Shown here: in pieces, positions 1-64,000 of the stretch
How the letters are laid out: every line of letters starts with the position of its first letter
Numbering within the stretch: the stretch's first letter is position 1
NCBI RefSeq assembly: GCF_964019385.1
Contig: NC_088643.1
Span: 77,701,626 to 77,765,625 of the forward strand
DNA from: Sycon ciliatum
Taxonomy: Eukaryota > Porifera > Calcarea > Leucosolenida > Sycettidae
Reading direction: 5' to 3'
Length of the DNA: 64,000 bases
Made by a program: the position numbers and the translations under genes
Notes under the pieces: model-generated
The model's input: only the letters and a program-made list of their open reading frames with translations
Databases searched by the model: none
What the model was told of the DNA's origin: nothing

Positions 1-2786
1 TGCTGGCGGGCGGCAAAGTATGGGAGGAGGTCAGCAGGGACGTCCTTGCTGTGATCAGGCCAGCCAGACTGAACAAACTTAGCAACTTGCTGCAGGACGC
101 GGTCAGCCTGGGTGGTATCTCGTAGGGCAAGCGAGAATCCAGACGACATGTACTCTTCGCCAGCTGAATCGGCAAGAGAAGCGATCTCGTCAGTCAGAAC
201 AGACAAGGTAGAGATGGTGGTAGGTAGTGGTGCTCGAGAGAGAGAGAGAGCATCGGCCACAACGAGATCACGGCCGGGGACATGCTCGGCAGCGACGTCG
301 AAACGAGCCAGTCGAAGTAGCAGACGCTGGCAACGAAGTGGCACTCGATCTAGATCACGGCTGTTTACCAGGGGAACCAAGGGCTTATGGTCAGTATGCA
401 CCGTGAATGGCTTGCTACCAACGAGATACTGGGCGAAGTACTCACATCCCCAGACGATGGCTAGACATTCTTTTTCAATCTGCGCATAGTTGCGCTCGGC
501 GTCGCAGAGAGATCGGGAGGCGTATGCGACAGGTTGCCAGCCAGCTGACTGCTGCTGGAGGAGAACAGCTCCCAGACCATAGCCACTGGCGTCAACGCGC
601 AGAAGAGTTGGCTTAGAGACGTCGTAGAATGCGAGGCAAGGAGACTGGCTAGCGAGTTGTTTGAGCCGTTGGAAAGCTTCTTCTTGGGGAGCATCCCAAC
701 ACCAGACTGTGTCAGCGCGGAGGAGCAATCGGAGCGGCTGAGAGGCGGTGGCCATTTCCGGCAGAAACTTGCTGAGATAATTAAATATACCCAGCACGCG
801 ACGTAGCGCAGGGAGATCAGCCGGTGCCTGGAGCTCGGAGATAGTGGCGAGGCGCTGCTGACTGGGGCTGACTCCATCAGCGGAGACGACATGGCCCAAG
901 AACTCAACTGACAATTGGCGAACATGTTCCTTGTCGGGGTTAAGGGCGACACCAACATTGCGCAGGATTGATCGGACCTTCTCCAAGGTAGCATCGTGCT
1001 CCTCGACTGTCGCGCCAAAGACCAGGATGTCGTCCATGAAGACGCACTCCCCTGGAAGGCCATCCAAGTATTGCATTAACTTGCGCTGGAATATTTCTGG
1101 CGCCGATGTTATGCCAAACGGAAGTCGACGGAAGTAGTAACGTCCGAATGGCGTGATGAACGTGGTGAGCTTAGCTGTTTCGGCATCAAGAGGCACCTGC
1201 CAGAAACCTTTCGCTGCATCCAGGGTGGTGAAGCATGTTGCGCCATTCAGCTTCGCCAACGTCTCGTTGACGGTGGGCAGGATGAAGGTTTCGCGCCTGA
1301 CCGAAGCATTCAGACATCGCAGATCTACGCAGATCCGGACGTCGCCGTTCTTTTTGGCAACGGGCACCATGGGTGCGCACCAGTCCGTAGGCTCTGTGAT
1401 CTTTGTAATGACATCGGCAGCTTCCATGCGGACAAGCTCTGCTTTGACCTTCGGCAGGATCGGAATCGGCACACGACGAGCTGTTGAGCACTGGTACGGA
1501 ACGGCATCAGGCCTCAGAGCGATCTTGACGGGCTCACCCAGCGTGCGTCCAAGAGGTGGCTGCTTCTCTTCTGAGATGCCTTTGAACACAAAACCCATTG
1601 CTAGTGAGGCTTCGCGACTCAGGAGGTTGGACTTGCCCCGTGTCAGAACGTGAATCTCCAGCTGGTGCTGCGAGGAACTGAGCTTTGGGCTGGACAAAGT
1701 TGCGCTGAATGTGCCTTTGCAGTCGATGCGATCACCATTGGCTCCTGTCAACCGTGTTGTAGGAGAGCTCAGAGGCGGTGGTGACTTGAGGGATTCGTAT
1801 GTTGCTGGAGTAATCACAGTGATATCCGCTCCAGTGTCAATCTTGAACGGTACGGACTTCCCGTACAACAGCAGATCACACATCCATGGGCTACTGCCTG
1901 ATGCGATACTATCTAAATCCAAGTAGGCCCAATCCTCAGTCACACCCGGATCGTCCTGTGTGGCCAGAGAATGTGCACCAGAGCTACTGGATTGCCTGGA
2001 AGATGAGTGTGACCCCTTCTTGGATGAGCGACACACACGGGCGTAATGGCCTTTCTTGGAGCAGCTGCGGCAGGTAACATCCCGAGCAGGACAGCGGTCG
2101 CGGGTATGGGACTTTCCACCCCAAAACATACAGAGATTGTGAGACTGACTGCCGGCAGGTCCATCAGACTTACTCTTGAACGATCCTGTGCTCTTACGAG
2201 GAGCAGCAGAAGCACCAGCGACAGTGGCTGACGCAGGTGTAGCACTGGCATGGCCGCGCTGTGAGGCGACTTGCTGGCGGACGAGCCCGTACCCACGAGC
2301 TTTCTCTGTAGCCTTTTCCAAGGTCAGATTGTCCGTCAGCTGCAAGTCCGTTGCTAATTTCTCATCTAGCAAGGTGGCAACGAAACGGTCACGAATGCGA
2401 TCGGATTTGTCGAACTCGCATGTCTCAGCTATCACGTGCAGACGACGGAGAAACTCTTCCACCGTCTCACCTGGATGCTGCGCTGCACACTCGAACACCA
2501 TCCGCTCGTGGAATAGGTTCGTCTTCGGGGTGAAATAGTCACCAAACTTCTTGAGCACTTTGTCGAAGTCTTTCTTATCAGCGTCTGCGTCAAACTGAAG
2601 CTGCAGGAACACAGGCTCAGCGTCCGGACCCAACGCATATTTCAGAGCTGCTACCTGGACCTCACCATCTTCCTTGTGAAGCTTGGTAGCAAGGCGGTAG
2701 GTCGAGAATCGTTCTCGCCACAGAGGCCATTTCTGCGGGGCAGAAAAGTCGAAGCGGTCAGGGACCGGGGCTGTGCAGGTTGACAT
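1..2786 (-). CDS. Ty3/gypsy retrotransposon Gag-Pol polyprotein (3' part off the left edge)
   Basis: One minus-strand frame is open from an ATG at 2786 to the window edge, at least 928 codons, so gag and pol are fused without a frameshift. Order seen: Gag-like N-terminus; a zinc-knuckle region whose second knuckle is a perfect CX2CX4HX4C (CRSCSKKGHYARVC) while the first reads CMFWGGKSHTRDRC, with Trp where the second Cys is expected; aspartic protease (FKIDTGADITVI); reverse transcriptase with TPFGRYYFRRLPFG and the catalytic FMDDILVFG; RNase H (RVDASGYGLGAVL, then HTDHKPL). The integrase should lie beyond base 1. The protein would copy the element's RNA into DNA in cytoplasmic particles. No stop or frameshift was seen in the parts I translated, so the copy may be young. 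Family assignment is firm; activity is inferred. Confidence 0.9.
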   Translation of the reverse strand, partial: MSTCTAPVPDRFDFSAPQKWPLWRERFSTYRLATKLHKEDGEVQVAALKYALGPDAEPVFLQLQFDADADKKDFDKVLKKFGDYFTPKTNLFHERMVFECAAQHPGETVEEFLRRLHVIAETCEFDKSDRIRDRFVATLLDEKLATDLQLTDNLTLEKATEKARGYGLVRQQVASQRGHASATPASATVAGASAAPRKSTGSFKSKSDGPAGSQSHNLCMFWGGKSHTRDRCPARDVTCRSCSKKGHYARVCRSSKKGSHSSSRQSSSSGAHSLATQDDPGVTEDWAYLDLDSIASGSSPWMCDLLLYGKSVPFKIDTGADITVITPATYESLKSPPPLSSPTTRLTGANGDRIDCKGTFSATLSSPKLSSSQHQLEIHVLTRGKSNLLSREASLAMGFVFKGISEEKQPPLGRTLGEPVKIALRPDAVPYQCSTARRVPIPILPKVKAELVRMEAADVITKITEPTDWCAPMVPVAKKNGDVRICVDLRCLNASVRRETFILPTVNETLAKLNGATCFTTLDAAKGFWQVPLDAETAKLTTFITPFGRYYFRRLPFGITSAPEIFQRKLMQYLDGLPGECVFMDDILVFGATVEEHDATLEKVRSILRNVGVALNPDKEHVRQLSVEFLGHVVSADGVSPSQQRLATISELQAPADLPALRRVLGIFNYLSKFLPEMATASQPLRLLLRADTVWCWDAPQEEAFQRLKQLASQSPCLAFYDVSKPTLLRVDASGYGLGAVLLQQQSAGWQPVAYASRSLCDAERNYAQIEKECLAIVWGCEYFAQYLVGSKPFTVHTDHKPLVPLVNSRDLDRVPLRCQRLLLRLARFDVAAEHVPGRDLVVADALSLSRAPLPTTISTLSVLTDEIASLADSAGEEYMSSGFSLALRDTTQADRVLQQVAKFVQSGWPDHSKDVPADLLPYFAARQ

Positions 2787-2799
2787 TATTCTGACACCA
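2784..2799 (-). other. primer binding site of the gypsy element
   Basis: Directly after the LTR end TTACA the minus strand reads TGGTGTCAGAATAATG, the TGG-initial form expected for pairing with a tRNA 3' end. The start codon of Gag overlaps its end. The tRNA was not identified. Confidence 0.55.
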
Positions 2800-3710
2800 T
2801 GTAAGGTTCGATCCTTGAACTTTGTTACTTATCTCGAGCACACCCACCCACCATGCGAGAGCATTCTATTCTGACTTCACTTCTTGGGAACATAAACAAG
2901 AACAAAGAAATGCAAATCACTCCAGATTATCAGAACTGGACGGAAGGTGCTAGAAGCAGTAGAAGAGGATAGAAGGATCCATAACCGGATGTGTACAATA
3001 CGATGACAAGCTAGACCACATAGGTTGGTTGATCATGAACGCGTGTCATGTGCAGGTAAGCCGTACATGGATGGAGTGTCATGCGATGGCATAGCAAGGC
3101 ACTAGATGACTGTGCATGATAATGATTACAAGCAACACATATAACTCATGTGTAGCACATGCAACATGTTTGTCGATGTACGGGTTTTCCACCACACTCG
3201 ACTCAAATCGGCCCACCTTCCTATCCTCGCCGCCACGTCACCTGGTCACAGAGTGACAGACTCAGTCCAGCGCGATGAGAAGGAGAAATGTCGTCATATC
3301 AATAATTATTACGGTCAGCGACTCAACGTGTCAGCCTGGAGCCGTGGTGCAGCACGCCACTTTCCTGATTGTTTGGCTTTGGTTTTCTCATGGTCAGCCA
3401 GTGGAAGTGGCGACTGGTGAGCTGGGAAAGTCTGCCACCAGCTTCTACGAGCAAGTCGCGTCTTCAGGCTAGTCATCCGCAGTCATCAGGTCGTGATCCG
3501 ACAAGACCGGCATAGGAGCCAGGAAGTAGGTAGCAGCAAGAGTAGATAAACATCTTTATCTACTCTTGCTAGTAGTATTATACCAAGAGTATAATACTCT
3601 TGATTATACTAGTCTACTCCCCCGATCGTAGCAGCCGGCATACGGCCAAGCGAGTTCCGGTTGGATTCGGTGCCGCCTTTCGTTTGCTCTTTTCCCCCTT
3701 CTACACTACA
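2800..3710 (-). repeat. 5' LTR of the Ty3/gypsy element
   Basis: The minus-strand LTR is bounded as TGTAGTG...CTTACA, a TG...CA terminus of about 911 bp, immediately followed by a primer binding site. It contains two perfect hairpins (3535-3570 and about 3584-3602). The inner edge is well supported by the primer site; the outer edge at 3710 rests only on the TGTA/TACA terminal symmetry. The second LTR lies outside the window, so identity of the two LTRs cannot be checked. Confidence 0.6.
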
Positions 3711-5854
3711 GTGAGCACTGAGTAGTCTACACGCATCCGTGACGTGTTTGTGGCCATAATGAGGTTGCACTTACCGGTAGATGTAAATACGAGCTTGCGC
3801 CAGTTTTCTGTTCCCTTTCCTTCGCGCTGACCATGATTGAGAAACAGAGGGTACCAGGTTCAAGTCCTGCCTGGAAGCGGAACTTAGGATTTTTTCCAGC
3901 CGTGCTGCGACCCACCGCTTTAGGAGCTGCACTCTGCGCCCTGATCTTTGAGGGTGGTGGCGTCCCAGCGGATGCGGATCTCCAGCCGAGTCTCACGCGA
4001 CCCGCAAATCTTCAATCTTCTTCTTCTTTCTCCTCTAGCGCTATAATAGCTCTGGTGTTCCGCTTGTTGTTCTCTCTTGCAACATTGTCAAATTTTATTA
4101 TTGTAGCTTCGGGTCATTATGATAGCAACTGTTACTTTTTTTTATTACTGGACCATGGAGCTCCGGTTCACGGGTGCGATGCGGGGGCATGCGGTGCACC
4201 GGTACGCGGTGGCCCATAGGCCAAGGTTGAACGAACGCGTCGTACAAAATCACAACCAGGGGGGTTGTCGTATAGGGCTTTTACAACTCCCGAATCACAA
4301 CTACGGGGCACACAGGAAGATCCCTCCGCCAACGATCTGGGTGCCCTCGGTGCGAAAGAGTCACTTCTGTACTCCTGTGTGGTACGACCTGTTGTAAATA
4401 TGTCCAACACAGCTGTACAGGGTCAGGTAGGGATCAGGATCGGGACGGGGTCGATCACGAATGCATTCGTACTCGTAGATCTACTAGCCAAGGGTTGTAC
4501 AAAGAATTTGTCTAAGTACATTTGTAGTCTTGTTACAAATCCGGCTTTGTTATGTGATCCATGGGCCGAGGCACTCACAAGCTGAAATGATTTTTTGTCG
4601 GATCGTAACTCAGTCCCACACTAGACTGAGGTGATCAGGTTAGCTCTTGAGAGGCGAACGAAGGCGTTTCTCAGGTCGAGTCGCCACCCAATAGTCTAGG
4701 AAAGCAGTTTGCCAACAACACTCAGTTGCTGAGTCAGTGGCTGAAGGTTATTTCAGTTTTGAAAGAGAGCCACACGCGATGGGGTTGTGTGACAGCCCAT
4801 AACTGAACAGCCCAGTAGACCAAGTCATTCTCTGCCCACCTTCATCCCGACGGCAGGCACCGGGCGCACCCGAATGAATCCCAGTTACTCGAAGTATTGG
4901 AGCGGCCGAACTGGTAAAGCTGGAGTCCCTTTGACAGATCCAACCAGTAATGTAGAATGTGGAGAATGCGGAGGAGATCAGGAGTCCGTTTCCGACAGTG
5001 GCTTGATATCTGTAATGTTTGTGTCACGTGATCAAGGCGACATGGACAGCATACATAGCAACGATACACTAGGGCTGGACACGAGATCAAGGACGATGGA
5101 TGTAGCCGACGAGGGATCCGAGACTGGCAGCGGCTGTTGCCCTGAACTTGTAGATGAGGCGACGGCCGAGAAAGATGAACGAGATGAAACGAGCGATAGA
5201 CCTGTACAATATCAGGATGGGGGCAGTCTCCTTCCGAACGCGGCTTGCTCTGATTCAGGCACGCCGCTGTCTTCGAACTCTCAACTTCCGACTCAAGCAG
5301 GGCAAGGTGAGCAGCCGCAGCATTGCTCCACGCCGGTGGCTATGGAAGCTGAGCCAGCTGAGGTCTTGGAGACGACAAAAACCGCCATCCGACCATCGCG
5401 TCGTGTACGACCTCCACGTTCCGGAAGGTCCCCTGCTTCGGAAAGGACATTGACCATGACAGCACACTGTGATCAAGAGTCGGTAAGCGCTGCTGTCGAT
5501 CATGTGTTCGTTTCATTGTACAGTGTGTTTGATTGTACTTGTATGCCGGTGTGGGTGTGGGTGTGGGTGTGCCGGAACGCGTGAACACTAGGGAATATGT
5601 ACATTATGTATGTTTCGTTTCGTTTGGACTCGCAAGTACAAACGAGTTACACGCCCAATCACACGACAGCGAATTCGACGAGGGAATATTTGAGTACATG
5701 TAGTAAAAACGAGGAGCGGACAAAGAATGCGGTCTGTTATCGAGTGTCAGCTTGGTAGCAGTAGGTTTGCATTGTTACTTTGCACCAGGGAGTAGTAAAA
5801 TACTGCTCCCTGCTTTGCACGCTCAAACGGGCCCAATGCCCAATCAAGATCAGG
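3711..5854. other. intergenic stretch with repeat fragments and one unassigned ORF
   Basis: No confident gene. A piece at about 3925-4015 (containing TTTAGGAGCTGC and GCCGAGTCTCA) recurs in diverged form at about 54009-54110, so it belongs to a dispersed repeat. An open frame at 4874-5584 is described separately. Confidence 0.4.
4874..5584 (+). CDS. unassigned ORF, possible retroelement tail or orphan exon
   Basis: An open frame of 236 codons from an ATG, extendable upstream to a stop at about 4790. The product is Ser/Glu/Asp-rich and low in complexity, and ends its organised part with a basic RPSRRVRPPR stretch. A similar basic run is common at the C-terminus of gypsy pol proteins, which makes an old retroelement tail possible. 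A good splice donor (TCG|GTAAGC) at about 5482 lies inside it, so it could instead be an exon. No domain was recognised and I assign no function. Confidence 0.25.
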   Translation: MNPSYSKYWSGRTGKAGVPLTDPTSNVECGECGGDQESVSDSGLISVMFVSRDQGDMDSIHSNDTLGLDTRSRTMDVADEGSETGSGCCPELVDEATAEKDERDETSDRPVQYQDGGSLLPNAACSDSGTPLSSNSQLPTQAGQGEQPQHCSTPVAMEAEPAEVLETTKTAIRPSRRVRPPRSGRSPASERTLTMTAHCDQESVSAAVDHVFVSLYSVFDCTCMPVWVWVWVCRNA

Positions 5855-6722
5855 TTAAAGGGGAAGTTAAGGCAAAAATTAAAATTTCACCAGTTGTAGT
5901 CTTCGGGGTGCTGAGTCGAATGGTCTTGGTCCGAGAAAGCTGAGACGCTCCCTTCCTACTTGAATCCCAATCGAACTCGCACACTTCCACCGAAACTGGG
6001 TGACTGCGCCCTACAAGATGGGGATTTGTATGCAAAATGTCACTAAAAGCGCCATTTCGTTCTTATAAAAGCACGGATGACCGCCATTGGCCCATATGTA
6101 GTAGTCTTTTGGACGCTGAGTCGACTGGTTTTGGTCCGAAAAGGCTGCGATGCAGCGTTCCTCCTTTATTCCCAATCGAACATGGTTGAACAAGCGGTCA
6201 CGTGCTCCTGCGTACACCAGTCACCTGGTCACCGTGCCTGCAGGGTACAACTTACTAGCCTGTTTGACCTTTTTTGGGTGCAGTCCTGTCACTCGAGGTG
6301 AACTCGAGTTGAACCTTGGTGTGAAAGTTGCGGCTGCTGGCGTGGTGACCAGGTGATTTGGGCACCCAGGAGCACGTGACCACTTGTTCAACCATGTTCG
6401 ATTGGGAATAAAGGAGGAACGCTGCATCGCAGCCTTTTCGGACCAAACCCAGTCGACTCAGCGTCCAAAAGACTACAACATATGGGCCAATCGCAGTCAT
6501 CCGTGCTTTTATAAGAACGAAATGGCACTTTTAGTGACATTTTGCATACAAATCCCCATCTAGTATGGCGCAGTCACCAAGTTTCGGTGGAAGTGCGCGA
6601 GTTCGATTGGGATTCAAGTAGGAAGGGAGCGTCTCAGCTTTCTCGGACCAAGACCATTCGACTCAGCACCCCGAAGACTACAACTGGTGAAATTTTAATT
6701 CTTGCCTTAACTTCCCCTTTAA
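5855..6722. mobile_element. foldback transposon with TTAA target duplication, copy 1
   Basis: An almost complete palindrome of 868 bp: two arms of about 410 bp around a short asymmetric centre near 6288. Both ends read TTAA then AGGGGAAGTTAAGGC (right end as its reverse complement). TTAA flanks are the hallmark of piggyBac-type insertion, so this is probably a non-autonomous member. It has no coding capacity of its own; short ORFs in it are mirror images between the arms. Copy 2 is at 34128-35028, in the opposite orientation as judged by the centre. Confidence 0.8.
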
Positions 6723-7465
6723 AACAAGGAAGAGCAAAGCGGCGCATACGCGCGCATACGAAAGGTGAGCAGAAACAAGAGCCGGAACGGATGAAGATGA
6801 CCAGGATAACATTGGAAGCCGGGCACCGCGGCAAAGCGAGTACCAGTAGTGGGAGTCGGACGGCAATGAAAAGGACCCAACTTGCACTTGATACTCGCGG
6901 CGAAGTGAGGTCAATTTCCATAAGACAAGGAGCAAAACGAAATATCCGACACCAGTTCAAAGAACATGAACGTATAGGAAAGCATTCAAAACACTTGACC
7001 ACAGTTGCACGGATGCATGCAAATGAAGGAACTGGAAGGAAACCAGGAGAATGCTGAATAGGCTGAACGCGATATTTGCATTTTGCATTCCTGAAAGAAA
7101 CACAACCAGTCCACAACCAACTGGTCCACAACCAATACGGACACGGATTCATTTTGACAGAAACTTGCTCTTGTTCATAGTGGGTGAACCTATAATGTGC
7201 TTTTTGTTTTCATTTGGTCGCGTGCTCACACCACTTTGCTGGCGCCCGACTTACTGCTGCTTTGACACCAGTTGTAGCTTTTACCTTCTGCCATAGCGAT
7301 CTGCTTCATCCTGTCTCTTTACGCATCTACCAGAAGTCACTGAGTCACTGATGAATTCTGAAGAACTTTGAAACAACAACAACAATAACAATAACTCTTA
7401 TTGGCCACTGACCATCGTGAGAAATAAATATCTGAAACAACAACAGCAGCAGCAACAGCGATAGT
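6723..7465. other. intergenic, nothing recognised
   Basis: Only short overlapping ORFs without family motifs. The right part grades into the CAA repeat. Confidence 0.4.
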
Positions 7466-7484
7466 GACAATGACAACAACAACC

Positions 7485-7580
<96 letters not shown>

Positions 7581-7591
7581 GCAACAACAGC

Positions 7592-7628
<37 letters not shown>

Positions 7629-7629
7629 G
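7466..7629. repeat. (CAA)n microsatellite
   Basis: More than 45 nearly uninterrupted CAA/ACA units, with a few CAG variants. Long apparent ORFs of Thr, Gln or Leu here are artefacts of the repeat. Confidence 0.95.
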
Positions 7630-7699
7630 GATTGAAAAGCAGGAAACCGAGAAGAACGGTTCAATCCCTTGCAGAGTGAAGAGAACGCTCTGTATGGAG

Positions 7700-7729
7700 G
7701 GGGGCATGTGTGTGTATGTGGTGGTGGTG

Positions 7730-7799
<70 letters not shown>

Positions 7800-7812
7800 G
7801 TGTGTGTGTGAA
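7700..7812. repeat. (GT)n microsatellite
   Basis: GGTGGT followed by a long GT run with scattered GC interruptions. Confidence 0.95.
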
Positions 7813-7879
7813 GACAGCAGATGTGAGATGCCCACATCAGCAATGCCGAACTATTGCGTATGTGAGGTGACCAGCAGGC

Positions 7880-8020
7880 ATCATCTGTAAACTCCGCCAT
7901 CGCCGGCTAGAATGGCTGGGTCACCTGGTGCGCATGGATGACACCCGCATGCGCCAATGCCTTTTATCCGGCCACCTCCGAGCTGGCAGACCTGCCCATG
8001 GACCAAGTTGGAAGGTTGTT
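7880..8020 (+). pseudogene. fossil tail of a LINE-type retrotransposon ORF
   Basis: The frame reads RRLEWLGHLVRMDDTRM and then GHLRAGRPAHGPSWK. This matches the widespread tail of non-LTR retrotransposon polyproteins (LxWLGHVxRMDDxR ... GxRPRGRPxxRW). No reverse transcriptase precedes it, because the upstream sequence is microsatellite. A short, decayed remnant is the best reading. Confidence 0.5.
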
Positions 8021-8850
8021 GGTTTGCGCTTCGTAGATATGTTGGAGCTAGGTGTCAGTTCGTCGAATGTCTCAATATTCTTGTCAGTTTGGTGCCTTGT
8101 CGCACTAGCTGACTGTATATTATCTCGTTACCTTGGTGGACTGTTAGTCATAACTAGTAACTTATATTCTCTTTACATAATTAATACTATTGGGGGAGTA
8201 TTGGCTCAACATCTGGGTATTGTAATACTACTTTTTTGTGCTATTGTCCATACCCATTCCCGGTGATGATTGATGACTTCTACATGGTGTCATGGTATGA
8301 CTGCGTGTACACTCTTTCTAGTGTTACTACAATGTAGGCGCATGATCGATTGGGCGAATCCCGAGCAAGTGCGCTCCAACTGAGCGTGATCGTTCGGCCG
8401 AATCCGGAGTGGGTGTACTTGGAGTGCAATCCGACCACACCGGCCCCCACACTGGGAGTGGCTGGAATGGAAATGGACGTTGCTGTTGTTTGACAGCTTT
8501 CATAGTATCGTTGTGCGTACCATTGACGTACTACACCCTTGCTTTGTTCTATTGGGTTAGCGTTGCTCGGACCACACCAACTACTCGCACTCAATCCAGA
8601 TTCGCCAATCGATGACACCCTAGGATTCTTGTCTCCAAGCCGCCTTTTTTTAAATGGGCTTTTCACCCCAAAATCAAAAAAATTCCCATGGGACAGGTTC
8701 CCCGGACCCCGTCTCTTTATGATGGCTGCACCAATGTTGAATGCCGTGGCCTTCCAAAGCCCCTGATTTCGTACCACAAAGTTGTAGCTATGAATGTAAT
8801 TTGTACTTGGTGCATAGCGGATCGGAGACCAGAACGTGTACACTAACTAA
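8021..8850. other. intergenic, nothing recognised
   Basis: AT-rich sequence with no family motif. An open frame at 7928-8266 continues from the LINE remnant into unrelated hydrophobic sequence and is not convincing. Confidence 0.4.
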
Positions 8851-9560
8851 GGCTGTGTTTACATGAGCCGTTTCAACCTGGGTCAAGTTTCAACCCGCCA
8901 TGAACACAGATTGACTGGCGCGTTTACATGACGCATTGCGCTTGACCCGGGTTGAAATTTCGCCCCGAGAAATCGTACTAACGTAGCTCTGTGCGCATCT
9001 CGCGCCAGTTTGAATAGCACTTCACATGCTAATTCCGCACAAAAGGATTTACGTGACCACACAGGACCCTAGAGGTGGACTTTTAGCGGCAGTAGAGAGG
9101 TTCCGCACTACGTAAAGTTGAGCAACTTTACGTTAGTGGGCGGGGAAAACCCGTGAATTCACGAGTTTGCACTCCACTTACGGAAAGTTATCTACGTAGA
9201 GTACGTAGATAGGGCTCTGATAACGTAGCTGGTCCGTAAGTGGATTGAGGTACAAATTTATGACTCTCTCCCCAGGTCGATCTGGTCGTACACTGCCGCG
9301 TTCGGAGTTGCCAAGGGCAGCTACGTGATTTGAAAACTCCGTATGGCGGAACACAGATGCGCATGCAGTTTACGTAAGACTTTCCGTAGATCGACTACGT
9401 TTTTTACTAACGTAAATACGTTATGCGGAACCTCTCTATTATCAGTATTTGACCCGGGTCAACTGTCTTCATGTAAACGCTCACATATTTTGTCTATCGT
9501 ACAGACTTTCAACCCGGGCTGAACTCGACCCGGGTTGAAAATTCTCATGTAAACGCAGCC
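8851..9560. mobile_element. PIF/Harbinger-like MITE, family A copy 1, carrying a nested MITE
   Basis: Terminal inverted repeats GGCTGTGTTTACATGAG / CTCATGTAAACGCAGCC with TAA on both sides (8848-8850, 9561-9563). A TWA duplication plus GGC-initial ends is typical of PIF/Harbinger. The interior repeats GACCCGGGT / CAACCCGGG words. The element is interrupted at 9095-9436 by a second MITE absent from the sister copy at 39581-39993. Confidence 0.75.
9095..9436. mobile_element. TA-flanked MITE (GAGAGGTTCCG family) nested in the Harbinger-like MITE
   Basis: Ends GAGAGGTTCCGCA / TGCGGAACCTCTC flanked by TA dinucleotides. Subtracting it restores continuity with the 39581-39993 copy (GCGGCA joined to ATCAGTATT). 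TA duplication suggests Tc1/mariner-type mobilisation. A relative with the same termini is at 20961-21369. Confidence 0.7.
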
Positions 9561-9563
9561 TAA

Positions 9564-10416
9564 GTTGTTATGAGTATGTGCGACAAAGTAAGTTGTAAAC
9601 TTGATATTGTATGTGCTATGTTGTACCAATGACAGTCACAGATAACCATTGCTATCAAGAGTCCTCCACCACTCTCCCGCATACACTTGTCACATGATAA
9701 CCTATTTTTGCCGCCGCATAATTATAACCATCCCTAAACTAATTACTTGATACTACTTGAAACTTGATTCAATTTCTGGTATCAAAATTGTATCTGAGCC
9801 ATCATTCCAGGTCAAGCTGCAACTTACTTCACAAGGAAGTCATTCGGCCAATTCAAAGTTCAAGTGCCATATTTATTATCGTAGAATATGCACGTGGTGC
9901 ATATTGGGTCTTTGGAAGGTTCGCTGCTTGCATGCTTGCGTTTGAAGGTGGAAATGAAGCATACAAAATATGTCAAATACCTCCCAGTCCATTGATCCAT
10001 GCTCCAAATCAGGGATCCCAGGACCTCTTCAACTACGGGTTCAGTTTTACGACTTCCCTTGGTCCAGATCTGTGGTCCAGTGCAGCGTGCATAATTATAA
10101 TGTGGAGCTACATGTACTATAATTATGATCAAGAGTTCATAACCCCCCAGAGTGTGCAACTCGTGATCCTTCTCAGCACAAATCAGTGCCGCAACGAAAT
10201 CCAAACTTCATACGTCATGTAGTGAGTAGCTATGACGAAATGGGAAGTTTGGCCCGGACCTACTTCGCCCGTTTGCCCAATTTGGGGTCTTTCTTTACGA
10301 ATCCACGGTCAGGTATTGTACGTAACACGCCTGGAAAGGCTCAAGTACACAAAGAATTATTTTAGAGTTGTCGAACAGTTTTCTCTTTTGAGTGTCTCTC
10401 CGATAAGAGAAGAACA
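9564..10416. other. intergenic, nothing recognised
   Basis: Short overlapping ORFs only. A small AT-rich imperfect inverted repeat is present near 10090-10130. Confidence 0.4.
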
Positions 10417-10872
10417 ATGGCCACTGTTGAACCTAAAGCAAAGCGCTCCCCATTGTCGCCGGAGTGCAGTGTCTCTGTGGACGATATTCGTCAGTTTTTG
10501 TTCGATCTGGGCTCCTCATTTTCTTCTCTCGACTACCCTCGATTGTCGAGTGTTGGAAATTGTTAATTCTTCCAGCACCTGGATAGAGATTTATTGCTCG
10601 AAGTCTGTGCTTCTCACATGCAATGGAACACCCGTCAATTTGAACCGTCTGGTTGTGAACCCAGCAGGAACATTCACTGCAGGTTGAAGCACATCTACTT
10701 CGAAATCGATCGGGTCTTCATGCCGTGTGCCAAGACTAAAAAGCTATTTCCATCAAATCTTGTAAATCTATATCCATGCCTATTCTTGCTATCCCGGAGT
10801 CACGAACTCTCCCAATACAAGCTTTTCAGACAACGAGCAGAGAAACTCTCTTCAAATAAAAAAATTCTGTGA
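10417..10872 (+). pseudogene. unassigned ORF broken by one in-frame stop
   Basis: An ATG in good context (AACAATGG) opens 49 codons starting MATVEPKAKRSPLSPEC, ends at TAA (10564-10566), and the same frame then stays open for a further 101 codons to 10872. Either a nonsense mutation or a tiny intron (a TTCCAG acceptor lies at about 10571-10576) separates the halves. The downstream part is Cys- and Lys-bearing (VFMPCAKTKKLF). No family was recognised. The hAT-like element at 10877 begins 4 bases after the final stop. Confidence 0.3.
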
Positions 10873-10876
10873 CTGT

Positions 10877-11951
10877 CAGGGCTCACCACGACCATACAAA
10901 GCGTCAATAACGGTCATTTGGATTTGACCAATCAGCGCACAGCAAAACGGGCTGTTTCTTGCAATTGTGGGGTGTTTTCTGAGTGGAGCTTGGCTGTATT
11001 CGTTGGTTTTAGACATTAGGCCATTGTGGATTCGTGTTCAGAAGGTGTGTCTTTGGGGGGTTACCGTCTCGAATTTTTCGATTTGGCCTTCGTTTGGCTG
11101 AGATCGGATGGTGAAATCACTCAAACGCGAAGGCGTGCAAACAAGTGAATGAAGAGAAAATTAGAAATCGGGGACGGTAAACCGATAGAGAATTCAAAGA
11201 CCTTGAAAATGAGCTATCGATGATGAGAATCGGCCAAGGAGAACCGCTGTTCTACTTTTTTGAAGACATCAAGGTCGGCCGTGCGTCGCCGCGCGCACCA
11301 ACAAAAACTGGCAGCCGTGCGCATATCTGCAAGTGCAACAAGAAAGGGCGGAGGAGACAGCAAGCGTTCCAAGTGAAGAGTTTACCTTCGTGTTGACTCG
11401 AGCTAAGGACTCATGCCAGTCAGGGATCATACTAGTCACCTCTCATCATGGTCATGACTAAGGGATTCATTTGTGACAAGGAAACTCCCCACTCGCAGCG
11501 TGAAAGCTGCGAGGCCAAACAGAAAAGAGTGTGCCGAGTCGCGATCAGGAAACGCTGAGTTCTACTGACAACATTGGTTAGCTAGGCGCGGAAAATTCTT
11601 GTAGATGCCAGGACTCAAGTTCACCAGTACCCCACGGACATATCTTGGTCGACACCCACCAGCGGATTTGAGAAAACTGACCAAGATTGCTTGGAGAAAG
11701 GACGTCTTCTCCGCGTGTCTTTCTCGACATCAAACAACAAGATTCGCTTCGGCACTGGCCCTTCGCTGTGCAGAGTAGACCAGGAAGTCGTAAAATACCG
11801 GTATTTTACGACTAGACTGTACATCGCTGTACATCGATGAGCATGAACTCGGGTGCGTAGCCGCTATGACTGCACAAACTCTGGTTTTGGCGGCATTCAA
11901 AATGGTGGTCGACGCTTTTTGAATTATTTTGTATGGTCGTGGTGAGCCCTG
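10877..11951. mobile_element. hAT-like non-autonomous element, 1.08 kb
   Basis: Inverted termini CAGGGCTCACCACGACCATA / its reverse complement, extended inward to TTTGTATGG and an AAGCGTC word. The flanks carry ACTGT on both sides (10872-10876, 11952-11956), a 5-bp duplication. CAGGG ends suggest hAT; hAT normally makes 8 bp, so the subclass is uncertain. No transposase frame was found inside. Confidence 0.65.
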
Positions 11952-12067
11952 ACTGTGAAATCAAAGCCGTTCTGCTGACACTGCATAGCCCGTGCGCGTG
12001 CAGCAAACGTTTTACGTGACACTTCCGTGGCTTGCTTCAAAGCAACCTTCAACTATTACCAAGAGTA

Positions 12068-12317
12068 CATGAAAACCAGAGTGTGCAGCTCGGATGGGTT
12101 GCTGTCACGGCGAAATTCCGTGATTACATCATTTTAGTGATGTAGTGCGTACAAGCAGGATTCAAGCAGGCCTCTTTCTGCACAACTGCAGCTCAGTTGT
12201 ACGCACTACGCCATTTCCCGCCTCAGATCTGGGCCAAATATGATGTAATCACGGAATTTCGCCGTGACAGACACCCATAGCAGAAAAGGCCCCAAGCTGC
12301 ACACTCTGGTTTTCATG
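12068..12317. mobile_element. TA-flanked palindromic MITE
   Basis: Ends CATGAAAACCAGAGTGTGCA / its reverse complement with TA on both sides. A second inner inverted pair (CACGGCGAAATTCCGTGATT at about 12107 and 12250) makes it a near-complete foldback. Non-coding. Confidence 0.7.
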
Positions 12318-12319
12318 TA

Positions 12320-15128
12320 TTCATTATTGTACTCTTGCTATTACTTGGAACCCCCGCCGGATGTACCAGATATGCACATGGGGATATGGCCCCATCCGCC
12401 CATGCTTGCCCGGGGACCGGATGACGCAATGTTTGGATTTCGTTGCGCCAGACCCCAACCTGGAGTTGCACACTCTGGGGGGTTATGGACTCTTGTTATG
12501 ATGTAGCTCCCACTGCACTCCCAGCTTGTAGCTCGTCATCTGCCATGAAGTCATATATCTCGTCATGGATACGGGAATAACGGCGTTTTGTACGTAGTCT
12601 ACGGCGTTTCTTGGAGATCGAACGATCTTTGCGGAATCTGCATGCGCTGCGGTTGTTGATCTTCTCTGTTCTCGATATCGAGCGAGCTCGGCAAAGTAGC
12701 TAGCATGCGCATGCGTTTCACTGAAGAAGTCAGCTGACCAACTCCTAAAGCGAAACATCTGGGAAAGCAAGCCAGCTGGCTGGCCTCCAACAGCCGCCGC
12801 GTTGTTCATGATCTGATGGTTGTTGACTGCACTGTGGCCTTGGGCTGAATCGTTTTGTTTCCTCAGATATTTATTCGAGTCATTTAGCTGAACCTGTGGC
12901 CGAGGGCCGACTTGCTAGCAGTTGAGACCAGTGAGATAGATAGAGACAGAGAGACAGAGAGGAAGAAGATCGGGTATATACAGAGTCTTTCCGCAGTTGT
13001 TGTCCTATGAAGACAAGGAAGGGAGATTTCCTGAGGGCGAAGCGTAATTTCATGGCCTGACCTCCAGAGAGCGCGGCCTGATGAGCAACCATGAAGAAAG
13101 GGAAAAGTTAGTTTGTGGTCTCGGTCCGGACCCCTCCAATTTCTTTGTTGCTGAGCGTAAGGAAACGTTTGATGCGTGTATGTCATCCATATTTCGCGGT
13201 GTAGAGAGCTGATCAAGCCAACGGTGATGCTGGATACCGAAGGCGCAGTACCCATCTCACGCGGGTATACTTGGGATGGCGGAGAAATTCCCAAGGTCGG
13301 TACCGGAATTGCAGCTTGCAGGGTCCTTAGGCCAACTTACTCATTCCGCAACAGGACTTGCCAAATCGGAATACCCTTAGACTTACTAGATCAACAGATG
13401 ACATGTCCCGTCACCGAATTGAAATCGAAAGTTGATATGACCAGATGCAGGGCATATGTTATGGCGTAGATCTATGGCCTGAAAAATAGTTACTAGTTGT
13501 ATCTATTTGTGGAATTTGATCGTAGTCACCACATCAGTCAGCTGCTTGATTTTGAAATGGAAATTGCCAAAAGTAAATATTTGCCAGGTTCCAAATTTGG
13601 TCTTTCTTTCCCTTGACCAATTCCTTCATGTGTAGTGTGAAGGCTTGCTTATGTTTGCCAGCCACCACTACTTTTGAAGGAGTACTGGGAACATTCCGTA
13701 CTAAAGTTGCTTTGGCGAGCTTTCGCGTTGGCAAAATTGTTCTCTGTCTTGAGGCTGTAATTTAACCGTCTTACAACTCGTGCATACGCAACACATGATC
13801 ACATGCGGCCAGTGAAAGCATGGGCATAAGCAACCTAACAGTGCTGGAGTAAAATTGTTTTTTTTTTACTTCATGTGCACCTAGCTTTCATTCCTGTGCA
13901 AATGTGCATCCAGTGCCACCATGACATTTCTGCAATCAGCACGCTGTTCATATAACGTCCAGCTTGTATTGAATTTTGCCGCAAGTAAGTCCCAAATAAT
14001 TATAATAGCAGTTAGAATAGTGGAACTCCTTTAGCGACCTCTTCTCCATAGTTTTTGTTCCGCGTCATGCATGTACATGTACATGCATGTATTGCACAGA
14101 AGGGGGCAAGCAGTTCATTCGTAGCTGTGGGTTTCAAGATCGAACAATCATCAGATGATTGTATGCGTGTATGTATGTGTGTATGTATGTGTGTATGCGT
14201 GTATGTGTGTATGTATGTATGTGCCCACATAATTTAGCCGATGCATGTGCCAAATCCAGCAGCCCGAGCCATCGGTGCCGTTCCCAGGGTAAGTTTTTAG
14301 TGTACAACTGCCCGGTTGCACCAATGCAGACAAGACATGAAGCTTTCCCTTGTGGATTTGTACATGCGCTAAATGAGCGCAAGCCACATTCTTCACTCCT
14401 CCATTGCCATAAAGCACACAAATCTGCACCTGACCCGATGATTGCATTCTGCTGTAACGCCGAGTGCGGAAAAAACATCCGAGCTAGAAAGTCACCAAAA
14501 CTTCGCAAGGTGCCAGGTTGGAACCAAAGATTTAGGAACACCATGTACTGGTGACTTTGTCTTATCATGTAGCACTGCATGGGCAGTGTAGTACTGTACA
14601 TGCACAAGCTCAGAACAAGAAAGAAGTTGCTAGAATTTCGCAAAGAGAATAAATCGCTAACCTGGAGCGGAGATGTTCTTCGTCTCCCGATGTTGCTGTA
14701 TGTGATGTGGAACGGCATACTTGCAATAATCTTGTCTGCAATAATTCTTTGTTGCCATTTTCAATAGGTCCGTCAATTCATACTCAACAGTTGTAATAGG
14801 TTTTTTCATTTGATCCAACGAGACACATAGTCTTGTCTGCCTTAGAACCGGAACCTTTTGTTGTGCTGTGCTTTCTTGCACTTCTCACCAATCCACACAA
14901 TGCAGCACACAAGGTACCCTGGGGTAACATGCCCGTTACCTGCTAGTAAGGTACTACTCAGTTCAGGGACCAGTCCTATACTTCCAACCATATGTACTCA
15001 TAAGCCATTGAGCAGGGTGGTATGCCTGAATCTAACCAGAAATGCTTTGCACCTACAATCCTGACAACACACCAATCGACCAAGAATTTCATTTGACTCC
15101 TCTCTCTTTTTTGCTGCATGTTCTGTAG
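12320..15128. other. intergenic region upstream of the CLC gene
   Basis: No coding family seen. It contains a short GTAT/GTGT repeat at about 14160-14225 and a CTCT-rich patch near 12930-12960. The 5' end, promoter and any non-coding first exon of the CLC gene should lie in its right part; I could not place them. Confidence 0.4.
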
Positions 15129-15140
15129 TTCGTTGCGCAC

Positions 15141-18100
15141 ATGTTTCGCAAGCTAAAGAACCATCTCCGAGCTAGTGAATTTCATCGCTACTCGTTGGAG
15201 GAACGGGAACGGCTATCAGAGTTTGAAAGCTTCGACTATCTTCCGCCGCACAGTACAGCGTACAAGGTGAGTGAGCCATTGCCTGAATATTCTTGTGTGC
15301 GAATATTATCATGGATTTTAATAGTAACCTTCAGCCGTCTGGTATAAACCGTTTTTCTTCTTCTTGAATTTGTGTGTATCCACGTGTGTTTGCATTGCTG
15401 TGAATATCCCTGTCCAGATCTGGTCAACAGAGAATCGAAGCAAGGATGAGTGGGAAGTTTGGCTAATGATGGCACTGATTGGCACCACGACGGGCTTAGT
15501 AGCATTTCTCCTTATTCAACTCATTGATATCATCTCTGAGTAAGTTGCTGACCTGCTCATTTTCTCAGACGACAATCGGTCGTATAACCATTTGTCAACT
15601 TAGAACTAGTATTTGAAAATGGAGATGCTTCCACGCGAAGAAAATTGGATGCAGAAATGCGCGATGAGGAGAAACGAGGACACATGTACAAGCTCCTATG
15701 ATGTGTGTGCAGGTGATGTTGAACACCTATCTCTGAATGCATTCTGATCAGCTCTTCACTTGTTGGTGTTCACTCTTGTCAGGACAAAATGGCACGCGGT
15801 CATTCCGATGGTGGAGCGCAATGACCTTGCGCTAGGCTGGGTGACGGTGATGTGGATTAGCTTATGCTGCGTGTCATTATCAACTGCATTAGTAGTGGTA
15901 AGTAATGCTCTTGACACTGCCGGTTGTCCTGTCGCGGGACCTCTGGGGTGCAGAGAGGACTTGACTGGCCTGCACTCTCTCAGAGACTTGTCGCGGGACC
16001 GCAGACAGTGGGCTGCTCTTGGCAGATTGCTATTTTCCCGTTATTGTTCCGTGCAATGGCCAGGATATTGAAGGGCACACATACACCAAGAAGACTCTCC
16101 TTGCCATGACATCTTCAATCTGCCTGTGTAGTACTACGCTATCTTGAGATCCACCCCCAGCCACTTTTTCTATGTTACAAATGCATCCTAAAGAAGTAGA
16201 CCTAAAACTCACTTTGTTTGGTGAATGTTTATTTGTAGTTCTTCCTTCTCTTCGATTGTTGCATCCCTCATTCTTGGAATGGATAATAAGTGAGTGCGTA
16301 CATCTGTGCTGTGTTCTGCGTGCCTCACAGTTATTTCGACCATCGGCTGCGGGCTCTGGGATCCCTGAGCTGATTGGCTTCCTAAATGGAACCTTTGTCC
16401 ATCATATCTTTAATATCAAGACAATGATTGCAAAGTTTTTATCATGTGCACTGGCTGTCTCGGCAGGCCTTCCAGCGGGTCCTGAAGGTCCTGTAATTCA
16501 CATGGGGTGAGTGTTTGAATGTTCGATGCTGACTTTCTATGTTCTGCTTTTTGTTAGGATCGTCTGCATTTGTTTTCACGCGTACATATGTGCAGAAATA
16601 TTCTATGTGTTGTATACACACGTACATATGCATGTGTGTGTGTGTGTGTGCATTGGCATGCGTGCGTGTTCGCTTTCCACTGGTAGTATCAGCAGTGTCG
16701 TAGCCTTAGGGTGGGTTTTTTATGCGTTGCAGGCCCCCGGAATCGGTCCGGTTGGTCAGGTTATCACCGGACCAACCTTTTGGCCACAAACACGTGTTTA
16801 CTACTGTGGAGGGCATGTGTACCCGCCATATCATTCACAGGCTGCAGAAAGGCTATGATACTACCGGACCAATCAAAAACTACTTCCTGCGGTTCTGCCC
16901 GCTATGCTTTCACTCCTGATTTCATTCCTGTTCTGTGTGTGTGTGTGTGTGTGTGTGTGTCTCTCTCTATCTCTCTCTCTATCTATCTATCTGTGTGTGT
17001 GTGTCTTTCTCTCTGTCTGTCTGTCTTTCTCTCTCACTTTCTGTTTGTGTCTGTGTGTTTTCAGTGCACTCATTGGCGCTGGCTTGAGCCAAACTACCTT
17101 TGGCTTGAGATTGAAGCATTTCAGTCGCTTTCGCAACTCGCAGGACAGGTCAGTACTTCAGCACCCCGTTACATTGTTATCTGCTGACCGTCTGTGAGGT
17201 TCAGATCTGCTGAATGAACTCGTAAACAGACACTAAATGCTGCCAGGATTCAAAGTTACCTTCAAACTTAGAGCCTGGATTCCGCCCCGAGTCATCAATG
17301 CACACACCTAGAGAATACAAAATATGAATGCAGAATTCACGTATCCTGTGTTGCCACACCTGCCGACATGTCAGTAGCCTGCCGATTTTTGAGGCATGTC
17401 ACGACCTGCCGACAATTGACCTTCTCCTGCCGACAAGAGCCATGAAAGTGTTCAAGTTCGACCTTATGCATGGTTTAGGAGTCATGGTCCAGATTTTTGA
17501 CTTTTACTGCGCATCACGAGTGTTTCTATAGCTCTCTCCTGAGGCGCTAAGCGAAATCATCTGTCTCGGGGAAAAATCGGCAAACTCAGCCTGAGTGTCG
17601 CGCAAAACCGTGAAATGTTTTTTTCTTATCAGTGCCGCATGTGGTCGCTATATAGGGGGGGGGGGGGGGGGGGTCCGGGGGCAAAGCCCCCGGATGATGC
17701 ATTTTATTTTTTCATGCTACTGATATTTGGCTAGAATGATGTGGCAACACTGCTTATCACAAGCCGCGTATAGTTATGCCATCCCGGTACATGCACGCAC
17801 ACAGGTCCAGCAGCGCACAGTACTTCACAGCTCTGTGCAGTTCGGTAAAACCTGTGTTTGCCGGACCCTGTACCAAGCGGAATCCTGTATTGACAGGACC
17901 AATTTTCATGCACCAAAGTGCTGTGGATCGAATGTGCATCCCAAGATTAAGTCGAATCCTGTCTTATCAGGACAGTTTCTGGTGCACCAAGGGCGACCGG
18001 TTAGGGGAGGTTTTACTGTTTTACCATCACAGCTAAATCTGTAACATTGTGATGATCGTTTATGCAGCACTTTCCCACCAAGGGACATCACGACTTTTGC

Positions 18101-21100
18101 AGGATAAAGTTCACTGTATACTGTTTGGTTAGCATTGTCTTGTAGCATTGCATGACACTTTGGAGTGGATACGGTTAGATTGATATTCCACTGAAACCTG
18201 TGTGTAACGAGTCACTGTGACCAATAATGCCACGTGCTGGTGCTGTACCTGCCCTTCGCGCAGGCTTCCATTCTTACCAGTGCCTTTGCGTTTCTTGATC
18301 CTTCTTTTTTTTTCAGGCGAGATTTCATTTCTGCAGGTGCTGGAGCTGGCGTAGCAGCTGCTTTTGGCTCGCCAGTCGGAGGCCTTCTTTTTGTGATGGA
18401 GGAGGTGTCATCTTTTTGGAACATCAAGCTTGGACTGCAGACATTCTTTTGTTGCATGGTGTCATCGTTTGTCTCGGTACGGACCCTGGCTTTACCTAGC
18501 TTAGTATCTTCCGATGTGTTATGTCTTAGTGTGTGGCCAGATAGCCTGGCTATCCAACTTTTTTTTTGCTGGTGAACTGGTGTACATGTAGCTGCACAGA
18601 ATCTCTCAACATGCTACTGCAAATCGAGGGCGATCTGTACACTGCTCATTAGATTTTGTATGCAGAGGCTGCGTTTGAAATGAGAATGCGTGCTAAACTG
18701 ATCTTCATGTACAGGTGGTACGGCGGACGGTTTGTATGTTTGAAAATAGAAAGCTTATGAACGAAATTTTGATGAAAATGGGCAAAGTGTTATTGATTTA
18801 CCAGTGACGTATAGTTGAGCCTCACTCATCCGCATACCAATAGTCACAGGCACGGGACAATCTCCGGGGAAAGAGTTCGGGAAATCTTATCCATCCATTT
18901 TCGGCATCATGCAGAGTACTTCAAAGTATGCCATGTTTTGAAGCATCCGAAAGTGTTGTAAGAAAAGCATCTTACTCCTTCTCTACAAAGCAGAGTTGTC
19001 GTTGTCCTGCAAAAGTGCTCAACCCTCGAACCTGCAACACCAGTTCACAATGGTGAGAAACTTTGTTCTGTTTTGACTCTGAGTTTAGGGTAGCTTGAAC
19101 CGCTGTGACCATGAAAGAACCTTTGAAGAAGAATACCGTTTTCTCTATTCTATAGTATTCTCTAGCATGCATGCACCCCACGAAATGATATTGATATGGG
19201 GATACTTCTGTACTTTGTTGTACTCGGCCGCTTGAAAGTACGAAAAACGCAACTTCTCGAACTTCGAGGAGGTGCTTAGTTGTAGGGTCGCGTGGCCAAT
19301 ATTTGCCTCTTCTCTTGTGATTATGTATCCAGGGCTTGTTCAATTCGGCCATCACAGACTTCAGCATCACAACCACCTTTGGGCAGTTCAGAAGCGAGCG
19401 TGTCATCCCTTTCTATGTAAGTAGCTGGTCTGTCTGTCTCCGGTAGGGCAAGAACACGGATGTACATGTACTTCTAATGTGCTTTTCCAGTTCTGATCTC
19501 TTGCCTGCTGGTCGTCTAACTCAATGCATGTTCTGAAATTCTGAAATCTGCTCAATGGTCTTGTGACCCCCCCCCCCCCCCCTCACACACACACTCTATA
19601 GCTGTTGATAGGCCAGCTACTAAGGTGACTCCGTAAAAGAACTCAGGAATCGGAGACGTACACGACTGGCCCTGCGAGCATTTTCGGTATGCACTCTTAG
19701 CATAGATGTAGGTGGAAATCAACCTACTGGCGACAAACAGCATCTAAAATTCCGTTCTTTGCGGATGATTATTGAGTTGTTGCATTTCCTATTTTATGAT
19801 AATGGTCTCTGTCTGTTGTTTGTTTTGTTCGTTACAGGTTGCTGATAGATTAGCTATCAACTTCTTGCTGTTTTTACCGGCTATAATTCTTGGCTGCCTG
19901 GGTGGACTTTTAGGTGGCTTATTTACTCATTTTAACATTCAGGTACGTCAGTCTGTGCTGGACAACTATAGTTGTCAGCAAATAATTTTCCATACTGTCC
20001 ATTCCGAATGAGTGTCTCTTGCACAGTAGAGAGGTGTCCTTATGGAGAAATGAAATTCTGTTGACCAGTCAGTATTGTGTGTCTCCCGCAAGTTGCTTGC
20101 CTGGTTTGGATTTCAGTTGGTCAGGATAGGATGGCCTTGCTGACAATGCCTTTCAAACCTCGCTTTCTACATGACATTGTCCCCCTTCTGCAGGCATCCA
20201 AACTGCGTAATCACATACGACGGTCGATCAAAGGCACATGGAAAGTGCGTCTCGTTCGAATGGCAGATCCGGTTATCATTACTGTAAGTAGCGCAGCTCC
20301 GGAGGTGTACGACTCCTTGACATTCATGTAGCTGAGTACTTGTACTTATCCGCATGCAACTCTTTCACCTGACGTACCGTACAACCTTTATTTCTACACA
20401 AAGCACACATTCTGTCTGTGTTGATTGTAGTTGCCTTTTTCATTGTCTTTTCTCCTCGCTGTGTTTCTTCTCTCCAGCTGATAGTCGGCACGATATTCTT
20501 CTTTTTACCGCACTTTTTTGAGTGCAAGGCCTTTCAGTGCCAACCGCCTATGTCCGGTTTTGTATGCGATAACACAACTTGCACAGCGAATTCCTCTGAT
20601 GTCATGTGAGTCCTTTCTCTGCAGTGTCGTTCTTGTGAGAATCATTGTGGGCCATTTTGCTTGTGGGATTGTACCGTATGAAACGCGTGAATACCCGGCC
20701 TACAAGTACTCAGCTGGCTGCGTTATTTCCTCTGCTTCTTTTGTTTCGCTCCTACCTCTGCTGCAGATTCACATGTGAACAAGAAAAACCGCTCAACCCT
20801 CTCATCAACATGGTCGAAGAAAATCGCCTCGTCCACTTCAACTGCCCACGGGGAGTGAAGAAGGAATACATGTTGACAGACGGGACACGTCGCAACTACA
20901 GCAACGACACTTACAATGAGGGTACGCAATCTCCATGCCAGTGTCTGTATGATGCCATTAGAGAGGTTCCGGAGCACGGTTTTTCGTGCCAAAATCCGTA
21001 GAGGCTCTACGGATTTTATACGTCTTTTTTTGAGCAGTGAAATGTTCCGGAGTACGGAACTTATGTCTTTGACGTCATTGCCTAGGTTACGATCGCAAAC

Positions 21101-24100
21101 ACGTCATATTCCCGCGCTATGCCTTTTTATTTTGAAAATTTGTACCGATATCAAAACTTCCCGCGGAAAATCGATGTTTCTCGTACCAAATTTGTATGCG
21201 ACAAATCTTTCTGCACTCGATGACGCAAAATCTCCATACGAAACATGGTTCGTATGAAAGCCAGTCCACACGGATTCTCTGTGCCGAAAAATCGTATGGA
21301 GCGCGCCTCGAAAAAATCCGTAGCGCCCATACGCATTTTGGCACGGAAAACCGTACCCCGGAACCTCTCTACTGCCAGACCGCTACGCTGTGTGCAGCTC
21401 TGTTAGATCGCATCCAAGTGTTTTCAATAAGTCTGGTTGGAATTGACTTGTCGTGGGCCAACTGGTACATGTTGTAGTTTCTTACATTGCGGTACAGGAA
21501 ACTTGAATACTAGTCATGTAGTTCCATTGTTGGGCGAATTTTCTGGCTACGTTTTTTTCCAAACCCTAATCTGTGTGTGCTTGTATTTGTGTTTGCAGCT
21601 GCTACTCTTCTGTACACGACTGGTGAAGCAGCTGTCAAGCGGCTCCTGTCACGTGGCACGCATCTACAGTTTAGTGAGAAGTAGGTTTTCCTATCTGTAG
21701 GAGTAAATTTCTCTCTCCCCCCCCCCCCCCCCCCCCCCCTCCCTTCCCATTCAATCCACCTAGCACGTACCAGCAATATGCTTTCCTTTTGGTGTTATGG
21801 GCCGGTTCCACTATGGCTCCGCTGCACATCATCTCCAGGAGATGAAACGTCATCATAGGGGTGAAACGACTGAGTCGATAAGTCGACTGGCCAGTCGATA
21901 AGGTTGAGTCGGTAGAAGGAAAACCCTTATCAAAAAGTTCATCTATAAAAAGTACCCAGAAGTACATGCGTATAGGTCCGTTGGAACCTTGACACTACAA
22001 TGTGTTCATATTGTGCTTTGTTGCAACCTACAATGGTCAATGTGCTCATATTTCACTTCGGTTTGCTTGCGCATGGGTGTATGACCATGCATGTGCAGTG
22101 TGCACATATATATGTTGCGTAAATATGCTGTGCTTGTGTTCATGTGTGAGGGCGATGTCAGTCGATAGGATTGAATCTAGTCTATAAGGAATTTGGGTCG
22201 GTCGCTTTGCCCCGAATTACCATAGTGACCGCGGCTCGGGCTGGTGCAGTGAGGTCGCGGCTCACCACCAGCTTTCTAGTCGCGGCTTGATCAAAACCTG
22301 CTCACCGCGCTTGTGGCTCGCCCAGGTTCTCGAACTTTGCATTGTTTTAGATGCGGGAATTTAAAAATTCAAATTTTAATTTGTTTCGCAGGCCAAAACA
22401 CAAGGAATTGATTTCACGCACGCGCGCGTAGGCAGGTCATCAAAAAACGTCGAGCACGATCGCGGTACAGCGAGTGTCAGTGGGATGGTGCTGCTCCGCT
22501 GCAAGCCACAGCTTTGGGACTTGCCGCGGAGCTGCAGTGGAACCCGGCCCTAAGGGAAATGATTTGTTTCAGGGTTGCTTCAAAGGGTGATTCTAACGGG
22601 AATTGTGTGCTGGAATGATGAATGTTGTTCTCTTTATGTCTTGTACCTTGCAGGCCGCTTGTGGGCATTCTAATCCTCTACTCGTTCTTCGCTTGCATCA
22701 CAGCAGGAAGTGCCATATCCACTGGCTTGGTCATTCCCATGTTGTTCATCGGATCAATATACGGTCGACTGTTTGCGTATGGCCTGGTCCGGTGGTTCGG
22801 TGTACATGGTATGTATTGGCACGAGCCAATCTTTTCATTCCTGACCTGTGCAAGTACTTCATTCAACTGTTCTCGGTTCTTCTTGTGTGCCTCGTTCCTG
22901 CTAGATCGGGATTCTTACTGGGGATGGATTGACCCCGGTGCGATCTCCTTCCTTGGCGCGGCCAGTTTTTTCGGAGGCGTGTCTCGCTTGTCGATGGCTT
23001 TGACTGTCATTATGGTAAGCAGCTGAGCCTGCGTCCAGTGATTCTATTTCCGGGCCTGTCGGAAACAGTTTTTAGAGTGATAAGGCAAGTGCCCACGTAC
23101 CCAGTCCCCAGCCCAGCACCCCTGAACGAACACACCGAGAACTGTAATTATTGCTGTATTTTGAAGTAATAGGTCATGGGTTGAGATCGATTTTGAACTT
23201 ATCTCTGCGACAACGTGAGATGGAAAACGTACGTATGGCCATGGCTCACATGCCTGATCGAGTCTGACAGTACTGTATCCTTTCTTGCTTTTCCTTCAAG
23301 GTTTTATGCAGTTACTTTGTTAGCTTATTGGATTGGAAATGCAGTCTATGCCGTGACAATGGTCTTTTCAGTGTTCTGCTTTGAACATGCGATACCGTTA
23401 CCAGCAGTTCTCTCTCTCTCTCTTCACACACACACACACACACACAGCAACAACAACTTATAACTGCTTCTTTGTCAGACGTAGGAGTTTTATGCTGGTG
23501 CTCTTTCTGTTTGTGCCTCAGATTGAAATCACTGGTGATGTGGAGTTCTTGTTACCCATCATGGTAACAGTGTTGATCTCCAAGTGGGTCGGTGACTATC
23601 TCACACATCCGCTGTACCATGCCCTGATGGAGATCAAGTGTATACCGTTCTTGGACACAGAGCCTGTGATTTACAAGGAGCATCACGGGTGAGCTTAGCA
23701 GTTGACCATTTCTGTTTGTGTTTCTCATTGACTTCAAACCTGATTACAGTCCATTCATAAAAAGATGGGTCCTGGCTCTGGCGAGCTCCCGTATTTGGCG
23801 ATTTTTCGTGATTTCATCGTACACAGTGCAGTGCTGCGAACTTTGAAATTTGAAAAAGGGTCCAAAAAGGGTGCCTGAACTGGGGTTCGAACCGCAGAAT
23901 GCACTGTTGCAGGCGGGGTCAAACGGCCTGGATTTTGATGGTTTTTCCCAATTCAGTGCTTTTGGGGCAAAACCTGGCCGAAATCCTATTCTTGCTATGG
24001 CTTGCTTTTTGGACAAAAAAACATCAGAAACATAATTGGAAGAGGATTCCATATGGGATTGCAGAAAAAAATGCTAAAAAAACTCAACGTTTGACCCATT

Positions 24101-27100
24101 TATGGCCAAAAGCTAGAAGTTCATTTTTTTCTGAATGGACTGTAGAAAGATCCACAATTGAGCTAGTTTCATGAATCTGTTCAGACTCCAGCCAGTCACG
24201 CATGAACAAAGAAATTCAACACTCAGGATAATACAGTCTAGATGACCACAGCCCGGCAATAGGTTGAGAGGTAAAATTGCACGGATCAAAACCCGCAGTC
24301 AAACATTTTGCCGTAAAAATCATCTTCACAGGAATTGCATTAATAAACAAAGGCAGATTTTGCAGCCAGGGTTTACATGAACTTCCGTTACTCGTCCCCG
24401 GACCGTGAGAAAATGAGTAACCCAAAGCCGGATTGGTACTTTGGAGTGGGTCTCGGGTAAAATGAGCACAACCCAAATGCCAAGCAAGTTTGACAAAACT
24501 TGACACAGATATCTGAGAGGTTCCACGGAGCAAACTGATATGCAAGGTTAAAGTGCATTCGGTTAATAGAAATTTCGGTGTAGCACCGAATGAGTATCCA
24601 CTCCTAGGGGATCCTGCTTACAGTCGCTTTTCAAGGGAGCATAACGCTACTCGTTCTTTAGTGCGCCTGAATGAGTTGAGAATACACGTGATCTCAAAGT
24701 GTAAGATGAAAGTGGAACCCACTTATTGCCAACCCTTATGCTTTTGGAGCCAGCGCTGTAGCACCTGGTCCAGCCAGTCAGACCAGGGCTGTACCTTATT
24801 TCGAGAAAAAAGTTGACCGACCCAATTCGTGCAAAAGGGGGCTTTTGTCAAAACTCAAAACTGTTCATTTTCGGTCGAATATCCCATTTGGCCGGACCAC
24901 CTGAAATCCCGGTTATACGGCCCTGGAAGTGGGTTTATTTTTGATTCACTGCCTGGTGATATCAATGATTTTCATACTCATTGCAACACTGTAACCCTGT
25001 TTTTGCCAATTGTTTCAACTAGGAATTTCTTCTTTACACCCCCTCCTTCTTTTATATTCTTGGTTTGACTCCATCTGTGCAAGTTTCTAGTGAGCAAATT
25101 TCCTCTTTGGTAAATACAATTGTTATTTATGCTCCTCCTCCTTGTTCCCTGTCTGTCTTTTAGACAAGATGATGGTGAGCGCGGAATAGCCGACAGTCTT
25201 GAGCTATATCAAGCCCGGCACGCCATGAGCTCCCCAGCTGTTGTCCTGGGTCTGCAAGAAACAGTCAATCGCCTGGCCAACACGCTCCTGTCCACCAAGC
25301 ACGGTGGATTTCCTGTCGTCCGGGATGTCGTTGGTGTAGAGCGCTACTCTGGCCTGGTCTCCAGGTAGAAGATGTCTTCCTCTTTTTGTCTTGGACATTT
25401 TTGATGTCTCTAGCACCGGTTATTGAAATAGTATTGGCTGAAATTTGTAGAGACTTGCTGCGCAAGTACAAGAAGGAGTACATACTCAGCGGCTGTACTG
25501 TTTCTTTCTGTGCGTGATAGCCTTTTCAATATGTTCGCTCTGGGATGCTGCTGTTCTCTTGTAGGGAAACCATTCATCATCTGCTGAATCAAGGAGAGCC
25601 ATTCTTCTTGAAAGAGACGGATCTTGACAAGCTACGCGACTACGACAAGTTCATTGTGGATGAGCCCAGTGACGTGGGTCTGCCGTTTGAATTGGTGAGC
25701 CAAGGGGTATTGTTTGACATTCTGCAGTCTTGTGTGTGTGTGTGTGTGTGTGTGTGGTAAAGTGTCGCAACAAGGGAGCTGTTCTTTGCTGCTTATTGGT
25801 TATGATGATCATTATACCCATGTACCCGGTGTTTCATGCAAGTTTCCAGCCAGACTCGTAGCAAACCCACTATGCAGTCTGTCCTATCACATTTATACTT
25901 GCTACAGAAAAGGAATGAGAGCCGCTTGTTTGACTTGCAGGGTGTTAACCAGTCACCCTGCGAGATAGGTGCTGCTCACATTGGAGCGTTGCGTTATTTT
26001 TCACGTGCAGTGCTGCCAAATTGCTCCGTTCATCGGACCCGCTCTGGAAATTCACCCTGCCTTCGAAAACTGATCCGGGGGGAAACTTCCTCCTTGATTT
26101 TGACAGAAACCGCAAAGGTTTTGCTGTATGCATGTGTAACAGTAGTGGTACTATTGACTACATTCATGTGACAACATTGCTCTTCATGTGGTTGGGGATC
26201 CTGTGCTACCACTGTATACTATCTAGTATATGCCGGTACACTTGCCATTTCACTGAGCGAATACTGTGGGTAATCAACAAATTTGAGCCGGTGAGAAGCT
26301 TTGGTCAATCTCGAATTGAAACGTTTGGCCGTCATCAAACTACTTTGGCCTTTAAGGGTTTTCAAAAAAGAAATCGATAGATAGTTTGCTCTCACATGGA
26401 GTCATGGCTCAATCTTGCATTATTTACTTCTGTGACAAACTTTGGTTGGCGATTTACTTTGACCGCTTGGCGCCAATCGGTGAAAACCAGCGAAATTTAG
26501 TTGCCAGCAGAAATTAGTTGATTTACGGTAGATGGCATCTTTTTTATTTTACACTAAATGGTTTGTTGCATCCTGCATGTTTCTATGTTGTCACAGCTGG
26601 GCTACGTTGGTTTCAAGTCATACTTATTGGACGAGCAGACTATTCGAACGTATGCAGAAGATCCCAAGTTCAACGATCGTTACATTGATTTAGTAAGTGG
26701 TTGTCAGCTTGCCCAGCATAGTAGTCCAATGTACACTCGAACGTCTCTTATCCGGGCACCTTGGACCGGGTACTGCCCGGATCTCAGATTTGCCCGTATC
26801 TCTACCATGTATTGCACCGGTCTTTGAAGAAGTTAACTTGGCACGTATTGCACATGTTCAGGACAAAAAGAGAGTCCACTGATGAACATGTGTGGATTAC
26901 ACAGGTTGGCAGTGAGAAATAAGCACTTGTGGATACGGAAAAAAAGTTCAAACCCCTAAGGGGCCATCCGTAATTATCGATCTTTTTCACCCCCCCCCCC
27001 CCCCCCCTGAAACGAAAAAATTAATTGACTTGAGACTTTGTGCAGAAAATGATCTTGATTGGCTGTTACAACACACACACATATCCTTCGCATGCAAGCA

Positions 27101-30100
27101 CTATTAACCCTTTACCGGCAAGTAATAGTTACTTTTATACATGTATATGAAATCCATAACATTTTAGAAGGATGCCAATAACTCACAGCGAGGCCACATT
27201 TTGTATGATTGTGCAAGTCAGTTATGTTTTCTTGGAAGTCTGGTACTACTTCTTGACCATGGAAACGTTTATTTTCACCTACCACACACATACGCTGCTA
27301 AATAATTGGCACCTCTACGTCTAAACACGGGAATAGTACACATGCAAATCGTGACTAATCGTCAGAGTTCCGACATTGACATGATACTGCCAAAACAAGT
27401 CGACTTCGGAGCGGAAACAAACGCCATAGCTATCACAGACTTCAGTGGTCGTGCCTCGCTCACAAATGAGAGCAGCATCGCCCCAGAATCGCTGTCGGAA
27501 AGCCCCGTAAGGTCGCACACACGCTGCCGTCAATCAGGTACGTAGAAAGTCGATGGCCTAAATTTCCGTCTCTGGAAGACTGTCGACACGGGGATCACTC
27601 TCCATGGCTTCACCACCATAAGCACAATCAGATTCTTCCAGGTACATTACAACGACATCGTCTTCAGCGGCTGGCGCTTCCCATATTTGCATGAGAATTT
27701 ACTTGGCGTGCGCCCCGCTCCGTAATTTGAAATTATCTTGCATTGGCGGCTGGAACGAAGTATTTATCTATCTGTCGTCGGTCCCAGAGCGAATGACTGC
27801 TACAATTATAATAATTATATAGGTCCTCATCGGAGAAGTCATCCGAGGACGAAAGGAACTCACGACTGCACTGAGTACAGAGTGGTATCAGTGCATCCAT
27901 GAAGCACTTGCCTGGCCGCGCGACGTACTGTCGATCTACTTCGAAGTACACAATGCAATGAATGATTATGTGTGCATGCATTCAATGCATGCAGTGCGCA
28001 TTGATTTTTCCGCTTTCGATGTTTTTTCAAAACGAAACCGGTCACTACCCACCCACCCATAAACGAAACTTTTTCGTTTCGTGAAAAAGATCGATAATTA
28101 CGGATGGCCCCTAATATCGAGGTACTTTTGCCATAGGAACTTAAGCCGAAGGTGCCCGGTAGGGAGACGTGCCCGTGTCTGAGGCGTCCGAATGATAGAC
28201 GTCTGAGTGTGGTAAAGTGTCGCAACAAGGAAGCTGTTCTTTGCCCCTTATTGGTCATTTATATATGATTTATATTATACCCATGTACCTGGTGTTTCAT
28301 GCAAGTTTCCAGCCAGACTCATAGCAAACCCACTATGCAGTCTGTCCTATCACATTTATACTTGCTACAGAAAAGGAATGAGAGCCGCTTGTTTGACTTG
28401 CAGGGTGTTAACTAGTCACCCTGAGAGATAGGTGCTGCTCACATTGGAGGGTTGTGCTATTTTTCATGTGAAGTGCTGCCAAATTGTCCGGTTCATCGGA
28501 CCCTCTCTGGAAATTCACCCTCCCTTCGAAAAACCAATCCGGAAAAAACGTCCTCTTCGATTTTGACAGAAACCGCGAAGATGTTGCTGTATGTGTAACA
28601 GTAGTGGTACTATTGACTACATTCATGTGACAACACGAGGAAAATGACCTTACTCTGTTCTGTAGTCTCCTCATGCAGGCGGACACTTTCAGCAAAATGC
28701 CACTGTTACTTTGCAATGTGTGATTACTTTTGTGACAAGTTTTTTGTCAATTTGTCCCAACAATGGCAACGTTCCCATGACTGACGTGATCGGTGTGAAC
28801 ATGAGAGGCATGGTAGAGATAACAACCGTACTCTGAAGGCTTTTTCATCTCGTATGAGTACATTGTATGTGGAATCACTGACCGTTGAAGCAACAGCATT
28901 TGAGCAACTTCATCGCAAGGGCCAGTTCAGCACGTGTCACACTCAAGGTGCCCCGTTTTGTTCCATCTGAACAGATCCAGTTGATCTGTTTATTTCTTGC
29001 ACATCCTGTGTATGAGCCACAATTAGTTGAACCCCCCCCCCGGAAGAGAAGAACTGGCACATTGGGGGCGGAAGCTGAGGAAAAACGCATCCCGATGATT
29101 TACTGAATTTAGCATTGAAGACAGTGTGTAAAGCTGAAGGTGCTGCAGGCTAGTACGGAACTGGCCTCGTCCCTCGCGGATAGCAGCTGGTGCTTGCATG
29201 ACTTCCACCCTTGAGCACACGTGTCGTGCACTGACTTAACACACTGGTTTTCCAATCGCGCATATGAAACAATCATCACCGAAGCTAAAACTGTGGGCAT
29301 GCTGTTTTATTTGTCTTGTCACTGGATGTCAGAGGTATTGTGACAAAGTTCCAGTCATCATAAGTGGACAATGGCAGGTTATGAAAGATATCAGTGTTCT
29401 GTTCCTTTGGTTTTCGACAGACTGCTTTGCCACTGACAGGGAATGACTGCTTCCAAGCTCTGAAAAGATATGCGCATTATTTGGTTCCATGTTGGTGATC
29501 AAACTCGGTTCGCCTTTTTCCTTGTGACGCTAATGGTTTCAAGATGTCGTTTGCTAACTAGGGGCTGCTTTCTGTTTGGATATGTTCTTTGCAGAGTCCC
29601 TACATCAACCAGTCCCAGCCAACCGTGCCCACCAGTTTCTCGCTGAAAAGGACTTACATTATTTTCCGGACACTCGGTCTGAGGTGAGTTGAATGGCTTG
29701 AATGTTTTCTAACGTCATCATGTGTGGCGGCAAGAGTCCATAAACAAAGAGTATGCAGTGCACGGCGCTCTGCCGTCATGATGTAACTAGCTTGTATCAT
29801 GCCCTGCACTCATGCACGCAAACCCATAATCTCTCATACCAGCACATCCCTCTTTGCTTGATTCGTTTGAGTACGCACCCGATCTTCAAGTTCTTGGTGC
29901 ATTAACTCCCTTGCTTATACCCATAGAAAAGAGATTACAGTTGCATACTCTTACTAATGGACTCGTCTATAGAGTCTTTATACTTCAACATACATGTGCA
30001 TGTACAGTGCTTCTTCTCGTTGAAATCCGGTCTTGTCAGTCAGTTAGGCTGTCATCACATTATGGTACAAAGTTACGTCCACGTAAGAAGTTTTTTTGGT

Positions 30101-33031
30101 CGGTTGCCATGATGATCCGTGTACGGGATGAAAACGGGAGCAGAGGGAACGGGAAACGTAGACGTGGCAGGGGGGGGGGGGGGTATGGCTACTTTTTGGA
30201 TGAACACGCACATCTTTTTCCGTGCGTTTGAATTTTCAGATTTCTCCAAAAACGTGACCCCGTATATGGATCAAGAACTGTGCCTGTGCGTAGTGTGATG
30301 ACGGCCTTAGCATCAGTCGCCGTGTAGCCCCAAACACTGCAAACACTGGGCAGTGCATTGGTGTAGGATGTGATGTTATTCATAATGCCAGATTTCATTG
30401 GGCACAACTGTACTGTCAGTTATGTATAGTTGGCGCTACGTTGTGGGTGGAATCCAACCCGAAGTAATAGTCGCCAAAAAAATCCCGGCCAATGCTGCAC
30501 ATGGTGGTCGACTATAATATGATGCATTCAGCATTGGGCGGATTTTTTTGGCAAATATTGTACATGTACGTGTTCCACATCCTGGACTTGCACTACCCTG
30601 CAACAAAAATGCACAAATATCCCTCGCACGAGTCTGGACTTTAAAAAAAACTTAGTACAGAAACACAGCGCTTGTTCTGTAAAAGTTGTTTCACCCTCTT
30701 CTTTCCGCCTTCAAAGAGGTGTTTACCAGCACTACTCCCCGCCCACACACTTGATCACATTCACGCTTGTGCTTGGGCTGAGCTGCTCCTAGTCCTATTT
30801 CTGTGATCAAACATTGCAATCAAGTTGTGTATGGAGTTATAATTCAGTCTTCACTATTCTGATTTGTTTGCTGCAGACATCTACCAGTTGTTGATGTACT
30901 CAACAGGTGAGAACCTATCAAAGCTAATGACTTACCACTTTGCTGCTTTTAGGTTGACAATGTCCTATTTGTCCTTTTTGTATGGCCTCAACTATCATTC
31001 ATACACGGCACAATCCATATTGAAAGTAATTGTTAGTGAATACACCTGCACAGCGTACCCAATTGACGAAATTCTTCAACTGCTTAAAGTTACTCGTACC
31101 GGTAGTTACTTTATACCGGTAATTGAAGTAAACACAAATGAATCCACCATTCACAGTTTTGATTGCAAGCACTGCCGGAGTTTTATCAGCAAGCCATAAC
31201 TTTCATGGTCAAGGCTGAATAAAATTTGAACTTCACCACCACAAGAAAACAACATAATATTTTTTTTGCAAAGCCAGATTAAATCGTCTTTCCAGTGCAA
31301 GTGAGGGTAATAAAAAGTGAAGATGTCAATCAACATTCACTAGAATTGGAATCAGTTCAGTTCATATCACAGATTGGATATTAATTATAAAGACAAAAAA
31401 AACTTTTGTGAAGTAAGGGGTCGTCCGTAATTATAAAAAAAATAAAAAATCCGTCCTCGTGCAAAATTGTCTCTGACCCACCCACCCACCTCCCATTTTT
31501 TCCCATTAATTTTTTGATTTTTACCAATGCCCGGCTCGAAAATAAGAACTCCTGAGTCCTGACCCCATGTTCACTGATTGCACCTCCATGTACATGTATG
31601 TCAAGTACTAGTAGCTAAGTAAAGTGAGTAGGAGGTCTACCGACGGCCATGCACGTCCTACAACTAAAAAAGAGTCATGTACCGGTATAATCATGCTAGT
31701 GTTTGCGATCCTACACTACGTCTACAGTGCACTACATGTCAGTGCAACAAGTGTATGAAAGTCACTGACGAAAAAAAAAAAAGTACGAAAAATCAAAAAA
31801 TTAAATTCCGCCTGCGCTCTTGACCACCCACCCCCTCTAGCTTTCTGCCTGAGGACGGATTTTTTAATTTTTCGAAAAATACGGACGACCCCTAAGGGAG
31901 CATCTCATAAGTTCGCATTTTTTTCTAAACGTAACGCATTTCGAAACGGGGTAGGGGGGTAGCGCCCTTTTCGAATAGAAAAATGACAGTTCGCACATTT
32001 TCTGGTTGTGTGCTGTGCACATATGGTGCATGTGCTAGACCGCTTCAGCAGGGTGTGTTCATGGTTCATGGTGTTTAGGTGTAGATCTACCTGTAGTATG
32101 TTCGCAGATCAGCTAACCCTGCACTGCATGCAATCAATCATGCAGGCTAATCAGAGGTGTCAAATGTCACACCAACATTATCAAACCGTGTACCTGGCCA
32201 GCTTTCACAGTACAGTCTTTGTGGAGAAACTCTGTTTATGTGCGTGTACATGTCATTGGTTGTACTGTACTTGTACTCAGTAGATGCGGTACTACATGTA
32301 GTACTAGTAGTAGTACCGTACTACTGTACGCCATTCACTTCCACGCTAGCAAGACATTCATGTACATGTACATGTGCATACCATGGCATGCATGGACATG
32401 TACAGTAGTATATCTACATGTACATGTACACGGAAAATGTGCGATAAGACTTTCAAATAGTGGGGGGAGGTAGGGGGGTAAAGTCTATTCGAAATGCGTT
32501 ACGTTTACAAAAAAAGTGCGAACTTATGAGATGCTCCCTAAGTGGTATTTTTAGTGATGGTAACATGCTCCTGTGGATCAGCTGAAAAAAACTTTGTGTC
32601 AAGGAAAAATCCACTATTTGTGGCATATAATGCAGTTCTAATCCCTGTGAAAGAGTGTGAGAGCACTACGCATAGGATGAGCATAGTGGAACTGTCTATG
32701 TTCACAGTATCTGTTGTCCAGGACTATTGTTTTTCACTGACATGGCTGTGCTGCTTGCACTGCTCTTCTGAATGTGCGCAGAGTTGTGGGTATCATCACG
32801 CGCAAAGACTTGATGGGCTTCTCCCTGGAGGAGAAGGTGTCAATGCTGCGCAAAGCAATTATCCGAAAGGCGTCGTGCCGGCGCACAACACGTACACCAA
32901 CAACGTCGACAGTGGCAGTGCACAACTCAGCCACCGCAACTACTTCATTAGGGTCAACGTCACAAGGCGCTCTTTCACGGGACAAGGAGCGCACCAATAC
33001 GCTAGCAATTCCATCCACTGATTGGCAGTAA
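15141..33031 (+). CDS. CLC family chloride/proton exchanger (ClC-6/ClC-7 group)
   Basis: Coding exons by eye, phases consistent: 15141-15266, 15418-15539, 15783-15897, 16331-16506, 17065-17148, 18317-18476, 19333-19416, 19838-19942, 20194-20283, 20478-20605, 20767-20921, 21599-21680, 22654-22808, 22905-23014, 23522-23688, 25164-25364, 25565-25694, 26597-26692, 29595-29683, 30877-30906, 32782-33031. They sum to 2655 bases, 884 residues plus stop, close to human ClC-6 (869). The protein would exchange Cl- for H+ in endosome or lysosome membranes. Motifs: GSGIPE (129-134), GPEGP (171-175) with gating Glu 173, FGSPVGG, then MEEVSSFWN with proton Glu 237, GLVIPML. Two CBS domains follow (SSPAVV... 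and SPYINQ...[12 protein letters not shown]...[10 protein letters not shown]). Both key glutamates argue for an exchanger rather than a channel. GPEGP has Pro where G(K/R)EGP is usual. An acceptor-like TTCTGTAG before 15129 leaves an upstream exon possible. ClC-6 versus ClC-7 is unresolved. Confidence 0.88.
16925..17060. repeat. GT/CT microsatellite in CLC intron 4
   Basis: (GT)n then (CT)n and CTGT units running up to the polypyrimidine tract of the exon at 17065. Length changes here could affect the acceptor. Confidence 0.9.
17655..17693. repeat. poly-G tract with adjacent G/C hairpin
   Basis: About 18 G residues followed by TCCGGGGGCAAAGCCCCCGG, a hairpin with arms of nine pairs and a three-base loop. 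It lies in CLC intron 5. Similar G-rich hairpin words occur at 39440-39530. Confidence 0.7.
20961..21369. mobile_element. TA-flanked MITE (GAGAGGTTCCG family) in CLC intron
   Basis: Termini GAGAGGTTCCGGAGCACGG / CCGTACCCCGGAACCTCTC flanked by TA on both sides. Same ends as the nested MITE at 9095-9436 but a different interior (409 bp). It sits 39 bases after the exon ending at 20921. Confidence 0.7.
25756..26180 (+). repeat. intronic duplication, copy 1
   Basis: About 420 bases starting GGTAAAGTGTCGCAACAAGG recur at 28211-28640 with scattered substitutions and small indels. Both copies are in CLC introns in the same orientation, on either side of the exon at 26597-26692, which is not itself duplicated. 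Confidence 0.75.
26734..28209. mobile_element. TA-type MITE (CACTCGAACGTC family), split by a nested element
   Basis: Left end TA|CACTCGAACGTCTCTTATCC; right end GGTGCCCGG...GACGTCTGAGTG. Without the nested element (26960-28111) it is about 324 bp, the size of the intact sister copy at 49671-49988. The right TA has become TG. Confidence 0.65.
26960..28111. mobile_element. PIF/Harbinger-like element, family B, nested
   Basis: Ends GGGGCCATCCGTAATTATCG / its reverse complement, extended to a shared GATCTTTTTCAC, with TAA on each side (26957-26959, 28112-28114). Length 1152 bp. A poly-C tract lies just inside the left end. Internal ORFs are short and unrecognised, so it is probably non-autonomous. 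Confidence 0.75.
28211..28640 (+). repeat. intronic duplication, copy 2
   Basis: Second copy of the 25756-26180 block. It starts exactly at the right end of the MITE closing at 28209 and diverges from copy 1 after the word TTCATGTGACAACA. Confidence 0.75.
31417..31892. mobile_element. PIF/Harbinger-like MITE, family C
   Basis: Ends GGGGTCGTCCGTA / TACGGACGACCCC with TAA on both sides (31414-31416, 31893-31895). The ends resemble family B (GGGGCCATCCGTA), so the two may be related. Lies in the last CLC intron. Confidence 0.75.
31896..32538. mobile_element. PIF/Harbinger-like MITE, family D
   Basis: Ends GGGAGCATCTCATAAGTTCG / its reverse complement, then CGTAACGCATTTCGAA further in. Its left TAA is the right TAA of family C, so the two elements abut; the right TAA is at 32539-32541. 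Non-coding, rich in TACATGTA words. Confidence 0.75.
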
Positions 33032-33114
33032 TAGATTTCTTTCAGCCGTATCACACTGGGTGGTGACATTGGTGTGCGTCTCTTTGTCTCTGCTTTTATA
33101 TTTTGGTTTTTCAT

Positions 33115-33120
33115 TTTATT
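33115..33120 (-). promoter_or_regulatory. probable COQ4 polyadenylation signal
   Basis: AATAAA on the minus strand, 86 bases past the COQ4 stop. It lies between the two convergent stop codons, 84 bases beyond the CLC stop. Confidence 0.55.
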
Positions 33121-33205
33121 AATCAATGACAGCAGATCTGACTTCTCACTGCTTTTAACCATGACAAGTATTTATGAACGGCTGGAATTATAGCAGTTTG
33201 ATGTA

Positions 33206-33510
33206 TCATTGTAAATTAGGAGACTGTACACGCATTCTTGCTCTCAAACTGTCCAAAGGCTCCTCAAAGTGTCGCTCATAGTATACATTCATAAAGAACT
33301 GGGCTTCTGAACTGGCTTGAATTGCCCACGGCACACCTTTTCCAAGTAGTTGCAACTGTTCACTGCAGCAACACACATTGATAAGAAAAAAATAATAACT
33401 TTTGACGAAACTACAACAGAACTTGAATGCTCTCTGTCTCTCCCCACTCTCTCTCTCTCTCTCTGCCTCTCCCCACTCTCTCTCTCTGCCTCTCCCCATT
33501 CTCACACACA

Positions 33511-33556
<46 letters not shown>

Positions 33557-33561
33557 CTCTC

Positions 33562-33603
<42 letters not shown>

Positions 33604-36600
33604 CACTCTCACACACACACACACACTCTCTCTCCGGCTTGTTGTAGACAATGCATACTGTCACTGGGTTGGAAAGTGGATTACAAATGCCAAAAATATG
33701 TATTGCTAATGAGCACATTGCAGTGCATGTACAATCAAATAGTCATGTACATGACGTTGTATGAAATGGTCAAGAACAGAATGCATGGCCGTCCATCACT
33801 GAAGGTGCACTATTCCTCCTCATCAAAATTCCAGCTACCAACCAGACATTGTCTTTATGCATGACTGTATGTCAAAGCAGATGATGCAAGGCATATTACA
33901 ACTGTTACTGCAGTTCTATCAACAGTTCCCTTGGTCACCACTCTCAAGTTACATGGACAAACAGCAGCTCGGAATGCGACAAGAAATTACCTGAACGTCA
34001 ACTGCAAGGGGCCGAAGAAGGAGCTGAGCATACACATTGGCAAACCAGTTTGCAACATCTCAAACCATTTGGCCACCACCTCGCCATATACACTGGACAC
34101 ACAGAACAGACAATCAGATAGAATACTTTAAAGGGGAAGTTAAGGCAAAAATTAAAATTTTAAAGGGGAAGTTAAGGCAAAAATTAAAATTTCACCAGTT
34201 GTAGTCTTCGGAGTGCTGAGTCGAATGGTCGTGGTCCGAGGAAGCTGAGACGCTCCCTTCCTACTTGAATCCCAATCGAACTCGCGCACTTCCACCGAAA
34301 CTGGGTGACTGCGCCCTACTAGATGGGGATTTGTATGCAAAATGTCACTAAAAGCGCCATTTCGTTCTTATAAAAGCACGGATGACCGCGATTGGCCCAT
34401 ATGTTGTAGTCTTTTGGACGCTGAGTCGATTGGTTTTGGTCCGAAAAGGCTGCGATGCAGCGTTCCTCCTTTATTCCCAATCGAACATGGTTGAAGAAGC
34501 GGTCACGTGCTCCTGGGTGCCCAAATCACCTGGTCACCACGCCAGCAGGTGACAACTTTCACACCAAGGTTCAACTCGAGTTCAACTCGAGTGACAGGAC
34601 TGCACCCAAAAAAGGTCAAACAGGCTAGTAAGTTGTACCCTGCAGGCACGGTGACCAGGTGACTGGTGTACGCAGGAGCACGTGACCGCTTCTTCAACCA
34701 TGTTCGATTGGGAATAAAGGAGGAACGCCGCATCGCAGCCTTTTCGGACCAAAACCAGTCGACTCAGCGTCCAAAAGACTACAACATATGGGCCAATCGC
34801 GGTCATCCGTGCTTTTATAAGAACGAAATGGCGCTTTTAGTGACATTTTGCATACAAATCCCCATCTAGTAGGGCGCAGTCACCCAGTTTCGGTGGAAGT
34901 ACGCGAGTTCGATTGGGATTCAAGTAGGAAGGGAGCGTCTCAGCTTCCTCGGACCACGACCATTCGACTCAGCACCCCGAAGACTACAACTGGTGAAATT
35001 TTAATTTTTGCCTTAACTTCCCCTTTAAATAGGCAGTGCGGTGCATGCACAAGGTGGGTGTTTGAACATAAACTGTCAAGCCACCAAAACAACCAGCAGC
35101 AACCAGCAGTGCTCCACAGCACTATGCTCCAACAGTATCAATACAGAATGCAGCAGCAGTGGTAGTGAGCTGCTCAGCTCACATTCACAGGAGAAACTCA
35201 GTGCTTACGAGGTGGGAAGGCCAGTCAACGTATGGATGAAGTCGTGCACTTCGCGGTAGCGCTGCATGACGTACGCCAGCTCTGCATCATCCACGTACTT
35301 GACGGGCGGCCGCTCATCCGGCGAGTAACCCTGACAACAAAAGACAGCGAGGCCAATTTGGCAATTTGCATCCTGATCTAATAGAAGGCGAGTAAAGGCA
35401 TGATGATTCACACAAAGGGCTTGAAAGAACGGCTTCGAAGACTCCACTGTTGCTGTATTAGGGTTGAATAATGCGGTAGCTACTAGCACACGCAAAGACA
35501 AGGCACGCCTGGTGAAATGGCAGTTGATGCGTGCCTGGCCTCACACACGCTATCTGAACTGCAAAGTTTCAATTGGGCACATAACTGTTAGCTCTCTCAG
35601 AGGCTTGGAGTAAAAGAACAAAACCGAGCATGCGACACTGTACAGTCTGGTATGGGAGTATGCAGTGCAAAGAGTCTGTTTGCGCATCTTTGCAGTAAGT
35701 CCAGTTCCTTTTTGGAGGATAGAAAAAAAGGAAAAGAAAACGCAGTGATGCTAAACTAACATGAGAGTCCATGAACTGGGCATACGCGTAGCCAAATGTG
35801 TCGGGCGGTAGCTGACGAAGTCGATCCATGTCCACAGTCTTCGTGTTTACAACTGGCTTGATCCTGTGCAGTAACGATGTATGTACGGCAAAAGAGAAAA
35901 ACAAGGCAAATGATCAATCCAATCATTCTATTTCTATGCTACAATCTACAATTAAGCAGTTTTTAGCGATATCCTACCACTGTAGCCCAATTCCTGGATT
36001 GGCCTTTTCAACAGCCATAACACATAGTCACGTACCGTAGTATTTCTTGTCCTACACTGTCACACCGCATACGCCTCAGCATGGCCCTCAACGCAGGTAA
36101 TCCAGTGGTCTCGCCCAGTGCAGCCACCATGTCTGCAGTAGATCACATCAACAGCATCGTTACATTAGAAGAAAGTGAACTAGCGCAATGCGCCGGTCAC
36201 ATCAATCTCCAGACACCGAGGATCCACCATAGCATTTCACTGCACATGCACGCACTGCATATCCGTGGTGCAAGTCGGTCAAGTAGCTAGTGCACTGGTC
36301 AATAACAGGAGTTTGTGGCTTCCAGCTTTTCTCATGCCACCAACACTTACAGCTACCTCTGTATAGATATGTTTAGGGTGCAATCACACCATTTTCATTA
36401 TAGGTTGCTGGTAGAGGTACTAGTTACTACTAGCTCTATTGACCTCTGCTACCTCCATACCTCCACTGTGCCAGGGGCTGCACTGCATTAGGGGCTGCAC
36501 TGCATCAGAGGCTGGTAGGTGCTGCTACAGTGACGTAGCCTGGGATACATTTGAAGCGGTTCCTGGCTATATAGGCTTTACATGTTGCTATCAGTCCACA

Positions 36601-39172
36601 GTCCGAGCATTACACAGATTTGCATCAAAATCGGCAAAATAAGCCAGTTCCCGAGCATGTAATGAACCAGTTGGCCTACATCACTAGACTAGAGTAGTGA
36701 CTAGTGTAGCGTATCCCACCGCTGGCACCAATTCTGTAACGGGCCGCAGTCTCTCTCTGAGGCAAATGCAGACGGGTCTCAGTGAACACACTGTTAATAA
36801 TTATTAAACATGAACTCTGACTCTAACTCTAAACTGACATTACTGAAGGTTCTAACTGGTATCTCTAACTGGCCTTTCTAACTGTCGTTTCTAACTGAAC
36901 TGTAGTTTCTAACTGGCGTATAGAGAATTGTGAACAGCAGCTTTTATAGGCAGACAGCATACGTGCTGCAACAGCAATGGTCACGGCAAAGCTCAGCAGA
37001 GAGAAGAAGAAAGGTCAAAGTAGATGTGTGGGCTACAGTCATTGCACAAGGAATGCCATTTGATTCTATGCAGAAGAAGGAGCTGAATAACAGTGTGGGC
37101 AATGGGCGTAAAAGAGGCGGTTGAAAGTGCAGCAGTATTTCTTGGTCAATATGAAACATTGAACGCAGTGAGACTAGTTACTATGCATGTCATGGATCTG
37201 CAAGCACGGTACAGAGTTGCAAGTGCGGGGTACGGGTGCGGTGTAACACGCGTGACCAATACATTGAAAGTGATTCACGCTGCAGCTGTGTGATCACCAG
37301 CGTGCCAACGCTACACCTTCCTTCTTTAAACACAATCACGTCCTCGTGATTAGAGTCCGAGTAGCAGAACACGAAGTGACGAACACTGATAGAAGATCAT
37401 GGAGATGCGCAGACTAGACTGGGTGAGTAAGATTAGTTGATAGCCGGACTCCGACAATCGACTGAGATTAGAAGACACTGGAGGCATGCATGGTCGCGTC
37501 GGAATAACCTCGACGGAAGAAGATAGGCAGAATGGATGACGTGCATATACAGGTATGTATTCGTGAACAGCCTCGGTTGATATCCGGACGCAATGAGGAC
37601 AACTGACATTGAAGTACTGGCTGGAGCGCAGCAGTAGAACACAGGGCTGAGAGGTGGTGCGAACATAATCATTGAACATTATAGGAGATAGCGCATCATA
37701 CTGGTACAGCGTCAACCAGAATATGGCAAAATAATATCGGAAATGATAACGTTTCGAGTAGACAGAAGAAATGAACTGATAAAATCATAAAATAGCATCA
37801 CTCCAGGTTCACACGCTCTCACGGGGTCAAAAGGGGAAAGAACCGTCCTCCAAATGGGACTTGAAAACCACAGCACTCTTGCTGTACCACCATGGCGTTT
37901 GAGCCATAAAAATAGTTCACAGTTCCAAACTGAACTGGACAAAGGGCACTCTAACACACATTATCCCAGGTTAGTTAGGTAGACCGTGGCTCACCATGAT
38001 CGGACGCCTACCTAACTAAACTGGATTCACACACTCGCATAAAGGAAGACTGAAGAGAACAGGAAGACTGAAGGAAGACAGGAAAGAAAATGCCATATCG
38101 GGAATTAGCTTACATTGGACATGGAGCTTGATCGGGAGAGACGCTGTCCGTCATCATTTCGGGCTATGGGGAGACGTGGTGGGCGAAGGAGTAGCGGCGA
38201 CTGACGCATCAGGTTGGGGCATGCTGGTACCGGTTACACTAATAAAACAATTTACCACTGCCATCACTTCTGTAGCGCCGCTGCCATCAATGCAATACAG
38301 ATACTAGGTGGGTTCGAATCTAGCAATTATAAAATTGAACCACCGCTGCCACCATTTTTGTAGCGTATCCCACCGCTGGCACCAATTCTGTAACGGGCCG
38401 CAGTCTCTCTCTGAGGCAAATGCAGACGGGTCTCAGTGAACACACTGTTAATAATTATTAAACATGAACTCTGACTCTAACTCTAAACTGACATTACTGA
38501 AGGTTCTAACTGGTATCTCTAACTGGCCTTTCTAACTGTCGTTTCTAACTGAACTGTAGTTTCTAACTGGCGTATAGAGAATTGTGAACAGCAGCTTTTA
38601 TAGGCAGACAGCATACGTGCTGCAACAGCAATGGTCACGGCAAAGCTCAGCAGAGAGAAGAAGAAAGGTCAAAGTAGATGTGTGGGCTACAGTCATTGCA
38701 CAAGGAATGCCATTTGATTCTATGCAGAAGAAGGAGCTGAATAACAGTGTGGGCAATGGGCGTAAAAGAGGCGGTTGAAAGTGCAGCAGTATTTCTTGGT
38801 CAATATGAAACATTGAACGCAGTGAGACTAGTTACTATGCATGTCATGGATCTGCAAGCACGGTACAGAGTTGCAAGTGCGGGGTACGGGTGCGGTGTAA
38901 CACGCGTGACCAATACATTGAAAGTGATTCACGCTGCAGCTGTGTGATCACCAGCGTGCCAACGCTACAACTAGCACAAGACCGACAGCAAGCTAAAGTG
39001 CAGAATATGTTTGAGTGCTGCTTACCATCTCGGGTTGGATCGTACAGTGCCATTGCAGCTGAACCAGTCGCTAACAGCGCCTTTTCTGGACATGATGTGG
39101 GTATGTGCGTGGCATACAGCAGCGGCTCCACATCGATCGTTTGCTGCTCAGCTGTGCTCTGCACTGGTGTAG
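33206..39172 (-). CDS. COQ4: ubiquinone biosynthesis protein COQ4 (first exon not found)
   Basis: Exons in transcript order: 39172-39026, 36132-36036, 35863-35761, 35330-35209, 34092-33991, 33362-33206, with matching phases and the stop at 33206. About 242 residues are covered; human COQ4 has 265. Matched blocks: [95 protein letters not shown]. The zinc motif HDxxHx11E is complete (HDFIH ... E) and spans the 35209/34092 junction. COQ4 works on the matrix face of the inner mitochondrial membrane in the CoQ synthesis complex. The first seen exon starts in phase 1 after a strong acceptor (TTTCTACTTCTCCAG), so a leader exon with the targeting peptide must lie upstream, to the right. Introns carry an LTR element (36705-38969), a foldback element (34128-35028) and a CT/CA microsatellite. 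Confidence 0.9.
33428..33637. repeat. CT/CA compound microsatellite in a COQ4 intron
   Basis: Alternating (CT)n and (CA)n blocks with CCCCACTCTC spacers. Long Ser/Leu or Thr/His ORFs here are repeat artefacts. Confidence 0.95.
34128..35028. mobile_element. foldback transposon with TTAA target duplication, copy 2
   Basis: Same long palindrome as 5855-6722, inverted relative to it. TTAA flanks at 34128-34131 and 35025-35028. The left terminus is duplicated in tandem: the first 32 bases (TTAA, AGGGGAAG...) occur at 34128 and again at 34160. It sits in the COQ4 intron between 35208 and 34093. Confidence 0.8.
36705..37315 (-). repeat. LTR (3' LTR in element orientation)
   Basis: 611 bp, TG...CA, copy of 38359-38969. 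It contains a tandem-like series of TCTAACTG words at about 36848-36920. Confidence 0.9.
38359..38969 (-). repeat. LTR (5' LTR in element orientation)
   Basis: 611 bp copy of 36705-37315, followed by the ACTAG duplication. Confidence 0.9.
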
Positions 39173-39580
39173 CTGGAGAAGTAGAAACAAAGATTAAAAG
39201 AAAGAACAACACAATCACCTCTTGGGCTATTCTAGCAAGTACCTATCCTAAATTGCTTGCTGACTGATTAGCATCCTGGCAGCAAATGGTTTCCCCCTGC
39301 TGACCTCGTGTCAACCTCTTGTACTGCCGTTATCAGAGGAACGTGCAGTCGCCCATGCACACAATTACACACTCTCTTGGGTTACGGAAACTGTGGTAAA
39401 TCGTATCCCCACCAGGCGTGTGTGCCGGTGCCCTTCGAGCGGGGGGTTCCGGGGGACCTCCCCGGGAAATATTCCCAAAAATGAAGCAAAATCCTGCATT
39501 TTGAGCGAAAAGGGGGGGGGGGGGTTCCGGGCACCCAGGAACCCATACGGGGCACGCGCCTGCCTACAACCTCACTGTTA

Positions 39581-39993
39581 GGCTGTGTTTACATGAGGCG
39601 GTTCAGCCCGGGTCAAGTTTCAACCCGTCATGAACACAGATTGACTGGCACGTTTACATGACGCATTGCGCTTGACCCGGGTTGAAATTTCGCCCCGGGT
39701 TGATTTCAACCCTCACCTGGGGGGGGGGGGGGGGGGGTTGAAATCGAGAAATCGTACTACTGTACTTCTGTGTGTATCACTTGGCCAGGTTAGAACAGCA
39801 CTGCACAGGCGAATTTTGCGCGAAAGTATTCACGTGACTACACAGGACTCTAGAAGTGGACTTTTGGCGGCATATCAGTATTCGACCCGGGTCAACTGCC
39901 TTCATGTAAACACCCACCTATTTTGTCCATCGTACAGACGTTCAACCCGGGCTGAACTCGACCCGGGTTGAACATTCTCGTGTAAACACAGCC
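39581..39993. mobile_element. PIF/Harbinger-like MITE, family A copy 2
   Basis: Ends GGCTGTGTTTACATGAGG / CTCGTGTAAACACAGCC with TTA on both sides (39578-39580, 39994-39996). The interior matches the 8851-9560 copy without its nested insertion, plus a poly-G expansion at about 39719-39737. Confidence 0.8.
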
Positions 39994-39996
39994 TTA

Positions 39997-41045
39997 GGCG
40001 CCAATGTGGCTCTGAGATTTACGTTGTACTAGCCATTGCTATGGAAACAAAAATGGCAGTTTGTTTGCGACCTACATGGTCCACAAATTCACCCATTATG
40101 AATATACCCATTATGAATATACCCATTATGAATTTACCGTAGTTCTAAGAGCACCGTGCTGTACTTATGGTAACTACTGTCGTGGACACTGAAATCCGAT
40201 GGGATGACCGGCGTCGGCGTCCTTACTGCTTTTAGCGCTTGCATGTACTGTAGTTCTTGCATGTACTGTAGTCTGTAGTTCACGTACACACTGTAAAACT
40301 GGACCAGCAGTACTCGCGGCTGCAAGGTCTGCGCCCCGTGGCCGCTCGACTTCTCAACGGATTTCAATGACTGCAACAGTAGTTGGTAACTACTAAGTCT
40401 TGTATGCAAACTAACTATGACTGTGCAAGTACTGTTGACTATGCAGTAGACGACATATTGTATACATGCATTATCCCTCTGTCACCTCATCTCAACCTCT
40501 TGATCCAATCATTGAATAATTATGCTGCATTTTATTATGCTATCTTTTGACAAAAATTAATGCCTTTACAGAACATTTTCAAACTCACCATGGAACACCC
40601 TAGTCAGCTGAACTGGGGAACAGCGGAGTCCTGATGACACTAGTCGATTACACCTCAGCTGTGAGAGCATTGTGGCCATTCAAAATTCCAACAGCAAAAC
40701 AAAGCTTACGTAGTAATTCTGGGGCAGAAACGTAGATCTACGTGTACGTTGTGCATGTAGTCTGTAGTTCTACCAGCGAACTTTGAAGTTCACTAAAAAC
40801 GGCTACCAACTCAGACGGATGGACCTGAGCTCTGAAGTGATCGGGAAAGTGTTGGTACAATGAGGAAACTCATTCATTTGAGTCATTGGAAGGTGAGATT
40901 TACACTTGTGCTGATACCAGTCTGTTGTTTTTGTTTTTGTGTTTGGTCTGGTATGTATGCCGGCCAGCTAGATTTGATTTTTGAATGACTATGTAACTAC
41001 CGGTACCCTAGCCCTGTACATGTACCGCCTACCGCGGTACCGGTA
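39997..41045. other. region upstream of the known COQ4 exons, nothing confirmed
   Basis: The missing COQ4 first exon may be here or further right. It holds a triplicated CCCATTATGAATATA motif near 40090-40135 and a short ATGTACTGTAGTTCTTGC tandem at about 40243-40272. No gene was recognised. Confidence 0.35.
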
Positions 41046-41375
41046 TTACTTTTTTTGTTTCATGTATTGTTCAGCGTCATCATTCAATGCACGCGCTGCA
41101 GTGTCATGCTTCATGATGTCATCAGAATCGATGTAGCTACGTAGCTGAGTTGACTTCTCATTTTCTTTCCACAGTCCAAACTCACCCAAATACCATGAAT
41201 ATTTGCCAGAGCTCTTTCGATCAGCCAGACTGTTCGAAACACCGGCCGCTTGAAAAGAATCCCGTGACATCCTGCTGAAAGAACCCGAACTACTTGCTTT
41301 TCTCCTTTTGCTTGGCCTGGCTTTGGCTTTTGTCTTCACTTCAACAACGAGCCATTCCAGGGCGTCTATACTCTT
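41046..41375 (-). CDS. unassigned ORF, possible terminal exon
   Basis: An open frame on the minus strand between a stop at 41376-41378 and the TAA at 41046-41048. It lacks an early ATG, so it would be an internal-to-terminal exon. The product is basic at first (EVKTKAKARPSKRRKASSS), then SGKYSWYLGEFGLWKENEK and an acidic/Lys tail. It does not look like repeat-derived sequence, but I recognise no family and the acceptor (AGTATAG) is weak. Confidence 0.3.
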   Translation of the reverse strand, partial: KSIDALEWLVVEVKTKAKARPSKRRKASSSGSFSRMSRDSFQAAGVSNSLADRKSSGKYSWYLGEFGLWKENEKSTQLRSYIDSDDIMKHDTAARALNDDAEQYMKQKK

Positions 41376-42557
41376 TTATGAATTTTTTGAATCTTGTGTT
41401 GTACTTCATTTCCACACTCTGGTTTGTCCAAGTACTTCGAAGTGCGCCAAGCCGCAGACACCACGTGCCACGTTATTTTGTTGAATTAATTTGTTAGCAC
41501 GGGCTGGACCTCGACCGTGGTTGGCCCTATTTTGAGGTAACGATCAAGGTCCACTGAACTGAGCAAGGGGCGGACAACAGCTCCTGATTTGCTGTGGATT
41601 GACGCACGTCTAAAAGAGGTACGTATTGCAGGTTTTGCATGCAGCAACACCAGATCACTAATCCTGAATATGCATTACCACAAAAGTTGCATAGCACAAT
41701 TAGTACACTGTCTGTGGACAAGCCTTAGTGGCCAAGCTACGCTCCGCCCAAGCACTGCAGTACTGCCGAAGTCCTCTGTAGTGCATCTGCTGAAAATCTC
41801 TTCCAATTTGTAGTTCTGTTCATAACCATGATAACTATTAGTACAAAGTCAGATGTTGCTTATCCCTATCTTACCTGGACAGTGCCCTACCAATATGGAC
41901 ACTGGGGATCACCTGTGGCCCCTTCGTGCTACACTGCAGCTCTCCCTACCCGACATTTTGATAGTCCGTTGCAAGCAGAACATCACAAAAGACACCAATC
42001 TCCAATACAGGGAAACTAGCACGATGACAACAGCGGATAGAAGCACCTACTACTAGTATGTGTAGATACATAAACCTGGTATCTATGGTACTCATTATTA
42101 TTATTATTATTATTATTGCAAATAACGCTGAGTAATTACACGAATGCATAAAAACCAGCATTTGCTTCCGGGAAGGATTCACAAAAATAAAATAAAAACA
42201 CCACAAGCGTATCGGTAAATTAATAAAGCCGATAATCGTCGGTAGAACCTCAGGATCGCTGGTGAAATTAGCTGAAAATCCGGCGCCAATGTTCTCTTAC
42301 TATTGTGGCTAATACTCTCTTTATTGTACATGACTGTACTCAATCTATCCTTATTGACTTAATATTCACACACCAAGCTACAAATTGATACGTTAAGGGT
42401 TATGCTCAAATATTGCTCATCATTAGCTAAAAGACACAAAGTGCTTTGTGAGGTGCAGCATTGTCCGCTTGAAGCACCCAGTCTTGCCCGGAGAACCCCG
42501 TGGTGCTCGGTACGGCTTCCAGCTGAATATCGTTGCCGAAGATTTGTGCGTTCCAGG

Positions 42558-42648
42558 TGTCAGCGAATGTCCCGACAGTGGTGATAATGTCAGCGAATGT
42601 CCCGACAGTGGTGATAATGTCAGCGAATGTCCCGACAGTGGTGATAAT
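42558..42648. repeat. 30-bp minisatellite, three units
   Basis: Three head-to-tail copies of a unit beginning TCAGCGAATGTCCCGACAGT with no differences seen. Confidence 0.9.
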
Positions 42649-42705
42649 GGAGATCGCTGGATACGGGTACTGCTCTGCTACTCCACATGGCCACCCATAG
42701 GAAAC

Positions 42706-42708
<3 letters not shown>

Positions 42709-42786
<78 letters not shown>
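42709..42786. repeat. (GT)n microsatellite
   Basis: About 38 GT units with one A interruption. Confidence 0.95.
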
Positions 42787-43391
42787 ATGCCAGCTAGTTC
42801 GGTTGGTGGGTACACGCATGCCTGATTGTGTTGGGTCTGTTGCCAACGGGCTCGGCTGCTTGAAGGTGTAATGTTGTACCTGCCACCCTTGCTGGTTCCA
42901 GGGTTCATATACTTTCTATTTGAAGTATACATACCTGTTAACCATGGTCTGCTTCTGGCTAGATTAACTCTTGTGTAATCAACGGTGCTACTGAAGGTTA
43001 CATCAGATCGACTCTGATTTAGCCACCCACACTAGTAGTCACTGGGGGCAGGGGTAACTGCAGTTGGATCCCGGGACGGATACCCTGATGCCGTCAATCC
43101 TTTTTCTGCACCTTGTCCTCACCCACTTACTGAGTTGTGGTGAGCCCATAAGTGGGATCATTTTCAAGTCCACCCAGAGTTTTGGGGATTTCAGGAGGTG
43201 TCGGCCGTTGGGCGGTTCAATAGCCAATTGAGTCATCTTTCCAAGATTCCTCTTGAGTCTCTCTCCCCTCTCCCGGGGAGACCCACGAGACCAGTTTTGG
43301 CAGTGAGCAACAAGTACAAGTGTGTGTGTGTGTGCACGCGTGTGCATGTATATTCATGTGTATCTCTTACCCGGACGTAGGTTACGCAAGA

Positions 43392-44381
43392 ATGAGCTAC
43401 CCAAGCTATCCCGGTGGTGCCGGCGGCTACCCAGCTCAGCCCGGCGGTGGCTATCCGCCCGCTGGTACCGGTGGCTACCCAACTCAGCAGCCACAGCCTG
43501 GCTATCCATCACAGCCCGGCTACCCAGCACCAGGTGGTGGTGCTCCAGGTGGCTATCCAGGTCAACCTGCCCCGTATCCTTCGGTAAGATGTTTTGGAAA
43601 ATAATGACTGCTACACCTGTAATACATGATCATGCTATGTCCATCCGGCTTTTTTTAATTTGTTGTTGTGAATGCACTGCCGGTCCAGTGCTCTTGTTGA
43701 TACATGTAGGTATGTACTTGTGCATGTGTATACGTGTGTGTGTGTGGGGGGGGGGGGGGGGGGGGTGGGTGGGTGTGGGGGGTGTAAGCGCATGCACGCA
43801 TGTGGGTGTGGGTGCACATCCAGTGCATTTGCAGGTTTGCGTGCTTCTCTTGCAACGGGCGTATACATGGTACATGGTGCGTGCGTGCGTGGACGTGCAT
43901 ACATGTGTGGTCCTTGGTACTTGTGCCAGCTCATGTGTTATGTTCTGTGGTAGATGACATGTGTTGCGTTCTCTGGTACATGAATGAGTGTTATGTACAT
44001 GCCATTGTACTGTTCTTATGATTGTATTGTACAAGTATTCAATAGTGGTGAGTGTAACTGTTGCGCAATGTTTCTACATGATTGTTTCATCTTTGCAGAC
44101 TGTTGCTATGCTATTGTTTTCATACCCACCACTATTCTAGCAATACACTAACCCTAATCCCTGCTACCCTGGAGCTAACGTACCACCGTATCCAGTAAGA
44201 CCATGAACAGGGTACTGTCGCCTTTGATCTTGTCTGTTTCCTTTGTACACCGTACATTGTATGGATGTGGTATTTGCAGGCGTGTGTGTGTGTGTTTGGA
44301 AAGGGGGGGGGGGGGGTATGTGCACGTGTGTGTGTGTGTGTATGTGCATGGCGTGTGTGTGTGTGTGTGTGTATGTGCATG

Positions 44382-44447
<66 letters not shown>

Positions 44448-45737
44448 ATGTGTGTGGGGGTGGGGGTGGGTGTCAGAAGCAGTGACAGGTGTACTGTACA
44501 CACTGTTTGTCTGTGTAAACTGATGCCGTTCTTCTACTTGTGTGGAAGCCTCGGTTGTCAATGTTGAGGAAATAGAGAAGGGTTACAGTCGACTCCTTGT
44601 GACCTTGATATCACGAACGCCATTGTGCAGGAGAATTAGTTCTTTATAACAGAAAAGCGCTCACAGCAACACGTCATGACAGATGATTATGTGGCCCATG
44701 ACTGCATGAGTGCACTTGGTGTTCATGCAGGCCTACAGGATATGGTTCGTTATAAACGAAAACTGTTCGCTATAAAGGGTCGATTTTGTATGTGTTCAGA
44801 TAGGGATATGGATAATGGTTTGCTATATCAAGAAATTCACTCTATGCAAGTTTGATATAAGTGCGAGTGTACTTTTCACCAGAATGCAGAGCTTCACACA
44901 AAGCTCAAGCGCCGATACGTAGCCTGTGAATTCTGCCAATCCAGTTTGCATTTATGTTCAGCAACCAATCATCAGCCAACAGTGAAGGAGATTGAAAGCA
45001 GCGCAGGTATATACATGACATGTATTGAAGTATGCAATGGAGCTAAGCAGAGGAGTGGGAGGGGTCGATCCAGTGCTAATTTGAAACATGTGGCTAGTGC
45101 TATAGTTCATGACTCAACACCTCAGTGTGCTGGGTGCATAGGGTAAATATTTTTACAAGTAGAGGTAAATTAATAATTATGAACGCGGCAATCAAGTTGT
45201 CATTAAATGCATCATGCGTAATGTACATTACGTGTAAAATAAATTACTAAAAATAAAATAAGTTGGCCGGATTCGCGGCCACATCACCACGTATTGAGGA
45301 ACACATCAAGCAAAGGCGTTCCTATTGGCGGGCTACCACTTCGCTCATATATCCTCAGTGTCGAATGCAGACGTCACAAGTGAGTAAGGGGAGAGGGGAT
45401 ACGTCTCAAACAAGGGGGCGTGTAATAGTCCTATAACCCCGTAAATCGCATCCTTGTTACCCTCACTCCCAGCTAGTGAGTACCCAGTTCACCGTGGGCA
45501 TCGGCACAGTCTGTTGCATGTAAAGTGGTACTCGCCCGCGTCACCGCGATCGAGAGAGCACAAAACACACTCCCTGTTACCAGCGCAGGTTTTGAACTTG
45601 GAACCTCATGATTCGCAGACAAACCTACAAGCCAATCGGCTATTCGCGTTGGTACAACTTGCATATTAGGCATTGCTGCGCTTATATTTTGTGTGCATGT
45701 GCTTGTAATAGGCGGCTGTAAAGCAACTTGAGTAGGC

Positions 45738-45816
<79 letters not shown>

Positions 45817-46218
45817 TATGTGTGTGTGTGTGTGTGCGCGCGCTTCAAATACAGTAAAATCTGTAACTAAAGACCACCGTGACTAGCGACCAGCCTGGCA
45901 CTACAGACCACTTCGCCAGGCACCGACGGCCTCACATTCATATATGGTTGTGCCGTGCAAACCTCTAACTAAGGACCACCTGCCACTAAAGACCGCTTTC
46001 TCTGGTCCCAATGGGTGGTTGTTAGTTACAGGTTTTACTGTACAAGTATATATTGTAGGGTGTGGAATGTATGTATGACAGGAACGACAAGATGCAGACA
46101 AGAGAAACATACAGATATTCAGGCATACAAACTTCATATGCCAGTTTCACTACAAGAAGCTGTAGGAGCAGTTTTTTTTACACATCATCTTTGAAGTAGC
46201 AAGAAAGCCAATGAAAAA

Positions 46219-46265
<47 letters not shown>

Positions 46266-48445
46266 CTAAATCTGCGGACAGCATGCTGTTTCGTTCTTTG
46301 TGAACTCATCAGCGCAGCACAGAGAAAATGAGGCTGAACCTGATAGCAATGAAAATATAATTTCCAAATCCAGATTTAATCCAGGCCCGAACGTACCTTG
46401 CCAAAGTGCTCAAACTGACAAATCAGTGACCTCTGCGTAATGCAAACAGCAAAGGCACTACCTCAATCTCTCGATCTTTCGATCTCTCTCTCTCTCGAAA
46501 ATTGCCATCTTCCCTTTCTTGCATCTCTCTTGGCTCAACATTGAATGTACCCTGTCACAGTCTTCACACCCTACCCACAGACCATCATAATAATTATTGC
46601 AACTTGCAAGAATGAGATATTATCACATTCTTGCAAGTTGCGATACATGTTCGTATGGATGAATCTTCCCCGACCATCAGCATGTACATTATACCTGAAC
46701 TCGGTTTCACTAGTTTTTAACAGTCCTCTTCTTGTCCTTTGTTTGTGTGTTTCACCTGACAGTCTGCTCCACCTGCGGCCCATGCCGCTCCGATTGGATT
46801 TGCAGGTGCTGCAGCTGCAGTAACTGCTTTCCGTGCACCACCGGCAGGAGGTTCAGCCCCGTACCCCGGTCAGCCGGCAGCAGGCGGATACCCGCCATCA
46901 GGTTCAGCGCCGTACCCTGGTGGCCCTGGCGGTGCACCAATGCCCTCTGCTGGAGGTGCTCCGTATCCGGGCGCTCCTCCTCCCGCCGCCGCCCCATACC
47001 CTGGAGGTGCCCCACCACCACATGGAGGGGCAGCACCAGCGCCCTACCCATCTGGACCAGGTGGTCCACCAGCAGCCCATGCCCCGTATCCGGGCGCCGG
47101 ACCCCCTGCGGGCAGTGCCCCGTATCCGGGTGCACCCGCCCCAGCTTCCAGCCCATACCCATCTAGCGGTGGCCCGCCCCAGCCTGGAAGTGGCGGCGCA
47201 CCGCCATACGGTGCACCTGTAGCACAACCTGCAGCTGTTCCCTCAGCTCAGCCTCCCACTGCTGCCATGGCTGGAATGAGTGTAGGGCGTCCAGCTGCTC
47301 CTGCAGCTCAGCCTCAGGTAAGAATAGACATGGTATAACTCAATTCATGTTGGAATTCACGTTTGTGAGGCGCTGTGTGTGGTACTGTGCACTCATGGGC
47401 TTGACAGCACATCAGAATAAACCCAACGACTTTTGTATTCCTCACTAGTTTGAGGGAAAGACACAAACGGGAAAAGTCTGAAGAAGAAAACACTTTTGTA
47501 TTTTTAAGTTTTAACCATGGGTTGACCATTTCCCATGGTGAATTGTTGAATTGCTGCTGTTGATTACAGTCTGACATCATGATTGGACTGTGATTGGTTT
47601 GTGCGGTGATAGTGTTGCCAATGGTGTAGTAACTCGTAACTGTCCAACTTGCCATCCCATTGTTACCGCTATCTCTGTCAAGGCTGGTCCCCGACGGCGG
47701 CCATCTGTCAAGGCTGCATCGAATTTCAGCAAAGAAGAGGATGCGCAGACTCTCCGCAAGGCAATGAAGGGATTTGGTAAGGCTGGTGCGCTGCAGTCAT
47801 TCAATGTGTTCTTTTCTAAACTCGACGGGCCTGATTTGGTGCTTGGTGTGCATGTGAGGAATACATACGTACCCCCGCCCGAATGGCAATCCCTTGGCAA
47901 GACAGGACATGTGAATTCCCTTGACTTTTTTTGGCTAGAAATCCTTGACGAATTTGCTGAAGTACTCAGCAGATCCGACGAACAGATTGTGGTCCACCGC
48001 GAACTTCACAGAATAAATTGTGCCTCAGCAGCTTCGTTTTTCGTGCACAAGTGTGGTCTTCTTGTGGCCTGGGAAATTCCAGGCTGGATGGCCACATCAC
48101 ACAGTGCCTTTGAGTGCTTGTTAGTATCCATGTACCACTTGATTTCATGAAAGCCACCTCCAGAAATGTTCACATTGATTGGCACACAAGGTAGAAGACG
48201 ACGTTTGGTCCATTTCTGCTCTCCTTCATGTGCAACTTCGTCTATCAGAACTTTTGCGTCAAATCTCTGATCTTCGATAGCGTGTTCGCTTCTGGAAGTT
48301 TGCTTGAAACCCCGCTAGGTCTGGATCGATAAAATTATATTGAGATTAGTTGATTTCCCGGAATTTCCCTTGTAAACCAAGGAGGGGGGGGGGGAGGGGG
48401 GGAGAAGAACGTGGCTGTTGCACATTGACAAGATGCATTCTGATT

Positions 48446-48506
<61 letters not shown>

Positions 48507-49335
48507 GTCTGCCTATAGGTTGCGATGAGAAGGCTATTATCATGACACTGAGCCGGCGGTCGGTGGCTCAGCGAGTTGAGATTCGCAATCACTTCAAAAC
48601 CATGTTTGGCAAGGTGAGCATAGCCTGCTGGTTTCTTGTCTGTATGCACTATGCAGACTTGGGGTGTGCAGACTCCACTGCGTGTAGTGTCTATCACTGT
48701 ACTGTTTCCTCTCTTTTCTTAGCCAATTGCCACAAGGACTGTTTTTGTTGTTGTTGCTTTGCTGCTTCTGCTGTTTTTTTCTTTTCAATTCCCCATCAAC
48801 ACTACCTCCTGTCTTGTTATCAATGCAACAGTCTTCACAGAATTTTTGACCAAGACACACGTGATCAGCTTCCATTGTTACCGTTGTAGTTGTTATTGTA
48901 CATGTATGCCGGGCAGCAGAGTCTGTACGTTTGTGTTTGTTTGGATGGTAATTATCCAGGACCTCATGAAGGAGATTGAGAGTGAGTTGCACGGTCACTT
49001 GGAGGCGGCTGTTCTGGCGTTGCTGCGCGATCCCACCGAGTATGACTGCTTCTCTCTCTACTATGCTATGAAGGTAGGTGGTGCCAACTCACTGTCCAGT
49101 CTGAATCTGAGTGTTGGAACTGCACACTATATTGCTTGATACCACACTGTGGAAAGTTCTCTTTCTCTACTTCCTAGTCTGCTATTAGCTGTCTTAGCCT
49201 AAGCAGTGGCTGCTCTCCTGATTCCTGATTTCTCCATTGTGCCAAATGTGCGTTAAAACTAAAATCATAATGATTTCTGTGTGCGTGCATGCGTATACAT
49301 GGTACATGATGTGTGGGTGTGTATGTGTATCTCTA

Positions 49336-49399
<64 letters not shown>

Positions 49400-50810
49400 C
49401 CCCCCCCCCCCCCCCCCTCTCTCTCTCTCTCCCTCTCTTCCCCCCCCCCCTCTCTCTCTCTCTCTCTTTCTTTCTCTTTCGCTTTTTCTGGTGTTTTTAG
49501 GGCGCCGGTACGAATGAGGGTGTGCTCATTGAAATCCTTTGCTCAAGAAGTAACGCACAAAAGGAAGCAATAAAGGCCCAGTACAAAAAGAGTAAGGAGG
49601 ATTTAGTTTATGTGTTTGTGTGCCAGATGATCACCACCGGTTTTGCACATGTATGCTAGTAGTAGTAGTACACTCGGACGTCTCTTATCCAGGCACCTTG
49701 GGACCGGGCACTGCCCGTATCTCAGGATAACTCATCTACCATGTATGATATCATTTTTTGAAGAAGTTTATTTGGCACGTATTGCACATGTTGAGGATAC
49801 AAAAGGAACCCATTGATAAAAATGTGGGGATTACATAGGTTGGCAGTGAAACATAAGCACTTCCACATACGGAAAAAAGTTCAAAAAACCCAAATTCGAA
49901 GCATTTGTGCTATAGGAACTCAAGCTGAAGGTGCCCGGTAGAGAGACGTGCCCGTATCTGAGGCGTCCGGATAAGAGGCGTTTTAGTGTAGTACATTGCA
50001 CCAGTATTGTGTTTGCATGTGCTTTGCAGTTTGCACAGAGAACTGATGAGAAACACTGCGTGAGGACTTATAGTACCTTCAGAAGAAAACCAACCTGCGA
50101 TGCTGCCAACTTGGGGGGGGGGGGGGGGGTGGCTTCAAGCACTGATTCCACGGGTGCTGTAGGGGGGGGGGGGGTCTGTCCCCCCCCCCCAGTAAACGGA
50201 CGTGAAATGTAAAATTCAGTGCGGAGATGTATGCATACAGGCTGGGGAACGTGTAACAATGTCCAAGATGTGAGAAAGAACATTCGTAAAGAAAAGTGTC
50301 AAGAAAACTACCCATTTCTCCAAATACAGACTGGTGTTCTTCCTCATTTGGATTGTAGTGGACAGGCCTATCTATTGCAATGTGTTGCTCTGTACCTGCT
50401 GTATGTTTGTTTCTAGTGTATTCCAAGGACTTGGAGAAGGCAATCAAGTCGGAAACTTCTGGCCATTTCGAACGCTTACTTGTATCGTTGTTATCGGTGA
50501 GTTTCGTTCTGGTGTACAATTTCTTATTGGCACTTCACCCTCTTGTTTTCTGTGTAGAGCGCGCGCTTCTCATGAGAGCTACATGTACATATTGTGCAAC
50601 TGCCTGTACCTTCGCTTAACTCTTATCAAGCTAGCTGATTCGATTGTCAGATAGTCATACCACTGGCAACACATGTCTAAGCAGGGCCCTGTTGGCGGAG
50701 TTAACTAGTCCAATGACTATTCTTTGAGACTATAGATGCTGATCACGGGTACCATTGTGTGTGTCTGTGTCTGTGTACGTGTCTGAGTGTGTCTGTGTGT
50801 GTGTACGTGT

Positions 50811-50842
<32 letters not shown>

Positions 50843-50892
50843 CTGTGTGTGTTTGTGTGTGTATATGTGTGTGTGTGTATTTGTGTGTGTCT

Positions 50893-50929
<37 letters not shown>

Positions 50930-50930
50930 T

Positions 50931-50998
<68 letters not shown>

Positions 50999-53132
50999 CT
51001 GTGTTATGTGTATGTGCAGGCTACACGCGACGAAAGTGGAACAACCGATCTGGCAAAGGCCAAGGCCGACGCACAGGTTAGATAATCTTGCCCGTGTGTA
51101 CATCTCTGCGCTTGTACATACGTCGTATTGGAGACTTTTCACCATGCCGTACTGTGTGCCTTGTAGTACAGTGGAGTCTTGTTTTGTGACATTGTGCTCT
51201 GCTAGCATGGTTAGCTGAACATACATGTACAGTTGTGTTGATGTTTGCATGTGTCCTGCGTTCACACAGACTCTGTACAAGGCTGGTGAAGCGCGATGGG
51301 GAACGGACGAGTCAACGTACGTTAATTTTCAACTTACATACTCATTTGTCCACCTACAGTGTACAATGTAGATCCGTGTAGAGAGATACATTGTATCTCT
51401 CTACACGGATCTGTGTGTGAATAATCAGAAACTTGTAGTTTGAAGAGGTGGTTTTCTCGGTTTGTCCTCTGCCTATTCTGTGTTGTGTTTTGCGGGGTAT
51501 TTTATCTGGTGCACAGTTCAGGTCTTCTTGTCTTTAGGGTTATGGTAAGCCGCGGGTGCTTTTGTCTTGTGGGGTTGTCAACTTGTCATGCATACTGCAT
51601 GTGCCGAGTGTTGTGTTGATTCACTCTTCTCAACCTGAATGTCTATTGCATGGTGTTGCGTACAGCTTCAACTATATCTTTGCCAGTCGCAGCTTTGCTC
51701 AGCTGAGATTGGTCTTTGAGGAGTACAGCAAGGTGAGCCATGGTCCGAAGGCTTTAACAACAGCTGCATGCTTTCATCGCACAAACTTACTTTAGAAGAG
51801 CTTACTAAGTGCATGTGTACAGCGAATACCTTGCCCACGCTGAAGACTGCACCCGAACAGACTGTCATGTCAAGCCATATTGACATGCATGCAGTCGGCT
51901 TTGGACGCATTCCAGAGTGGAAGGTGCTGGTTTGGAAATTAGACCTGATAAAGGCCGTAATGAGATTTGGGGTGCAATGACTATGCAGGTTATGTATTGT
52001 ACATGGAATTCCTAGCGATGTACATGTACAGTCATGTACTGTAAAACCTCTCTTATCCAGACCTCCCTCAACCGGGTAGTATCCCCTGCGGGCAGGAGGG
52101 TTATGCAGTCTTGAAAAATGTCTTCCTTTCTCGTGGCAGTCAGCCGATCTACTTCAGCATATAACAGATCACCGCTAAGCTCAGCTCTTACTGCGTATGC
52201 TTGTGGATGGTGTCAATCTGGTTGCAGTGGGCCCAACTGAAGAGAATGACTTTTCATATCCATTATGGATGGAGTGCATTTCTGAGATACGTGTTCTTAT
52301 TCGCGAGGTTGACGCGTGCAGTCAAAATAGTGGTGACTAGGTCTGAAGATTGTGTCGTTATTCACGAGTTGTTGTTATACCCGAGGTCATTATTCACAAT
52401 GTTGACAGTATGTGGTTGGGTGCTTCCTCTGTGCCTGAATTAGCAGTGTGCTTGATTCTGGCTGTCTACGCTCTGCTGGTCACATGCAGGTGTGCAAGTA
52501 TGACATAGAGAAGTCCATTCAGCGGGAGATGTCCGGTGACCTAAAGGATGGCATGATGGCTATAGGTATGTTTGGTGGCTCAGCTTGTTCTTACTGTTGC
52601 CAGCTTGCTACTACACAGCCATATGACTGTATTGTGTGTGTATGGGGGGGGGTGAGTACTAGTATGTGTGTGTGGGTGGGGGGGGGGGGGGGGTGAGTAC
52701 TAGTATGTGTGTGTATGGGGGGGGGGGGGGGGGAGTACTAGTATGTGTGTGTGTGGGGGGGGGAGGGGGGTGAGTACTAGTATGTGTGTGTATGGGGGGG
52801 GGGGGGGGGAGTACTAGTATGTGTGTGTGGGGGGGGGGGGGGGGGGGGGTGAAACTGACAGCTGCACTGACGTACAAGACATTTGCCAGGCAATTCATTA
52901 TTCATTATTGGAAACTGGGACAGCTTCACCATGTCAAACGCTGTGAAAATAGCTATTTTCCTTCCAACATAAAGACGTAATTTGCAGAATTCATTCACGG
53001 AACAACAAGGGCAATCAAGGCATGTTAGTCGCTACTTAATTCTTTCACACACACACACACACACACATAGACACACACATGCACTCACGTATACATGCAT
53101 GCACACACACACCACACAAACGCACACATTCA

Positions 53133-53186
<54 letters not shown>

Positions 53187-55216
53187 GTCCAGTAGAATAA
53201 AATTCGTCTCTATTCGAGATTCTTGCTCTAAGCGATCATCAGGAGACTGGAGTGCTGATCTTCTCTCAATGAACACTCTGACCTGACTTCAAGGATTATC
53301 CTGTAGATTTCATTCCCAAATCGCTTGTGTTTATTTATGTGTATCAGTGCAAATTGTCCGAGACACACCTGGCTTCTTCGCCCAACGTCTGTACAAGTCC
53401 ATGAAGGTAGGTGTTGCTTGTGTACGACTGGGGATGTTCTTTATCATGACCGATTCTTGTTGCATGTTCTACCGAAGACTGTAGATGTCTGAACACCTTG
53501 ATCATTTCCTCAGGGAATTCCCCTGTGATGTCACTGTTACTACTTCACACTGGTAGTACCATAAAGTACCGTTGATCCGCCCCCTCTCTAATTCCCGTCC
53601 CCTGTCGATTTTCTACCTGTGAAGCAACTTTGGCGTATACAACGAAATACGATGTTGAACGGACACATGCACTGCTGTACACAATACGTGTCAATCCAGG
53701 ATGAAAATGTGCACAATTCAGCACATCGAGTCTGATTTTTTTACGTTGTTGTACATCGTACTGCACTTGACAGCCTTGATCTAATCCCCGCCCCCTGCCC
53801 AAAACCCAGCTGGGAAGCGACGTGGCATTGGGGGCGGATCAACGGTATTTTACGGTAGTAAGAACTGTTACGTGTTCATGTACATGAACGTTGTCGCTGT
53901 GATGTGGTGTGTGCCATCAAACTGCACACCACCTTATTTTCTGGAGTATAAGCCGCATCCAGATTTTCTTGTCACAAAATACAGACATCTACACTATACC
54001 ACCACCGGTTTAGGAGCTGCATCTCCGCCTTGATCCTTGAAGGGTGGTGGCGTTCCTATGGATGCGGAAAACTCGATCTCTAGCCGAGTCTCATGCGAAC
54101 CGTGAATCTTTTTTGACCATCGTACTTGTAGTATAATCCGCACTGACTTTTTTTGGGGGGGGGGGGGATAACAAGTGTTGAAAGTGCGCCTTATACTCTG
54201 TGCAATACGGTATGTATGGTGGTACCTGCCGACTTACTATGTGCGGGCTGTAATAATGTACGATGTCATGTACTCTGTATACCGTAGAATCCCGCGGATA
54301 AGCCCATGCTCGCGCATAAGCCCAGGCCAAGTTCGAACATCACGAACCTTCTTTGTACAAGCCCATGGGCCTAGGTCGCACCATGTCAGTTTTTTGTTTT
54401 TTTGTACATTTCAACACAATCATCTGTTGTTTTTGTTTGCACAGTTGTTTTCAGCAATGTACTTCTCACTTCCTTTGTACTTTTCAATAGCACAACTTTG
54501 GTGTCGGCGTATCAGCCCACGGAAATGTCCTTGTGAAACAGATAAGCCCATGAGCTTATCCGCGGGATTCTCCGGTATATGTTGTGTGACTTGTGTATGT
54601 GTATGGCTGGTGTCTGTAATACTGTGCATATGCATGTACTCTGTCTATTTGCTATTTCCGTGCATGAAAGGGTCTGGGAACGGATGATACGACGTTGGTA
54701 CGCGTGATTGTGACACGCTGCGAGGTGGACATGGAGGACATCAAGGTGCGCTTCCAACAAGAGTACAAGAAGTCACTGCGCAGCTTCATCGAGGTATGTA
54801 TGTGCCACTGTGTATCAATTCATTGAATAGACCCAGCGCTTAACGGCATTGTGACATCATCCATGCACATTGAACTAAATGTACGCTTTCGTCCAGAACA
54901 GTTCCAGTGAGCACCTCCATACATGTGCGTGCACTATGTACTTGGTCCTGCATGGCCGGTTTGTACACATTTCATCATTGTGCATCCGGTCTCTGAATTG
55001 AACGTCTAAAATTGATAAGCACCCTACGTGTAGGCCTTCCGTACTCTTTTTCCGGTGTGTTCATGTCGAGTGCACCATCTTATACTCTTGATGCGCAGTC
55101 TAGTTCCATCTTGGTTTTTCTCTTTCCACCTTTTTTCTCTCTTTTTTCTGCAGGGTGACACAAGCGGTAACTACCGCCGTATTCTGCTAACACTGATAAA
55201 CGATGGAGGCTATTAA
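43392..55216 (+). CDS. annexin with long Pro/Gly/Tyr-rich N-terminus (annexin A7/A11 type)
   Basis: Coding exons by eye: 43392-43583, 44141-44194, 46763-47317, 47683-47776, 48519-48613, 48960-49073, 49501-49591, 50417-50496, 51020-51076, 51270-51316, 51666-51732, 52490-52565, 53348-53406, 54671-54793, 55154-55216. They sum to 1767 bases, 588 residues, phases all agreeing. Residues 1 to about 267 are a low-complexity region of YPG/PYP repeats starting [19 protein letters not shown], as in annexins A7 and A11. Four annexin repeats follow, opening [44 protein letters not shown] and [17 protein letters not shown]; type II calcium loops are recognisable, with Cys for Thr in repeat 1 (GFGCD). The core ends [20 protein letters not shown]. 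Annexins bind acidic membranes when Ca2+ rises; PPYP-type tails in A7/A11 bind ALG-2 and promote condensation. The 54-base exon at 44141 (product ends NVPPYP) is inferred from splice sites and composition. Confidence 0.9.
43736..43784. repeat. poly-G tract in annexin intron 1
   Basis: TGTGTGTG followed by about 20 G and GGTGGGTGG words; quadruplex-prone composition. Confidence 0.85.
44278..44470. repeat. GT microsatellite with G tract in annexin intron 2
   Basis: (GT)n blocks separated by a poly-G run and two ATGTGCATGGC units. Confidence 0.95.
45430..45665 (-). repeat. possible tRNA-derived SINE
   Basis: On the minus strand, TAGCCGATTGGCTTGTAGG and, about 30 bases on, GGTTCCAAGTTCAAAACC resemble tRNA A and B boxes. 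They are followed by an unrelated body with GGTGAACTGGGTACTCACTA. Ends and poly-A tail were not defined and no second copy is in the window. Confidence 0.35.
45738..45842. repeat. (GT)n microsatellite
   Basis: More than 45 GT units, nearly uninterrupted, ending in GCGCGC. Confidence 0.95.
45850..46042. mobile_element. short TA-type MITE (CAGTAAAATCTG family)
   Basis: Ends TACAGTAAAATCTGTAACTA / TTAGTTACAGGTTTTACTGTA in inverted orientation, 193 bp. The CAGTAAAACCT-like terminus resembles Tc1/mariner MITEs. In the annexin intron between 44195 and 46762. Confidence 0.6.
46220..46262. repeat. (CT)n microsatellite
   Basis: About 21 CT units in an annexin intron. Confidence 0.95.
48365..48515. 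repeat. poly-G and (CT)n tract in annexin intron
   Basis: G-rich run at 48383-48402, then (CT)n at 48452-48510 that merges with the polypyrimidine tract of the exon starting at 48519. Confidence 0.9.
49335..49475. repeat. (CT)n and poly-C tract in annexin intron
   Basis: Long CT run with two poly-C blocks, leading toward the acceptor of the exon at 49501. Confidence 0.95.
49671..49988. mobile_element. TA-type MITE (CACTCGGACGTC family), intact copy
   Basis: Ends TA|CACTCGGACGTCTCTTATCC and GGATAAGAGGCGTTTTAGTG|TA, 318 bp. Sister of the split copy at 26734-28209. In the annexin intron after 49591. Confidence 0.7.
50755..50998. repeat. long (GT)n array with CTGAGT interruptions
   Basis: About 240 bases of GT with TCTGTGT and TCTGAGT variants, just before the exon at 51020. 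Confidence 0.95.
52630..52851. repeat. G-rich minisatellite with GAGTACTAGTATGTGTG units
   Basis: Five irregular repeats of a unit made of a G run (7 to 20 G), GAGTACTAGTATGTGTGTG and TATGG. In the annexin intron after 52565. Confidence 0.9.
53048..53184. repeat. (CA)n microsatellite
   Basis: CA run with TACATGCATGC interruption, in the annexin intron before 53348. Confidence 0.95.
53935..54215. mobile_element. decayed mariner-like MITE
   Basis: Left word TTTTCTGGAGTATAAGCCGC and right word GCGCCTTATACTCTGTGCAA with ACGGTATG form a degraded inverted pair. The inside shares TTTAGGAGCTGCATCT...GCCGAGTCTCATGCG with 3925-4015. Ends are approximate. Confidence 0.4.
54283..54578. mobile_element. 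MITE with TACCGTAGAATCCCGCGG ends
   Basis: Left TACCGTAGAATCCCGCGGAT... and right GCTTATCCGCGGGATTCTCC... are inverted copies with one mismatch over 24 bases, next to TA. In the annexin intron before 54671. Confidence 0.6.
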
Positions 55217-56831
55217 ATTACCTACCACAGTGTGTAGTCTCCTGGCCAACCCTGTTGCTACCTTGCTGGTTAAGAATCTTCTCTGCCCTCGCTATGCCTG
55301 TGTGTGTGCTTGCATGTTTGTTTGTGGCCGAGTGTTGATTGCTTGTAAGTGTGTGTGTGTTTGTGTGTGTTTGTGTGTGTTGTGCATCACGCTCTGTGTC
55401 ATGCTTGCATGCTCTCTGCACATTCGTGTGCTGCCGCTACCTGTGTCTGTTGTGCTGCAAATAGTGTCTTGACTGGCACTGTTGTTGTAGCCAGCCTCTG
55501 CTCCCTGCCTGGGTTGTTCGATACTTTACCCTGATTTTTACACTCTGCATGCTATGTTTTATTTGTTGTAGGGGTATGAGCTGCACGTGATTGCATACGT
55601 GATCAATTGAAAGCTTTTACTAGTATTTCTCAGTTATTTTGCCTGCCACAGGCTGGGTTTATGCAGTGCGTGGACAGAGGAATGCGTGGAATAGAAAGAG
55701 AATCCACTGAACCTTTGTTCTACACCTGCAATATTATTACTTCGAGTATAGTTTCACTTCACAGTATTTTCCCATCTGTCTTACCTGCAATGAGATGCAA
55801 GGTTAACATCTGGGCTTGGTATTGAAGGTGTGTCCTGTGTATTGCTGGGGCTGCTGCCGCTGCTGCTGCTGCCGCTGCTGCTACTGCCTTGATACTAATT
55901 CTTGCATGTAGTTACTGGTACTGTATGACTGTAAATTGTCGTTGCCTGGACTGTCTGTGTGGTGGTCCTGTGAGGCTTCTCAACTTTTAATGTCAAATCT
56001 GACATCATAAATAATTGAAGACACCAGTCACTTTTAGTGTCCTGCCACGTGTTCCTTAGTACGCGAGTACTTGGGACACGCAAGCGCCGCAACCCAGGGG
56101 CTAATGTCTTGTGTGGGGACCTATGCATCAAATTTTAGATTTTCGCCGATTCATTCTGCCATTCATAATCGGCAAGATCCTAAAATTATAATATTATAAT
56201 ATGTGCATAGGTATGCCAGCAAAACTGGCACATGATGGGGTCAGTGTGTGGTGAAAAGATGAATTATTCGGCCAGTGTGGACCGAATAGCTGCCGGCAGG
56301 ACAAGTTTTTCTTCACTATTATTTCAGTATTTAAAGAGTAGTGTCAGGTTTATTTGCGGGTCACTCTGCACAGTGCAGAGCCTGCCGTGGAAAGAACCGA
56401 GTATGTGATCAATATGCTGACTGGTTTGGGAAATCGCTGCTGAAAATACACACAATGATTTTTTTTACGATGCACCCATTCTGCAGAGCTTGGGGACTGG
56501 CTAAATACGAGATTATGCGCATGGCCGTGCATCATGCAAAACCTCCGCTACAGCTATTATACATGTAATTGACACATACTAATTGTGTGCACGGCTGTGC
56601 AATAATGCAAACCACGACTACCGAGTTATTATATACCGGTACATACAGGGAGTACTTGATGACTCCCTAGTGACACGTGACAGACCCTGTGCAATTCAAA
56701 CCACAAATTCCCATGGTACATGATTTTACTTTGCGTGCTGAACTACTACAAGCAGTCCGTCGTATAGAATATTCAATAAGAGGTTTGGCAAACTGCCAGG
56801 AAAGTAATCGATGCGCAGGGTGCAGAGCGTA
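55217..56831. other. annexin 3' region and intergenic DNA
   Basis: 3' UTR of unknown length; no clear AATAAA close to the stop. Holds GT-rich patches (55350-55385) and a short (CTG)n-like run at 55849-55890. No gene recognised. Confidence 0.4.
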
Positions 56832-57212
56832 TACCGTATTTCCGCAAATAAAAGGCCGTCCTCGTATACAACGCCTTCCTCGTATACAAGGCCGGGGTAG
56901 GGGCGGTTGAAAAAATAAAAGACCGTCTCCGATTAGAAGACCGGGCCTACTAAATGAGTCTTTGTTCTTGTGTTAAAAATGGAAGACCGTGCTCAAATTG
57001 TGGGAAAAAAATAGAAGACCGTGCTCAAACTGTGTAGAAGAAAATGGAAGAACGGGGGTAAAACTGTGTGGCGAGAAATAGAAGACCAGGGTCAAACTGG
57101 GTTGAAAGAATAAAAGACCGTCCTCGAATACAAGACCGTCCTCGATTATAAGGCCGGGTTAGGGCGAGGTTGAAAAATAGTAGACCGGCCTACTATTTGA
57201 GGAAATACGGTA
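56832..57212. mobile_element. mariner-like MITE with TACCGTATTTCC ends
   Basis: Ends TACCGTATTTCCGCAAATA / TATTTGAGGAAATACGGTA, flanked by TA (56830-56831, 57213-57214), 381 bp. The interior is a series of AGACCG(T/G) and AAGGCCG words. Confidence 0.7.
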
Positions 57213-57537
57213 TACTGGTACTTGTAGAATATATTCAGATCTGACAAGTACATGTACACTGCAACATTACTAGTAGATAGATGTCAAACTCTCAAGAACT
57301 GTCCGAGCGCCTGACAGGCACACACTGTACGCTGCAATCCGGGGGTCAACAGACTACCGCCGGTGCCTGTGGACATGTTTTCAGGGTCATGCTAGTGCCC
57401 CAGTGGGCTTGACCAGAACAACTGGCACACAGCTGTGAGGGTGACTTGCATCACTTGGATGTAAGCAGTCGGAGAAGACGTGCAGGGTGTGCAGTGGCCT
57501 AACTAAACTATAGTCGGGGACAAAGCGAAGACGCAAG

Positions 57538-57882
57538 TCAACTCGCACTGCACGCGTTTGTCGAGCTGAGCACAACAACTTGATCTTCGGCTGGATAGGC
57601 AGGTATTCGCAGATTGTAGCGTTCAGCAATGAAGTCGGGAATAAATCGGCCGCCGAGCAGATGGTGCTTGCCGGAGAAGAATGCTGCGCACTTCTTTGGA
57701 GCAGTTAGCGAGATAAGTGTCTCTGGCTGGAGGCCATTAGGATTGCCCAGCTCCACATCCCAACCTGAGGCACCACAGCAACAAGCAAACCGAGCACATG
57801 GTATTAGGTAACAATCACGTGATGATGCAACGCAACTGAGTGTGTGTCTGTGGGGGAGGGGGGTAAAGGGTTATGCACAACT

Positions 57883-57915
<33 letters not shown>

Positions 57916-58203
57916 GGGAGTAAAGGGCTACTAAACGCCCATACAACAGAACATCTCTTGTCGGGTCACCTTCCTCTCAACCGGGCACCTTGCAGGCAGG
58001 TACCAGGAGTCAAATCTTGAAAATCTCTTCCCTTTCACGTCGGTCTGCTTAACCGTTTCACCAAAATTATCCTAACTCTCAGATTCCATTGTGTACGACA
58101 GTGATGGGTCGATTTTGGTTCATTGCCATATCCATTATGCTCATGGTGTTCTTCGTGGCATGTTTTTATATGTATGTGTATGCCGCCAGGTGTGTGTACC
58201 CGC

Positions 58204-58243
<40 letters not shown>

Positions 58244-60329
58244 ATTCGTATGTGTACGCGTTCATGTGTGCGTGTGCGCACGCGTATGTGTGTGTGCATG
58301 CGTATGTGCGAGTGTGGGTGCATGCCCAAGTGTGTGTGAACGCGTGTGCGTAAACATCTCCAAGTCTATACACTGTACCTGATGGAATATCAATAGAACA
58401 CACTGGTACATCACAGGCCATTAGGGAATCTAGTAGCTTGTCAAACGGCGCGCGGACATTTCCCTTGAAGCTGAACCCAAATATACCATCCAGAACAACT
58501 TGATATTGATCACGGATGTCTGTCGGCGACGGGATGACATCCGTACCCAGCAGTGGGATATTCATTACCACACAGGACTTGCTCAGGTTAGTGAACGGCA
58601 AGCGCTCCGGTCGTTTCGGATACAGCACAGTCGGTGAATAACCCTTTGAGAAACGAACAGAGGCAGGAACATGAGGAATGGCTCAGAGTATGCAGACCAA
58701 CAGGAGCCGCGCCGCCTGAGCAGTGCATCGCAAAGCTACAGGAGCAGCAGTTAATGCATCGCAGAGCTACAGGAGCAGCAGTCAGTGCATTCCACTCCAC
58801 AATTCATTGCATTATACTGACACAGTGAGTATGCTTTGCTCCCTGCTTTCGGTCGCATACCATGTCCATTGCCACCAACTCGACGGTACAATTGAATACT
58901 GTAATTTCACAAATTTTCGGTGTACTTTTATTTTCGGTACATTCGGTGCATCTGTTTCATACCTAAAATTTCAATACACCGAACAAACACTAACACACAT
59001 AATCCAATAGGAAATTGCTTGTCTGTACCTACGATTTCTGTTCAGCTAACCTGGCCTTTTGCCCTCATACAAAAATATTGAGCACCGAAAATTTCTGAAA
59101 TTAGAGTACTTGTCTCTATAGCCGTACAGGGCTTGAAAGTGATGACGTCAAAATCGGCCAGGGAGTAGTAAGTTGACATCAGATTTCTATTTTGGATCCA
59201 CTAAGGTGTGACTTTGCTATTGCCTCAGTATGTGGGTGCATAGCAACCCACTCATGTCGCATGCAGGGTTGACTTTTACTTCGCCACCAGTTGTAACCCT
59301 GCCCCCAGTAGCCAAATCAGTCAGTTTCACTGGTTACATCACCTTGCTGTGAGCAAGACGGCTTGAAATGTGCTTGGATCCATACAAAAACTGGATCCAA
59401 GTGGATCCAATTTTTGAATTTTTGAAATTGCTGCTATGCTGTGACGTAGCACTTTCAAGCCCTATTAGGTATGTGGCTGTACGTGTTTGCATGATAACTT
59501 TCAACTCAGGTTGAGTTGAACTCTGGATGAAAGTCTGTATAATTAAAACAATAGGTGGGTGTTTAGTTGCTGTTTTAATACATGTACCTGAAAAAGGTTG
59601 ACCCGGGTCGATTACTGATATGCCGACAAGTCAATTTCTGTGGTGTAGACCCGTTTGGCAAAGTGGCTACTTTGGCGGGAAAGCCGCATGTGCAATGCTG
59701 CGCAAACCTGACGCGAAATACGTTTTCTCAATTTCAAGTTTTCAACCCCCCCCCCCCCAGGAGGGGATCTCTGGGTCAAGCGCGGTGCGTCATGGAAACA
59801 CTCAAGTCAATCTGTGCTCGCGGCGGGTTGTACCAGTTTGAAAACGGCCATGTACCTAAACGCAGCCCGCATCGCAAATATTGAGCCATGCTCAACTCCT
59901 GCAATCAGTCAGTTGCTGTGGTTGCGTATAGTGCCTGCAGTGGGTGTAAATTGGGGGAGTTCCAGGTTTCCCGGACGGTAAAATAAAGAAAACACTCACA
60001 AAGGCTTTGAGATGGCGAGCAGCAACCAGTCCATCTCCACCATTGTTGCCTGGCCCACAGCACACCAATACATTGCACCTGACAGGATAGACCTTGGCTA
60101 AGCCTATAGCAACGCTCAAACCAGCCAACTCCATCAGCTGGTCTAGGCCATAGCCACACTCGTTGAATAAGTCCTGGTCCAGTTGCTGGGCATCAACCTG
60201 ATTCAGGTAGCCAGGGTGAGATGCCTGTGCTGGGCTTGTCCTCGCCATTGTCCTCCTAGGTCTAAGCAAAAACTGTTGTGATTGGCGAGCGCGGCGGCCC
60301 AAACTACCCAGGCTGACGAGCAGCCACAT
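57538..60329 (-). CDS. NAXE: NAD(P)H-hydrate epimerase (NAXE)
   Basis: Three exons: 60329-60000, 58643-58379, 57764-57538; 822 bases, 273 residues (human 288). The enzyme interconverts R and S forms of hydrated NAD(P)H so that the partner dehydratase can restore the cofactor. Residues 1-45 are Arg-rich without acids ([20 protein letters not shown]), fitting a mitochondrial targeting peptide. Then comes the YjeF_N fold: [14 protein letters not shown], the phosphate-binding [52 protein letters not shown] (split across the second junction) and [12 protein letters not shown]. All motifs are intact. Intron 1 carries two MITEs, intron 2 a GT repeat. A Penelope-like element ends about 120 bases upstream of the ATG in the same orientation. 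Confidence 0.93.
57840..57922. repeat. GT/G tract in NAXE intron 2
   Basis: Two related units of GAGTGTGTGT followed by G runs and AGTAAAGGG. Confidence 0.85.
58205..58350. repeat. GT-rich microsatellite in NAXE intron 2
   Basis: (GT)n then degenerate GTGTGCATGCGTATGTG units, close to the donor at 58378. Confidence 0.9.
59128..59463. mobile_element. MITE with AGGGCTTGAAAGTG ends in NAXE intron 1
   Basis: Ends AGGGCTTGAAAGTG...GACGTCA and TGACGTAGCACTTTCAAGCC, 336 bp. No clean target duplication, so the superfamily is open (hAT-like possible). Confidence 0.5.
59475..59867. mobile_element. decayed PIF/Harbinger-like MITE, family A copy 3
   Basis: Ends GGCTGTACGTGTTTGCATGA / CATGTACCTAAACGCAGCC and internal TTGACCCGGGTC mark it as a diverged relative of the copies at 8851 and 39581. 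The target duplication is lost. In NAXE intron 1. Confidence 0.55.
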
Positions 60330-60449
60330 CTACCGAGCACCGTTCAAATCCGGATGGATGTGACTGACTACAGGTACGTTTGTGCTGCATGCAATCATGT
60401 ATCAACAGATCTCTCTTGCTGAAATGTCACAAGCACGGAATTATTATTT

Positions 60450-60804
60450 CTGAAGAGGGAAACATCCCCGACACAAGTTGTTTCACAGAACACATATTTT
60501 TCGGTTTTACAAATCTTTTTAAAGGACTGACCGGTTTCGCTGTCTAAGGCAGCTCATCAGAGTGAAGAGAAATGTAAAAACACAACAGAATTTATGCAGG
60601 CGAGAGTGGCACTAAATTATACATGGATACAAGTAGGCCGCCAAAATGCTAGGGGCCCCAAGAGCATTGGGAGTTCCTAATTTGGAAGTGCTGCAATTCT
60701 GTTATGACATATGTGTAATAATGTGGGCTTGAATTCCAATATGGATGAATGCTTATATGGAACATGCTTTGTAATTATGAACAAGTAGTATGTTGTACAT
60801 GAAA
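60450..60804 (-). repeat. pLTR-like direct repeat, downstream copy
   Basis: Begins CTGAAGAGGGAAACATCCCC and matches 63646-64000. The true repeat may extend toward the RT stop at 60969, but the partner sequence is outside the window. Confidence 0.85.
60505..60579 (-). ncRNA. type I hammerhead ribozyme, downstream pLTR
   Basis: Read on the minus strand: CTGATGA, stem II GCTG/CAGC with loop CCTTAGA, GAAA, a minimal stem III (CC/GG), then the GTC cleavage triplet (531-529), with cleavage expected between 60529 and 60528. Stem I closes with ACT/AGT at the core and TTTTAC/GTAAAA further out. All core residues are present. Very short stem III is characteristic of retroelement hammerheads. Self-cleavage would trim element transcripts at the pLTR. 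Confidence 0.85.
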
Positions 60805-60859
60805 AAGCATGCAAGCCCAGTTTGTACATTATTTCTGTCTGGTAATGTGTACAGACTTA

Positions 60860-60895
60860 TTTTTGGCAGTGTCAATATATTGACACTGCCAAAAA
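60860..60895. repeat. 36-bp perfect palindrome
   Basis: Left arm TTTTTGGCAGTGTCAATA followed by its exact reverse complement, between the RT stop and the pLTR. Could form a strong hairpin in the 3' UTR of the element RNA. Confidence 0.9.
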
Positions 60896-60968
60896 AGGCA
60901 AGTGAAGTGTCACATGCCTGTAAATAGAATAGTATGTACAAAAAAGGGTGGTACCTAAGAGTGTATCG

Positions 60969-62750
60969 TTAGAACAATTGTTTTGTTTTGCGAAAGAAGA
61001 CCATAGCATCAGTGTTCTGGAATGATTCTTCTAGAATAGTTCTAAGACTATTGCGAACAAAGTGTGGGTGATAAGATGTAACAAATGTAACCTTATTACC
61101 AATGTTCTTCTCCTTCTTCTTCTTTGCTGGTGGCAAAGATGGCTTGGCGTCGACGTTACTAAAGACGGCGGCCAGGAAGTCAGGAGGATAACCACGTAGT
61201 CGTAGTCTAGACCAAAAACGCTTACGAATAGACACAATATCAATCAGCAGAGAATTGGTTCTATTGTAGCGGTGAAGTTCAGCCAGAATAAATGAACGTA
61301 GATTTGATCTAGGGTGGTCCGACTTGAATGGTATATACAAATACGCATTCCTAGGTTTTTGATGTGTGCGATACATGAGAATGCAAACATTGTCTGTGAT
61401 GGATCTATATATTTCTAAGTCTAGAAATATGCACTCATGACTGGGAACAGTCCAAGTAAGGTTGATATCAACTAGATCACTATATAGACTAAGTTTGACA
61501 TTTTCTAAGCAAAGGTTTTCGTCGATAACTAGGAAAACATCATCAATGAATCTAGTAAACAAGTAAATAGATTCTTTGAAAAGGCTTAGTGTTTTTCTTT
61601 CATGAATGAAGAGAAAAGCGTTTGCTACGTTTACGGCCATTGGTGTACCCATGGCCATTCCATGAACTTGGTGGTAAATGGAGTCCTCAAAGTTAAAATA
61701 GTTATTCTCGAGAACAAAGGTAATGAGATCTACTAGTAACTGTCTGAGAGGGTGATCAATTTCACTAAGGAGCTGATCGATAGTAGCAATGGTATCGTGC
61801 CAACACATGTTAGTATAAAGACTGACAACGTCTGCAGTGACTAATTTACTGTTTGTAGGGAAATTAGTTGAAGCAAGCAGTGATACGAAACTATTGGTAT
61901 CTGCTAGGACTGTAGATGTGGTTGCTTTATTGATGATAGATTTTAAGTGGAAATCTACAAAACGTGAGGCAGGGGAGGTGCAGTATCCAATGCATGACAC
62001 TATAGGTCTACCTGGTACTTTACCTGCGATAAGATTTTTATGAATCTTTGGCAAAATGTAGAATTTAGCTGGCTTAAAAGGAAAACAGCTAAATAATGCT
62101 TTAGTATCTCTAGTTGTGAGTGTGGCAGAATGCTTGTTGCAAATAGAGGAAAGCTTATCTGAGATCTCAACGTGTAAAGTATCGGAAGAAGTAATGTTGT
62201 TATAGAACTTCTTATCTGACAATTGCCTAATACATTCGGCTGAGTAGTCTTCGCTATTCAGAACAACCGTGCCAAGGTTTTTGTCTGCATTGCAAATAGT
62301 GATGTCAGAGCGGTTATTGAGTGACTGATAAGCTAATTGTTCTCCAGGGGTGAGATTTCTTTTCCGTTTACTAGTGAATTGTGCAGCATTTACGCCGGCA
62401 AGCAATCTGGATTTGAAATCGAGTAAAGAATGTTCAATGTGAGGAAAGGCTAGAGGAGGTGTTTTCTCCGAAGGGAGATGAAAACCCGGAATGTATTGAT
62501 TGTGAGACACTGCAGGCCTTATTCTATCAAATAGGTCATTCCATCTAGCTCTATTCGTTAAGCTCTTTACATCCTGAAGTAATGAAGTTAAAGGAGGTAA
62601 ACGTGTTGTGGGTCTAAAACTTGAGCCATAACCGAGAACCTGCTTCTCAATAGAGGAGAAAGTGAATCGAGAATAATTGTGAAAACCAGAGTTTAAAACG
62701 AAAGTAAAGTGATCTTTGAATTTTAAATTCCAAATGAATTTGAATCTCAA
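60969..62750 (-). CDS. Penelope-like reverse transcriptase without endonuclease (ORF2)
   Basis: 593 codons counted from a TTG; the frame stays open upstream into ORF1, and the first in-frame ATG is only at codon 315. RT motifs in order: ADKNLGTVVL (155-164), LPKIHK (233-238), GRPIVS (247-252), TADVVSLYTNM with catalytic Asp 307, GMAMGTPMA (364-372), RFIDDVFLV with Asp 403-404. A thumb-like region and a basic PPAKKKKEKN stretch follow, and the protein stops at VFFRKTKQLF. In Penelope elements a GIY-YIG nuclease would come next; only about 165 bases separate the stop from the pLTR, so it is absent. The enzyme would copy element RNA in the nucleus, priming from free 3' ends if no nuclease is supplied. 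Translation probably needs a -1 frameshift from ORF1. Confidence 0.88.
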   Translation of the reverse strand: MRFKFIWNLKFKDHFTFVLNSGFHNYSRFTFSSIEKQVLGYGSSFRPTTRLPPLTSLLQDVKSLTNRARWNDLFDRIRPAVSHNQYIPGFHLPSEKTPPLAFPHIEHSLLDFKSRLLAGVNAAQFTSKRKRNLTPGEQLAYQSLNNRSDITICNADKNLGTVVLNSEDYSAECIRQLSDKKFYNNITSSDTLHVEISDKLSSICNKHSATLTTRDTKALFSCFPFKPAKFYILPKIHKNLIAGKVPGRPIVSCIGYCTSPASRFVDFHLKSIINKATTSTVLADTNSFVSLLASTNFPTNSKLVTADVVSLYTNMCWHDTIATIDQLLSEIDHPLRQLLVDLITFVLENNYFNFEDSIYHQVHGMAMGTPMAVNVANAFLFIHERKTLSLFKESIYLFTRFIDDVFLVIDENLCLENVKLSLYSDLVDINLTWTVPSHECIFLDLEIYRSITDNVCILMYRTHQKPRNAYLYIPFKSDHPRSNLRSFILAELHRYNRTNSLLIDIVSIRKRFWSRLRLRGYPPDFLAAVFSNVDAKPSLPPAKKKKEKNIGNKVTFVTSYHPHFVRNSLRTILEESFQNTDAMVFFRKTKQLF

Positions 62751-62755
62751 GTCCT

Positions 62756-63598
62756 TTACTGTCTTCTCTGATTTGGGGGGACAATTACCCTTCTGCCAGT
62801 CGATGCTTTCCCTTGCTGGTTTTTTGGCGGCAGTTTCGGCTTTGCTCTAGGCTTAGGCTTAGGCTTCTGCTTCTGCTGCTGCTGCTTGGACTTTGGCTGT
62901 GTCTTACGAAAGGCTGACTGCACTTCTCGCTTAACTAGTTGGCCAATCTCTTCTGCAGTGGGTGGTGCAACATCCATACTAATGACTTGTACTGTGGTCT
63001 CTTTGGCTTTGGCCCTTGTTAGAGATGCTCTAATACTTCTGGCTAGAGCTGATGCCTTCTTTAAACCAAGTAAGAAGTCGTATCGGTACATAATGCTGCT
63101 ACTGAACAGTGACATGTGCTTGTCTTCGCATAACTCGCTGACTAATTGGTCTAAGTTAGCTCTGGCCTCGACAATGCACTCATCAGCTCGCTTGATTTTT
63201 GCTTGGCAATTGATAACACAATCCTGGGCATAGACTGAACATTCTATAAGTCTTGCTTGTTCTGAAAGCTTGGAGTACTTCTTGACAAGAAAATCCTCGT
63301 AAACTCTCCCTTCAAGCTGGGCCTGCCATTTATCAACCTTCAAGCGGTTCTCACTAATGATCTTCTCGCTCGTAAGGAGCCTATCAACACACCATAGAAC
63401 GTACCGTTCGAGCTCGACGTCTGGGAGCGGGCTAGAGCCGGGTGTTGACGACGAGACGCACGTAGGCGTGTGGTGGGAGAAATCAGCTGGTTCTGCAGTT
63501 GCTGCCGAGTCGTCGTGTCGCTTGCGTTTAGCTGACGTTTCGGCAATAAGAGGATGTCCTGCGCCGAGTGTAGTACCTCGGCGGGTAGAATCTGTCAT
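62756..63598 (-). CDS. Penelope-like element ORF1 protein
   Basis: 280 codons from ATG 63598. The first 60 residues are Ser/Thr/Pro-rich with a KRKR patch that could be a nuclear signal. The middle (about 65-165) is charged and predicted helical, compatible with a coiled coil (VDKWQAQLEGRVYEDFLVKK). The last 60 residues are extremely basic with Lys-Pro repeats (KPKPKPRAKPKLPPKNQQ), suited to nucleic acid binding. No enzymatic motif. A chaperone or packaging role is inferred from the analogy with ORF1 proteins of other retroelements. Confidence 0.7.
   Translation of the reverse strand: MTDSTRRGTTLGAGHPLIAETSAKRKRHDDSAATAEPADFSHHTPTCVSSSTPGSSPLPDVELERYVLWCVDRLLTSEKIISENRLKVDKWQAQLEGRVYEDFLVKKYSKLSEQARLIECSVYAQDCVINCQAKIKRADECIVEARANLDQLVSELCEDKHMSLFSSSIMYRYDFLLGLKKASALARSIRASLTRAKAKETTVQVISMDVAPPTAEEIGQLVKREVQSAFRKTQPKSKQQQQKQKPKPKPRAKPKLPPKNQQGKASTGRRVIVPPNQRRQ
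62771..62777 (-). promoter_or_regulatory. candidate -1 ribosomal frameshift site
   Basis: The minus strand reads C CCA AAT in the ORF1 frame, the canonical X XXY YYZ pattern, five codons (CAG AGA AGA CAG TAA) before the ORF1 stop is reached. A -1 slip here moves ribosomes exactly into the ORF2 frame, which is open on both sides of the site. No obvious pseudoknot was worked out downstream. Confidence 0.6.
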
Positions 63599-63645
63599 TC
63601 TAGTAGCGGAAACTTAAACTTGAGGGAGACTTTAAGTGCTAAGAA

Positions 63646-64000
63646 CTGAAGAGGGAAACATCCCCGACACAAGTTGTTTCACAGAACACATATTTTTCGG
63701 TTTTACAAATCTTTTTAAAGGACTGACCGGTTTCGCTGTCTAAGGCAGCTCATCAGAGTGAAGAGAAATGTAAAAACACAACAGAATTTATGCAGGCGAG
63801 AGTGGCACTAAATTATACATGGATACAAGTAGGCCGCCAAAATGCTAGGGGCCCCAAGAGCATTGGGAGTTCCTAATTTGGAAGTGCTGCAATTCTGTTA
63901 TGACATATGTGTAATAATGTGGGCTTGAATTCCAATATGGATGAATGCTTATATGGAACATGCTTTGTAATTATGAACAAGTAGTATGTTGTACATGAAA
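63646..64000 (-). repeat. pLTR-like direct repeat, upstream copy (cut by window edge)
   Basis: Matches 60450-60804 over its whole visible length. It lies 47 bases upstream of the ORF1 start, so the promoter is presumably within it. Confidence 0.85.
63701..63775 (-). ncRNA. type I hammerhead ribozyme, upstream pLTR
   Basis: Identical to the motif at 60505-60579; cleavage expected between 63725 and 63724, about 127 bases before the ORF1 ATG, which would define the 5' end of the processed RNA. Confidence 0.85.

Follow-up and report, generated by a model that had tools for sequence, protein, structure and literature searches.

Penelope-like elements (PLEs) form the third class of eukaryotic retrotransposons. 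Penelope and Poseidon are canonical PLEs, and Athena, Coprina, and the Terminons are endonuclease-deficient; the telomere-associated ones among the endonuclease-deficient PLEs carry telomeric repeats at their 3′ end or close to it. Retroviruses and LTR retrotransposons are known to frameshift between a Gag-like protein and the polymerase. The canonical Penelope plan is given as a reverse transcriptase (RT) and a GIY-YIG endonuclease in a single ORF, and endonuclease-deficient elements are described as telomere-bound (PMC3846280). Further ORFs besides the RT are reported for Terminons (PMC5408684). A search confined to openly licensed papers, the main ones on endonuclease-deficient PLEs not among them, returned no report of frameshifting in PLEs.

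The element described here lies at the right edge of the window (the whole stretch of 64,000 nucleotides of Sycon ciliatum DNA that was analyzed; 64 kb), on the minus strand. Judged by its sequence, it is a PLE with an RT related to PLE and telomerase RTs and without a GIY-YIG endonuclease. It resembles canonical PLEs in its PLE-type RT, in its direct and inverted pseudo-LTRs (pLTRs), and in occurring as tandem and inverted copies. It differs from them in that GIY-YIG is absent, ORF1 is separate, and the RT lies in the −1 frame, and in that families A to D of the element, described later, have no nearby RT start codon, whereas the descriptions consulted give canonical PLEs a single ORF. The absence of an endonuclease domain is shared with Athena, Coprina, and the Terminons, and ORFs beside the RT are shared with the Terminons (PMC5408684). 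The features of the element, in coordinates of the window, are as follows.

60450..60895, minus strand: 3′ pLTR, 446 bp
60529-60591, minus strand: second copy of the hammerhead-like core, in the 3′ repeat
60860..60895, minus strand: palindrome of 36 nt at the 5′ end of the pLTR
60969..62846, minus strand: RT frame, 625 aa between stops, first ATG at codon 347
62756..62846, minus strand: overlap of the ORF1 and RT frames, 91 nt
62756..63598, minus strand: ORF1, 280 aa, helical core and basic C-terminal tail
62771..62777, minus strand: C CCA AAT heptamer, in register, not conserved
62819..62825, minus strand: A AAA AAC slippery heptamer, the proposed −1 slip site; zero-frame CCA AAA AAC (P-K-N of ORF1)
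63646..64000 (the part in the window), minus strand: 5′ pLTR, the full 446 bp of which extends 91 nt past the window
63725..63787, minus strand: hammerhead-ribozyme-like core CUGAUGAG...CGAAAC, in the 5′ pLTR

An exact direct repeat of 446 bp flanks the element, as seen when the locus is extended past the window (355 bp lie inside it). Ahead of the 5′ repeat, the flanking sequence is the start of the repeat in reverse complement, so that at least part of an inverted pLTR copy is present; pLTRs that are direct and often also inverted are a PLE trait. The identical repeats and the intact frames of the window copy are consistent with a recent insertion. Some 120 bp off the 3′ end of the element there begin minus-strand open frames (58035-60329) that resemble exons of a putative NAD(P)HX epimerase gene.

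The Pfam model RVT_1 matched four of the six family members searched (best E-value 3.9e-6), and the RT protein of the window gave no RVT_1 match at E 1. Alignment by tblastn linked the six family RTs to two ORFs of the same genome that combine RT and GIY-YIG, with E-values of 3e-22 to 2e-29 over about 410-530 columns at 23-29% identity. These two ORFs, in L049 (C13:218900-222000) and L050 (C1:2906800-2909700), are open frames of 749 and 807 aa, and their GIY-YIG matches exceed the curated cut-off (E 6e-4 and 1e-3). The best Foldseek match of a low-confidence structure model of the RT (pLDDT 53) was the telomerase structure TERT 3du5 (E 3e-8), and sequence searches of the PDB with the RT and with an RT profile gave no hits. 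None of the six RTs had a GIY-YIG match in Pfam, the RT frame of the window ending after 625 aa, and no endonuclease was seen by eye among ORFs of at least 80 aa downstream of the RT in six loci (about 1500 nt each; 271 nt for L032). Penelope elements of the type found in L049 and L050 might provide nicking in trans.

Unlike telomere-associated endonuclease-deficient PLEs, the copies found here are mostly interior: of 30 loci, 29 are more than 100 kb away from a contig end and one is within 100 kb, and five of the 30 lie within 1 Mb. No telomeric repeat was seen by eye in the 93 nt that follow the 3′ repeat of the window copy. Tandem and inverted arrays were observed (L004, L006, and L010; L012 and L013; L018-L020; L008/L009; L032), including three copies 4.2-4.5 kb apart on C1 and head-to-head pairs on C7 and C12.

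As an earlier note on this DNA has it, the RT frame of the window copy is −1 relative to ORF1 and is open upstream of the ORF1 stop; it is open from 62846, and the two frames overlap at 62756-62846. The same note had found no early RT start codon, and this holds: counted from stop to stop, the first ATG (at 61808) is codon 347, and the codon number of 315 given at the time compares with about 316 when counted from the ORF1 stop, a difference of counting only. Also as noted, C CCA AAT (62777-62771, minus strand) is in register with ORF1. The overlap in the window family (family A) in fact holds three in-register heptamers, A AAA AAC, C CCC CCA, and C CCA AAT, the first of which lies 48 nt upstream of the last. 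When the last 80 ORF1 codons were shuffled as codons, some in-register heptamer of the form X XXY YYZ fell within the overlap in 17% of shuffles for family A and in 7-57% across seven families; on its own, an in-register heptamer in the overlap is not beyond chance. A AAA AAC appeared within the overlap in 0.5% of shuffles for family A and in 0.5-5% across the families. Two other sources of the frame change were rejected, namely a homopolymer sequencing error, as the same offset with an A6 run recurs in separate families, and decay of a single copy, as the frames are intact in L002 as well as in the window copy.

A whole-genome search with the RT gave at least 78 matches; copy numbers are lower bounds because 70 of 1728 first-look candidates were scored. 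We examined 30 loci from this search and 18 further stretches, two of which overlap, and distinguished nine RT lineages, all from one 538-Mb genome. In families A, B, C, D, D2, E, and F, the RT lies −1 to ORF1 and A AAA AAC is in register in each overlap; in the partial lineages G (L041) and H (L042), the heptamer stands in the RT register. The RTs of representatives of families B to F are 44-65% identical to the window protein. Within the 67 nt compared, CAAAAAAC is the sole block identical in all nine lineages: each of its eight columns is shared by nine of nine, and the other 59 of the 67 columns reach at most eight of nine. The codon before the heptamer differs (CCA, ACA, GCA, or TCA, for P, T, A, or S), with a final A in all seven cases shown.

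This conservation exceeds what the encoded proteins would lead one to expect, as RT synonymous sites are saturated elsewhere. In an RT alignment of six families, one of 75 four-fold degenerate columns shared its third base and none of the 75 was A throughout, seven of 75 two-fold columns in total shared a codon, and invariant columns shared their codon in none of seven cases for Lys and in one of 12 for Asn. In the ORF1 tail past residue 226, only Q244, K259, and N260 are invariant among five families, and K259 and N260 are the heptamer codons. On a skeptical view, K-N in ORF1 and K-K in the RT are both selected; the A bases would then be fixed, whereas the final C does not follow from this alone. 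The last RT-frame stop lies 3 nt upstream of the heptamer in B, 6 nt in D and D2, 21 nt in A, 27 nt in F, 54 nt in C, and 108 nt in E, and the stops in B, D, and D2 therefore leave little room for a shift further upstream. The RT frame has to be open only downstream of the heptamer start, and in some families it is open over hardly more than that. A review counts A AAA AAC among the heptamers most prone to shifting on mammalian ribosomes (PMC5009743). The lineages have a common ancestry within one genome and are not independent trials, so that these figures do not multiply into a combined probability, and several of the junction rows come from tandem or inverted arrays and are likewise not independent.

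At the level of individual copies, A AAA AAC was found in the RT register in 29 of 37 junction rows. The eight rows without an in-register heptamer include one from L047 that is the second match of a copy already counted. In L007, the junction reads A AAA AAT instead. L037 and L048 have A7 at the junction, which places ORF1 and the RT in one frame, and their RT frame is broken further on. L008 and L009 keep the heptamer and have lost the RT register through a downstream change, and no heptamer was present at the junction rows checked for L031 and L043. Two H-like loci, L039 and L040, stand outside the 37-row tally, with alignments that begin later, and read A AAA AAG; hence, the figure of nine of nine depends on the choice of L042 for H. 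In one family D copy, L020 (C7:25924954), the element gives way to unrelated sequence some two bases upstream of the A6 run, as though copying had ended or jumped at the slippery run. One scan with the RT alignment of a collection of viral contigs, and one of a collection of genome contigs, brought up no relative in tblastn.

With a high degree of confidence, we propose that this PLE makes an ORF1-RT fusion by programmed −1 frameshifting at A AAA AAC. One RNA would give rise to two products. Most ribosomes would translate ORF1 and terminate at 62756. A minority would slip back one base at A AAA AAC (62825-62819), the tRNAs on AAA and AAC re-pairing with AAA AAA, and would read on in the RT frame to yield a fusion of about 876 aa, composed of 260 ORF1 residues and 616 RT codons. 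ORF1 would act as a Gag/ORF1p-type RNA-binding assembly protein that bears the fused RT. The overlap, the register, the conservation of the heptamer, and the selection on the RT ahead of its first ATG in families A, B, and C are seen in the sequences; slippage by a minority of ribosomes is what we infer. The arrangement is like the −1 frameshifting of retroviral and LTR gag-pro/gag-pol genes in its basic-tailed upstream protein, its polymerase in the −1 frame, and its class of heptamer (PMC5009743). It is unlike those systems in that the RT is of the PLE/telomerase kind and that Pfam scans found no protease, RNase H, or integrase.

The earlier note had already proposed a −1 frameshift leading to an ORF1-RT fusion, placing it at C CCA AAT. 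Comparison of copies supports the mechanism well and speaks against that site, so that the first proposal had the kind of event right and probably its place wrong. A shift at C CCA AAT (62777-62771), or at the C6 run (C CCC CCA), would have in its favor that both are in register in family A and that C CCC CCA and C CCA AAG are likewise in register in B. However, C CCA AAT itself occurs in family A alone, and C, D, D2, E, and F have no such site in their overlaps, although ORF1 and the RT frame are both full-length in C, D, and E. The note had named the heptamer being lost from copies that are otherwise intact as grounds for refutation; C CCA AAT falls to this condition in C, D, and E, and A AAA AAC withstands it there. 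In the RT frame, moreover, the bases of C CCA AAT encode a CPPK motif, which in family D is spelled by different codons and without a slippery run, and codon choice can therefore explain these bases. In family A, the chance of some in-register heptamer in the overlap is the 17% given by the shuffles. We regard a shift at these C-rich sites as the source of the fusion as very unlikely, and C CCA AAT may be an additional, family-specific site.

The RT could instead be started separately, through re-initiation or internal entry, at a non-AUG codon in families A to D and at an AUG in E and F, or at an AUG supplied by splicing. RT-frame ATGs do occur 15 nt past the start of the heptamer in family E (L022, L024, and L036) and 21 nt past it in family F (L032), so that two of the seven families could start the RT separately too, and by eye the 3′ end of the pLTR carries a pyrimidine tract and a CAG that resemble a 3′ splice site. 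In the other families, the first RT-frame ATG comes only 303 nt (B), 309 nt (D), 756 nt (C), or 1017 nt (A and D2) past the heptamer start, and a start there would cost A to D and D2 conserved sequence. Purifying selection acts in A, B, and C on the part of the RT ahead of the first ATG: dN/dS was 0.25 for L001/L002 (seven synonymous and six nonsynonymous changes) and 0.07 for L004/L014 (four and one), few changes being available in either pair, and 0.14 for B versus C over a longer part, and many residues in this region are invariant across families. Nor would a separate start lead one to expect A AAA AAC to be invariant in the register of ORF1, and we consider such a start unlikely. A slippery run of six A could, in addition, act during transcription or reverse transcription, with RNAs of altered run length fusing the frames, and the A7 genomic copies L037 and L048, in which the frames are fused, would fit such slippage. 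Six A is short for polymerase slippage, though, the run is followed by C in nine of nine lineages although slippage needs no particular following base, and both A7 copies have a broken RT frame; polymerase slippage seems to us highly improbable.

For ribosomal frameshifting at A AAA AAC, a downstream hairpin or pseudoknot was considered as a stimulator and rejected, as both the predicted folds and the pseudoknot scan were at the level of chance. Folds of the 80 nt after the heptamer had z-scores of −0.07 to +2.05 in seven lineages, with no stem-loop beyond chance, and a scan for simple H-type pseudoknots after the heptamer, a crude one that distant or complex stimulators could escape, did not rise above shuffles. 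In having no downstream pseudoknot that such a scan detects, the site is unlike those of retroviruses and LTR retrotransposons. Either the bare heptamer suffices, or there is a stimulator of another kind, or the search was too crude.

The AlphaFold model of ORF1 (mean pLDDT 72) contains long helices at residues 61-97, 113-158, and 163-202, and its confidence is high for these three helices and low for the basic tail. ORF1 had no match in Pfam, and none of 465 Foldseek matches of the model reached an E-value of 0.001 or better. Helical matches of the ESCRT-III/PspA-like kind were weak (E 0.13 and above) and were set aside. We infer a Gag-like or ORF1p-like role for this protein.

A near-perfect palindrome follows the RT, at the start of the pLTR, in families A to E (the window copy, L004, L011, L018, and L022). 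Changes on both sides were seen in eight of its 17 pairs and 85 of 85 cells pair, so that the hairpin or palindrome is maintained even as the bases that form it change. It was not seen by eye in 200 nt of family F. The element is in this respect like Pen2 of Adineta vaga, which is reported to carry a palindrome at the 5′ end of the pLTR (PMC3846280).

The hammerhead-like core, CUGAUGAG...CGAAACCGGUC, is present in both repeats of L001 and in both repeats of L002. It scored 16.3 bits (E 1.1) with cmscan and RF00008, below the gathering score of 48.5, and the core pattern had no match in the nine loci of families B to F that were tried. By eye, a self-complementary ACCGGU occupies the place where helix III of the hammerhead would be, and the structure drawn in this way suggests that the core acts as a dimer. 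PLE hammerheads are described as minimal and without helix III in a review (PMC6155905). Rfam at gathering thresholds and a tRNA scan detected nothing in the window.

Looking beyond this locus, we put forward, tentatively and as something short of an even prospect, that PLEs may include an old endonuclease-free branch with a retrovirus-like plan. In such a branch, ORF1 would be a self-assembling RNA-binding protein and the RT would be its C-terminal extension, reached by a −1 shift at an invariant A AAA AAC with no folded stimulator, the ratio of the two products being set by the heptamer and the host tRNAs alone. If this is true, a telomerase-related RT lineage would show that control of RT stoichiometry by recoding arose in, or dates back to, the third class of retroelements. 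Gene models would then be corrected as well, since RT frames lacking a start codon are probably taken for broken ones in genomes of this kind. A conserved heptamer with no stimulator in sight would also offer a natural case for learning what makes a bare A AAA AAC shift.
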